Below, piece after piece: positions 1 to 64,000 of a DNA stretch of 64,000 nucleotides; positions within the stretch are counted from its first letter, which is position 1, and each line of letters begins with the position of its first letter. This DNA is from Pilaira anomala. Its lineage: Eukaryota > Mucoromycota > Mucoromycetes > Mucorales > Mucoraceae. The translations under genes were made by a program, and so were the position numbers. Location of the stretch: NCBI GenBank assembly GCA_025716855.1, contig JAIXMQ010000011.1, forward strand, positions 248,001 through 312,000, in the 5' to 3' direction. The notes below the pieces were generated by a model, which worked only from the letters and a program-made list of their open reading frames with translations, had not been told where the DNA came from and did not search any database.

Positions 1-725
1 AACGCATTGACTCCCTTTTAAAAAAAAAATATATACATTACTATTCGACCGCGCTTTCCCTAAAAAAAAAAAAAAGAATTTCGATTTTTGTATACCTTTT
101 TTGGTGTCTTTCCATCGATCACAAAGTGTTGTAAAGCTGATACAAATCCAGTTCTTCTAAACTCTTGGTGAATGAATTTGGCACGTCTATTATTATTATT
201 ATAATCGTCTTAGTTATTTTTCTTTATATATAAAAATAAATGAAGGGGTGTTGTTGGGGGGTTTCTTTATTTTTTTCTTCTTACGTTTCACTGTCTTCTT
301 CTTGAATAGATACAATCTTGTCACGATATGCTTCTGCTGTATGAATATCGTTAAAACCATAGTCTAAATTAGCCTTTTGAAAAAAGTTGTTAACAAGTGA
401 TTCGTTTCTATTTTTTTTTTTTTTCGGTACCTGTCCTGGTAATAAGGCGTTTTCAGAAATATAGGTTCGTTTATTATATCCTTCATAAGGTAAAATAAGT
501 ATCCAACCAACTGCAACAAAGAATAACAGTATACTTTTTTTTTTACTTTCAAAAGTTAGATTCCATATTTCATCTTTCTAAAAAAAAAGAGCATCCTTTT
601 TTTTACCTAAGTACAGGAACCCATTTCTGTACTGCTCGTAATAACTTTACACGTTTTTCTGGGTTAAAAGGTTTAGAACCTGTGTTTCGTAGTGCCCAAC
701 GGTTTTTCAACTTTTCTAAAAGCAT
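1..725 (-). CDS. GAA1: GPI transamidase subunit Gaa1, N-terminal part (runs off the window)
   Basis: Gaa1/GPAA1 is an ER-membrane subunit of the GPI transamidase, which attaches GPI anchors to proteins. The start codon is at 725-723. Exon 1 (615-725, 37 codons) begins MLLEKLKNRW. Exon 2 holds a hydrophobic segment (FFVAVGWILILPYEG) followed directly by RTYISENALLPGQV, the Gaa1 signature after its first membrane span. A third exon (about 100-190) reads RAKFIHQEFRRTGFVSALQH, matching the start of the luminal domain. Introns open with GTACTTAG, GTAAGAAG and GTATACAA. The gene continues beyond base 1, so only about 150 of the expected roughly 600 residues are seen. The exon after position 60 is not resolved. 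Confidence 0.78.
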
Positions 726-1221
726 TCAAACTGTTTAAAAAAAATAAAAAAAAAAAAAAAAAAAGGGGGATGAATTTGTGTTGTCTTATTATGTATGTGT
801 GTGTTACAGAAAGTGAATTTTGAGACTGTTTTCGCATTGTATTAGTTTTCAATTGGTAAACGAAAGCAGGTTTTTTGGTCTTTTGAAGGAATCCTATTCA
901 ACTTCTTGTCTGCTGGATGATTAAACATCCATCTGGTTTAGAAGGACTCTCCTACGTAAACTTGCACTCGCAATTATACCAATCAGCGAAACACGCTTGA
1001 AAAGTGAGGTAATTCATCGAGCTTATTATTACAAGTTTGTGATTTAATCGCGTGTAGAAAAGCAGTTAACAATGCATATTGGATTTCCACCACTCACATA
1101 ACAAACCATTCCCTATTATAATCACTTGAATTAAATTTTTAATATTGAATTATATATATATAAAAGAAAAAAAAGATGTGAATTTATTTATAATAATCAA
1201 TTTTTTTTTTTTTTTTAAATT
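726..1221. other. Spacer between USP7 3' end and GAA1 5' end
   Basis: This stretch should hold the USP7 3' UTR and the GAA1 promoter, since both genes lie on minus. There is a long A run just upstream of the GAA1 start and a T run at 1201-1216 just past the USP7 stop. No convincing reading frame or RNA gene is seen. Confidence 0.6.
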
Positions 1222-4200
1222 TTAACCTCTGATAAAGATACCCTTTTCAAAAACGCTACTAAAGCGACTTTTTGAGGACTTATCGATGTGATCTAATCCA
1301 AGGGCATCTTCTTCTTGTAGACGAGCGGCTCTCAACTCGAAATTTGATGGATCAAATACAGTGACTTGAGGTTGTGGAGCGTTCAAGTTTTTGAGAAGAG
1401 TGAATTTCACTTTTTTCCAATCCATATCACCTAAGCCAGTTCTCTTTTGTAATCTCTTTTTTGTTTCTTCAAATGGTTCACCCTAGAATGACAATCATTT
1501 AGTATAGGGCATATTTTTATTTTGTAAATATATGTAATTTTTTTTTTTTTTTTTTTACCTTGATAGCGACAAATCTGAAAGGAATACTATGAAATTCAGT
1601 AGGTTCGTTATGATAATGAACGACTTGAATTAAACGATCATTATCTTGATCCATTTCTAATTCATCTTTGGGAATAGGCTATATATATATAAAAAAAAAG
1701 AATGAGTAAACTTTGTAAATATATATATACTTATAGATATATACCTCTGCATAGACAATCGAATTCTTTTCAGAAGCTACATTATCCACAGTTTGATCAA
1801 GTGAGAACTCCTTTGTCACTTTACCATCTAAAGCCTCATACAATCGAATCTTAGAAGGATCTTTGACATCCATCTTTCCTTTCGCGATGACTTGATCCAA
1901 CAACTGACGCACCGACCCAGCTCTTGAGACAAGCGCAGTGACTTTAGTTTCTTTACGTAAAGTAGGACCCAAGATATGAACATCAATCGATCGCTTTGAT
2001 TCCAAATCGGCCAAGTCGACATCCAAGACTTCATAATACATGATGGGTGTATTGACATTTTCAAAGCTGACGAATTGAGCGTATTCATTGGGCTTAGGTA
2101 AATTTGGAATCATTTCTTCTAAGCGAGTTGTGGGCTTATAATGAGGGATTTCACGAGGTTGGTTTGTGATGGGGTGAGATGACATGAGACGAAGTTTACC
2201 TGCTTCTACGTTTAATTCAGTTGCGAGTTTTTTGGTGATGGTATGGTACGTTGAGGTTCTATCGAGGATGAGCTTGAGGTCTTGTTTTGTATTGGTTTTG
2301 GAGGAAAGTGTGGGGTGGAATAAAATACAGGTTTGGTTATATAATGAAGTATAAAAGTCGGGTACAGATGTTATTTTTCCAGATTTCATGTATTCGTCGA
2401 TTCTATAAAAGTGTGTGTGTGTATAAGAAAGAGATAGATAGATAAAATAGAAATTCATAAATAAAAAAAAACTTACTCTTTTGAAGAAAGGGTTTGTTGG
2501 AAACAAACAATATCACCATGTTGGATTTCAGCTCTACGGAAAGTGATGTCGCTCTTTAATTGATCAATACCGGTTGGTTTTACTTCTTCAAAGAGTTGAA
2601 TTGAGGTGCTCTTGGTTAATCCAGCTCTTTCTGCTAAGGTAGATAAGATACTTCCAACTTTATCGTTAAGAGAAACAAACATATGACCAAGACCTCTGTA
2701 AAAAAAAATGATTTATAATGAATATCGAAACCTCCCTTTTTTTTTTTTTGGTGATTTTTTTTTTTTTACCTTAATTTTTGTTGACGGACGTCAAAGTACT
2801 TTATAAAGATGAGCATTTGATCGTTTTTAAGTACAGGTAATGGTTTATCCTTTTCAGCAATTTCTAAATATAATTTAGTAAATCCATTACTTTGTGTACT
2901 AACACACGTTGTTTCTCTCATTCTTTCAACAGCTACACACACACAAAAAAAAAAAGGGGAGAGGAGAGTTAAAAAATACATGTATAAAAAGAAAAAAAAA
3001 AAAAAAGTATCTTACTTAATCTTTCATCAGCAGAAGTTAATGGTTGATCTACACGAACAGTCTTGTTTTGACGGTAAAGAATACTCCATAATCTAAATCT
3101 GTCTGATTCAAGTTTATAGTGATCGATTAATTGTTGTTTAAATGTACTGACTTTCTCTGTCTTTAAGGCTTTGAAGATGTCCACACCAGGTGATGCTTCT
3201 AAATATCTGTCATCAAATACAGCTAAATTAAATCCTTGATAATCCTTGAATGAATCATCTGTCACAACCTAAAAAAAAAAAAAAAAATGGATCAGTCATC
3301 TTGGTACTTATATAAAAGGTAAAAAAAAAACACACAGACTACTTACAGCAACTTTCACATTCAATTGCATGTCTAAGCGATCTTTTTTACGTTTTTCAAG
3401 TGTTGCTTTTTCATCATCTAATCGACGTTCTACAATTTAAAAAAAAAGGGAGGCGTATGAATTACATCACCATGTCATAAACTAAAAAAAAAAAAAAAAA
3501 AAAAAAAAAAACTTACTTAAATGTTGAGGAATATCGGATTCTTGTACAGGAGCCAAGATATCATCTAATTTATTCTTTCGAATATAGACCAACATGTAAG
3601 CATTTGTGAATCGTTTCATCATACGAACACTATTGACTCTATTATTGGTACCGTTCAAGAAAGTAGCAGCGACGGTAGGATCTTTACCGTTACGATGCGG
3701 TTCATCACCGTAATTCTCTTCGAATACTTCTTTTTTGGAAACGGGTGTGACACGATCGTCATCGAAACGGAACCATTTGTCGTTTGCTTCGGGTCGAATT
3801 AAAGCGAAATAATGACCGCCTGTGATATCACCACTATGAACTAGAACACTGTACATACAGAAAAAAAAAATGGGGAGGAGGAGGAAGGGGGTGGGGGTTG
3901 GGGTTTAAGTTGTCTGGTTTTATAAAAAAAAAAAAAAAAAAAAAAAGTAAATATATATATATATATTCTTACCCGTGAAGTTCATAATCGTATGGACCAT
4001 CTTTATCTGCATTAGAACAATACTTATCCAAGTTGATTTCAGCAGGAAATTCATGTCTATCGTTAATCTTTTTTTTTTTTTTTTTAAAAAAAAAAAGGAG
4101 GGGGAGGTTTAGAAGAATTGAAAGAAATATTAAAAGAAGAAGTATCATTATTACCTTGACCATTGTATCTCTCATGAAATCATATTCGAAACGTTTCAAT

Positions 4201-5662
4201 TGTAAATGCAAGACGGGAGGAAAGCTTTCAAAGATGACGCCCTTTTTAGCATCTTGCAGGCCATGACCTTCAGCCATATACTTATTATCACCTTCCAAAG
4301 TTTCGACGGTAATATAATCATCAAAAGAATCGATTAAATTTCTACAACCCTTGACATTCAGCTGAATATCATAATAATCCTCCACTCTCGAAGATTCAAA
4401 ATCGACATTAATACATTTAATATAACTCTTCATCTTTCCTTCAAATAATTTCGAGATAGCGCCATCAGCGGGAGTTCCTTTCATCTTTTCCTCTAGATTA
4501 TCTTGCAAGACACGATTGAATTCCTGTACATCATGTTGCATGAAGGCGTCCAGGGTGTTCCAGCCAAACGAGTGAGTGAGTTCGGTGGTACCGATGGGAG
4601 CGGAAGAGTACTGAAGATGATAAAAGCAACGTTGTAAGGCCAAGGCAACACTCTTGGTCGGTTCATCGCCTTCGGTCGGTATTTCATAAACGGCCTTTCT
4701 GAACTTGTTTGTACAGTAAAGAGATTGTAATAAGGAGTTCATGTAACATGTTGCGCCTTGGTTTTTGATACCGACGTATCCAGTTTCTTTACGTGAGTCG
4801 TAGTTTGTAAAGTTGTGCCATAAGACACCGGTTTCGTCTTTGACCGTACGGATAAAGACTGAAATCACGGTTTGGTTATTGACGAGGAAAGGTCCTTTTT
4901 CTGTTGCGGACATTTGAGCTAAATCGTCTAGATCATAAAAACGCGTAAATCCCCAATCAATCTCATCAGATGAAAAACGATGGTTTGCACCTTTATATAT
5001 ATATATAAAAGTTAGCGTTTTTTTTCTTTCTTTGTTCTTGTTTTTGATAATAGTAAAAAAAATAAAGGAAAACACTTACTGTTGGAATAGTAACTTGTGG
5101 GATCTTCGGGATTGGAAATGACGAGAGCAAACTGTGCACAAATATGCCATCCGTCTGGTAAGTTGTTTTCTTTTGGATTGGCAATTTCGAGATAAACCGA
5201 AGTGGATTTCTTTTGGTTATTTCCTTTTGGAAATAATAAGATACGCCTATTTGTGTGTGTGTGTGTGTGTGTGTTAAGTAAATTTTTTGTTTGAATGTAT
5301 ATTATATAAATATTTTTTTTTTTTTTTTTTTTTTTTTACCAAGGGAAACCATTGACATGAAAAACAGGAGAGTGTGTCTTTGTTTCTAAGGCTTTCCAGT
5401 CTTGAATATACCAGTGAAAGGAACCAACATTTTCAGTTTCTAGTTCAGTATTTTCTGGTAAGATTGCTTTGAACATGGCATCCTCTAAATTTTTATGTGT
5501 TAGTGAGTATTTGAGAGAAAGAAAAAAATGTGTATGTTTCTTACGGTCGTTGATATTGGGTTTATCAATAGTTAAAGTAGCCAAGCTGGCTTCCATCTCG
5601 GGTGAAGGTTCATTAAGCGTCAAGTCTGAATCGACTTCTGCTGTATTTTTAGTTACAACCAT
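1222..5662 (-). CDS. UBP15: Ubiquitin carboxyl-terminal hydrolase, USP7/Ubp15 family
   Basis: This is a cysteine protease that removes ubiquitin from substrates; the family acts in nucleus and cytosol. About 1,080 residues in roughly a dozen exons, start at 5662, stop at 1224-1222. After an acidic N-terminus comes a MATH/TRAF-like domain (GSFHWYIQDWKAL through IDWGFTRFYDLDDL). The catalytic USP domain follows, with the Cys box GYVGIKNQGATCYMNSLLQS and the His box SGDITGGHYFALIRPE. The C-terminal third has the ubiquitin-like modules typical of USP7 (region with LGHMFVSLNDKVGS, QLLDQVIAKGKMD) and ends FEKGIFIRG. This order (MATH, USP, ubiquitin-like repeats) separates USP7/Ubp15 from other USPs. 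All catalytic boxes look intact. Introns are short and carry A or T runs; the start follows a 41-nt T run on the coding strand. Confidence 0.95.
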
Positions 5663-5688
5663 TATATATAAAAAAAAAACGTAATAAG

Positions 5689-5693
<5 letters not shown>

Positions 5694-5734
<41 letters not shown>
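5694..5734. repeat. Poly(dA:dT) tract of 41 bp in the USP7 leader/promoter
   Basis: An uninterrupted A run on plus (T run on the USP7 coding strand), ending 32 bp upstream of the USP7 start. Long dA:dT tracts of this kind repel nucleosomes in fungal promoters; that role here is inference. Confidence 0.6.
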
Positions 5735-5737
<3 letters not shown>

Positions 5738-6542
5738 TTTAGGCACGGAGTATCAATATATTATGAATTTGAAAAAATAATGCAAAAAAAAAAAAAAAAA
5801 ATGAGAGAGACGTGTGGAGAAGTGATTGTAGCTCTTTTTTGACTCGTTCGCTTTCAGTTTCTTTTTTTTTTAGCTCATCTTTAACACAACTGTGATGATA
5901 CAATTTTTTTTTTTAATAGCAGCGTGAAACATAAAAAGAGTGTTCTTTATTTTTTGACAGCTTTATATAGATATATAGTATATGCGTTCCAATGCAAAGG
6001 AATTCTATTTGGAATGTTTTATATATTTAAACATATTTGAGAGAGAGAGAGAAGAGGAGAGAGAGGTTTTCTAGTTAAAATACAATGCATTAGTTTTCAA
6101 TATATGCCCTGAATTTTTGATACATTTGCTGTCAAGACAAAACGGGTCTTTATTTTTTTTTTTTTTTTTTCTGTTACGATAGAAACAAATGTTTACAAAA
6201 TAAATCGAGAGCCTAACTTTTTTGTTTCATGAATTTTTTTTTTTTTTTTATGGTTCCATCATCATTTTTAAGGGGAGGGGGGAGTGAAAATGTTTCGATC
6301 TTTATACCGTTTCAAGTGTTTGAACTCATTACTGTTTATTATGATTGAAGAACAGTTTTTCCTTTTAAAGAAGAAGAGGAAAGGCCATGAAACAAAAAGG
6401 GGGGGGGTTTTTTTTTTTTTGCTCTCTGTATAATATAATATATATTAACATTTTAATAAATAAAATAAAATTGGAAAAGTCACTTCCTTTTGTTTATGAG
6501 GCCTTTTTTTGGTAGATCCGACTTTTTAAGTGTACCTTTTGT
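5735..6542. other. Spacer between USP7 and the LINE
   Basis: AT-rich DNA with many T runs, a GA-rich stretch near 6040-6065 and a G9-T12 block near 6402-6420. It holds the USP7 promoter. No gene is supported. Confidence 0.5.
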
Positions 6543-6555
6543 AAACAACAACAAC
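6543..6555 (+). repeat. Candidate 5' target-site duplication of the LINE
   Basis: AAACAACAACAAC immediately upstream of the ORF1 CATGG. The same 13 bp recurs at 12127-12139 after the A tail. It is low complexity, and its A residues merge with the tail, so the exact length is uncertain. Confidence 0.55.
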
Positions 6556-6556
6556 C

Positions 6557-7966
6557 ATGGTTCTTTCACGTAAAAATCAGTTTAATAACCTTTCGAACTC
6601 AGCTACTGCTGACAAGACAGGTCAACGTCCCTCCTCCACCCCATTCCAATGGTCAAAAGTGGTCTCAGGCCAGACAAGAACTACCAGGTCTTTTACACCT
6701 ACTGTAGTTCAGACTTCTGTTCCGGCTGAAGTTTCAACTGACCCTGACAATGAACACATGTCGGAACCAAGTGAGATGGTAACTCGACAACTTGTACGTC
6801 CATTTTTAAAGGGCATTGAGAACAACAGTGTTCTGATCGACATCACCGATATTGCAAATATTGATTCCTTGTGTGCTGAATTGAGAGAGTTTAATAAAGA
6901 CTCCCTAGCCAATACAGGATACGAAGATTATTTAGGTCATTTACCTCAGCGACGTAAATACCTTAATCGAACCTTCTTAGAGACCATGTGGTTAACTGGT
7001 AGTCCTGGACACCTAGCTATCACTACTGAAGGTCTAACACTGTCTGATAAAAAAACGTATATCAAAGGTTTTTCGAGTTTCCTTGGGGACTCACATATCA
7101 CGCGTCTCAGTTTAGAACGCTTACCTTTTCTCCCGACGAAATTATTGGAACAAGATATGCAAGCGCGATTGGCTGCATTTGGAAAAGTCTTGGATCTTGG
7201 TATTACCCTTTACCGTGGGGATTATATGGGCCAAGGATATGCTACGTTGGATACTACTCCTACGAAGGACCAATTGGTTCCTTTTGAAAAACTTACCCGT
7301 GTCATTGACTGGACCACTGATGATGGTGACGTCCGTCACGTACTTTTGCAATGGGAAGATATGCCAGATTTTTGTCGGATTTGCCAAAAATATGGTCACT
7401 GTCGGGCTGACTGTCCTGATTACCAAAAATATTTGAAGTGTCACAACTGCAACAAAACCGGGCATATTATGCGTAACTGTCCTAGACACAACTCTCCTAA
7501 GTCCGATTTAGCTCCCTCAAAAAAAAAAAAGAGTGTAGCAACTGACATTAGTCCCAAGCCTCGTAAAACAGCCAATATTATGAAGCAGGAAAATGTCGAT
7601 AAGCAATTAACTAAGGATAATATTAACTTGTTAACGAATACTCCTGAGCCAGTGGTCAATTCCGAGTCTGAGCCACAATTACTAATCGATACCAATATGC
7701 AAGAGGCAGGCGCAGAGGAACCTGAGCCAATGAAGTTGACGGTTGATCTGACTTCACCCATAACAAAGGAACTCATCACTCAAATGCGTTCACCTACTCC
7801 TGAACGACTTCCTACTACAACCTCTAAAATTAGTAAAACCAAAGATGACAGCGACGTCAGCTACAATCGTCGCAATTCAGTAAATAATAAGCCTTCAAAA
7901 TATTCTAGTGCAGCACAGTCTCCTGCGGCGGTCTTACCTGATAGACCCATAGGTGGATCCCAGTAG
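6557..7966 (+). CDS. LINE ORF1 protein (zinc-knuckle RNA-binding protein)
   Basis: 469 residues. ORF1 proteins coat the element RNA and help form the retrotransposition particle. The middle (about residues 75-260) resembles an RRM-like nucleic-acid-binding fold followed by a linker, as in many LINE ORF1 or gag-like proteins. Two CCHC knuckles follow: CRICQKYGHCRADC and CHNCNKTGHIMRNC, both CX2CX4HX4C. The C-terminal 150 residues are Ser/Thr/Pro/Lys-rich and look disordered, with a KKKK basic patch after the knuckles. The start codon sits in a good context (CAACAACAACCATGG). The stop TAG is 34 nt before ORF2. Confidence 0.9.
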   Translation: MVLSRKNQFNNLSNSATADKTGQRPSSTPFQWSKVVSGQTRTTRSFTPTVVQTSVPAEVSTDPDNEHMSEPSEMVTRQLVRPFLKGIENNSVLIDITDIANIDSLCAELREFNKDSLANTGYEDYLGHLPQRRKYLNRTFLETMWLTGSPGHLAITTEGLTLSDKKTYIKGFSSFLGDSHITRLSLERLPFLPTKLLEQDMQARLAAFGKVLDLGITLYRGDYMGQGYATLDTTPTKDQLVPFEKLTRVIDWTTDDGDVRHVLLQWEDMPDFCRICQKYGHCRADCPDYQKYLKCHNCNKTGHIMRNCPRHNSPKSDLAPSKKKKSVATDISPKPRKTANIMKQENVDKQLTKDNINLLTNTPEPVVNSESEPQLLIDTNMQEAGAEEPEPMKLTVDLTSPITKELITQMRSPTPERLPTTTSKISKTKDDSDVSYNRRNSVNNKPSKYSSAAQSPAAVLPDRPIGGSQ

Positions 7967-8000
7967 GGTTTCCGCTTGCTCACTCATTTTATAAACTTTT

Positions 8001-11000
8001 ATGAATAATAACACTCATAGATTAAAAATAGCCACACTCAACTGTCGTGGACTCAAAAAACTCAATAACCCAAAAAAAAGACAACAATTTATTCGATTTC
8101 TTCGTTATGATGGATATGATATCTTGGTTCTCCAAGAAACCCATGCCAATGACGAATCAACAATTCAACAATTCAACATGCAATTCCAGTCAACTTCCAG
8201 TATCTGGACCTCTCAAACTGGAATTATTTCTCTCAAATCTAAATTTATAGTTCGCCATATCGACTCAGGTATTGACGATGGACGCTTTATTTTAGCCGAT
8301 ATTATTTTAAATAACTCCAACCACGAACAAACAATCGCTACTATTCTCAACATATATGGTAGAGTGGGGTCAGACCCTTACAAACGTGAATTCTTTTCTG
8401 CCCTTCTCAACTATCCTAATATCGCTACAGCTATCACTCAACCAAACAAGAACGTTTTTATTTTAGGGGACTTCAACTACAAATCCGATCACTATCGCCC
8501 TGATGGATCATTACCTGGAGCACCTTTGGAATGGACCAATTTATTAAACTTACATTTTATCGATTGTTTTGCGGATGAAAAACAAATTACTTGGAAAAGT
8601 GGTAACTCTTCCTCTATTATTGATTATATTTTTTGTCGCTCTCATATTCAACCTTTAGTGCACAATAAGGCACAAAAATTCATTTCTAACTCATGGACTG
8701 ATCATGCGCTATTATCGGTGGAATTTATTTACCAAAGTGAATTGGAGAAAGGACCTGGTGCTTGGAAAGGAAATCCCTTCTTAGCTCACAACCTATCCTT
8801 CAAATTAGCTTTAAATGTATACCTACAAACTTGTGTTTCAGAAATAGAAATTATGTCTACTTTCTCCAGCTCTCAACAAATATGGGATTGGATCAAGCAA
8901 GCTGTCAAATCTTTCGTTCGTGATTTTCAACTAGAAGATCTGAATTGGCGGAAAAAACAACTTGTAAAACTACAAAGGAAACGCAATAAATTTTTACGAC
9001 AACAGAAAAATCGAGGCTTTTGCTATACGATTTTGGAACGAACTGAACAACAGATTAGCTCTTTACAAGAAGAACTCGCTGAAATTGAGATTCTCAAGGC
9101 GGGAAAATTTTGGCGCGAGCACGGTGAACGTTCTGCTGGCCTACTGAAAAGGACAACCATGGTACGAGAGCAACAGCGGCAAATACGAGAATTGGTTGAT
9201 CCAATTGATAACTGTGTACACACAGATCGTCTACAACTTAAACGTATAGTTCAGTCTTTCTATTCTACTTTGTACTCTCCATCTCCTGTTGAGGATGAAG
9301 TAGTTCAAAAACTGCTTGACAATATTCCTGCTCATACTAGAATCTCTACTGAAGTCGGGGACACTCTCCTGAATCCAATTGAACTACAAGACATTATTAT
9401 GGAAAGTAAACGCTCACCAAAAAAAAGCAGCCCTGGTTCTGATGGGCTACCTTATGAAATTTTACACTTGATCATGTTGTTCGTTCCATTTCAACCGGTC
9501 ATTCTTAAAGTTTACAATGATGCTCTTGAAAAAAGTGTGTTTCCCAAATCTTGGAATGACTCCATCATGAGTCTGTTACCGAAAAAAGGAAACCTCTCCA
9601 ACCTGAAAAATTATCGTCCTATCTCACTTGCTAACACGGACTACAAAATATTTACTCGGATTCTGAACACAAGAATTATGCCTATTGCAGATGATCTTAT
9701 CAATAATCAACAACTTGGTTTTCTACCTGGTCGATACATTGCTGAAAATGGATTATCTTGTCAAATTATAATGGAGGATGCTTTTCGAAAAAAACAATTA
9801 AAAAAGAAGCACAATATCGTACCGATCGATAACCACGATATAGGACTTTTATTAGATCAAGAAAAAGCGTATGACCGAGTGAATTTAGATTACCTCTCTG
9901 CTGTTTTGCTACGCTTTGGCTTTCCTCAACCTTTGGTTACTTGTATTAACAATCTGATGGGTCAAAACCGTATTCAAATCAATATCAATGGATTCTTTAC
10001 GGATGATGTTCTTAAATTGCGTGGACTGAAACAGGGTGACCCAATCTCGCCTATATTATATAATCTAGCTTTTGAACCCTTCCTTCGATCAATTCTGAAT
10101 GATTCATTATTTAAGGGTTACAACATGCTACCAGACTCGGCAATTACACGTACGGATTCGCAAGTGGGGATAGCTCCTCCGATCAATGCTATCAATACCA
10201 AGATATTATGCTACGCTGATGATGCTTTAGTCTTACTCCATGATACTGACGATCTAGCAAGATTATCAATTCACATGGACCTATTCTGTCAAGCCTCCAA
10301 TGCAAAATTTAATTTTAATAAAATCGAAGCCTTTACTCTGTCAGGTCACAACTCATGGAACTATTGGCAACAGGCTCTTGAAGCATTACAGATTCACAAG
10401 CTAGTGTCCGCCACGGATCCTGAACCGGTGATATACCTTGGCCTACCAATGATCCAATCGGTTCGACAACGTACTAACTTTGTCCACTCCATGGTTCAAA
10501 AATTAAAAACTGCACTCCAACCTCATCTGTCTAGGTCTCTGTCAGTTGTAGGTAAAGCCACGGTTTTGAATTCGCTCATTTTGTCCAAATGTTGGTATAT
10601 CTTTCGCGTTACCCCGTTAACTCAAAAAGATCTCAAGCTTCTTACATCAGTCGGCATTCAATTCTGTAAGGTTCAAACTTTTCCTGCTATAGCTTGGTCT
10701 ATTTGGACTGGTCCTACTCGTCGCGGCGGTCTTGGGGTACTAGATCCTAGGAATCAATATCTTGCTTTGTCACTACGTTGGCTGCTCCCACTTCTTGAAG
10801 ATACTCCTGCTCAGACCTCACTAACACTGATGCTTCAGCTCCATATCAATAATCGTAACTCTTCTCTCTATCATCAAATTCCACTACTGTTCCCTCAAAC
10901 CAGACAAGTCGGTTTCTCAACTGAAAGATTGAACACTATTGACATGTTAAATGCTGCCATTGATTGTATTCCCAGGAACTTCGATGGTATCCACGTCACA

Positions 11001-11906
11001 CCAGCTACTGCTTTATCTCTTCCTCTCACCAGTTTCTTGACACCTAAAAAAAAGATACCGGCCAAAGTGATAAAATTATTAGGGACCCATTTATTTACAT
11101 ACGACCCAAGTCAAAACTACATCTGTTGGCGGACCGTACCTGAATTTGACGTACAATGGGGTACCTCTCCAAGACTAATTTCTACAAGACTTTTGTCTGG
11201 TTCCCTAGTGATGTCTCCTTTCTTCCAGGTTCTCGGCAATCCTACGGTACCTATTCAATTTCCAGACCCTAATATTATTAGCTTTAAACCATTTGTTCAA
11301 GCTCTTAGCCTCTCAGGCATGCCTGTACTATCGCTCCCATCCAAACAAGTCTCAAAACACTTTCGGAAAAATTATTACCAAGTAAACAACACCCTTCCAT
11401 CCATTTTAACACAGATTCGGGCATCCTTCTGGAATACCTTTTGGTCTCTATCTCTTGTAGCTGTTCAACGGAACGTCGTCTTTCGGTTCCTCACAGGGTC
11501 AATCCCTAATAGAGCGTTCTTATTCCGAATCTTTCCTGAAAAATTTACCTCACCTTCATGTACAATATGTGGACTCGAAGTCGAAACCACCAAACACATG
11601 CTCTTTGATTGCCCACCAAAGTCTTTTGTTTGGAAAAACATTATTTTCGAATTTTTATGGCCCACGGTGACTATCCCGGATATTATTACTGCTCTCTCGT
11701 CTATGAACTTTCACGACATTCGTTACGTTCAGAAATCGGGTTCTACAGCTCAAATGGTTGTATATATAACACTTGCCAATATTTGGAAAGGTCATTTCAG
11801 AAGCTCCTTTGACTCTACTCCTTTCCTCGGTCCTATTATTTTTCTTCAAACAAAAAAAGATATTGCTTCTCGGTTGGAAGAAGGGCTTATTCACTCAAGG
11901 CTATAA
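8001..11906 (+). CDS. LINE ORF2 protein: AP-like endonuclease plus reverse transcriptase
   Basis: 1,301 residues with no interruption. The N-terminal exonuclease/endonuclease/phosphatase domain has the expected motifs: LKIATLNCRG (Asn), VLQETHA (Glu), ILGDFN (Asp-x-Asn), SIIDYIFC (Asp) and SWTDHALLSV (Asp-His). The central reverse transcriptase has SPGSDGLPYE, NYRPISLANTDYK, LLLDQEKAYDRVN, GLKQGDPISPILYN and the active-site box CYADDALVLL. A C-terminal zinc-binding segment (CTICGLEVETTKHMLFDC) matches the zf-RVT module. No RNase H domain is evident after the RT. All catalytic motifs look intact, so the copy could be competent; activity is inference. Confidence 0.93.
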   Translation: MNNNTHRLKIATLNCRGLKKLNNPKKRQQFIRFLRYDGYDILVLQETHANDESTIQQFNMQFQSTSSIWTSQTGIISLKSKFIVRHIDSGIDDGRFILADIILNNSNHEQTIATILNIYGRVGSDPYKREFFSALLNYPNIATAITQPNKNVFILGDFNYKSDHYRPDGSLPGAPLEWTNLLNLHFIDCFADEKQITWKSGNSSSIIDYIFCRSHIQPLVHNKAQKFISNSWTDHALLSVEFIYQSELEKGPGAWKGNPFLAHNLSFKLALNVYLQTCVSEIEIMSTFSSSQQIWDWIKQAVKSFVRDFQLEDLNWRKKQLVKLQRKRNKFLRQQKNRGFCYTILERTEQQISSLQEELAEIEILKAGKFWREHGERSAGLLKRTTMVREQQRQIRELVDPIDNCVHTDRLQLKRIVQSFYSTLYSPSPVEDEVVQKLLDNIPAHTRISTEVGDTLLNPIELQDIIMESKRSPKKSSPGSDGLPYEILHLIMLFVPFQPVILKVYNDALEKSVFPKSWNDSIMSLLPKKGNLSNLKNYRPISLANTDYKIFTRILNTRIMPIADDLINNQQLGFLPGRYIAENGLSCQIIMEDAFRKKQLKKKHNIVPIDNHDIGLLLDQEKAYDRVNLDYLSAVLLRFGFPQPLVTCINNLMGQNRIQININGFFTDDVLKLRGLKQGDPISPILYNLAFEPFLRSILNDSLFKGYNMLPDSAITRTDSQVGIAPPINAINTKILCYADDALVLLHDTDDLARLSIHMDLFCQASNAKFNFNKIEAFTLSGHNSWNYWQQALEALQIHKLVSATDPEPVIYLGLPMIQSVRQRTNFVHSMVQKLKTALQPHLSRSLSVVGKATVLNSLILSKCWYIFRVTPLTQKDLKLLTSVGIQFCKVQTFPAIAWSIWTGPTRRGGLGVLDPRNQYLALSLRWLLPLLEDTPAQTSLTLMLQLHINNRNSSLYHQIPLLFPQTRQVGFSTERLNTIDMLNAAIDCIPRNFDGIHVTPATALSLPLTSFLTPKKKIPAKVIKLLGTHLFTYDPSQNYICWRTVPEFDVQWGTSPRLISTRLLSGSLVMSPFFQVLGNPTVPIQFPDPNIISFKPFVQALSLSGMPVLSLPSKQVSKHFRKNYYQVNNTLPSILTQIRASFWNTFWSLSLVAVQRNVVFRFLTGSIPNRAFLFRIFPEKFTSPSCTICGLEVETTKHMLFDCPPKSFVWKNIIFEFLWPTVTIPDIITALSSMNFHDIRYVQKSGSTAQMVVYITLANIWKGHFRSSFDSTPFLGPIIFLQTKKDIASRLEEGLIHSRL

Positions 11907-12126
11907 TACTGTCCTGATTCCTCTCTTCATTTTGATCCTACTCTGACTCTTATTTTTCCCCCTTTTATTTAGTTTTCTTTTTCTTCTCATTCCTAGTTCA
12001 CAAAAAACTTTTTTTTATTTCTTCACAAATTTACTTAATATTTTCAATTTAAATTGCGCCCGCCTCTTGACTAAGCCATCTCTTGGTCTACACGGAGCAA
12101 AAATAAAAACAATTTAAAAAAAAAAA

Positions 12127-12139
12127 AAACAACAACAAC
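12127..12139 (+). repeat. Candidate 3' target-site duplication of the LINE
   Basis: AAACAACAACAAC directly after the A tail, followed by AAGACGCCCG of the host. It matches 6543-6555. The leading A residues cannot be told from the tail. Confidence 0.55.
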
Positions 12140-12787
12140 AAGACGCCCGATGAAATCATGATACTGGTGTGACGTTATAGGGCTTTGGATCTCTCTTTTT
12201 TTTTCTCTCTCTCTCTCTCTTTTGATAACATATAATAGATGTTCATCTCATTTTCAATCAATCTTTTTTTTTTTTTTTTTTATAGATAAGATAATGACCT
12301 CTTTTTTTTTTTTTTCTCTCTGTCTCTCTGTCTCTCGTTATGTAACTGCTTTTTCGGATTTGTGTAAGGTGAGAAAGTATTCCAGAATGACGAGAGTTGT
12401 ACAAGAAGATTTTAAAAAGAATTTGTTTATTTTAATAAATGGTTCGTTTTTGAAGAAGAAGAAGAAAGAGAGAGAAAGAAATCATATTTTGAACTGCATC
12501 TTGTGTGTGTGTGTATAAACTGTAGATCAAGGAATTGTTAGCTGTAACTTGGAGAGGTATTTTTTTTTCTATCTTTCTTTCTTGTGTTTTTACCTCTTTC
12601 AGTTCCGAAAGTTTAACTTGATTTGGGTTAAAGAAAAGGGAGACAAACATTTTTTTTTATTTTGCGCGAGAAAAAAAACTTTATTGTTCAAACAATTGTT
12701 TTTACTTCTTCTTCTTCTTCTCCTCTACCCCTTTTTGTTTCTTCTTTCTTTTACTTTTAACTTTTTTTTTTTCCCCCCCCGTCTAAA
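12140..12787 (+). other. Spacer and putative promoter/leader of the AVT transporter
   Basis: Strongly pyrimidine-rich on plus, with CT-rich blocks near 12190-12220 and 12310-12335 and a CTTCTT/TCCTC stretch just before the next start codon. No gene is supported. If the LINE duplication is real, this was contiguous with 5735-6555 before insertion. Confidence 0.5.
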
Positions 12788-13667
12788 ATGGATATTCCAA
12801 ATAATAGTCGAACAGAAGAAAGTAATGTTCCTCGGATCCGTAATCTCCATCCGTCTCAACTTTCACCTGATCATCCTTATGAAGATCATATACCTATTGA
12901 ACGTACTATGAGTTCGTTCTCTGAAAGATTGGGGTCTTTTGTTGGATCCTATTCTCGTACCTCCATGATGTTTATGGCAGAAAATTTGACAGTACCCAAT
13001 GCACAATTTGTAAGTATTTTTTAAAAAAAAAAAAAAAATAGTAAAAATCATGGGCTTAAAAAATGTTATTAGTTGGATGAAGAAGAAGACAAGTATTCTG
13101 CTATTTCATCAGGTTATGTTTCAAGGATTCCATCAAAAAACTCTGTGTCACGTTTAAGTCGTATCGAATCAGGACCCAGTGGTAGTAACCCAACTGAACA
13201 TTCGTCCTTGTTATTCTCTCATTTGGATAAAGTATTATCTACCAGAAGTATTGGCACTGTAGCAGATGATTATCGTTATGAACCTCATCCAGTGGCTGCT
13301 CAAAAATCTTCTTTTACTCAATCCATTTTTAATTCTATTAATATCTTGATCGGTATTGGTATTTTAGCCTTACCACTTGGTTTCAAGGTAAATAATAAGA
13401 AGAAGAACATTGTAATTGTTTTTTTTTTTTTTTTTTTTACTCACACTTTATATAGTGTGCTGGTTGGGGTATTGGTATTGCAGTATTTGTATTCTGTTGT
13501 GGGTTAACAAACTATACTGCAAAATTATTACAAAAATGTTTGGATCTTGATCCTGAATCTAGAACGTATGGTGATATGGGTGCTTTAGCTTTTGGTTTAA
13601 AAGGAAGAATTTGGGTTACAGCCTTATTCATTACAGAATTGCTTACCAGCAGGTAAAATACTTTATA

Positions 13668-13703
<36 letters not shown>

Positions 13704-14759
13704 AACTCTCTTTATATAGTGTGGCACTTGTCGTTTTATTAGGTGACGGAATTGATTCATTATTTCCAGGTTTTACCGTGATTGAGATCAGAATGTTTTC
13801 ATTTTTGTTATTGACGCCCATGTTATTTTTACCTGTAAGACATTTATCGTATACAAGTTTACTTGGTATCTTTAGTGCATTCAGTATTATTATTGTGATT
13901 ATTGTGGATGGATTTAGTAAGAAGACTGCACCAGGTAGTTTGATCGAACCAGCTGTAAGTAAATTATTTCCTTAAAATAATAATAATAATAATAACCCCC
14001 CCTTTTTTTTTTTGTAGGATACCGAAGTCTGGCCCTCAAATTGGTCTTCTGTACCCCTTAGTTTTGGTTTAATCATGGCAGGATTTGCAGGTCATGCAGT
14101 ATTCCCTACGGTTTATCGTGATATGGATAACCCAAAGTTATATACTAAAATGGTGAATTGGACTTATTTGGCTACTACGATTGTTTATTTTGGTGTAGCA
14201 GCTTGTGGATATGCAATGTTTGGATCTGGTACAATGCAAGAGGTAAACTAGATGGATCAAACTACATTTACTTTTTTTTTTTTTTAACTCGTATATTACT
14301 CTCCATGATTAGATTACTCAAAACATCATTTCGATTCCTGAATACAATCAAACATTAAATCGACTTGCAGTTTGGTTAATTGCGGTGAATCCAGTAGCCA
14401 AATACGGGTTGACATTAAACCCAGTGAACTTGAGTTGGCAAATTTGGTTATTGAGAGGCACCCATCTTGAAGAATGGTGTGAGAAGGGAGAATGGCGTGA
14501 ACCTTTGATCACAGGGTTTGGAAAGATTTGTGTGAGTGCGTTTGTGGTGGTACTTGCATACATTATTCCTGGATTTGACAAGATCATGTCTCTTCTGGGT
14601 GCGTTCTTTTCATTTATGATTTCAGGTATTTTCCCACTTGTGTGTCATATGTGTTTGTTTGGAGATACCATGTCTTTTAGAAATAAGGCCTTTGATTGTA
14701 CTTTGCTTTTGATTGCTTGTTCTATGGCATTTACTGGTACCTTGTGGAGTTTCCTCTAA
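12788..14759 (+). CDS. Vacuolar-type amino-acid transporter, AVT/AAAP (SLC32/36-like) family
   Basis: A multi-pass amino acid/auxin permease family transporter. Six exons, about 560 residues, start at 12788, stop TAA at 14757-14759. The N-terminal 150 residues are hydrophilic and Ser-rich (FSERLGSFVGSYSRTSMM), as in yeast Avt1/Avt3-type proteins. The first membrane span, SIFNSINILIGIGILALPLG, is the family signature. Later spans include AGWGIGIAVFVFCCGLTNY, LIMAGFAGHAVFPTVYRDM and the C-terminal IMSLLGAFFSFMISGIFPLV. Yeast Avt proteins exchange amino acids for protons across the vacuolar membrane; substrate and direction cannot be read here. Introns are short, several with T runs before the AG. 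The call is firm at family level, the Avt1 versus Avt3/4 subtype is not. Confidence 0.9.
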
Positions 14760-14877
14760 AACACTATTATTCCCCCCCTTCTATCTATTTTTTTTTTTTC
14801 ATATTTACACACACATTTTTTAAAAAAAATAAAAGTAAAATAAAATAAAAAAAAAAAGAGTTTATAGTTATTTAATT

Positions 14878-15175
14878 TTAATGCATCCAATCATGAAGGT
14901 CATTTAATACTTGTTGATTTAATTCGAATACTTGTTGCTGTGTTGTTGGTATAGTTGTTGTATTATTTGTATTATGTACACTTTCTAATTTATTATAAAG
15001 TGCTTGTTGAAATTTCTGACAAAAGAGAGGAGATACAGCCATGAGTAAATTTTCCATTGTATCAAAAGAGACTTCTAGAATCTTTTGTATTGATTTTGTA
15101 CAGTCCATAGCATCATTTGAAAGTGGAGAGCAAGAAGCAACCTGTTATTTTTTTTTACTAATTACTTTAAAAAAC

Positions 15176-15208
<33 letters not shown>

Positions 15209-15399
15209 TGCGTATATACTTTATAACCCTCATTGGATACTTCTACCACAATCATGACTCCTTCTAATAATATCAAATCTAATCTGCCTATATTGTTGAT
15301 CACGTCTCTCACGAATACTGTAGCGGAACCAGGGACAATACCGTAATCGTAAGACTGGATAATCTCGTCTAATTCATCACTTATTAAAGCGTGTCTCAT
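14878..15399 (-). CDS. GSKIP-domain protein
   Basis: Two exons joined across a short poly-T intron (about 15142-15221) give about 136 residues. The first exon starts MRHALISDELDEIIQSYDYG and ends in EVSNEGYK. The second reads VASCSPLSNDAMDCTKSIQK, then FDTMENLLMAVSPLFCQKFQQ and ALYNKLESV. The pattern of a short beta strand pair (LDLILLEGVMIVVEVSNEGYK) followed by YxTxxxLLxxxSPxFxxxFxxAL matches the GSKIP/DUF727 domain. In animals this domain binds GSK3-beta and the PKA regulatory subunit, but the partner sites are not checked here. It is convergent with the AVT gene, 118 bp away. Confidence 0.68.
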
Positions 15400-16946
15400 A
15401 TTATTATTATTATTTTTTTTTTTTTAAAAAAAAAAAAGGAAAGAAAGGAAAAAAAAAGAAGAGAGAGAGAAGAAATAATTATTAACCAATAACTTATTCA
15501 CTTTATTTGTACTTTGTTAACACACATGACACGTATGCAAAAAAGAATCTCCACACGACGCAAATCTGTCATTTAAAATGATCTTTTTACTATTTTATTT
15601 AAAAAAAAAAAAAAAAGGCGCTGGTTATTTTTTATTTTTTTTTTTTTATCCTATATAGTTTCATTGAATTCAATAGTTTAAATAGCTTAATAAGATGTAT
15701 TTTTTTTTATTATGAATGAGCAACTTATAAACTATTATACATTATGATAAAATGTTGCACAAGAGGAGGAAAAAAAAAAATCACAAGGACATGGAGTTTT
15801 TGTATCACTTGAAAAGCTCCATCATCTTTTTTCTTCCATTTCTAAAAAAAAAAAAAAAAAAAAAAGATATAGCAGTCAAGGGTTTCATACCAAGCTTCAG
15901 TGACAATTATAGTACAGACATATAATACATATCAATCATTTGTTTTATTATGATCGATTGAACGTATCAGTCTGTCACCGTTAAAAAAAAAAAAAATCAG
16001 TGTCATATTTAGCAGTAATCTTATAGGAATGAGAGGTTCATAATGTATATTTTGACGTATATAGGAACTCATGAACTAAAACAAGATGCAATTACCTTTT
16101 TTCTGCCTATTATTCGCTGCCTCTAGTTGTATTTATAAAAATCATCAGAGGACCGGGATTTTGAAATTTGTGCGCGTTCACATTAAACAGGTTTAAATAA
16201 ACCTTTTTCCTTTTCACATAGAAATATGAACATCCTTTTTTTATGTACTCTATTTTCTTGTTTCATTTCATACAAGGGATTGTATGTATCAAGGCACACA
16301 CATAATTTTAAAATGTGTATAAGCACGTGTCATCCATGGTAAGATAGATCAATAATTGCTATACTACTTGAAGGTCATGCGGGATTGTTCTCTATGTACG
16401 CCAAGTTTCTCTCTCTCTCTCTCTCTTGCTGATCTTAGGCGTTCTATTCAAAGTCAGTCGTAACAGCCTAATTTCTGACCCGGGATGAATGGCAGTCGTA
16501 AATGATGAATTGCATCGTTATTATTGCCTATCATCAGATACTGTGCGTCAGTGAGAGAGGAAGTGAAAAAAAAAAGAGATTTTCGCTTGACTATGCAAAA
16601 GCATTAAAAGAAGAAAGATGAAGAACTTGACGCAAATAATAACGCTTGAATTGCGTATACACTAGAAATAGAGCCTAATTGCAAATATCAATATTGGCTA
16701 ACATAAGCTGCTCTGCTTATTTCATTTAAATGCTATAACGAATATGAACTGGTACCTGAAAAAAAAAACATGATATAATAATACAGGCAGATATCTATTT
16801 TCTTCTTAAAGTGAGAAATGATTCGTGTTTAATAGGTATTATTGCATGGAATCAGCGTTTTTTTTTTTTTTTTTTTTAAATTCATGAAATAACTAGTTGA
16901 GCTGTCATCCTTCGTTTTATAAATCATTGATACAAATTATCTTCCA

Positions 16947-16982
<36 letters not shown>

Positions 16983-17631
16983 ATGAGAGGTTTGAAAATT
17001 ATTTATTTATATTATTACATCACCTTTATTTACACATATGACTATTTCTTAGTGTCTACTACTCATTTGTATATATCATGGCGAAAAAAAAACAATATAG
17101 CGTCCAGCATTCTTCTTCAGAATGCAATCTTTTGATTGAATCGCATAAAATTTTAAAGAGTTTATTAGATATATCTCAATTGTTATAAGCCAAATGAAAG
17201 ATTCCAAGTACACAGTAGGATTGAAATAAATGGTAGGAAAGTACTTTTTGGAAAACTGTTTGTTTACAGGTGTTTTTATTATGACTAAATTGGCCACGCA
17301 TAAAAAAAAAAAAAAATTCACATGCTCGTTTGAAAAAAAAAAAAAAGGATGAAATAAAACAAGATAAGTTGAAAAAAAAAACCCCCCCATTTATTAACAC
17401 AGAATAACATACTCTATTGAGTCAGGAAGAAAAGGAATGCTGTTTAATGATAAAACGAATCCAATCGGTAAGGGATTACCAGCATCATCATTTGATAATA
17501 GTTTTACTACAAAAGAGTCACATACAAGTACATATATGAGTTAGTTTTTTTTTTTTCTTTTTTTTTTTTTTCCCTTTTTCTATTATTCTTATTTTTTTTT
17601 CTCACACACACATACTGCGACATTAACAACA
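15400..17631. other. Long spacer (2.2 kb) without a supported gene
   Basis: Upstream region of both the GSKIP gene (minus) and the HNH gene (plus), so it should contain two promoters. It holds a (TG)16 microsatellite at 16948-16979 and many A/T runs. No tRNA, no coding pattern and no inverted-repeat element was recognised. Confidence 0.5.
16948..16979 (+). repeat. (TG)16 microsatellite
   Basis: Uninterrupted TG dinucleotide repeat, about 32 nt. Confidence 0.9.
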
Positions 17632-19120
17632 ATGAGTGGAACAGATTTAAACGAAAGCCAAAGTATTAAACAATATCTTCAACACCAAAGAAGACTTGAT
17701 CTTTTGCGCGAAACAACAAATGAAACAAGCTCTTCTAAAGAAAATAATCCAGTACCTCAATATATTCTTGATGCAAGAAATGAAGTGGAAGGAGACATTG
17801 AAATAATTTATCTTTCTTCTGATGACGATGACGATGACGAAGAAGAAGCAGATAATAATTATGATAGTGATGATAGTTTTCATACGGCAAATAGTCAACT
17901 AGAAGATGTGATGATGGAAATTGATCATGGTTTGAACGATAGCGTCTCTCAACAACAACCACAACAACTTGTGAATGAAAGTACGTCTTCTGCTGATCGT
18001 ATTGAAGTGATTGAGATAAGCAGTGATGATAGTGATGTGGAGTTTTTGTATGAAGTTCCAAGACGCACTTCGAAACGAGCAGATCGTAAAACCAGAAAAG
18101 GTCTTGTAGGTGAAAACAGTAGAAGAACATCTCGAACGGTTTATGAAGATACCAAATTACCTAGTTATTTATCCACTCCTCAAGTATGATTTAAATAACA
18201 CCAATGGGTTTTATTATTTAAATTATCATGACTCACATGTAATTCTTTTTTTTTTATTATGTCACTGTTAGATGAATCAACCTGCGTTCTATCGTCCTGT
18301 GGTGGTAAGTTGTAGTAGGTATATATATATATAAATCATTTTTATTCATTTCAAATGTTCAAATTCGTAGGATCATAGAGCACCCATTTGTTCATACTGT
18401 GGTACCATTACTAGCTTAACGAGGGAAGACATTATCACTCGCTTTGTCCGTAAAAATGGTACTGCGTATTGTGTTGGCTGTTGGAGGTAAGTTTTATTTT
18501 TTTTTTATTTTTTTTTTTATTATTATTATTATTATTTTTTATTTGTATCCAAGTTTATATAGTAATAGTGAACACTGATGGGATTTTTTTTTCTTTTTTC
18601 TACATTATATTTATTTATTTCTTTTTAAAAACATATATATATATATATATACAGATTCAGATCGAATCTTAGGGGAGCCGAAGAAGAAAGGGATGCGATT
18701 CGTTGGTTTATAACGGGAATGTACCCTACTCACGATCAACCCAGACCAGTTGGACCACAACAATTTGTTCATAGTTTGCAAACACGTCGAAATCAAATGG
18801 TGGAGCGAGTGAAGCGTCGCCGGGATGGGGATGGAAGTGACATGGCGACGACGTCAGAAATCTTAGGTTTATGTGTGGCGACAGACTTTCGATGTGTGAT
18901 CACAGGACAAATTCTATATCCTGGTCGTGGTAATTACTGGAGTTTATCCATCGATCATCGCATTCCAATCAAGGAAAGTGGCGGTCATTCCAAAGGATGG
19001 TCAATTGATAACTTGCAATTAATGTGTCGCATACTGAACACTGTAAAAGGTCATTTTTCTGATGAGGTGTTAAAAAGTTGGTATGTTAAGCTCATTGAAA
19101 AGAGGAGATCCAGGGTATAA
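17632..19120 (+). CDS. Acidic zinc-finger/HNH-like protein with two SUMO-interaction-like motifs
   Basis: Four exons (17632-18183, 18272-18304, 18371-18486, 18655-19120) give about 389 residues. The N-terminal half is acidic and disordered. It has two segments of the form [VI][VI]x[IL]SSDD: IEIIYLSSDDDDDD and IEVIEISSDDSD, the layout of acid-flanked SUMO-interacting motifs. A basic patch (RRTSKRADRKTRK) follows. Exon 3 carries a CSYCG...CVGC pair, a likely zinc site. The C-terminal domain reads CVITGQILYPGR, then SIDHRIPIKESGGHSKGW and NLQLMCRILNTVKG. This fits an HNH-like nuclease fold with the D-H and N positions, but the last metal ligand position has C...N..KG in place of the usual His. 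It is convergent with TDP1. Nuclease activity is inference. Confidence 0.75.
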
Positions 19121-19256
19121 AGTTCTTTTTTTTTTTTTTTTTTTATATATGTATATATGTTTTTTTTTTTTTTTTTTTACTTGCAACCTTTTTTTATACC
19201 TTTGTATTATTAAAATTGGTGTAGGTGTTTTTTTTTTCTTTTCTTTTTTTTTTTAT

Positions 19257-19300
<44 letters not shown>

Positions 19301-19802
19301 TATATATATATATCGTATTAGTATTAGTGTCTATCTTCTTCACTGCTAATAAAAAAATATGTTTTTATATTTAAATAAACCAAATTTTAAAGTGTGATCA
19401 ATGAGATGCTGGCAGGTTGGTGTGCAGAAGATTTTATCAAAGCAAAGCGTTCTGGAATAAAAAATAAATAAATAAATAAAGGTGAACTAAAAAAAAAAAA
19501 AGGCCTGTTTTTGTGACATGTGAGAAAAAATAAGATGTCTATCTATCATTTATTTGGGAGGATACATAGTAACTTTCGCAAAAATTGAGTCCCCTCGATT
19601 TCATTTTTTTTTTTTTAACCCACCAAAACTAAGCATGTTTATTCTCTAAAGAGAGTGAAAGATGTGAAAGAAAAAAAAAAAAAGTAGTCGAACCGTATCT
19701 CTAAAGATTTAAAAAGTAAGTTTCACTTTATAAAGGTCAATGATAGATTTTATTAACATGCAAAGAGAACGAAGATATGTTTAAAATTTGATCATTACAG
19801 TT
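19121..19802. other. Spacer between convergent HNH and TDP1 genes
   Basis: Shared 3' region rich in homopolymers, including T runs at about 19124-19143 and 19161-19178, and an A run of about 36 at 19262-19296. No gene seen. Confidence 0.6.
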
Positions 19803-21692
19803 TTACCAGTCCATATTTTGAGTCCAAGCTTCCTGATTTGATTGATATCTAGGAGGAGGTCGAAGGTAAGGTGCGGGTATATCTGTATTTTCGAAAATTG
19901 GTAATACGACTCCTAATTCCCAATTACTGATATATAAAGAGTTTAGTTTTCATTGTATTATTGTATGTACTTCTTTTTTTTTTTATATACCTAATATTCA
20001 TTTTGGGCTTTCTTGAGTCTCTAGAAATAGTAAATTTACCCCAGGCAGAAGCAGTTGCATTATGGCTCCTTAAAAAAAAAACCCGATTTTATTTCTTTAG
20101 CTAAATATATTTATACTTACACCTTATAAGATGCTTTACCCACAATAGACCCAGCCTTTTGGTTTATCTTTTGGTCTTGAAACTGTATTTGGAAATGTGG
20201 CAATGATATACTAAAAAAAAAAAAAAAAGAGAGAATTGATTGCATGAATTAAAAAAAGAAAAAAAAAAAGAGAGATTTAATTTTTATATATACCTTTGAA
20301 TGCATTAATGTGCCAGCACGTTGACTGATAGCATCACACATGACCTGTCTAGGAAAAGTAGGTTTTTTCCAAGTACTCGTATTCAAACAAATTGTTCCAG
20401 CACCCGAAGGACCTAATCGACTTGAATCCACCGTTTCTCGTGTAGGATAAACAATATCAATCGGTGGAATTTCATTCTTTTTCAAAATAGCAGTTGATGC
20501 CTTTCCATTCACAAAAGCAGGTATTCCACAAAACGATTTATACAACTCGTTCAAGTAAAGTACTGAGAGTGCGCCTAACGAAGAGGTTTGCATTTCAACT
20601 TTAGGATACGATTTAGGATCAGGAGTGTCATTTATTTCTTGAACAATATCAGCTAAACGAGTATGACCAAATTTCTTATACTGTTCTTCTCCTTCAAATA
20701 CACCTGAAACAGAAGCTACAATATAAGCCTTTGCATTTTGAAAATTATAAAGTAATAATTCTTCTTTGACAGAAACAGGTACTTGCATATGATCTAATAA
20801 TTCACAAATGTCTCTTGCGAAACGTGGAAGTTGTGATATAGATTTACACGGTGTGGAAAGTTTAGGAAAGTCTTGAATGAAAACGACGTTTTCAAGCTCT
20901 TCGTAATCGTATCGTTCCATATTGGCTGAACCGATCACGACTCGCATAGAGGATTCATAGAATAATAACATAAGTTTAGGATGAAATACACCGAATTTAT
21001 CGTCTTTTAAAGGTGGTTGGATAATAATTCGATGTGAATGAACTTGTCGTTTCATTGCCTAATAAGTATCATTAGTCTAACGAATAAAAAAAAATATATA
21101 TATACATTTATGCTTTTTTTTTTTATTTTACAGGTCTTCCGTGCGTAACAATACAAAGATTGACATTCATTGGAAAATTCTCATTAATAAAATCCATACT
21201 ACAAACAAAAGCAGTAATCACAGCCTTCTTAAGTTTATCCTACATCAAAAAAAAAAAAAAAAAAAAAAAAAACTTCAAGTTAAAAACCAATCTAAATAGA
21301 TAAATCTGTAACGCAATCAATTTTTTTTTAAAAAAAGTTACTTTTTGAACAATATCTTTAAATCGAATATAATCCGGCCCAATAAATCCTTGTACATAAG
21401 TCAATTTAACCGTACCCTCCCAAAACTGGCTAAAAGAATGATCGAATCGTTTCAAGACGCGGTGTTGACCAGTACTTGAATCTTCTCGTGGTCTTTTTAG
21501 GCTTGGTTTATTCGTATCAGCTAATAACATATCTCTTGCTGTCAACTGGTCAACGGATTTTCCAAGTGATAAAGCAATAGCCAATTTAAGATCGGCTTTT
21601 TCTTGGTCTTCTCTCGTGATCTTTTCTTCTAAACCTTGTAATGACAAAGCCATGGCTCTTGCCAACTGTTGGTTTTCTTTTTCGTCACTCAT
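19803..21692 (-). CDS. TDP1: Tyrosyl-DNA phosphodiesterase 1 with N-terminal UIM-like motifs
   Basis: TDP1 hydrolyses the tyrosyl link between topoisomerase I and a DNA 3' end, and clears other 3' blocks. About 490 residues, start at 21692 (MSDEKENQQL), stop at 19805-19803. The two HKD half-sites are present: FGVFHPKLMLLFYES with VIGSANMERYD, and GTLMHSKVYI, later joined to GWVYCGSHNATASAWGKF. The C-terminus EAWTQNMDW is typical of the family. The N-terminus has two UIM-like helices, QQLARAMALSLQGLEE and ADLKLAIALSLGKSVD, which are absent from human TDP1 and suggest ubiquitin binding. The frame stays open upstream of the chosen start to an ATG at 21812; see findings. The exon order is clear; one or two small exon limits are approximate. 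Confidence 0.93.
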
Positions 21693-22073
21693 GTTGTCTG
21701 AAGAAGAAAAAAAGTAACAAGTAGAAGAAGAAAAAATACGGAGCTGTAACATATAATTATATGACCGGATTTTTTTTTGCAATATAGCGCGCATAAAATA
21801 CAGAACAATCAAAAAGAGAGAGAGAAAACTTTGACAGCAAAAAAAAAAAAAAAAAAAACAATTTAAAATCTCCTAGTTTGACGGGTCATCCGATCCTAAG
21901 AGACTAAACTTTAATCATTTACTTGTGGGCTCTCATGGGGTGGGGAGTGTAATAAATCATCACTGATATAAAAACCAGTTGAATGAATATATGCCAATTA
22001 CAAAAAAAAAAAAAAAAAAGGATTTGTTTTATTCAAGTAAATGGTAATGATGATATGATATATTTTTTCCCTT
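21693..22073. other. Spacer between TDP1 and RAL
   Basis: TDP1 promoter and RAL 3' region (both on minus). A/T-rich with an A run near 21840-21858. No gene beyond a possible TDP1 N-terminal extension to 21812. Confidence 0.5.
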
Positions 22074-22899
22074 TTACAATATCAAACATGAACTCTTTTT
22101 TGTCTTTGCTTCTTCACGATGCATGATTTCTTTTCTTTTTACTATTAATCTCATTAAGGTACTATAGACTTCTTCAACGTTTTGTCTTGTTTTTGCGGAA
22201 GTTTCGATATAAGGACAATTCCATTCTTGAGCTAATTGTTGAGCTTCTGAAGAATTCACTTTACGCAAATGAGCTAAATCCACCTTATTTCCTACTAGAA
22301 CAAAAGGAATCTAAAAAAAAAAATAAGTATATATATATATGTATAATTCATCCCCCCCTAACAGCAACATACAGATTCATCATCAAGCACTCTTAATATT
22401 TGATCTCTAAATTCTTGTGTATGTTCTAAAGATTCTTGTTCACACACGGAAAATACACACAAAAATCCTTCACCTGACCGATAATAATTATCTCGAATCT
22501 TTTTGTTGTTAAAAATAGAAAGAGAATGAATATCAATGTTATTAAAAAATATATATAAAAAGCTTACAGCGGCATATTCTTCTTGTCCTGCTGTATCCAA
22601 TATATCAATTTGACAATCAAATCCATCTAAAACAACCTTTTTTCGATATGCTATATATATATATATATATTTTTTTTGTTACTATTTTTATATATTTTTT
22701 TTTTAAAGAGGGTATTTCCTTTTTTCAAAAAAAAAAAAAAAAAAAAAAACTTACAATCTGCTTTTGTTGGATCATATTCTTCTACAAAGTCACCATACAT
22801 GTACTGAAGCGTTAAAGCGGATTTACCTACACCACCTGAACCAACCATAATAACTTTATGAAGTGGAACATTGTTACTTTTGGCTGTACGTTTTGTCAT
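22074..22899 (-). CDS. RAL: Ral-type small GTPase
   Basis: Ras-superfamily GTPase; in animals Ral drives exocyst-dependent secretion and is activated downstream of Ras. About 190 residues in four exons, start at 22899, stop at 22076-22074. G1 is GSGGVGKS. The switch I region [19 protein letters not shown] is Ral-like ([17 protein letters not shown] in animal Ral), not Ras, Rap or Rheb. G3 is [20 protein letters not shown]4 NKVDL and G5 ETSAK. The C-terminus [10 protein letters not shown] is a CAAX box ending in Leu, predicting geranylgeranylation, preceded by lysines. Introns are short. A copy of part of exon 2 lies 3.6 kb away in opposite orientation, and its upstream flank is duplicated as an inverted repeat. 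Confidence 0.92.
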
Positions 22900-23161
22900 T
22901 TATATAAAAAAAGAAGTGAAAAAGAGAGAGAAGGGGAAAAATAAAGGAGAAAAAGAAAGACAGAAAGAAATAGTAAAAAAAAAAAAAAAAAAAAAAAATG
23001 TATATGATATTGATGACGACATGCATAAATGTGTCCTTTTGATGTAAAAAGAAGGTGATTCAGTATCAAGTAATACACATACATAGTATATAATGACTCT
23101 CACGATATGAACAATGTCAAAGGTGCAGATAATTCACATTATTATATAACTTTTAATATAA

Positions 23162-23577
23162 ATATTCATAGCGATAGTTATAATGTAATGGTTTTTAATC
23201 CTTTGAATCTATTGTATACATGCAGACCATAAAGTTTTTATTTAGTTATATTGTATTGTTCATAATAACAGAAAAGTGATTGTGATGTGTATTTTAGTAC
23301 TTCTCTCATTATTCATCTAATTATAAATTTAGATGATAGAGATTTGTTCTTATGCTGGTATACACAATGCTTTTATCGACATTATAGTAACACAGCTAAA
23401 GCTGATTAAGGTAAACGATAAATATACCGGTATATACAAAATTTATCAAGTAATAATGGTAAGCAATCTATTACATGTCTGAAAAGGGATTGATATATGT
23501 ATGACAATACATGCTGATATATAATTCCCATTTGTAAGTAGTCTTGTAAACATATAACAGCTCAAATCAAGCTTGGA
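23162..23577 (+). repeat. Left arm of a 416-bp inverted repeat (RAL upstream flank)
   Basis: The reverse complement of 25801-26216, with 3 mismatches that I could count (99.3% identity). The outer end lies 263 bp upstream of the RAL start codon. The inner end reads ..AAATCAAGCTTGGA. The arm itself has no coding potential. Confidence 0.95.
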
Positions 23578-23779
23578 ACATCTTATTTAATAAACTGACC
23601 TAGCAATAAGTTGACAATATCCAATATAATACAATTATGCACGAGACAAATAATCTCCAATTTCACGTGACACTTTATTTAAATCATACAGCCTTTAGTG
23701 GGAAACCCTTTATGTATAATATTTGACTTTTTTTTTTTTGGAGTATTTTGAATCATTTAAAGATAAAACATATGAATAA

Positions 23780-24810
23780 TCAAGTATTCATGTTTAAGAA
23801 GTGGTCGACAACGGTCACCGAGGGAAGTTTAGACAAGCCACATACTTCATTGATGATCTGGACATCCAATTCGCGCTGTTGAAGTAACTCGTGGCATATA
23901 GTAGCTAACATCTCGAAGAGGAGATTCCAATTCGCACGCAATTGCCAGGAAGTTGGAACACAGGCAGATCTTACTTCAGTACCCGCTCTATTTAAGGCCG
24001 TTCGATTTAAGGCCATTTCCGATTTAAGGCCGCAATTTCCTGAATATTTTGCCTATTTTAACTTTTTTCAAGGCATAAATAAGGCCATGACACGATTTAA
24101 GGCCGCAAAAGTCTGAAATTTTTTACGGCCTTATATAGAGCGGGTACGGTTCCACAAAGCTTCCACTTCCCCGATTTTGAGAGTGCCATTTTCGTAAGGG
24201 TAAGTGTTTGCTTGATCACCTGAACACCGAATGCGCACTTTTTTGTGATTGAGTCGATACTAGCATTCTTGTTCTGCTTAATGGTATTGAGCAATGAATT
24301 GCTGCATTCAACTAAGAGTTTTATAAGGTATCATCCAATGAGTGATTTACCTTCTCTTTTTCAAATCCACTGCTACATTCGACAAAAAATTCTTCATTAT
24401 TGCTAGTCATAGTGTTCTTCCCCAATGCATCAGCATATTTTTTGTCACAGAAACTAATCACAAAATCATTACTTTCAAGGACTGCAAAGTCTTGTGTTTC
24501 CAAGCCCTTTTCGCACCAGCAGAACTCAAGAAATTGTGTTTCTTGGCTGAAGTACTTGGACATTTGAAACTATGTATTTTACGAAAGGTGTTCTTTCGTG
24601 GTTGTTGGTACCAGATGATTGCTGTTTGATATATTTGAGGTAAAATCCGTGAGTGTGTAGGATATTATGTCCATTAAGGTGAGAGTTGCACCGGTAGTTC
24701 TTAATCGGATCTCACTATTCCATAAGAGTCTCACGATATCTTTTTCATCTGCATTCAGTGCCTCATTGATAAAATCTCTGACACCAGGAAATATATCCAG
24801 TTCTCTCTAA
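23780..24810 (-). pseudogene. Decayed protein-coding gene of unknown family, broken by frameshifts and a MITE-like insertion
   Basis: Clear coding signal on minus in pieces: RELDIFPGVRDFINEALNAD (about 24580-24807), then CEKGLETQDFAVLESNDFV and FFVECSSGFEKEKVNHSLDD (24321-24563), then LLVECSNSLLNTIKQN and DSITKKCAFGVQVIKQTLT (to about 24150), then VRSACVPTSWQLRANWNLLF to VVDHFLNMNT and stop (23780). Frames shift near 24570 and near 24322. A 167-bp element at 23980-24146 splits the last part; removing it plus 3 bp restores one frame. I do not recognise a named domain. A second, more diverged fragment lies at 26314-26387, so the family is multicopy. Some breaks could be unrecognised introns, but none has good splice signals. 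Confidence 0.7.
23980..24146. mobile_element. 167-bp MITE-like element with terminal inverted repeats
   Basis: Both ends carry the same 21-bp inverted terminus with one mismatch, opening TACCCGCTCTAT and continuing to AAGGCCG. The interior has several further copies of ATTTAAGGCC and no coding capacity. The flanks are CAG (left) and CGG (right), possibly a 3-bp target duplication with one change. Excising 170 bp restores the host reading frame across KLCGTEVRSA. Confidence 0.8.
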
Positions 24811-25800
24811 TTTCTTGAAGGAGGGAAAAAAGAAGACGCCTTGATAATTTAAACAATCAAATGATTCAAACAATCAAATGATTTAAACAATCAGATGATT
24901 TCTTGCAGAGTATTATTATAGCAAAATACGGTTTGAACATAACCATCTTTCTGTAATCTCCTGTTGCTCATATTCTGAAGAGCAGTACAATGGTAAACTG
25001 TTTTCAGGTCCCAAAGTTTTCACCAGAAAGCTTTCATCCTTCTTTTTTAGGAAGAGCGGTTTTATCTTGATTTTAAAAAAAAGAAAAACCTCCCTCTTTC
25101 AGTTATCTTGCAAAAAGCCGCCTATGTTTGGGAGTAAGCTAAGAAGACGCTAACAAGTTTACAAACAGGTTTAAAACCGAAACTGGACTTGTTAACCATA
25201 CACCAGCAACGTTCTTCCTTTTTTTTTGCTTCTCGCGAGGAGGTTGTCAGTGAAGAAGTGACTTTAAGTGCTTGTTAAAAGAGTGAGTTATAATTTATCT
25301 TACTCTTATACTGGAGTAATACTTTATAGAGCAAGAGATCCGTTTAGAAGCATTATAAGGGTATGATAGAATCTACTGATTCAGAGTTGGAACCGGAGCA
25401 GGCGTTTTACGGTATTAACCGACTCCCAGAGCCTTTTTCTGGCGTGTCTTCCTGTGAGCCCGTTGGTACGGGAAGGTGTACTTTTTTTTTTTTTTGGAAA
25501 GCTGAACGCGATAACGGTTTCAGTGGTTTGAAATATAAAGCCATAAGAGAGTTTATATGAAAAGCATATACACTTGATGAGTGGAGAAGTGGACAAGTGA
25601 GCATTTTTTTTTTTTTTTTTGCAAAGAGTAAAGACGCGATTCTAGAAAAAAAAACAAAAGATAAAAGCTGTATGATTTAAAAAATATATCACGTGAAATT
25701 ACTTGTTCTTTTCGTGCATGTACACATATCTTTATTTGCTATTGAATGGTATTGTTGAAGGGGTCAGATTATTGCTAGTTCAGTTTACCAAGTAAGGTGG
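24811..25800. other. Interior of the inverted-repeat block, no supported gene
   Basis: Contains the 17-bp tandem repeat at 24848-24898. A 65-codon frame at 25363-25560 plus begins MIESTDSELEPEQAFYG; I could not tie it to a family and it has a T11 run in it. Possible relic of a gene or element. Confidence 0.35.
24848..24898 (+). repeat. 17-bp tandem repeat, three copies
   Basis: Units TTTAAACAATCAAATGA, TTCAAACAATCAAATGA and TTTAAACAATCAGATGA, head to tail without spacers. Confidence 0.9.
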
Positions 25801-26216
25801 TCCGAGCTTGATTTGAGCTGTTATATGTTTACAAGACTACTTACAAATGGGAATTATATATCAGCATGTATTGTCATACATATATCAATCCCTTTTCAGA
25901 CATGTAATAGATTGCTTACCATTATTACTTGATAAATTTTGTATATACCGGTATATTTATCGTTTACCTTAATCAGCTTTAGCTGTGTTACTGTAATGTC
26001 GATAAAAGCATTGTGTATACCAGCATAAGAACAAATCTCTATCATCTAAATTTATAATTAGATGAATAATGAGAGAAGTACTAAAATACACATCACAATC
26101 ACTCTTCTGTTATTATGAACAATACAATATAACTAAATAAAAACTTTATGGTCTGCATGTATACAATAGATTCAAAGGATTAAAAACCATTACATTATAA
26201 CTATCGCTATGAATAT
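25801..26216 (-). repeat. Right arm of the 416-bp inverted repeat
   Basis: Reverse complement of 23162-23577 with three substitutions. Immediately outside it is a RAL exon-2 copy (26220-26313), so relative to RAL the arm is an inverted duplicate of RAL upstream DNA. Confidence 0.95.
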
Positions 26217-26219
26217 AAA

Positions 26220-26313
26220 AAAAAAGGTTGTTTTAGATGGATTTGATTGTCAAATTGATATATTGGATACAGCAGAACAAGAAGAATATGCCGCTGTAAG
26301 CTTTTTATATATA
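26220..26313 (+). pseudogene. RAL exon-2 fragment with its intron donor
   Basis: About 94 bp copied from RAL exon 2 in opposite orientation to RAL. It reads [20 protein letters not shown] then EEYAA, followed by the same intron start GTAAGCTTTTTATATATA as the real gene. The only coding change seen is GGA to GAA, turning the G3 DTAGQ into DTAEQ. The retained intron sequence shows it came from genomic DNA, not from mRNA. There is no exon 1 or exon 3, so it cannot make a GTPase. Confidence 0.9.
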
Positions 26314-26387
26314 GTTTCTGTGACAAAAAATATGCAGATGCATTGGGGAAAAACACGATGACTAGCAACGAAAAAGAATTTTTTGTC
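26314..26387 (+). pseudogene. Fragment of the same unknown gene family as 23780-24810
   Basis: Starts GTTTCTGTGACAAAAAATAT and aligns to the reverse strand near 24370-24450 with roughly 90% identity by eye (about 7 differences in 73). It encodes CDKKYADALGKNTMTSN. It abuts the RAL fragment with no spacer. The divergence suggests it derives from another family member, not the neighbouring copy. Confidence 0.75.
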
Positions 26388-26976
26388 CCAGAAAATAAAT
26401 GAGATCGGTCTGTCTTAATTTCAAGTAAAAATATACTGTATGATGATGGTGTATGGCACAAAAATCCCCTTTTTCTCTACGCTCTACCCGTAACTAAAGT
26501 CTCTCGTTTCATTTCTGGTCTCCATATTAAAAATCAAATGATGGCGTTCTTTGATATACTCAATCTAGAATTGCGTGGTACGCATAAAAAAAAAAACTGC
26601 CTCGAGAACAGACATACATAGTAGGATTCGATCTCATATGATGACTGTTTCTGAAACCACAAATAAAAAAAAAATAAAACTCTTTTCTTCATGTCAAAAT
26701 AATATTTTAATTTTCTATAATATACAATATCTCGCGTCATTTGATGTAAATTTATGTTATAAAAATCAAAGATTCATCCCCACTTGATTAGAGATAAATC
26801 AAAGAAAAAAAGATTCTTCCAAAGTTGTTCAATTGAGATGTGACGCACATCCCTTCCCTCGATCGTCGATTGTCATGCGCCGTCTTAAATATTGCCAAAA
26901 TATATAATCTCAACTATTTTCGTATCTATTTTTTTCTTCTTCTTCTTTTTCATTCTATTATAAATAAAAAAAAAAA
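26388..26976. other. Spacer and putative promoter of the formaldehyde dehydrogenase gene
   Basis: On plus, about 26450-26590 has a frame reading WHKNPLFLYALPVTKVSRFI and HIKNQMMAFFDILNLELRG that looks protein-like but has no start or continuation; perhaps another gene relic. The last 150 bp, ending CTTCTTCTTCTTTTTC, resemble a fungal pyrimidine-rich promoter or leader. Confidence 0.4.
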
Positions 26977-28530
<1,554 letters not shown>

Positions 28531-28919
28531 AAAAGAAAAAGAAAAGTAATATCTGTTGTCTTTTAAATAAATAAAAATCATGCAAAACCTGAATTAGGAA
28601 ATGTAATAATGCCAAAATACGTATGATTAATGCAATGATATAAACACGATTAAGAATAACTAGTAATTTGGATTTTATTTATATTTGAGAGTAGTCTAGT
28701 ACGAAGGATCTGAAGTTGAGATCCATAATCACTTACAGTTTCCTGGAACAAAAGCTTATTATGAAGAAGTAAAGTAAAGTAAAAAAAAACCTGTTCCCTC
28801 ACGTGATGATTTAAGGGAGTGAGTTCGGGACAAGATCCAAAAAAAGAAATAAAAAACAACCATATCTATCTCTCTCTTTTTTTTTTTTTTTTTTTTTTAC
28901 TGTAACTGTTTCTTATCTA
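28531..28919. other. Spacer between SFA1 and BRE1
   Basis: SFA1 3' region and BRE1 promoter. It ends in a T run of about 22 (28877-28898), 21 bp before the BRE1 ATG. One E-box-like CACGTGA at about 28800. No gene. Confidence 0.5.
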
Positions 28920-31904
28920 ATGTCGCGTCCACCACCTTTAAAAAAACGGTTTACAACAGGGTTTAACTCACCTCTAACAAGAGAAGAAGAGGAAAAGAAT
29001 GAGCTGGTAATTGTATTTATTTCAAAACTTGATCCTTGTATAATAACGTGTATACTTAAACTAGCCTCACTCCTTATCTATGTCTAGACTGAACTTTCAA
29101 CAAATATTGAAAACTTCTCGAAACAAGAGTTGGTTGAAAATATGAGGTCAACCAAGGTAAAAAAAAACGAAACTCCCCCTTTTTTTTTTTTAAGAAAAAA
29201 GGAATATTTTATTAATTTTTGTGCTTATAAAAAATAAGGAAGAGTATTTAGTCGAGAAAAGAAAAGCATTATTTGAAGATACCTTTGATTTAATGCAACC
29301 AACAGTAAATACCATTCTATTACAGTTAAACTTGGTAAGTTTTATTTTTTTAAAAATAAGAAAAATGCAGGAAAAACAAACTTTTTTTTTTTTTTTGAAG
29401 CTCCGGGATGAATTTGTATCTGCAGCCAAAGTCATTGTGGATCCATCTTTACCAACAAGTAAGTCCATCATCCGAAACCAACGTATTCTTATTCAATTTC
29501 TATACTAGTTCCCAGTTCAAGCAATCCAAGTCTTTTGTTAGAGGAAATTGAACGATTAGCGATAGATATTGTAAATGAATTAAAAAGCTGGGCAAATCAA
29601 TTTAGGAATTCTCAAACAAATCGTCAAGAATGGGTTAGGTTTATACAGTCAGAAACAACTGATATGTCAAGACCAAATCAATACAGGATTGAGTTAGAAA
29701 ATGAATATAGTTTCAAGCTGGAGCAAATCGATTCAGTCTTGAAAAACATCTATTCTTTATCAACACAATTAAATGATACAAAAGAAGAGTTAGAGGATTG
29801 CGTTGAAAGTATCGAGAGTCTAGAAAAGAGAATGGATCGAGCGCAGAGTAAGATTGTAAGTGAAATGATGCGTGATGGGAAAGAAGAAAAGTTAGTTTCA
29901 ATGAGTCCTCTGAAAACGGAAGATGTGTCTGGCAAGACAACAACAATGACACATCATCAAGAAGTCGAAGAGTGGAAAGAATATCAGTTATTGCTTGAAA
30001 TACGTGCAAAGGAATATCAATTATTTGCAAAGGACATACATTCATTACGTGATAAATTGAGTATACTAACAAGACAAGCGGAAACAATGAATGAAGATAA
30101 AATATTGAATTCGAATTACGTGCATCATTTAGAATCTTCCATTGATTTCCATTATAGCCGAATTCACTATTACAAACAAAAGATCATTGATCTAGAATCA
30201 GAACAAGAGAGACTAAAAATAGCTCAAAAGGCAACAAAAGATCAATTTGAATCAGAAAAGAAGTTTCAGGAGGCTAGTTGGATAAGTGAATTGAAGACTT
30301 TAAAAAATAATTTGGAGCGAATCACAAGTCAATATCAAAATTTGAAACTGGCTGTTCAGGATCAATTATTACGTGAGAATTCAGCCAAGGAGAAAAGTAC
30401 TTTTATTATAAACGATGTGGAAACTCAAAGGGTAAATATATATATATATATATAATATTTTTATTCTAAATGTATATAACACGTTTTCCATACAATAGCA
30501 AAAAATCATACAACTTGAAAAACAAATTGAATTATTAAATACAGATGATGAATTAAGTGCCAAAGAAGAAGCTGAAAAAGTAAAGCAACTCACTAAAAAA
30601 ATAAAGTAAGTTTATTTATTTACTCTTTTTTTTTTTTTTTTTTTTTTTTTGGACTTACCCGGTTGTCATGATAAATATGCAGCCAAACACATGGCATCAT
30701 GCATACACTCAATTCATTTGAAAACCAATCAAATAGACCAATAAATATGGATCCATTACAACAAAGGCTTGAAAAGTTATCAAATACACATGGAGATCAA
30801 ATGAATATATTAAATCATCTTTTGGAACAGAAACAAGCTATATTACTTATGATCGATTTCTTTGAAAATGTATGTATTTCATTTCATTCTTTATTCATAA
30901 AAACTTAGAGAGTACTGCTTTTTTTTTAAAAATATATATATATATATATAAATATAGACTGAACGTCAGTTATATGCTCGGATAGATGGTGACGGTCGTG
31001 TTTATGATGCTCGTATGTCACTCATGACTGTACAAATAAATAATAAAAGAGAACACAAGTTACGATTACAGGCAGAGAACATAAAGTATTGTCAAACATT
31101 TCCTGGGTTAAAACATGAAAGAGAGAAACTCAAGAAGAAAATTAACAACTTGAAACGAATCACTCAACAGCAAGCTGATTTGATATCTTCAAAAGAAAAG
31201 GATGAGCAAGATTTAGCCGAACAAGTGGTATTGCATTCTATTGCTTCTTATATTAAATATATATGTATATATCTTACCTATATCTCTCTCTTTATATATA
31301 TATATATAGAATAAACAGGAAGTATTGATTCGAGAATTGGAGTATAAAATTGAAAATTGTCGTTTGGAAGTAGACGATTATACACAACAAAGCCAAGAGC
31401 TTGAAAAACGGTTAAAAGTCAATGAATCTCAGTTACTTCAAGTAAAGTATCTATTCTATTATTTCATACATGTATATATATACTAAAATTAATAAAAAAT
31501 AGTTACAAAAATTAGCTATTGAAAAAATAAAATCACTCGATCAAGAAGTAGCATTAGGAAAACAAACAAGAAGCAATTATGAAAAGGTAAAGAGAAAATG
31601 GACAATGATTTCAAATGGAGAAAATCCTGCTTCACAAGAATTAATTGATGAAGTAGAAGAGCTTCGGGTATGGTTTTTTTTTTTTATTTAAAAAAAACAT
31701 TTGTATTGATAAACACACACTAGGCACAATTTAAATGTAGTATCTGTAAAACACGTACTAGAAAATGTATCCTGTTAAGTTGTTTCCATACTTTCTGTCA
31801 TGAATGTATTCGAATTCGATTAGAAACAAGACAAAGAAGATGCCCCTCTTGTGCAATTAACTTTGGCGCTTCTGATGTAAAAGAATTTTATTTATATAAC
31901 ACAC

Positions 31905-31909
<5 letters not shown>
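28920..31909 (+). CDS. BRE1: E3 ubiquitin ligase Bre1 (histone H2B monoubiquitination)
   Basis: Bre1 works with Rad6 to monoubiquitinate histone H2B during transcription. Start MSRPPPLKKRFTTGF at 28920, stop at 31907-31909, about ten exons and roughly 760 residues. The body is almost entirely coiled coil (for example the 300-residue exon 29535-30433 with LEQIDSVLKNIYSLSTQL and QKIIDLESEQERLKIAQK). The C-terminal C3HC4 RING reads CSICKTRTRKCILLSCFHTF, then CHECIRIRLETRQRRCPSC, then AINFGASDVKEFYL. That RING tail (TRQR+CP.C...FG..D) is characteristic of Bre1/RNF20/40. Several small exon limits are approximate. Confidence 0.9.

Positions 31910-31970
<61 letters not shown>
31908..31970 (+). repeat. 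63-bp poly(A) tract overlapping the BRE1 stop codon
   Basis: An uninterrupted A run beginning within the TAA stop of BRE1, the longest homopolymer in the window. Its length in the assembly may be inexact. Confidence 0.85.
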
Positions 31971-31972
<2 letters not shown>

Positions 31973-33908
31973 AATATATATTTATGGGAGAGTACATTCT
32001 ATCTATAAAAAAAAAATCATGTACATACCTTTAAAATGTAATCCTTTTCAAAATAACAAAAAAAAATCTAAATGACCATCATGCCCCTAATAAAAAGACT
32101 ATCTTTAAAACAACAAATGCCAAGTATGAAAAATCTTTTCGATCGATTCATTTGAATATCTCTATTTTTTTTTTTTTTTTTTTTTACATAGTGTTCATTG
32201 ATCTACAGGCTAAAAGACGGAATTATATGTTTATCACTTATTAATTAGTTCTTCGATGGAATACTCAGAAAAAAATCAAACTACTAGTAATGTTTATTCC
32301 CACACGGGATTCGTTAAAAGGAGATAATTGAGTATACCATGGTCTGTGTAGATCCAGCAGTTCGTGTTCTTTGTATTTTCGTCAGAGAGAAAATGACCAT
32401 ATGACGTATATTGGAAAATTAAGATATGCTAGTTGTGCTTCATTTTCTTCAAATATAGCAAGAAATTTAATGCGTGAGCTTAAAAGTGAGGCGTATATTA
32501 CATGCTTTACATATGTATATATATATTTTTTGGCTCAAAAATATTTTGTAGGTATTATTTAAATGTCATAAAGAAAGGCACCTCCTACCTTATATTAATT
32601 TCTTCGGAACAACCCATAGTAGTGATTCTGGCTCCCTTATTTTTTTTTTTTTTTTGTCAATTACAAATATTGTTTGCTTCTTTGAGAAGAATAAGGTTTA
32701 ATTTTTACAAACAAAAAATTTTGTAACTGTTTGTTTTGTTTATAAAAAAAAAAAAGTTGGATTTAACAAAGCTTTTTTTTTTTCATATGAATTATTTCCT
32801 TATTTGATTTACTAAGCATTTATGTGTATGATATCTATTTAGAAACATACAGGGGAAAAAGACTTTTATGTATTCAATTACAAAGAGTCTGTATTTTCTT
32901 CAAGCAAAAAAGAAATAGCTATATACCCTTTTAGTAATTGTACCTTTTCAGAGAATATTTTAAACACGTCTTGACACGAAAAATAGTCTTTTTGAATGTG
33001 TAAAAAAAAAAAAGAGAGAGGTTGTTATTTACCATCAGGATTAAACTGATTTCTTTTTTTATTCTTGTTGGCGTGAATTTGAATTACCTCTATACATTTG
33101 CTTCAGTTCCTATACAATTAATCACTTGGCATTGAAAATGAAAAGAAGAAAAATACTGGGGATTAATTAATAATTAAAATATTCAACTCTACTTAGTTTC
33201 ATCTACACTGTATATATATATATTTAATCATTAAATCGCGATAAGAATGTGTTTTGGATAGAATACGTTGTCGTCAATAATCGTTTGAATAGAAATATAG
33301 GCCAGGTCTGAGAGTGTGTATCCAATGAATATCATTGATTAGCATAGCATTTACTCCTAATTTTACTATTCAGGATGCCAAAATCCGAAGCTTTTACCAC
33401 GTTCCTCTTTCTCTTATTTTATGGCTAAAAGCCTATAAAGATGTAGATTCCGTTTGTAATTACAAACGAAAAAAAAAAAAAATTACATACGTAGACGCCA
33501 ACATTTCCTTTTTTTTTTCATCTTTTGCATTGTTCATCACCGTAGTTTTAAAAATGTATCATCATTTCTTTTATTCCTACTCACGTCCTGAGATTAAGAA
33601 TTTACAACCTCATTTATTTTTAAAAGAGAAAAGTAAATTCAGTAACGAGAAGAGATAATTGTTTCAACATGAACTAAACTTTATCTTTTTTTACATTTGA
33701 TATATTCTCGGCTTATGTGTAACAATAAACATCACCACCCCCTTTAACATTTTAATGTTGTGATATCCCCCCTCCCCTTTTTGCCATCAACTAATAATGA
33801 ATAAAAAAAAAAAACTGTATATATAATTGATGAGATAGTTTTTTTTTTATTTGTTTCTTTACTCTTTTCTTTATACTTCTCTTTCTTTCTCATTCTTCAT
33901 AAAAAAAA
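31971..33908. other. 1.9-kb spacer without a supported gene
   Basis: BRE1 3' region and promoter of the small secreted peptide. Frames at 32371-32562 and 33335-33658 lack splice context or similarity and look like chance. The last 70 bp before 33909 are TTCTTT-rich, as in other leaders here. Confidence 0.5.
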
Positions 33909-34240
33909 ATGAAATTCTCAGTCATCTTATTTGCTTTATTTCTCACTATCAGTCTTGTCTTTGTAGAGGCACGTGCTATCGGAAAACCATTATTAGTAGC
34001 AGTTGCCTTGGAAAGAATTGTTGACTTTGTTCAAGACAGTAATAGTCAAAAAAACCCTGAGCTAATCCAAAAACGTGGAGCAGGAGGTAAAAAAAAAAAA
34101 ATAATAATAATAATAAAGTTCTTATTGTTCTCTTTGATGTCAATAATGTATTTACATTTTATTATTTTTTTTTTCTTTCGATTCTAGGTCGCTGTCCCTA
34201 CATCTATTGCGTTGAAGATGATGATGATATGACCGTATAA
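33909..34240 (+). CDS. Small secreted peptide precursor with a Kex2-type site
   Basis: Two exons (33909-34086 and 34188-34240) give a 76-residue precursor. Residues 1-21 (MKFSVILFALFLTISLVFVE plus A) are a classical signal peptide. A propeptide of about 36 residues follows and ends in QKR, a Kex2-type Lys-Arg cleavage site. The predicted product is a 20-residue C-terminal peptide, GAGGRCPYIYCVEDDDDMTV, with two cysteines spaced CX4C and an acidic tail. The second exon holds almost the whole Cys segment. No repeat of the peptide and no known family was recognised. It could be a secreted signal, a RiPP-like precursor or an effector-like protein; function is unknown. The splice join keeps frame exactly. 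Confidence 0.72.
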
Positions 34241-35402
34241 CGTGCACACTCACGTACATATACACTAAATAACTTGTACTCTATAAACATAATCGTATCT
34301 CAAAGTACTTTTATCTTGTATCAATAAAAAAAAAACTTTTGAAAAACCAAAAAAAAAAAATCTATATTTGTTTTAATAAAAAAAAAACATTCGCCATGTA
34401 GTTCGAATTAATAAATAAATAAAAAAGCAGGATGAAAGACAAGAGTACCAGACTGCATAAAGTTAAATACGTAGATACAGTACACTTTTTTTTTCTAGTC
34501 TTTTCTATTATTTAACAATATGCATTTAAATTATATTTCAATCGGTAATATATACATTTTTTTTTAAAAAAAAATGTGTATCATGAAACTAATCCCGTAT
34601 TTGTTAAATCAAATATATGGATAATATTTTTTTGACATATTTTTTTTTTTTATTGAATGCTGCTCTTTTTTTTTTTTTTTTTTTTTTCAGGGTTACAGAC
34701 ATAAATAACATTTATTTCCTATCAAGGATTTAAGAGAGTACTGTACATCCCATGAAAAAAACTTTTGAAGCACTTTTTTTTAACTTTGTCAAATTACTTT
34801 CTCTTTTTCTTAATGAGTTACACGATTCAATTTTTAAATAAATCAGCTGAAAAAAGGTCAACATATGTTACACCTCATCTGTCAACAGCTTTTAAATAAG
34901 ATTTTGTTTTAGCATCGCGTCTATCCGAAAGAGGCAATCATATTAATTAACATAAAGCTTGTTTCACCAGCAGATTTGATTTTATTAATCTTCTACATCT
35001 AAAATGCGGTATCCGAGCAGATATAGTTTATTCTGTTCTCAAGATCATTATTTTTATTTTTTATTTAGCACAGACATCTTTACATTTGAAGGTCTCTAAT
35101 ATGTTTTTATTGTTTAATTTTCCTGGAAATTTGAAGTCTAGAAATGGTTGTCATTATATGCATACAGTAATATATTGAAAAGTAGTTTATGACTGCAAGA
35201 GAATATCTTGAAGCAAATAACTTGATGTAACCGACAGAAAACAATTTTATGTGATCCATACCCACAAAAAATAGTATTCTGATTATGTAACATATTTTTT
35301 TTTTTTTTTTTTTTTTTCGTAATTGAGTAAATTTTTTGAATAAAATCACTCCTAACACTCATTATAACGTGTATTTTATAAAAAGAAAAAAAAATAGATG
35401 CT
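34241..35402. other. Spacer between the peptide gene and the RNase H1-like gene
   Basis: Shared 3' region of convergent genes with several AATAAA-like strings and T runs. No gene supported; the frames at 35107-35479 minus are low-complexity chance frames past the RNase H stop. Confidence 0.55.
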
Positions 35403-36041
35403 TTATTTTTCTTCACAACCAATTGAGGCCAGGTGTTTTGCTTGTTGAATATGTTCTTTAAAAATCTTATCAGCACCATCCATAAAGCTCACATGCCCTT
35501 TCTTTAACAAAAGTAGATTTAAAGTGCGTTCATATACATCCCGATTTTTTAGTTCTGATCCATTGCTTTGTTTCCAACCATTGCTAACCCATAGATTTAA
35601 TTTTTTCATCGCCTGAAGGACATATCTTGAGTTAAATACAATTCTTATGAGCCCATCGTCGTCTAAACTTTGATGTATTGCATGATTAATTGCGTGCACA
35701 ATCGCCCTTTGTCTTGATATTGTTCCGGTTTTAAAACTTCCACTGCTGTTACGAATATGTTTGTCGCCCCAGAAAACACCATAATATCCGCTTTTTAATC
35801 CCTCTACGTAAATGGTATAATCCTCAGTAGCTGGAAGAGAATTGAGGGGGGAGGGAATCTCGGCTACGAGATCTGGAAAGTTAGCCAAGTATGCTTGAGC
35901 TTCCTCTATTGTCGTACACATTGAAACAGACGCGCCCGGATATCCTTGTATTTGCTTCTTACATTCTTCCCAAGTAGTATAAACACCTGGACGTCTACCG
36001 TAACGTACCGCGTAATAACATGTCTTTTGTTCAGTTTTCAT
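35403..36041 (-). CDS. RNase H1-like protein with degenerate catalytic residues
   Basis: 212 residues in one exon. The N-terminal hybrid-binding (viroplasmin-like) domain is well kept: CYYAVRYGRRPGVYTTWEEC and GYPGASVSMCTTIEEAQAYL. The C-terminal half aligns with RNase H1 (GYYGVFWGDKHIRN, ISRQRAIVHAINHAIH, NGWKQSNGSELKNRDVYERT). All four carboxylates are replaced: TDG is VEG, QRAE is QRAI, YTDS is VFNS, and the HxG/NEEAD segment reads MDGADKIFKEHIQQAKHLA. It should therefore bind RNA-DNA hybrids without cutting. No introns, unlike most neighbours, so an origin by retrocopy is possible. The frame is intact, which argues against a plain pseudogene. Confidence 0.85.
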   Translation of the reverse strand: MKTEQKTCYYAVRYGRRPGVYTTWEECKKQIQGYPGASVSMCTTIEEAQAYLANFPDLVAEIPSPLNSLPATEDYTIYVEGLKSGYYGVFWGDKHIRNSSGSFKTGTISRQRAIVHAINHAIHQSLDDDGLIRIVFNSRYVLQAMKKLNLWVSNGWKQSNGSELKNRDVYERTLNLLLLKKGHVSFMDGADKIFKEHIQQAKHLASIGCEEK

Positions 36042-36527
36042 GTTTGAGAGGAATGAGGTTGAAATGAATTTTTTTAAAAAGAAAAGGTTAAAAAGAAGAA
36101 GGGATGTTTTATGTATAAATCTAAAAATTGCGGTAAATAAAAATCTATTGTTGTTGTGTCAAAATACAAGTTTTAAATGATTATTTTAGTAGGATTACTA
36201 GAAGTTTTCTTGTTTTTTTTTTATACATCTAATATAATTCAAGGGATTTGCTATTGTAACTTAACATTTCGTTTGTAATGATGATTAAAATCATCTGTTT
36301 CAACCAAATATTAATTCTATTTTTTATTAAATCTATTAAAATAATATCAGTCAGAAAACCATAATCTCATTCTTTTTTTTTTTTTCTTTGTTGTTGTTGT
36401 CAATATTTTTTAAACAACTATACAAAGTCCCGGCTTTGCTTTTATTAAAACAAGTATCTTTAGGACTTACTCTAGCAAAACATAAGTAATTATGAACGTC
36501 TCACGATAAAGAGAGAAAAACAAAATA
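36042..36527. other. Spacer between the RNase H1-like gene and tRNA-Val
   Basis: RNase H1-like promoter and tRNA 3' flank. Plus-strand T runs at about 36211-36221 and 36374-36386 could not serve the minus-strand tRNA as terminator; no T run is seen immediately downstream of it on minus beyond TTTTG/TTTTTC at about 36511-36524. Confidence 0.4.
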
Positions 36528-36601
36528 TGATTTCTGCCAGACTTGAACTGGCGACCGTCTGCGTGTTAAGCAGACGTGATAACCGACTACACCAAGAAAC
36601 C
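36528..36601 (-). tRNA. tRNA-Val (anticodon AAC)
   Basis: On minus the gene opens GGTTTCTTGGTGTAGTCGG and ends CTGGCAGAAATCA. The 7-bp acceptor stem GGTTTCT/AGAAATC pairs with one G-T. The anticodon arm is TCTGC-TTAACAC-GCAGA, giving anticodon AAC. The T loop GTTCAAGTC is the B box and TGGTGTAGTCGG the A box. There is no intron. The first 17 nt are duplicated at 38413-38430. Confidence 0.93.
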
Positions 36602-36602
36602 A
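36585..36602 (+). repeat. 18-bp duplication, copy inside the tRNA-Val gene
   Basis: GACTACACCAAGAAACCA: tRNA nucleotides 1-17 plus one upstream base. Identical to 38413-38430, on the other side of the ORF1-only element. Confidence 0.9.
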
Positions 36603-38412
36603 CACACATTTCTTTCACTTTTAAAACACTTTTTATTTTGTACTACCTCAAAAAAATTTTTTTTTTACAACAACAACAGTTAGATTTTACATTTAAACGA
36701 TAATATTCCATTCTAATGAGTGGGGTTCCTATCTCTATCCCTCCACGTAGTGGAAGAACAAACTCTGATAGCTCCTTTTCTCAACAACGTAACAGTATTA
36801 AACAAAATACTTTACATAAAATAAATAAACAACAACAAAAAAAAATTGTACGCCACTCTCGCACTGGTTCAAACAACTCTCTCTCTCCCACTTCTCAAGG
36901 AATTAAAACAAATGACAGCAATAATAGCTTACCACCCTCACCTACATCTACAACACTTCTTGAAAATGTTATTTCATTGATGCAATTTCCCGACTATCGA
37001 AATAAAGTGATATGTCCTACATGTAACAGTACAGGTACCATTATTAATAAAAATAGTACTACCTCTAGACAAACAACAGATCCCAGACCAGATCAACAAT
37101 TTAAATGTAACAACTGTAAAAAGTTTGTTACCATCACACAATTACGCAGTCTTATTTCAACAGCAATTGGTACATCATCATTCGCCTTGCCTAACACCAC
37201 TGATAACAATAATAATAGTAATTATAAAAACAAGATCAACAACAATAACAGCACCAACAGTGATTCAATCATGGAATTGGATAATAAATCTTCTTCTTCT
37301 TCATCACCTCAACAACAGCAACATTCAACAAATGATTTTCTATTAAACAAATTATCAATTTTAGAACAACGTTTAGATTCATTTCAAGTCATCATTGATG
37401 AAAATATCTCTATGAAAGCTGAAATAAAAAGACTTACTTTAATTATAAAAAGTATGCAACAAAAACCAGCAGATCTTATTGAAAATGTGCAAAAACAAAT
37501 AACAAAAAAATCACAAAAAAATGCATCTATTTATAACAATAATAATAACAACAACGAAGAAGATGTTGGTGATACCCACATGCACCATGCAGGGGAAGCC
37601 TCATCTTCAGGTAACACAAAATTAATTGATTACGATCAAAATTTTCCATCTATTTTACCACAACAACAACAACAACAAGAACAACAACAACCATCAAAAA
37701 TAAAAAAGAAAAAATCAATAAAAAATCATCGCTCATATAAACCAACTGAAAAGGATTTAGTTATAGCACAACGTACCTTTCAGGAAAAAAAAGAACAAGA
37801 TATCAGCAATTTTATTTATACGTATGTTCCAGTACATCGTAGGTTCAGATCAAGCGAGTTAAGAAAAAAACTCTCTCTCCTCGGATTAGATAACGTTCAA
37901 ATCTTAGATGCCTACTGCCCAGATTGGAAAGTAGCTGCAATACTAACACACGAAAAATATCAACCACAATTAATTGAAGCCTTTTCTAAAGCAAAAATTC
38001 TCACTTCTTTTTACAATCATTTGGATCCAATTCATATTCGTGATCCCAAACATCAACATTTAACAACTGAACAAAAATTAGATCTTTCTAAAACAATTCA
38101 AAATAACAACATGATGCGCGCATTGAAACATATGCGTTTTACAGCCAAATATTCAGTAGCCAGATCATTCTTTCGAGATGGTCTAATCACTTTAACACAA
38201 TTACAAGACACACTCAAATCCAGATATATATCTGATGCTACAGGTTTTGTTACTTCTGTAATGGAACCTTAACATTTTAAACTTTCGCCTTTTTTTTTCT
38301 TAAACATTACAAGAATTTTTTTATATCATATTTACATTTATCCTTTCTTTGGGGGAGTAACTAGTACTCATGGCGTTGCTAAGACGACCACCTCTTTAAT
38401 AAAAACCTCTTT
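36603..38412 (+). mobile_element. ORF1-only ('half-LINE') retroelement inserted in the tRNA-Val 5' end
   Basis: About 1.81 kb bounded by a perfect 18-bp direct repeat, holding one long ORF that resembles LINE ORF1 proteins of Mucorales and no reverse transcriptase. The 3' end has a 15-nt unit repeated about 1.5 times (ACCTCTTTAATAAAA, ACCTCTTT) directly before the duplication, like the short-repeat tails of some non-LTR elements. The 5' part has a CAACAACAACA leader similar to that of the LINE at 6.5 kb. The ORF1 likeness is from memory of the family and is inference; the boundaries are seen directly. Confidence 0.75.
36716..38272 (+). CDS. LINE ORF1-like protein with zinc ribbon and conserved C-terminal domain
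   Basis: 518 residues, one exon, no interruption. Residues about 98-140 form a zinc-ribbon-like CPTC...CNNC pair (VICPTCNSTGT and FKCNNCKKFV). The middle is Asn/Gln/Ser-rich with poly-N and poly-Q stretches and a short coiled coil (NKLSILEQRLDSFQ, MKAEIKRLTLIIKSMQ). The last 180 residues are compact: YTYVPVHRRFRSSELRKKL, NVQILDAYCPDWKVAAILTH, HLDPIHIRDPKHQ and TAKYSVARSFFRDGLITLTQ. This C-terminal part is what I associate with ORF1 of Mucoralean LINEs. No RT, endonuclease or protease motif is present. Function here would be nucleic-acid binding; unproven. Confidence 0.75.
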   Translation: MSGVPISIPPRSGRTNSDSSFSQQRNSIKQNTLHKINKQQQKKIVRHSRTGSNNSLSPTSQGIKTNDSNNSLPPSPTSTTLLENVISLMQFPDYRNKVICPTCNSTGTIINKNSTTSRQTTDPRPDQQFKCNNCKKFVTITQLRSLISTAIGTSSFALPNTTDNNNNSNYKNKINNNNSTNSDSIMELDNKSSSSSSPQQQQHSTNDFLLNKLSILEQRLDSFQVIIDENISMKAEIKRLTLIIKSMQQKPADLIENVQKQITKKSQKNASIYNNNNNNNEEDVGDTHMHHAGEASSSGNTKLIDYDQNFPSILPQQQQQQEQQQPSKIKKKKSIKNHRSYKPTEKDLVIAQRTFQEKKEQDISNFIYTYVPVHRRFRSSELRKKLSLLGLDNVQILDAYCPDWKVAAILTHEKYQPQLIEAFSKAKILTSFYNHLDPIHIRDPKHQHLTTEQKLDLSKTIQNNNMMRALKHMRFTAKYSVARSFFRDGLITLTQLQDTLKSRYISDATGFVTSVMEP

Positions 38413-38430
38413 GACTACACCAAGAAACCA
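38413..38430 (+). repeat. 18-bp duplication, distal copy of the tRNA-Val 5' end
   Basis: GACTACACCAAGAAACCA, identical to 36585-36602. It is too short to be a tRNA and marks the far end of the element. Confidence 0.9.
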
Positions 38431-38480
38431 TAGATGTTAGATGAAATAAAATTATTTAATTTATACAATATGTCAAAATT

Positions 38481-38509
38481 CACGTGACTATCACGTGAAT
38501 GTCACGTGA
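38481..38509. promoter_or_regulatory. Three CACGTGA E-boxes at exact 11-bp spacing
   Basis: CACGTGA starts at 38481, 38492 and 38503. CACGTG is the core site of bHLH factors such as Pho4 and Cbf1. The regular one-turn spacing puts all three on the same helix face. Which gene they serve is unclear. Confidence 0.6.
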
Positions 38510-38631
38510 AACTTGCGTTTAATTGAGGCATTAAATCTTTTCTTTGATTTGATTGGACGAGAAATCTTCCCGAAACAAAATCAAAAAATGATTTGAGCAG
38601 CTCTCGACCTAAACTTTTTTTTCAAAATCAA

Positions 38632-38999
38632 AAATGTGAGTATATCTTGACATTACAATGGTTTTGAATCATAGCTTTTTAATGATTTCTAATGCTAAAT
38701 TTTTCACTCTCTTGAATGCTTTAAAAATAAAGCCAAGTAATAATAAAGGTCAGTGGTTATTAAGAGAAAGCACAGTTTCTGTTAGGACATGTATATTTTT
38801 TAGAAATAAAATTATGAATTTAAATGCATAGAAAGGTGTCATATTGTCTAATAATATACGTTTATATTCTGATTTAGATTTTTGGGCCTAAAATCCATTT
38901 TTTTTTTTTTTGAGATTCAGGTCCAAAATTCTTTTTTGTCAAATTAAAGTTCTCTAATTCAATTGTTTTATTATATAATGTCAAGATATATCCACATTT
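38632..38999. mobile_element. Possible MITE, about 368 bp, with 24-bp inverted ends
   Basis: Left end AAATGTGAGTATATCTTGAC with CATTA following; the right end is its reverse complement with two adjacent changes (22 of 24 match). The interior is non-coding and has a second weaker palindrome (TTTGGGCCTAAAATC against GATTCAGGTCCAAA). No clear target duplication. Confidence 0.45.
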
Positions 39000-39641
39000 A
39001 AACTCTTTGAAGAAATCCAAAGGTAAGGACTGGCAGAATTTTACCTAAACATGTATTTTTTCCTTTTCTTGTTTGATTTGATAGGCTCAAAAAAAAAGCT
39101 TTTCTGCTTCTCCTTTTCTTTATCAAAAAAAAAAACAAGTTATGGTCAGTAAACATGTAATATAGCGTAGGGTGTTTAATACCGTAATGCTACGATAGTT
39201 TAAAAAAGGCTCGTTTATTCTTTTTTTTTAAAAAAAAAACTGGGTGATTTGGCGAGAAAAAAAAAAGTATAAGTGATAGAAATCATCGTGATAGAAAATC
39301 TAACTCGGTGATGTTTCCCTAACATGTTGTGGTGTAGAAGTCATATAAAACTTAATAATTAATGTCATACCATAATTGTTAATAAAGATAAAGTCCACTT
39401 AAATAATAATAAAAAAAAAGTTCTTCCCCCTTTAAAATATCCATTAGGAAGTTTATAATGTGATCCATATTTTTTTTTTAAAAAGGTTTATGAAAAAATC
39501 TTTAAAGGAAATGACCTCTTTAATTACAAATAGCTATAGGTTGTCATTAGTTAAATAAAGTTTATTAGCATATTTTAGATATAGTATATATATAGCAAGA
39601 GAGAGAGAGAGAGAGAAAGAGAGATAGAGAGAGTATTTTAT

Positions 39642-42600
39642 TTAAAGAGATACCAAATCATCTATACAAGTAAAATTAGTAACGAAAATAAAAATAAAAA
39701 ATGAAATAAATATTATTACCTGTAGAAGCAGCAGCTAATAATTCAGGAAACAAGTTTGGATAATTTGCAGGATCAGCTAAGCTTTCAGCTACTTTAGACT
39801 TTTGTTTTCCATTTAGATCAGCCTTCCATAACTGAACAATCTCAGATATCTTTTGAGGACAATAGGTTCGAGCGAATAAAGCTGCTTCAGGAAGTCGATC
39901 TGTCTTGATTAATAAATCCAAGAGCTCATCTACTGCATGCAAGTTTAATAAAGCAGTGAATGCAATATTATGTTTTCCTTCTTCCACTACATACATGAAA
40001 ATATGAATAAATTGTAATATTTTCTTTTTATCTATCATACTTACATGACTTATCAGCAACATAACGAAGCCCTTCTCGGTTTCCACTAGAGAGATAAAAC
40101 AACAATAATCCATTCAAATCATGTGAGTTCTTTAAACATCTCTCTGCCAACTTAAACTTGAAATCCGCTGTAGCACGATCACCCAAGACTCTCCATTTAG
40201 CTACACTCTTTGTCTTTTCTGCAATCTCTGTTGCAATATCTAATTTTCCAAGCTGGATCGATAAATCGAATTTTTGATCGTCGTCTGATGTGATATCTAA
40301 TGCAAGTTCTTTCAAGTTTTGTGATTCGAGGAAACGAGCAATACGGCTTATTTGAGATTTTGGAATATTATCAATTAAACTTTGTGCTTCTTCGAGGTCT
40401 CCACGTAAAACTGCAGTTTGGTATTGAATTACGGCTAATGAAAGAGAATAGCTGGAAATATTGACATCCTTTAATAGAATTTAGTGAGTATTTCATTAAT
40501 TAAAACCAAATTTTTATTATTTGTCTATCTCACTTACTCTATCTGCAAGATAAATTCGACTATCTCTTGGTGAATATCTCAATAAATACATTTGTCTAAT
40601 AAGACAATAAAAGTTAGTAGAGCAAACTTAATAAAAGTGGATGTACTTACTTGTCAGAGTGACTAATGGTATATACTTGACTACCAACAAGATAATTTAA
40701 TCGATTGGATCCGTTAGTGTAAATGAAACAATCACCAGCCCAAGATCCAGTCTTTACACTTTCAGAGATCTCCGTGATGAACTCAAAGGCTTCTTCCACA
40801 CCTTCTTCTCCTGTATTTCCACCATTTTCCAAAAACGTCATGTAAGCAGTAGGATTGTATCTCAAGACATAGAAAGAGTCGTCACATACAATTGTAATTA
40901 AGTCTCCAGCATCTGACCAAATCACCTTTTTGTAAAAAAAAAAAAAAAAAGACTTAGATATCTCAATATTGAAAATAATAATAATAGGAAAAAAACTTAC
41001 ATCTTTACATTCAACATCAATACGTCGAACAAGCACACCAGTTTCCCAATCATAAAAGTTCAAGAAACTGTTTGATCGAACGCCTAATAATCCACCTCCA
41101 AAAATACCTTCAGCAGAATAAGCAAGTTTGGGTAAAAATCCAGCTCTTTCTTTAAAGTTCTTAAAGACTTTAACACGAGTAGCGGATTCGCGTACTGCAT
41201 ACGTATTAGAATCTGTAGCCCATACGCACTCTAAACCATTTCCAAAAGTTTTATTTCTCCAAGCTAATGCCGTATAGATAATAAATTCTCCATCACCACA
41301 TACAGACACAAATCTTCCGTTAGGTGAATGCTTTAACGTTTGAGGATAGATTTCACAACTTCCTAAATCTTTGATTGGTAACCCTAATCGTTCTCCATCT
41401 TTAATATCATCATCTAAAATAAAGGAGAGAGAGAGAGAGAGTAAATGATTCAATTCATCTTTTTAAAACTTTGTATATTTTTTTTTTTTACCAACACTGG
41501 TCTTGACATTAGCTGTTTGAATCTCTGCATTCTTTGCCCAAATGATTTTTCCTGAACTATCCATAGACACCACAGGTTCTTCACGACCTAATCGAATGAC
41601 TACAGAACCTTCATCAAAACCTAACGCAATATTATTTCCATTCTTTTGACACGAAATACACCAAGCACGTTCTAATCCATAATCCAAAGTATTTTCTAAT
41701 CGATACGTATCTGAGTTCCATAAACACACTGTACCATCTTCCGATCCAGAGATAATAATAGGTAATTCAGGATGAAATACTGCAAAGTTTACATTTTGAC
41801 GATGTGCATTCAACGTTTGAACACAATTTTTATTTTGATAATCCCAAATTCTGACCGTACTATAGAAAAAAAAAAAAAAGAAGTGTTTAGTATTTTTCCA
41901 ATTATTTGAATATTTATATGAACTTTACTTGTCATCAGCACAAGAAGCCAAATAAGGTTTATCTCCTCCATGATAATAATCTACAAAATTCACACCACGT
42001 TCGTGTCCCTCCAATACAAAATTCGATCGACTCGAACCAAGAGACCAAATACGAATTGTGCCATCCAAACTAGCAGATGCAAATGTATTGGTATCTTTTG
42101 GATTGAACGCAACATGCATCACAAAATGATCATGTCCCTGGAACACTTGAACACATTTCCATGATTTCTCCCAATCCCATAATCGAATCGTCATATCGTC
42201 CGAACAAGATAAAACAAAGGGCTTAGTAGGATGCACAGCTAAATTACGAATATAATCTGGATGTCCTTCAAAACTCGTTACTTTTTCATGTGTGTTGTAG
42301 TTGAATACTCGGATTTGGGCGTCATCGGATCCTGTCACAAACCAATTCTTTCGTGCAATAAATCTAGCTGCTCGGACTGTTGAAAGAAGTGGATTATTAG
42401 GTTCTTGTTTTTATTGCTTCTCTCTCTCTCTCTTTCTTTTTATTACCTGGGGATTCAGATACTTCAAATGTTTTTACAAGTTGCTGTTATTTTTTTTTTT
42501 TAATTTAAATATAATTTTTTTTTTTTTAAAAAAAAAAAAAGTGTGTACCTGAGTTTCATAATTATAGATATTAACATGGCCACTATATAAACTGGACAAT

Positions 42601-42834
42601 AACCATGGTTCGGTAGGATGAATATCTACACTTTTAACTCGAGCAGAGCGAGATAACAATTTACGCTATACACTTTATAAGTTCATCATCTAAAACAAAA
42701 AATAAAAACGTATTTTTTTTTTTTTTTTTACCTTGACATCAATTTTCATACCCTATAAAGGAACAAAAAGTTAGTTTAAAACTGTCTGAATCGAGATGAG
42801 TAAAGTAGTATTGGTTCTTACCATGGTGTCTAGA
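39642..42834 (-). CDS. SEC27: Coatomer subunit beta' (beta'-COP, Sec27)
   Basis: Part of the COPI coat that returns proteins from Golgi to ER. Start at 42834: exon 1 codes only the ATG, exon 2 GMKIDVK, and then [20 protein letters not shown] follows. Stop at 39644-39642, in a tiny last exon (TDDLVSL). WD40 repeats fill the N-terminal half ([72 protein letters not shown]). A second propeller ([33 protein letters not shown]) and an alpha-solenoid ([57 protein letters not shown]) follow. About 820-830 residues, shorter than the animal protein at the C-terminus, as in other fungi. About ten introns. Confidence 0.95.
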
Positions 42835-43343
42835 TGATAAAAGTATAAAAAATGTGAAAGAGAGAGAGAGAGAGGACTTGAAACTTTTTTTAATGTTTTT
42901 TTTTGTGCGTCATCAGAATTTTAATTTATCGAACATAAACACTTTTAAACACCTTTTGTACAACTTGAACATGTCAATGCATTTCTTTTTTAAAAAAAAA
43001 AAAGAAATATTATCATAACTTGCTTGATTTTTACGCTGTTGCTATGCAAAAAAAAAAAAAAAAAAAAAATTGATTTTTTAAATTGCGTTGCTAGGTTTCT
43101 CTCCCCCCTTTTTTTTTATATCAACAAATTTTTAACTTTATCATGGACTTCTCTATTTGTATGATGATTGTGTAAACACACATACCAAATAAAAAAATAA
43201 AATAAAATAAAATAAAATAAAATAAAATAAAAAAAAAAACCTTGCGGAGCTAACATGTCAAGTACAGATAGTGCGCCTTTCTTTTTTCTTTCTCATTTTT
43301 TTTATTATTTCATTTACATCTTTTTATCTATTTCAAAATTACC
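42835..43343. other. Divergent promoter region between SEC27 and the copper transporter
   Basis: Homopolymer-rich with an AAAAT pentanucleotide microsatellite at about 43195-43229. Both flanking genes start from here. No gene. Confidence 0.6.
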
Positions 43344-44093
43344 ATGGAAAACGGTTATAAAAAATGGTTTCACAGTGGTAATAAGATAAACATCATGTAT
43401 ATATACATATATATATAAAACTAAACAAGATAGATAGACACGGAAGGATTTCATCTTTTATTTGAACCATTAACATTCACTGAAAGTAGTGATTTTATAA
43501 CTGGATATCTCTTGGTTAGCATCCTATGTGCTTTAGAAAGAGGAATCACGTACTGGCTAGACTGCCGAACTGATGATCAACTCATAAACGCACGTACAGC
43601 AGATTATATCTATCAAGTATTAGCACGTACTATCATGTATGGACTTGCTACCACCTTGAAATTTTTGTACATGCTTGTTGTCATGTATTTTAATACGGGC
43701 TTATTCTTTGCAGTGGTATGTATTTATATTATATCTGTATTACATTGACAATTTTCATTTGACGCTATTTTTATGTAATGTAGGTAATTTCACTTACTTT
43801 ATCTCAACTTGTAGTTGAGTTAGTCAAGACAAGTAGACATAATAAAACGTAAAAAAAAAAAAAAAAGAAAGAAAGAAAACCTAAATCCATGTACATACAT
43901 ATAAAAAAAAACTAATTCTTACTACAGTGGACCGCTACATAAATTACAAAATAAAGGATATAGTGATTTATCGGTGGTTGCTCAAACTAATGCAGAAGAT
44001 GAAGATGAAGATGAAGACGAAGATGAAGAATACAGTAAAAGAAATCGATCAAAAGAATACAATATACCAAAGATTGTGATCAGTGAAACCTAA
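43344..44093 (+). CDS. Ctr-type copper transporter
   Basis: Ctr proteins form trimers that move Cu(I) across the plasma or vacuolar membrane. Four exons (first MENGYKKWFHSG, ending about 43376), about 185 residues. The first membrane segment is FITGYLLVSILCALERGITY, preceded by WFHSGFHLLFEPLTF, the short Ctr N-terminus. The second span carries the MxxxM copper filter in FLYMLVVMYFNTGLFFAVV and the third is VISLTLSQLVVELV. The usual GxxxG packing motif of span 3 is replaced by SLTLS. The N-terminus lacks the Met-rich repeats of high-affinity Ctr1, as in vacuolar Ctr2-like proteins. The C-terminus has a long alternating Glu-Asp tract and no Cys motif. Subtype is inference. Confidence 0.85.
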
Positions 44094-44724
44094 ACTATGA
44101 TATTATTTTCAAAAAAAGAAAAAAAAAAAATACATATTTAAATAAAATAACAACATTCCTTTCTGTCAAAATTTCAAGTTGACCCAATGATAACATTTGT
44201 TTTGTTGTTGTTGTTGTTGTTGTTGTTGTAAATACAATGACACTGTCCTGAAAGAAAAAGATAAAAATAATAATCTTTTTGTACAGTCAAACTTAATAAT
44301 GAAAATTGTCGTTTTCAATTCTTTTTGTCTATTATGCCAAGTAGTTAAATTAGGCGGTTAAGTTACAATATTGTCCCTTTTCTTCTTTACTAGTTTTTTT
44401 TTTTTCTTTTATGTGTAGATACATTTAGGAGCAATCTGTCTAACTATTGTAAATCATATTTATCCTTATTTTCGATTATCAAATACAATACTGAAATAAC
44501 CTGATGATATATTAAAAGTTACATTCTTTTATTATGTACAATACATTACTGCATTTTATTTTTATTTTCATACAGTCTATTCTTTTAATAAACAAATAAA
44601 ATTTGCCAGGTACCTGCCAAAATAATACTTTCTTTTCATTGGTTAAAAATAAATGAAAAGAATAAAAAAGAGAGAGAAAAAAAAAATCTTTTCTCTTCTC
44701 TTTTGTCTTTTTTTCTTTTTGACA
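44094..44724. other. Spacer between the Ctr and Myb genes
   Basis: Contains a (TTG)9 microsatellite at about 44202-44228 and a pyrimidine-rich leader (44688-44720) before the next ATG. No gene. Confidence 0.55.
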
Positions 44725-45855
44725 ATGTTGAAACAATTATTTGGATCAAGAGTGTTGCAAAAGACACTTGTATCACAAGCCAACGAAATAAATTACTTGT
44801 GTAGCCGCATTAGTTCACTCAACTTGAGACCAGCTTTATTTTATTCTTCACTCAGTGCACATTACAGAACCAAGAAAGCTGAATTAGAATCACTAGATAG
44901 TAGATTCCACGGCGATTTAAGTCCTTCAGAACTTCTTCGTAAAGAAGCACTTAAAGTAGAAATTGAATCTTCTTTACGTCCGCGTTGTATTTGGTTAGAA
45001 GAAGAAGACGAAAAGCTCTTAAGACTCGCAAAGGAACATGGAAAAAGATGGACATTTATCTCGAAATTCTTTATTGATAGACCGCCCAGTTCATTAATGA
45101 ATCGTTATAGGCTTTTGATAGATCGTGAATCTAGAGGACCATGGCAACCATTTGAGGTTGAAGTTTTAAAGGAATTAGGTAGGGGTAGAGGTCCTGATGA
45201 GATTGATAATTGGGATGAAATTCAACAAAAGTTACCGATTTCTCGCCCATTGTTCTTAATTAAACAAAAGTATGTTTATTCTTTGAATCCGGCTATTAAA
45301 TTTGGTCGTTGGACAGAAGAAGAATCACAAAGGTTGAGAGACTTAATTGAAATTCATGGTGAAAATGATATGAGTAAAATCGCAACCTTAATGGGTTCAA
45401 GAACAAAAAGACAATGCTTAGAACGTTGGCGTTGGCAATTAAAGTTTGCTGCAAAGGGTCGTTACTCTCGTGATGAAGATGCCAAGATTATTGAAGCTAT
45501 AAATAAATATGGCCCCAATTTTGCTGTAATCGCTAAAGTCATTGGAAGTGACCGTACTGCTCGTCATATTTCTCAACATTATCGAAGTATTTTATCCCCT
45601 GTTGTTGATCGTTCACCTTGGACTTTTGAAGAAAAAGATGCAGTATATAAAGCTTGTTTAGAAAATGATGGAAAAATGCTTGAAACAAAAAAACAATTAG
45701 GTTCAAGAAGAGCTATTAGAGATATGTGGAATCATTTTTATTCTCAAAAGAGGTATTATTCGAATAAAGAAAAAGAACAGAAACAGGAAAAAGAACAGAA
45801 ACAAGAAAAAGAACAGAAACAAGAAAAAGAACAGGAACAAGAAAAAGAACAGTAA
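44725..45855 (+). CDS. Five-repeat Myb/SANT protein with a mitochondrial-type presequence
   Basis: 376 residues from the ATG at 44725; an upstream in-frame ATG at 44653 would add a low-complexity lysine/phenylalanine stretch and is less likely. The first 50 residues (MLKQLFGSRVLQKTLVSQAN ... LFYSSLSAHYRTKK) are basic, Ser-rich and free of acids at the very start, like a mitochondrial presequence. Five Myb-like units follow: RCIWLEEEDEKLLRLAKEHG, RGPWQPFEVEVLKELGRGRG, FGRWTEEESQRLRDLIEIHG, KGRYSRDEDAKIIEAINKYG and RSPWTFEEKDAVYKACLEND. The protein ends in a KEKEQKQ tandem repeat. DNA binding is inferred from the Myb repeats. No introns. The stop is 8 bp from the stop of the next gene. Confidence 0.8.
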   Translation: MLKQLFGSRVLQKTLVSQANEINYLCSRISSLNLRPALFYSSLSAHYRTKKAELESLDSRFHGDLSPSELLRKEALKVEIESSLRPRCIWLEEEDEKLLRLAKEHGKRWTFISKFFIDRPPSSLMNRYRLLIDRESRGPWQPFEVEVLKELGRGRGPDEIDNWDEIQQKLPISRPLFLIKQKYVYSLNPAIKFGRWTEEESQRLRDLIEIHGENDMSKIATLMGSRTKRQCLERWRWQLKFAAKGRYSRDEDAKIIEAINKYGPNFAVIAKVIGSDRTARHISQHYRSILSPVVDRSPWTFEEKDAVYKACLENDGKMLETKKQLGSRRAIRDMWNHFYSQKRYYSNKEKEQKQEKEQKQEKEQKQEKEQEQEKEQ

Positions 45856-45863
45856 TAAAATTT

Positions 45864-46739
45864 TTAATAAATATATGGTATCATTGCTTTTCTCGATCTT
45901 GGATAGTCTTCTTTAAATGTCTTTTTATACCAATCGTGTGTACGTATAGCCCTAGGATACAAATTAGATACTGTCGATACTGCAAATATAAAGGCAGGTA
46001 AACTTGAATTTGTAGCTATAGCATATCCAATCCATTCAACACATTCACTAAAGTAATTGGGACAACTAATATAATTAAACAATACACCATAAGGAATAGA
46101 ATACCTCTTGATCTTGCTTACTTCCTCTTTTTCTTTTGTAATTTTACGTAATTTAAACAGTATCGTATCATGGTACATATTCGATAAAAATCCCATTGTC
46201 CAAATCATCATACCAATCCAGAATTGATATTGATAAATAGAATGACTATGACGTCCTACCCACATACCATTTGTATATCCATTAATACCATTAAAAAATA
46301 TAGCTGATAATATAGCTAAAAGATGAATATCTGCCATGGATGTAGCGCGTAATGGATAGATAATGCTTCGATTGATATAATGGATGCACCAAGCTGATGC
46401 TAAAATCATTTGAAAGGGAGTCCATCTCGGTCTCGTGATCACTAAAGAACTGACAAAGATAATAGGTGATATAATTTCCATAACAAACCAACTTGCTTTA
46501 CCGGGTAAACTAAACTTTTTACCAAGTGAACCTGTGAATCTACCTATATATCATATCATCATTGATTATTACGGATAATAGTTCAAGATATAATTTTTTT
46601 TTTTTTTTTTTTTTTTTTTACCGTAAGGCGCGTCTACAAAGAACAAAATAGGCGCCATAATAAATGGAAATGTAGCATAAATACCAACCGCTGTATTGTA
46701 GCTAGAAGGCTTTAACCAATACTGTATAACCGTATTCAT
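45864..46739 (-). CDS. Steroid 5-alpha-reductase family membrane enzyme (SRD5A/DET2-like)
   Basis: Two exons: MNTVIQYWLKPSSYNTAVGI to VDAPYG, then RFTGSLGKKFSLPGKASWFV onward; about 255 residues. The hydrophobic multi-span profile and the C-terminal block GVLFNYISCPNYFSECVEWI, then SNLYPRAIRTHDWYKKTFKE and YPRSRKAMIPYIY, match the NADPH-binding end of 3-oxo-5-alpha-steroid 4-dehydrogenases. Animal and plant members reduce the delta-4 bond of 3-oxosteroids. A fungal substrate is not known from sequence; a sterol or related lipid is the likely target. Tail to tail with the Myb gene, with 8 bp between stop codons. Confidence 0.88.
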
Positions 46740-46890
46740 AGTAAAGAGTGAAAGAGAGACAGAATGATGATGGAATTTGGATCTTTTTATTTCAATGAAC
46801 GTCAAAAGCAGTCATCATTTAATATTTAATGCGAAAATCCCCAATTAGGTCATACCTCTTGTTCTTTTTCTTTCTATTTAAACCATCTTC
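46740..46890. promoter_or_regulatory. Short bidirectional promoter region
   Basis: Only 151 bp separate the divergent start codons of the 5-alpha-reductase and CDF genes, so their promoters must overlap. No specific motif stands out. Confidence 0.5.
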
Positions 46891-48462
46891 ATGAACATGT
46901 TGGCAAGCCATAGAGTATTATGTAGTAGTACGCGTCTACTACCTATCATTCGACCTCTCTCGCGTGCAACTCTTGTTAAACTACCACCAAACTCTCACTC
47001 TACCATAAAACTCACTCCTCCTTTTCTGGGTGGTATCCGATACCATGGATCGCACGGACACCATCATCACCATGATACTGACTTGATCAATACCTTAAAA
47101 TCCTCTAGTAAACGAGGTACAAGAATTACCGTCATTGGATTGGCTTCAAATGTTGGTTTAACTGTAACAAAAGGTGTAGCAGGTTGGTATGTTAAAAAAT
47201 AATAAATTTTGTTTCTTTGTTTATTTTATTTTTTTTGTTATTAATTGTTTTTTTATTTAGGGTGATGAATTCAGCTTCCCTATTAGCAGAGGCATTTCAT
47301 TCTTTTAGTGGTAAATTAATACACACACACAAACATATGCCATTATATCTTAATGATTTATTGTTACATAGATCTATTAAGTGATTTTGTTACCTTATAT
47401 ACCTTTAAAATGTCGAGAAAACCAGCGGACAGTATTTATCCGTACGGATATGGTACGATCTTTTTTATCTTTTTTTATTTTGCGTAATACAAATCTAACC
47501 AGCAATTAAAAAAAAAAAAGGTAAATTTGAAACAGTAGGTTCAGTTACAGTTTCTTCTTTATTATTAGTAGGTGCCTTAGGTATTGGTTACCATTCATTT
47601 GATCTTTTAATTCAGACACTTCAAAATACTCCTTCTTTATTTGTATCCGATACAACCGCTACTGCAGCTGCTGTCACCAGTACACATTTAGCAGAGTCTT
47701 CTCCTACAACACTTGGTATGCACGGACATGGACATGGACATGGACATGGTGGAGTTTTGGATCCTAATGCTGCTTGGTTTGCTTTAGCAAGTGTTATTAT
47801 TAAGGAATGGTTATATAGAGCAAGTAAAGTATAGATATTAGATATGTATTTTTTTTTCATACATTGTATTTATTATTATTTTTTTTTGTAGCTATTAAAG
47901 TAGGTCTTTCTGAACGAAGCGAAGTATTGATAGCAAATGCATGGTACAAAAGATAATAACAAATATAATATACATCAAATATTTAAAAGTATTTCAATAT
48001 AGGCATCATCGATCTGACGCATATTCAAGTGCAGTTGCACTTGTTGCAATTGTAGGAAGTTATGCAGGTATGCCAGTTTTGGACCCATTAGGAGGAATAG
48101 TAGTCTCAATGATGCTTGTAAAAAGTAGTGTGGGGATACTTGGATCTTCAATTAAAGAATTAATGGATAAAGGCATTACACCCGAAGAGCTTTTATCAAT
48201 TAAATCAGCTATTGATAAAGTGAAAGAAAACGAATTGGATTTGATTAAATTTCATTCTGTGCGAGGACGTAAACAAGGACCTTATAATCAAGTAGATTTA
48301 GTTTTACAATTGAATCCAGATATGAGTATGCAAAAAGCTCATCAATTGGAACAAAAAGTGCGTGCTTCCGTTAAATCTCATTGTGAAAATGTTCAAAATG
48401 TTTTAATTTATTTAGAAGATGCTTCGATAGAAAAAGATCATCATCATCATCATCATCATTAG
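46891..48462 (+). CDS. Mitochondrial-type cation diffusion facilitator (Mmt1/2-like)
   Basis: CDF proteins export divalent metals with proton antiport; yeast Mmt1/Mmt2 move iron across the mitochondrial membrane. About 430 residues in six exons. The N-terminus (MNMLASHRVLCSSTRLLPII, then RPLSRATL) is a basic mitochondrial-type presequence. A His cluster HGSHGHHHHHD follows. Metal-site HxxxD motifs are in EAFHSFSDLLSD (span 2) and NAWHHRSDAYSS (span 5). The loop has HGHGHGHGHG after span 4. The cytoplasmic-type C-terminal domain reads KFHSVRGRKQGPYNQVDLVL. The protein ends in seven His. Between the two start ATGs (46891, 46897) the sequence does not decide. Confidence 0.9.
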
Positions 48463-49633
48463 ATAATTTTTCCTATATCAATACTCTTTATTTATTCTAT
48501 TTTATTTTTTTACCTTTTTAATTTCACTTGTACTTCTTTCATTTGCTTATATTCTCTCTTTTATTTTTGCTTTATATCTACTCATCATCCAACCCTTAAA
48601 TTATACAACACTTGCACTATTTTATGTATAAAGAATCAAAAAGAAATTTAGAATAAAAAAAAAAAAAATACAACTCCTGTAATATATTTACTTAGAATCC
48701 GTAAAAAAATAACATTTTGAGTAATTAACTATCGATGGTGTCTATCGACTTGAAATTATTGTCACACTAAGCTCTTTCTTTAAGGGAGATCGAGGTGGGT
48801 GACATTTAATGTCTTCTTTTATTTAAAATGTTTGGGCTCTTTAGTTGAGAGATTTTTAATTTGAAATAAAAACTAACTTTAGAAAAGAAAGACGTTTCAC
48901 TTTGAGTGTTACTGATGTAATTATTGAGAAAAGACTTATTAAGGTTGATTTACTAAGTAAAATAAAACCGAAAAAACTCTTTCTAAATTAAAATAATAAT
49001 CATCTTTTTTATATCTTGAATATCTTGATGACTACATATATTGGAATTTTCGGAATTCTTGAAGATATGAAGGCGTCTATTCACTTAAACTAATACGACT
49101 TGAAAATGATTCTTCGTTTGTAGTACCTAAACATTTCTTCCTCGCTATGTATCACTGGGCTCTGAACTATCAATATTGTTGCTACGATTGTTGCTAATAT
49201 TGTCCCGTTAATATCTTGCGTGTTCATCCTTTGCGTCATTAAATCAGTGGTTGATTGTAATAGAGGTATAGAAAGTTCAATTTCTAAGGCCCTGTCGGCT
49301 TGTGCTTGAAACCATAATGTGCCGAAATCTAGAATCATGGAGGGACATCTTTTTAAATTTTATTGATAAAGTTCGCTGTTGTAAAAGGCTTTTTACAGAA
49401 AAAAAAATAATGTCGTGTAACAGCAACTAAAACCTATCGATACAAGACACGTTTATATTTTACAATAAGTTTTTTTTTTTTTTTTTTTTTATTGTTGTAT
49501 TATTAATGTTACCAAAAAAAAAAAAAGATAATTGATAGGTGTTTTAAAGAGGGATTTGTACTTTTTTTTTTGTTTTAATAAAGAGCTGTACATGTAAAAG
49601 AAAAAAAAAGTATATATAGATTCAGTCAAATAT
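48463..49633. other. Spacer between the CDF and PHO88 genes
   Basis: Convergent 3' regions. One frame at 49090-49338 minus (82 codons, MILDFGTLWFQAQADRALEI) has less biased composition than its surroundings and could be a small gene or relic, but nothing supports it beyond being open. T run at 49470-49490. Confidence 0.35.
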
Positions 49634-50459
49634 TTATTTTTCCTTCTTTTCGGCGGCAACAGCAGCAGCGGGAGTAGCGGCAGGAGTAGCATCAGTAGTA
49701 GCAGGAGCGGCATCAGAACCACCGCCAAACATACCAGTGATAGCAGATAATGGGTTTTCGGCAACAAAAGGTCTAGCAAGGTTACCTTCAGGTGCATCAC
49801 CCCACAAATGAATTAAAGCTTCCTTATGAGTAAGCAAGTTCTTAACGGGCATAATAGATTGCATCAAAAGAGGTTGAGTGAACTTGAATTGGAAATGCAT
49901 AACGGAAATAATAAGGATAGAAGTGACAGTAGATTGAATGAATTGCTTAACTTGATCAACATCATAATCTCTAATAGTGGTCGTAACAGTGGCAGGAGCA
50001 GCACCGTCAGTAGCACCAGTTAAGCTAGGCTTGTTAGGGGCGTTATATGTTAAAACGGTGGTATCTATTATAAAAAAAAACACCCATTAATAAACCTTGT
50101 GACGTACACATACTAAAAAAAAAAAAAATAGTAGCAAAAAAAAAAAAAGTCTTTCTAATCTCTTCCATGAAGAAAAAAAAAAAAAAGGAAAAGGATTCAA
50201 AGAGGTACGCGTATATACCAACTTTGCCTCTTAAAGAACCCACACATACACGAAAAAATAACTTACCGTTTTTCTTCTTAATAAGAACAATCAAACCATA
50301 TGCCATTGCAACAACAAGAAGTTGAGCACTGAAATAACCAATTCTGGCAAGAGTTAAAACGTTAGGATCCTCCCAATCAATCTTCTTTGCTAATTGCATG
50401 GAAACCAAAAGGAAACCCATGTTGAACATGGGGTTGGTGATAATACTAGGTGAACCCAT
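49634..50459 (-). CDS. PHO88: Pho88/Snd3, SRP-independent ER targeting protein
   Basis: Pho88 (Snd3) is an ER-membrane protein of the SND targeting route and was first linked to phosphate uptake. Two exons, about 205 residues; start MGSPSIITNPMFNMGFLLVS at 50459, stop at 49634. Membrane segments include IGYFSAQLLVVAMAYGLIVL and a second from FIQSTVTSILIISVMHFQF. Family blocks IRDYDVDQVKQFIQS and FTQPLLMQSIMPVKNL are clear. The C-terminus is an alanine-rich tail (PATTDATPAATPAAAVAAEK) after GMFGGG. The intron (about 50066-50268) is long for this window and A/T-rich. Confidence 0.92.
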
Positions 50460-51130
50460 TTTATTTTGTTTTTATAAAGATGATGAAAAAGAAAAAAAAA
50501 GAAAAAAATTGTTTTTTTTGAAGTCTATTCAATTTATACGAAAATATTAAGCTTTCTTTTGATTGGTAAAAAAGAAAAAGTATTCAAGTACAGAGAGAAA
50601 AACGTGTGCTTCATCTTATCTTTCCTTTCTAAACACTTCGATACTAGTTATAAACTTGATTCTTAATACTATAATTGTCTCTATACAGTGAAGATTCGTT
50701 TCAATTGTTAAAAGATAAAACTTGAATGTTATTCTTTAATTTTTTTTTTATTTTTTTTTTATATGACACTGGTTTCTAATTGTACTACAATCATTTAATG
50801 GATAGTGTACAAAAGTCTCATCTTTACTGGATATAACCGAACAAGATACCTTTTTCCTTAAAAATATAATCTTTATTATCTGTCACCTTTCAAATCGATC
50901 GGCCGAGAAAAAGCTTAAATCATTCACTTTCAATAGACAGTTTATACTTTAATTTAAAATTTTTTGGTTAGTTTTATTAAATCAAAAACTGTGAAGCCAA
51001 CTGGCAAAAGCTCGAGTTGAATCATCAAACGTGTATTCAGATACGTTCAACGCATCTATTTTAAAAAATCAGAAAGTTAGTTCAAGTTTACATTTATTCA
51101 TGACAAAGGGCGCATAGTTATTACTTATTA
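50460..51130. other. PHO88 upstream region
   Basis: AT-rich DNA containing the PHO88 promoter. No gene recognised. Confidence 0.5.
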
Positions 51131-51686
51131 CTAGAGATTTTGTGCGTTAAACGCAATCAGAAAAACCTCAACATACATGATGAGGGTAGCTGTTGTATAA
51201 GCAACCTGGAAGTTGATCTGGAGACTGGTATCAGTCCTCTTGGCTTCCATAGTGATTGTCTGACCCCTGGTCACCTGAGTAACTGACTTAGAGACGCATA
51301 CAACACGATCATTTTTTGTTCCTATTCTGATATAATATGTAGATAGGAAATGAAAGCAATGAAAAACGACTATATCTTAACTGTTTATCCTATAATTAAC
51401 ATATTGTTAAGAGACAAAAAAAAAGCTTCAAAGCATGAAGGTAGGCTGACTACATAATCAGTTTTGTCTTTGCAGTTAGATTAACCATAATGTCTTTCTT
51501 TTTTCACAATAGTGGCGAAATTACTTCTTTGACTAAAGATGTTATCTAAAGCGTCTCGAGGGGTTTTATAACCACGAGTCTTAAAAGACAAATCAGTGGT
51601 ACAAACATCGCATACATGTCACCAAATAGAAGACGAGGCTTAACAGGATCAACTGAACATGAAGTTGTTGAAGAAAAATAGAACAT
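51131..51686 (-). pseudogene. Coding-like relic of unknown family
   Basis: Three minus-strand stretches look protein-coding but are out of frame with each other. 51686 down to about 51550 starts MFYFSSTTSCSVDPVKPRLL. The overlapping frame at about 51610-51490 reads VCDVCTTDLSFKTRGYKTPR then DALDNIFSQRSNFATIVKKE. The stretch at about 51360-51131 reads TYYIRIGTKNDRVVCVSKSV then TQVTRGQTITMEAKRTD and ends NAQNL at a stop. GC and codon pattern differ from the AT-rich flanks. No domain recognised. Introns could explain part of this, but no good splice pairs were found. Confidence 0.4.
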
Positions 51687-52059
51687 CAATATATCACTAA
51701 AGATTACTTCACAACTCCTTTGCATAACTAAATTTTAAGTTTAGTATAGTCTCACTTGCACATAACAGTTGACCCTATCTCTTTAACTCTTATCCAATGC
51801 CTGAATAATAAAAATTCAAATGATCAAAGTTATTCAATTCCACGTCATACAAAATTAAGTACAAACATATACACACACTATCTAGTTATCTATTTGATAG
51901 ATAAAGTCCCAAATAAAAATACACTATACTCTCATTGAAAAATAAATCCCCAAAGAAAAAAAAAAAAAAAACCATGAACCTGTATTCATATGTAAATGTA
52001 TCCGCCTTTTCTTGTTTATTTTGAGAAAAAAAACATAGAAATAGCTGCTGGAGAATAAA
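51687..52059. other. Spacer downstream of Rab7
   Basis: 3' flank of the Rab7 gene. A 60-codon frame at 51756-51938 plus is AT-driven and not supported. Confidence 0.5.
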
Positions 52060-53076
<1,017 letters not shown>

Positions 53077-53151
53077 TATCGAGATTTATAAAATAAAGAT
53101 AAAGAGAAAAAAAGAGGAAAAGAAAAAATAAAAAGAAAAAAGATTTTTTTT

Positions 53152-53154
<3 letters not shown>

Positions 53155-53185
<31 letters not shown>
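53155..53185 (+). repeat. (AC)n microsatellite
   Basis: About 31 nt of uninterrupted AC between the Rab7 start and the CDC123 stop. It lies in the Rab7 promoter. Confidence 0.9.
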
Positions 53186-53190
<5 letters not shown>

Positions 53191-53245
53191 ACTACATACA
53201 TAACACTTGACCTGTTTAAACTTAAAACTAACCCCTTAACTTTTT

Positions 53246-54621
53246 TTATTCACTGTCACTACCACTACTACTACTACTATAATCACCTGCTTCGGTTCTT
53301 TGCATTGCTCTTTCAAATTGCTCTGCAAATTCCGCAATTGATTTACCAGCGGATAAATCAATCACGTCTTTAGGAATCATATTAGTAGCAAATTTGGGTG
53401 CGTTACAAGCAAGTGCATTAGCTTCTGCTTGAGATTCAATAAGACGGATTTCAGATACACCTTTTTCGGTATCAACTATATTTAGAAATCCTATGAGTAA
53501 CTTTTCTCTTCTTCTTTTTTTTTTTATTATTATCTAAACTTACATGCCATTAATTCATTCCAATGGTAAAGTAAAGCGTCTGTTGTAGGACTAAAAGGAT
53601 TAAAATCTACTAAATAAGCCTTGTTGTTTTTGCGTTGAATATAAACATCGAATACATCTATAAAAGAATGAGCTTTCTATATACATATAAAACTTATGTA
53701 ATCAAAGTTCCTTACAATGAACACTATCAAACCCATCTCTCACGATATCTTCAAAAAATTCAAAAATGGTTTGTTCAATATCTTGTTTAATATCCTGTAA
53801 AAATGGATAATAATTCAAATCCCTTTGGCTAATACCAACAATCTCTTGGTTCTTTACAAAGCATCTGAATTCCATTGAAGGTTGTAAATCGTACCATTTT
53901 CTTAATACAAGATTATATTGAATTTTCTTTTCTTCTTTGCTTTCGATATCTACACAGTTCTCATAAGCGTGGTTCAAATCATGATTAATGAAATCTGAGG
54001 ATTTCAAGAGTAAATAAACGTCAAAAGGAGATGTACACTTTAATGATTGTGTTGCTGAAATCCATGCTGCATCCTATCATACAGTTAGAAATGTTAAAAT
54101 TTTTATGTATATATTTTTGTTCTTTTACCCTAGGAGAAGTCCAGTTCAACTTTGGAAATACAGCTCCTTCAAACTCATATATCGTTTCTCTAATTTTACT
54201 ATCTACTTCTGGAAAGTTTGGAATCTAGATACGAATTAGTTCGTTTCTACAACCTTTAAAAAAAAAATGTATGTAAATTTTACTTTGCTATTGACTTCTT
54301 CATTAGGAAATTCTGTGATTTCTTCATCAGAGTCAATTTCTTCAATGGTAGCTGCTCTAGGTTGACTATAATATATTTTTTAAAAGCTTGAATAAGGGCG
54401 ATTCTTTTCTTATTATTATTTTCACCATACCCGTCTTCTGGTAAATAAATACCCTCAGCATTCAAGTAATCAACAAATTCTGGAGTTAAAGGAATGATCT
54501 CTGACTTGAAAGTATGTGATTTGAATCGAGGATACCAATGACTAAATGAACAGTTATTAATATCCTGACAAGTAGTTGGCAAGTATTCTAATATTTGTGT
54601 TTCAGTATTTTCTGTAGACAT
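53246..54621 (-). CDS. CDC123: Cell division cycle protein 123 (eIF2 assembly factor)
   Basis: Cdc123/D123 is an ATP-grasp-type chaperone that joins eIF2-gamma to eIF2-alpha for translation initiation. About 325 residues in six exons; start [20 protein letters not shown] at 54621, stop at 53248-53246. Family blocks: [69 protein letters not shown] and [20 protein letters not shown]. The last segments contribute the ATP/Mg site ([10 protein letters not shown]). The C-terminus ends [10 protein letters not shown], a likely CK2-type acidic serine tail. All core blocks are present. Confidence 0.94.
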
Positions 54622-54730
54622 ATTTTTTCTCTCAGTTGTCAAAAAAGAATAATATTATATATAAACTGCACTTGTCAATTTTTTTTATTATTTATTTGAA
54701 TCACAAAAAAAAAAAATATTATTAATACGT

Positions 54731-54960
54731 TTACAAGTCCGCGAAGTTCGTTGGTACAGTTCCAGTAGGTTCTCCCTCAGGTGTCTATTAGATAATGTTA
54801 GTCATCGTTCGTTTATACAAAAAAAATGACTCATATATCATCACTTACCACATAAGCAGCAGATAATCCACCATCTACTCTAAAGTCAGTACCTGTCACA
54901 AATGAACTTTCATCTGAAGCTAAAAAGAGTGCACCATAAGCTTGTTCAATTGCTTCACCT

Positions 54961-54991
<31 letters not shown>

Positions 54992-56132
54992 AATAAAGTT
55001 AGTATAAGATATAAATAAATAACAAACATATCTCTTGTTTACCAAATCTTCCTTGTGGGACATGAACTAAACGTCTCTGTTTCTTTTCTTCCGTATTCAA
55101 AAAGTCCATTAATAAAGGTGTACGAATCGGTCCAGGGCAGAGTGAATTAAAACGAATGTTTTCACGCGCATGAACCATAGCCAATTCACGACTATCGAAA
55201 ATAAAAAATAAAAATGAGATAACTGAAGCGCGAATAAATAGATTAACAAAACTTACGTCATGGCCAGTACAGCACCTTTGGAAGCCGTATCTATAATATG
55301 ATAGATAATGATAAATAGATCAAGGATTTTTTTTTTTAAAAAAAAAAAGTTTGAAACACTTACAAGCTAACTGAGGTGTAGCGGCCCCCATTAAAGCGAC
55401 AAAACTAGCGGTATTGATAATCGAGCCACCACCACTTTTACGCATAGCAATAATAGCATGTTTACAACCATACCAAACACCCTTTACATTAATATCCATC
55501 GTCAAATCCCTGAGAAAATAAATAAATAACAAAAAAAAAAAAAAAAAAAACGAAACGCGTTTTAGAGTTTACCAAATACGGTCTTCAGTATTGAGAGCAT
55601 TGTCATCTTCAGGATGCATAATACCAGCGTTGTTAAACATGATATCAAGCTTACCTTTAAGTTTTAGATGCGTTAGTTTTCTCTTCTCTATCTTTAAGTA
55701 TACACTTTATGTTTTGACGTGTCATGTTACCGTAGACATCAACTGCTTTATCGACTAAAGCTTTGACCTGATCTTCTTTTGATACATCTACTTTGAATGG
55801 AATAGCCGAATCAGGACCAGCAAGTTCAATAATTTTAGCAACTGATTTCTTAGCACCAGCTTCATTTACATCTGCACAAACAACTTTAGCTCCTTCCTTA
55901 GCAAATAAGGCGGCCGTTTCAAATCCGATACCACTAGTTATAGAATAATTATTTTAGAAAAAAAGTGAGAGAGAACCCATGGTTTTACATAAATAGAAAA
56001 CCAAAAAAAGAATATTCTCTTTCTCTGTATCTCTGTCTCTCTCTCTCTCTCTCTCTCTCGCTAATCTTTATAAACTTACCCTGCGGCACCAGTTACAATT
56101 GCTACCTTTCCTGAAAGTCTTCCACTAGTCAT
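54731..56132 (-). CDS. Short-chain dehydrogenase/reductase (classical SDR)
   Basis: NAD(P)-dependent oxidoreductase of about 270 residues in eight exons; start [18 protein letters not shown] at 56132, stop at 54733-54731. Cofactor site [13 protein letters not shown], acidic residue after beta-2 ([11 protein letters not shown], favouring NAD), NNAG motif [16 protein letters not shown], catalytic Ser in [20 protein letters not shown] and [14 protein letters not shown]. An intron splits the catalytic Tyr codon. The end [17 protein letters not shown] resembles 2,5-dichloro-cyclohexadienediol- or glucose-dehydrogenase-like SDRs. Substrate unknown. One intron holds an (AC)n repeat (54961-54982) and another a (CT)n tract (about 56038-56059). 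Confidence 0.9.
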
Positions 56133-57660
56133 TTTTTCTTCTATTTTTTTAATAGGATAAAGAGAAAGAAGAAACGTTATAAACAAAAAGTAAAAACTTG
56201 AATTATATACAGATAAAAAAAAGTGAGTGTGAGAAAATAAATAAACTAATAGGCTCTTCTGTACTTCCGATAAGCTTATTAAGTTTGCATAACAAAATCT
56301 TTTTTTTTTAAGTCTCCGGCGCGATTAACTAAAAATACCACTCAATCTTGATTTTATTATACTATTGTAACCAATTGTAGAAATTATTATCAAATATCTC
56401 TACTAATAAACAAGTTTAAAATATAACAAATTTCGTAAGGATATCCAGTTTTTTTTTTTTTTTTTTTTTTTTACCCTGTATTGAGTTATAGTTTGTCATC
56501 TTCTCTTTTATTGATATGTTTTTCTTCGACGAATAAAATTTCAACATTCATTTATTAGCTCATGTATGCACACATCCAAATTGATCTGTACCTGAAAGAT
56601 ATTAATAAATGTCATTAACTAAAAAGGACCTAATATCTCATGATGCTTGGCCTTAAAAAGAAAAAAGAGAAAAAACTTGGCACAACCTCAAAAACGTGGC
56701 TTTTGATAAACAAAAAAAAAACAAAAAAAAAAAAAAAACGTGTGCGTCATGTAAGTCATACACGTTTCGATTGCATTTACTAACAATTATCCTACTTTTG
56801 GGATTTAACCGCCATTGCACTGGTATAAGGGTTTGATCAATCTAGACATAGGGTCTAAATTGTCTACACACACGTACTCATATACACCACTTTTTATATT
56901 GTTTGAAAAAGTTTACCGAGAATACATATAATAGCTTTTATTATAAATATACGACAATAGAAGTAAGCTATATAGTAAAGCTTGGGTTGAAGAATTGTGT
57001 TTCCTCATGATCTCATAAGATATGACAAATCAAAAAGATCATCGTTTTCTCTCACACGCAGTATAAAGTAATTACTCAATAATTACATATAATAAAATCT
57101 TGATCTGTATACATTATAACGCCATATAAAAACAATCCATAACATCCGTCCCAACGAATATGATGAACCCCATTGTTCCGAAAATGAGAACCGGCTCAAG
57201 TGATGAGTGGTGCTAGGACCCGCAAAAAAGAAGGGAAAAGCTTATTTTTAGATTTAATCTTTTTTAGAATTAATTCTTTCAAGTTTTTTTATTTTTTATA
57301 AGTGTGTTACAAACCCCACACACCAAAAACGTAATGTTTTGAGTATATAGTTTGATCTGTGTTAACATTTGTACAGTGATACCAAATCGAAACAAAAGTC
57401 TATTTTTTAATATATTTTGTATCATTTTATACTGTTTAAATACACTCATAAAATATGATATGATTGGTACTATGGAATAAAAGCCAAAAAAAAAAAAAAA
57501 AAAAAAAAAAATAGTTAAGAGTCGTCAATGGTTACTACTTAGAAAAAAAAAAAAAAACTACCATCCAAATTTGTATCATTTGATAACAACCGAATTTTCT
57601 CATGTTCAGCAGTTGGGGTAATTCAGGAGTATCTCACATACTTAATTAATACACTGGTTA

Positions 57661-57706
<46 letters not shown>

Positions 57707-57902
57707 ATAAATTAGTCCCTGAGATTATCTATCCTATCATAACGACATAGAATATTCAACCTTTCCTATTTTTGACAACTTTTCTTTTTTGAACCCTTCA
57801 TTTATCTTTCTTATATAAGGTTTCCTTTGACAATCCTAATTTTTTTCCTTTTCATTTCCTATTCATCACATTTTCCAATCTTAAGTTTTTTTTTTTTAAC
57901 AA
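56133..57902. other. 1.8-kb divergent promoter region of the SDR and WWE-like genes
   Basis: Contains a 43-nt A run at 57662-57704 and others at 57484-57511 and 57542-57556. The segment at 57160-57230 has more complex sequence (ATGATGAACCCCATTGTTCC) but I could not make it into an RNA gene. No coding gene. Confidence 0.5.
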
Positions 57903-58895
57903 ATGTCTACATCATTATTAACAGCTTCCGATGGTAGTATTATCATCTGGGGATTTATGTTTGAAAATACTTTATTCACTGAATTTGAGCGTCGCAACCA
58001 CGCAATCATTGAAAATGCTTACCGTCAACGTAAGAAGAAGCATAGTAGCCATCATATCAACATTGCAGATGCAAATTTACCAGATCCTGGAAAAGCAAAA
58101 CTGTATTTCGGTGTAGCTCAAAATCACCTTCGTATGCCAGGCACTCGATACTATGTGATAAGACATGTATTAAAACAATCTCCTTCTTCGCCTCCATTTT
58201 CTTCACCCATCTCGATGTCTTCACCAAGTTCAGCCTCCACTTCTTCTACTTTCTCTTCTTTGGATACATCCTTTGCAGGTCGTAGTAGATCTCAATTCCG
58301 TTCCGTTTCACCTCAATTGCAACACGCTTCAAACCAACAGAGAAAAAGACAACAAGGGCAAACTTCTTCAGGACACCAGCAAAAGAAGCAAAAACTTGTT
58401 TTTGCAAATCAATACCAACCATCTGTTGTTTCAAATCAGTCCCAACAACAACAAGTTACTTCAAATCATTATCAACAAGATCAAAGTGTCCCCAATTATT
58501 ACCAACAAAATCAAGAGATAGTCCCCATTGATTATCAACAAGAACAAGCTATTTCAAGTAACTATCAACAGCTTGTATCTAGTAATTATCAACCATTTGT
58601 ATCCAACAATTATCAACAAGATCAACAGTTTAACTCGGAAACTTTAGCCCAAGTTCTTTCAAATGACATGTCTTTAATCAACGTGGACCAAAACGCATGT
58701 GTAGACTCAATGATGAACTTTGGTCAACCTCCCATGGTATATTATGATGGTTTCTTTCCTGATTTTAGTGCCCTGAATATCACTGAAAACCCAACTTGGT
58801 TAAATGATGACTTGTTATTCTCGTGGTCTTCTCCTCCTCCAGTTGAAGCATTTGATTGCAATCAACTTGATTTAACAAATCAATTGTATATTTAA
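57903..58895 (+). CDS. WWE-like domain protein with Q/N-rich SNYQQ repeats
   Basis: 330 residues, one exon. The N-terminal 85 residues (IIIWGFMFENTLFTEFERRN, HAIIENAYRQRKKKH, GKAKLYFGVAQNHLRMPGTR, YYVIRHV) have the Trp, the IExAY core and the RxxR-type end of a WWE-like domain; WWE domains bind iso-ADP-ribose or act in ubiquitin and ADP-ribose pathways. A Ser/Pro-rich linker and a short basic patch (QQRKRQQGQ, KKQKL) follow. The C-terminal half is prion-like, with repeated NYQQ or HYQQ units, and ends in an acidic aromatic segment (TWLNDDLLFSWSSPPPVEAF) like an activation domain. WWE assignment is moderate; role unknown. Single exon with a TATA-like region upstream (TTATATAAGG at about 57811). 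Confidence 0.6.
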   Translation: MSTSLLTASDGSIIIWGFMFENTLFTEFERRNHAIIENAYRQRKKKHSSHHINIADANLPDPGKAKLYFGVAQNHLRMPGTRYYVIRHVLKQSPSSPPFSSPISMSSPSSASTSSTFSSLDTSFAGRSRSQFRSVSPQLQHASNQQRKRQQGQTSSGHQQKKQKLVFANQYQPSVVSNQSQQQQVTSNHYQQDQSVPNYYQQNQEIVPIDYQQEQAISSNYQQLVSSNYQPFVSNNYQQDQQFNSETLAQVLSNDMSLINVDQNACVDSMMNFGQPPMVYYDGFFPDFSALNITENPTWLNDDLLFSWSSPPPVEAFDCNQLDLTNQLYI

Positions 58896-60409
58896 AAAAA
58901 AAAAGCAACAACCTAGAACATACTCATACATACACATACAAACACACATACACGCATACACTGTATAGATCTCTTTTCTTTTTTCCAAATAGACTTTTTT
59001 CTTCTTCTTCTCCTCTCCTGTTATATGTTAGATAAATTTACATGCGACCTCCATTCCTTTTTTTCCATTCCTTTATGACCTTTATTGTATATTGTTTAAA
59101 CTATTGTATTTTGAATAAATCAAAAGAAAGCCTCACTAAATAACCTGTATTTTGATTTGTCTAGTTTTACCAAGTAACGTATAGTCTTTACGTTTTTGAT
59201 TTCATGTCATTTTTCTTTATTTTCACTGGATAATAAATAACATGCATTTTTTTTTTAAAAAAAAAAATAACATGTAGTCTTTTTTGTTTGAATTCCCTAA
59301 AAATAACATACTATACTTACTTTCATTTTGAATAATATACATTTTTTTTTTCTAATCCGTTATCTTTAAAAAATATATGTACTTGATTAATTTAATTCTT
59401 TATCTGGCTCGAAATAGTAATGTATACATACATAACTTTTTAACTATTTTAAATGATATGCATGTAAGTATCTTTCGATGTTTTTTTTTATCATTGGTAA
59501 AAAGAATTAACGCTAAAGTGTCTGTGAGTTTGCTTTATTAAGACACTCAATACAAGAGATGATTGGTAAAAAATCAAAGTGTTTCCGCTGTTGGTCGGAT
59601 TAGAGACAAATATAGTTTTAACATTTAGACACGTGGAATTATTAAAAAGGGTTTTATTTTAGAACATAAAATTACTGTTTTTGGTTCTTATAATAATTTC
59701 CATGTGTTTATACATACATACTACAGTAATGAGACCTCTTCTTTTTATGTACCCGATGAGAAAAGACTGTGCGCTTAAAGCCTCGGCCTCTTTTTCTCTT
59801 GTGATTTATACACTTTTGTATTTCTCTAAGATATATACACAGTTTACGTGCATTAATGAGTGGGTCACGTCGGATAATATATCTTTATTATTATTATTAT
59901 TATTAGAACCTACAACTTTAGCTAAATGGGTACTTACCGAACTCTCTAGCTCTCTTTCCGTGTCATAAGTTCTTTATACATAATTAAATTTACTATTTGA
60001 AGATTGTGGGTAATGATCCATTGCTAAGCTAATATAAACATTAAGTTGGTTACGTATTATTCTTTAAAATAAATAATAAGCTTTAGAAGAGAAACAGTTC
60101 CGAGGAAACCGAAGTTATGGTAAGACAATTAATTTAAACACGAATAAACGTCATTGAACCTTAAAAATTCATTTCCCTTTTTTACCCCTTTTTTTTTTGC
60201 GCGCACAAATACCCCTTTTTTTTTGCATTTAAGCCACGTGATTTAAAGGATATGGATAATACAATCACGTGATACTTGTTACCGCAGTTGGAAAACAGCT
60301 ATGTGGCTTAGGCCGAGAGAGATTTTTTTAAGTCTGGGTTCTATAGAAAAAAAAAAAAAGAATTTGTTTATATCCTGCTGTTTTTTTGTTTCATACAACA
60401 TTATTCACA
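58896..60409. other. 1.5-kb spacer before eIF5B
   Basis: 3' flank of the WWE-like gene and the eIF5B promoter. Two CACGTGA boxes near 60236 and 60265 lie about 150 bp upstream of the eIF5B start. The frame at 59681-59968 is unsupported. Confidence 0.5.
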
Positions 60410-63400
60410 ATGGCTAAGAAGAAGGGAGGAAAGAGAAAGGACGACTACTGGTAATACCAAAAAAAAAAACAATTCTGTAAATATAAAATAACCGTCTTTA
60501 TTTACCTTTTTTTCTTTTTCTTTTTTTTTTTTTTTAAATAAATAAATAGGGAAGATGCTTATGGAGAAGACGCAGCAGCAACTGGTGCTGATACTGCTCC
60601 TCCAGAAACCGAAGAAGACTTTGCTCAAAGAGCCTCCGCTTTTAACGCTCTTGCTGAAAACCAAGAAGAAGAAGAAGAGGATGGGTAAGCAACCACAACA
60701 AAATTGGAAAAGTATTTTCAAATAATTATGCGAATACTAAATATATAACGTATATTATAGTTTAATGGCTATGGTGAATAAAGCAGCCAAGAACAAAGTT
60801 AAAAAGGGAAAGAAGGGAAAGAAACAACAAGTAGAGGAAGAAGAGGAAGAGACGGAATCTGCTCCTACTCCTGCTCCCGCTTCTACTGTTGCTGACGACG
60901 AAGAACCTGCTGAAGAAGTGGATGATTTCGATTGGGCAAACGATAAGAAGAGTAAGAAGGGAAAGAAGGGAAAGGCTACTGAATCTCCCGCTGAACCCGC
61001 TGATACTGAAGATACTGGAGAAATTCGTATCTTGACCAAAAAAGAGAAGGAAAAGTTAAAGAAGGAAAAGCTCAAAGAAGCTAAACGTTTAGCTGCCCTC
61101 GAAAAGAAACAACAACAAGAAGCTGAAGACGCTGAATTCAATAAACTTTTAGGTTTAGAAGAAAATGCTGATAAGAAGGAAGATGGCGCTGCTGCTGATG
61201 CGGCTCCCGCTAAATCTAAAAAGCAATTGCTCAAGGAAAAGAAGGCTAAAAAGTTGGCTGCCAAGGAAACTGAACCTGAAGCCGCTCCTGCTCCTGTTGA
61301 AGAACCCATTGTACCTGCTAAGGGTAAGAAGGCAAAGGGTGGTAATGTTGCTGCTTTAAGAGTATGTATATATTTTATACTAGTTTTTTTTTTTTTTTTA
61401 AAAAAAAAATTGTGAAAAACATAACTGACATATCTAATGAATTAGAAAATGGTTGAAGCTCAACGTGCTGCTGAGGAAGCTGAGCGTAAGCGTATTGAAG
61501 AAGAGCAAAGACGTATTGAAGAAGAGGAAAAGAGACTTGCAGAAGAAGAAGCTAAGAAGGAAGAGGCTCGTGCAGCTAAGAGAGAAAGAGAGAGACTTAA
61601 GAAGGAAGAGCTTCGAAAGCAAGGTAAATTACTCACCAAGGCTCAAAGAGAAGCTCAACGTCAAGCTCAATTACGTCATGAGCAATTACTTGCTTCTGGT
61701 CATGTTCGTGTTCAAGCTTTAGAAGATAACGATAATAAGCCCAAGAAGGTGGTTTATGGTAACAAAAAGAAGAAGGGTCCTACTAAGGAAGAACAAGATA
61801 AGAAGAAGGCTGAAGCTGCTGAAAAGAAACGTTTAGAAGAAGAGGAAAAGAAGCGTAAGGAAGAGGAAGCTAAGGCTGCTGCTGCCGCTGAAGAATCCGA
61901 AGAGGATGATTGGGAGAAGGCCCTTGAAAGCAGTGAAGAGGAAGAAGAAAAGAAGGAAGATGAGGGAGAGGACCTTGCTAGTGATTGGGATGCCTCCAGT
62001 GATGAAGAGGAAAAGAAGCCTGCCCCTAAGGCTGCTGCTGCTCCCGCTAAGGCTGCTCCCGCTAAGAAGGCTGCTCCTGCTAAGGCCGCTCCTGCTAAGG
62101 CTGCTCCCGCCAAGAAGGCTGCTCCTGCCAAGAAGGAAGAATCTTCTGATGAAGACTCTGACTCTGAAGATGATTCTGATGATTCTGACGACTCTGACGA
62201 CGACTCCGATTACGACTCTGATGAAGATAGTTCCGATGAAGAACTCACTGCTACGCAACGTCTTGCCCTTCAAAAGAAGGAAGAAGCCGCAGCTCGTCGT
62301 GTTCAACGTCAACAAGAAGCTATGGCTAACCGTTCCAAGGACGATTTGCGTTCACCTATTTGTTGTATTCTTGGTCACGTCGATACTGGTAAGACCAAGT
62401 TATTAGATAAGATTCGTCAAACAAATGTACAAGAAGGTGAAGCAGGTGGTATTACCCAACAAATTGGTGCTACTTTCTTCCCTGCTGATGCCATTGAAAA
62501 GAAGACTGCTGTACTTGGTGAAGAGCGTCAAGAAAAACTCAAGGTACCTGGTATCTTGGTTATCGATACACCTGGTCACGAATCTTTCACAAACTTAAGA
62601 AGTAGAGGTAGTTCTCTTTGTAATATCGCTATTTTAGTTGTTGATATCATGCATGGTCTTGAACCTCAAACACTTGAATCTATTCGTTTACTTCGTGATC
62701 GTAAGACTCCTTTCATTGTTGCTTTAAATAAGATTGATCGTCTTTTCGAATGGAAGGCTATTCCCGATAACTCTTTCCTTGATTCTCTTTCAAAGCAAAA
62801 GCCTTCTGTTCAAGCTGAATTCGAAAAGCGTGTATCTGATACTATGCTTGCTTTCGCTGAACAAGGTCTTAACTCTCAACTTTACTACAAGAACAAGAAC
62901 TTTGCCAAGTATGTTTCTTTGGTACCTACCTCTGCTCACACTGGTGAAGGTATTCCTGATATGCTTAACTTGTTGATTAACTTGACACAATCTCGTATGA
63001 GTGAAAAGTTGATGTATATTACTGAACTTGAATGTACTGTACTTGAAGTCAAGGTGATTGAAGGTTTAGGTACTACTATTGATGTTGTACTTGTAAATGG
63101 TTGGTTACATGAAGGTGATCGTATTGTAGTTTGTGGTTTGAATGGACCTATTGTGACAACAGTGCGTGCACTTTTAACACCTCAACCTATGAGAGAATTA
63201 CGTATCAAATCACAATACGTACATCACAAATCTGTCAAGGCAGCTTTAGGTATCAAAATCTCTGCTCCTGATCTTGAAAAGGCAATTGCTGGTTCACGTC
63301 TTTTGGTAGCTGGCCCTGATGATGATATTGAAGACTTAAAGGAAGAAGTTATGTCTGATTTAACTAACTTGATGACATCTATTGATCGTACTGGTCATGG

Positions 63401-64000
63401 TGTCTGGGTGCAAGCTTCTACTTTAGGTGCACTTGAAGCTTTATTAGAATTCTTAAAGACCTCCAAGATTCCTGTCTCTGGTATCAATATTGGTCCTGTA
63501 CATAAAAAGGATGTCGTGAAAGCAAGTGTCATGCTTGAAAAGGCAAGAGAATATGCTGTCATGCTTTGTTTCGATGTCAGTGTTGATAAAGAAGCTGAAC
63601 AAATGGCTGAAGAAATGGGTATCCGTATCTTTACTGCCGATATTATTTATCATTTGTTTGATCGTTTCCAAGAATACCATGCTTCTATTACTGAACAAAA
63701 GCGTAAGGATCAAGCTTCTTCTGCTGTTTTCCCTTGTGTCCTTAAAATGATTCCTCGTGCCATTATTAACAAGAAAGATCCTATTATTATTGGTGTTGAC
63801 GTTATTGAAGGTACTCTTCGTTTAGGTACTCCTATTTGTGTTATCAAGACAAACCCTGAAACTCAAGCTCGTGAAGTTATTACACTTGGTAAGGTTACTT
63901 CCATTGAACAAAATCACAAGACTATGGAACAAGTCAAGAAGGGTGGTGCCGGTGGTGGTGTAGCTATCAAGATTGAATGTGCTACTTACGAAACTCCTAA
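60410..64000 (+). CDS. FUN12: Translation initiation factor eIF5B, C-terminus cut by the window
   Basis: eIF5B is the GTPase that joins the ribosomal subunits at the end of initiation. Start [14 protein letters not shown] at 60410; four introns seen, then one long open exon from about 61447 to the window end. The N-terminal third is highly charged (Lys/Glu and Asp/Ser tracts with an [15 protein letters not shown] repeat), as in other eIF5B proteins. The GTPase domain has [15 protein letters not shown] (G1), [17 protein letters not shown] (switch I), [20 protein letters not shown] (G3), NKIDRL (G4) and [13 protein letters not shown] (G5). Domain II begins near [15 protein letters not shown]; domain III ([29 protein letters not shown]) and the start of domain IV ([16 protein letters not shown]) follow. 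Only the last part of domain IV is missing. Confidence 0.96.

Follow-up and report, generated by a model that had tools for sequence, protein, structure and literature searches.

An ORF1-only LINE relative in a tRNA-Val(AAC) gene of Pilaira anomala and its likely kinship with LINEs inserted at tRNA 5' ends

Introduction

Several mobile elements exploit tRNA genes. The dictyostelid TRE5 and TRE3 elements are APE-type LINEs for which tRNA genes are presumed safe sites. TRE5 lies 40-54 bp upstream and TRE3 40-150 bp downstream, whereas the edges described here fall within nt 1-18 of the tRNA; the tRNA-linked LINEs TRE5, TRE3, NLTR-A and NLTR-B are listed only beside the gene (PMC5911963). NLTR-A of D. 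purpureum is a non-LTR element 2-6 bp upstream of the mature tRNA, comparable to the 1-8 bases that separate tRNA and start motif here, and the main text of that paper contains neither "target site duplication" nor "TSD" (PMC5006619). Elements such as TRE5-A are reported to have no fixed insertion position within their targets, and Dewa is placed in a tRNA-Leu spacer (PMC3706591). An A-box consensus has been given for Dictyostelium (PMC5391098). Inside the A box, at tRNA nt 8-13, insert DNA transposons of the Dada type, in five lineages plus Perkinsus families (PMC8869645). R1 and R2 are LINEs that likewise target fixed sites in a multicopy RNA gene; R1 makes a 14-bp duplication and is ridden by non-autonomous R1-type SIDEs, according to the abstract of PMC3414825. 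HAL1 of mammals is a non-autonomous LINE derivative coding for ORF1p only (PMC5753468). ORF1-only elements (HAL1), LINEs beside tRNA genes (TRE, NLTR) and A-box DNA transposons (Dada) are already known. A search of the open-licence PMC literature for LINEs that sit within the A box and restore the tRNA by their duplication yielded none.

Results

The tRNA-Val locus

We analyzed a 64,000-nucleotide stretch of P. anomala DNA, called the window (C13:248001-312000; C-numbers denote contigs). The 18-mer GACTACACCAAGAAACCA is present in two exact copies, with no third in the window on either strand (Table 1). They flank a 1,810-bp segment that has one intact 518-codon ORF and adjoins a tRNA-Val(AAC) gene; the distal copy is the 18-bp tRNA piece alone. 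From base composition the 18-mer is expected about 1e-6 times per 64 kb, and a chance origin is negligible. The repeat is a target-site duplication, and its edge would place the first-strand nick between tRNA-Val nt 17 and 18 (36585|36584). In the segment's tail ACCTCTTT is present twice, at a spacing of 15 nt. ARAGORN called the tRNA at 36527-36602 and Rfam at 36528-36601, which sets nt 1 at 36601; the 60.4-bit score comes from a separate Rfam run, a faster scan over the whole window having missed this tRNA. By the consensus, TGGTGTAGTCGG is the A box. Two full-length LINE families begin with CTCTTTC(A/G)CTTT, which the element's start resembles by eye. The perfect 18-bp repeats, intact tRNA on one side, 518-codon ORF and tail repeat of the preliminary description were all reproduced.

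A tRNA fragment repeated on the distal side is the classic look of bacterial tRNA islands. The segment might accordingly be read as a recombinase-inserted island with att-like repeats, its tRNA rebuilt as in those islands. This is extremely improbable given that an ORF scan found no second ORF of at least 150 aa in the segment, that the segment has a LINE ORF1 and a LINE-like tail and shares its site with LINE relatives, and that repeat length differs by site.

Table 1. Features of the window locus, copies of the Val element, and related junctions in the assembly
Feature	Position	Strand	Basis or remark
tRNA-Val gene, anticodon AAC, intact	36527..36602	-	ARAGORN; Rfam RF00005 60.4 bits; identical tRNA at three other loci
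A box of tRNA-Val, nt 8-19, TGGTGTAGTCGG	36583..36594	-	position read from sequence
Target-site duplication, copy beside tRNA, nt -1 to 17	36585..36602	.	sequence comparison
ORF1-only non-LTR element, 1,810 bp	36603..38412	+	ends coincide with other copies
5' UTR	36603..36715	+	start CACATTTCTTTCACTTTTAAAACAC
ORF1, 518 aa, intact	36716..38272	+	two Cys pairs, predicted coiled coil, shared C-terminal domain
Branched hairpin, predicted, close to 3' end	38351..38394	+	predicted too in SINE-like tail at C73
3' tail CTCTTTAATAAAAACCTCTTT	38390..38412	+	two other LINE families terminate TTAATAAA..TCTTT
Target-site duplication, distal copy	38413..38430	.	sequence comparison
Val element copy	C73		96% identity; ends 25 bp before 3' end; ORF frame broken
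Val element copy	C174		two pieces, 94-96% identity
Val element copy	C193		first 197 bp, then end of contig
Relatives of Val element	C35, C84		71-72% identity over ~470 bp, within ORF1
Tail piece of Val element	C73		SINE-like sequence
Duplication, Val			18 bp
Duplication, Leu-AAG			15 bp
Duplication, Leu-CAA			16 bp
Duplication, Lys-TTT			17 bp
Duplication, Thr inner	C192		17 bp
Duplication, Thr outer, second element of array	C192		18 bp
Duplication, Thr	C59		19 bp; intervening stretch partly unread
Duplication, Trp			14 bp
Duplication, Phe	C97		imperfect, 12 bp by eye
tRNA-Val(AAC)	C13, C193, C35, C84		element at nt 1/-1
tRNA-Leu-AAG	C35, C217		element adjoining 5' end
tRNA-Leu-CAA	C157		element adjoining 5' end
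tRNA-Phe	C97		element adjoining 5' end
tRNA-Lys-TTT	C1		element adjoining 5' end
tRNA-Lys-CTT	C143, C79		element adjoining 5' end
tRNA-Ile-AAT	C174		element adjoining 5' end
tRNA-Thr	C192, C59, C68		C59, C68 tRNAs partial, named by identity to C192 tRNA-Thr
tRNA-Trp	C158		element adjoining 5' end
tRNA-Met	C183		sequence adjoining 5' end, by position only

The ORF1 protein

A Pfam scan gave no match in the 518-aa ORF1. By eye its two Cys pairs are like a zinc ribbon. BLASTP found only four homologues, none with a named function, and the sole named relative is from Thamnidium elegans. The three long homologues match the window protein (P0001) at 86, 56 and 41% in the alignment and at 82, 50 and 40% by BLASTP. 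P0001, P0002 and P0003 share their ending; P0004 and the relative on C35 continue further, and P0005 reads on into an endonuclease. The contigs of P0002 and P0003 (2.2 and 2.1 kb) are too short for a whole LINE, so these two are not proof of an ORF1-only form. With the C-terminal domain of the ORF1 from the LINE at tRNA-Leu, hhalign gave 98.5% over 158 columns. The gene that had been called ORF1-like is a LINE ORF1: its relatives continue into or lie ahead of an APE endonuclease, and its C-terminal domain recurs in the ORF1 of a full-length LINE.

Substitutions between the window ORF1 and the C73 copy number 10/9/26 by codon position (third-position excess, p 7e-4), and those against C174 number 13/12/32 (p 3e-4). 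The corresponding dN/dS values are 0.018/0.074 = 0.25 over 511 codons and 0.037/0.143 = 0.26 over 349 codons. This shows ORF1 under purifying selection with dN/dS of about 0.25, the signal being two comparisons in one genome, one with a broken copy (C73) and one covering 349 codons (C174).

Copies of the element and occupancy of its site

Searching the assembly (34.25 Mb, 225 contigs) with the element DNA yielded at least 20 stretches of similarity, with 15 of 15 candidates scored. Thirteen of them measure 38-77 bp; one of these lies in the tail, and the others, in Asn/Gln-repeat stretches of the ORF, were excluded. The 5' ends at C73, C174 and C193 and the 3' end at C174 coincide with those of the window copy. 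At C193, C35 and C84 each element or relative adjoins an intact tRNA-Val(AAC). C73 and C174 are head-to-tail arrays, in which the tail is followed by GACTACACCAAGAAACC and then by the start of the next element; the would-be head tRNA lies outside the stretches read. Because the contigs of C174, C193 and C84 end within elements, arrays may exceed their assembled length.

The upstream tail at C73 is part of a SINE-like sequence (stretch ~2520-2866) with a B-box-like GGTTCAACCCC, seen by eye. It has the Val element's 3' hairpin, tail and target in common, and no other full copy of it was found. A CGTATAC-rich repeat (L085, C192, C73) precedes this SINE-like piece and interrupts a LINE 5' UTR.

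The 17-mer of tRNA-Val nt 1-17 occurs exactly seven times in the assembly: in four tRNA-Val(AAC) genes, in the distal duplication on C13 and at the array junctions of C73 and C174. The anticodon-arm pattern, allowing up to 3 mismatches, finds four sites in the assembly, the same four genes, and no orphan tRNA-Val half. These genes are identical across the tRNA. Since all 17-mer and anticodon-arm matches are accounted for, each of the four known tRNA-Val(AAC) genes (4 of 4) is adjoined by an element and all remain whole; the assembly holds no empty tRNA-Val(AAC) locus for comparison. If the assembly is complete here, we infer that the rebuilt genes must work. Six further matches to the 17-mer carry 2 mismatches. 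Four are the 5' ends of tRNA-Pro genes (15/17 bases) and two have no tRNA call; the Val element had no match at any of the six loci.

All copies found thus sit at the same tRNA-Val site or in arrays, the check that the preliminary description had proposed. It read the locus as a tRNA gene whose 5' part had taken up a retroelement and which the duplication keeps whole, and these other copies at the same site bear this out. Could the ORF instead be a tamed host gene or a dead fragment? Having four homologues only, and no named function, would suit such an origin. Several copies of 94-96% identity share the same ends and lie at the target site or in arrays, and ORF1 is constrained; we consider that origin very improbable.

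Two-ORF relatives at tRNA-Val

The window element has ORF1 only, without endonuclease and RT. Both domains are present in ORF2 of the LINE at tRNA-Leu, and the C35 relative has an endonuclease. There, ORF1 pieces are accompanied by a 408-aa ORF that contains endonuclease domains and is interrupted by another inserted LINE; at C84 the contig end falls within the endonuclease. The ORF1 frames of both relatives are broken. A search of the assembly by the endonuclease part found no intact Val-type ORF2/RT gene. Two neighbors were also observed. The C35 stretch 217-3399 holds a zf-RVT-type LINE RT where the Val-type ORF2 breaks off, and the C84 stretch 3573-7074, just past tRNA-Val, has ORFs that by eye resemble Ty3-type gag, protease and RT.

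These relatives would allow a two-part retrotransposon, in which the ORF1-only element supplies ORF1 to ORF1-decayed LINEs and uses their RT and endonuclease, with the Val(AAC) A box in common. The window ORF1 is intact and constrained while ORF1 is broken in both Val-type LINE copies, and the C-terminal end is common to two database relatives (82%, 50%), as if the ORF1-only lineage were old. Against this, the short C73 copy is also broken and no live ORF2 partner was found; we regard the arrangement as doubtful.

A wider group of LINEs at tRNA 5' ends

Beyond the Val genes, tRNA genes for Leu, Phe, Lys, Ile, Thr and Trp are adjoined at their 5' ends by full-length LINEs (ORF1, endonuclease, RT), again in the same orientation. 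The endonuclease search of the assembly matched 50 stretches and the 5'-UTR search 22. Seeded from these LINE searches, the list of tRNA 5' ends adjoined by an element has 17 entries (Table 1), of which 15 are linked to the LINE group by sequence, C68 weakly and C183 by position only. Six stretches were tested by following the duplication or tRNA as a pointer. At C192, C158 and C143 a LINE begins at the tRNA as expected; C59 is a 5'-truncated LINE, identified by its RT reading frame; C68 is likely a LINE; and C183 is unrecognized sequence, with no LINE sequence in the 385 bp read beside tRNA-Met. Element and tRNA stand head to head wherever the strand is known, at C183 from position alone. The tRNA and the chosen start motif are 1-8 bases apart in all ten junctions measured. 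C173, outside these ten, is an exception; its LINE start is ~480 bp away from tRNA-Phe, and a clear duplication is lacking. No 5' end was read for the endonuclease matches at C90, C193:320788, C136, C156, C54, C78, and C157:309345 and 313039.

A second two-ORF LINE lies in the window itself at 6557-11906, with open frames for a 469-aa zf-CCHC ORF1 and a 1301-aa EN-RT-zf-RVT ORF2; ARAGORN made no tRNA call there.

Of 12 junction pairs compared, nine set a 3' junction beside the tRNA at that locus and three combine ends from different loci. Eight of the nine same-locus pairs match, over 14-19 bp. The duplicated sequence changes with the tRNA targeted, and its length varies between sites. The outer edge is at nt 1 or past it, by one base for Val, Leu-CAA and Thr outer and by two for C59, where the second base may be chance. 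As it falls inside the tRNA in none of the eight, the tRNA is rebuilt each time. Up to three inner-edge bases (AAC) may equally belong to the element tail, which would put the nick at about nt 14-17.

LINEs might insert broadly, with only tRNA-gene insertions surviving selection in a compact genome. C173 is off site, and tRNA neighbors were examined for part of the endonuclease matches. Survival alone would not explain why unlike families share one orientation and almost identical edge positions, nor why arrays build up at a single site, and we judge this explanation highly unlikely.

Sites of the GNNNNNNTRGCTCAGTYGG form number 28 (control 0), with at least six occupied including C68 and C183. 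There are 12 sites of the Leu form (control 1), at least three occupied, and 11 of the Val A-box form (control 4), at least four occupied, which are the Val(AAC) genes. These occupancies are lower bounds, and not every matching site is a proven tRNA gene. In an endonuclease tree of 19 rows, with a long Val branch and an unsure deep order, tRNA-adjoining elements are distributed over four or five branches (Val; Lys-CTT; Leu; Phe/Trp/Thr/Lys-TTT; C68). As these branches are separate, the tRNA habit is likely old in the group.

Targeting could come from the Pol III machinery, through contact with TFIIIC or TFIIIB of the kind proposed for TRE5, rather than from reading of the A box by the endonuclease, the edges then marking DNA exposed on the complex. 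This would be a variant of A-box cutting and not its opposite. The targeted genes have differing A boxes (TGGTGTAG, TGGCCGAG, TRGCTCA), their edges lying near nt 14-17 and nt 1, and in vitro data on TRE5-A suggest contact of its ORF1 with TFIIIB subunits (PMC5006619). On the other side, the Val element is only at Val(AAC) and absent from the four near-match tRNA-Pro genes, one family is at TRGCTCA-type genes and another at Leu in 3/3, and the edges are exact to a few bases, as against the 40-54 bp range given for TRE5 (PMC5911963). Targeting by the Pol III machinery is possible, and we hold it somewhat improbable. That families prefer different A boxes and that the Val element spares four tRNA-Pro genes favors a share of direct DNA reading.

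Named database relatives down to 32% identity belong to genera such as Mucor, Rhizopus, Phycomyces, Helicostylum, Parasitella and Mycotypha; two further ones, far weaker, are from a fly and a plant. Three species are Mucorales by taxonomy look-up, and we take the genera of the remaining relatives to be Mucorales also. This is probably a tRNA-cutting LINE group of Mucorales fungi. Because full-length LINEs show corresponding sites and duplications at other tRNA genes, the half-LINE of the window very probably belongs to this group, whose members would cut in or just after the A box and rebuild the tRNA by the duplication. The preliminary description tied this behavior to an element without RT; it is not peculiar to such an element, as full-length LINEs do the same at several tRNA genes.

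Discussion

The segment is in all likelihood a non-autonomous ORF1-only member of the APE-endonuclease LINEs that would integrate by target-primed reverse transcription inside tRNA genes, and RT and endonuclease would be supplied in trans. Target-primed reverse transcription is established for LINEs, with the first nick at the 3' junction. The duplication places that junction in or just after the A box, so the endonuclease would first nick the tRNA-coding strand there, in the Val gene between nt 17 and 18. The 3'-OH at the nick would prime cDNA synthesis on the element RNA. On the second strand the cut would fall at nt 1 of the mature tRNA or immediately outside it, and fill-in would duplicate the 14-19 bp between the nick and nt 1, or one or two bases past nt 1. 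The tRNA beside the element's 5' end would then be complete again with its internal promoter, and could be hit again. Repeated hits would yield head-to-tail arrays, the newest element being expected closest to the tRNA. A Val-type or other LINE of the group may supply RT and endonuclease, and selection would maintain the 518-aa ORF1 protein.

Such a cycle suggests a harmless parasitism of essential genes, in which the cut falls in the internal promoter and the duplication rebuilds the gene. A whole family of isoacceptor genes could be occupied at once and reused. The group would offer a natural set of LINE endonucleases with differing tRNA A-box preferences, useful for studying how APE endonucleases find targets. 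Why ORF1-only LINEs retain ORF1 becomes a testable question in a compact fungal genome.

Among known systems, HAL1 shows that half-LINEs as such are not new (PMC5753468). The window element codes for ORF1 only and has copies at several loci; mobilization in trans would be the further trait of a HAL1-like half-LINE. HAL1 derives from L1; the window ORF1 gives no Pfam match, and the element around it has a specific site within a tRNA gene. Dada elements differ in having a DDE transposase and a short TAGCTC-type duplication, the window element in its 18-bp duplication and large ORF without a Pfam match. R1 and R2 target rRNA genes, and SIDEs are element ends for which the abstract mentions no ORF (PMC3414825). 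NLTR-A has an RNase H domain; a domain scan found RNase H in none of four long ORF2 relatives (1131-1254 aa; the C-terminal part of this genome's LINE ORF2 lay outside the scan), and PF00075 is listed for six more distant database relatives. NLTR-A may use the same duplication trick, which is reason for a fresh look at this dictyostelid element.
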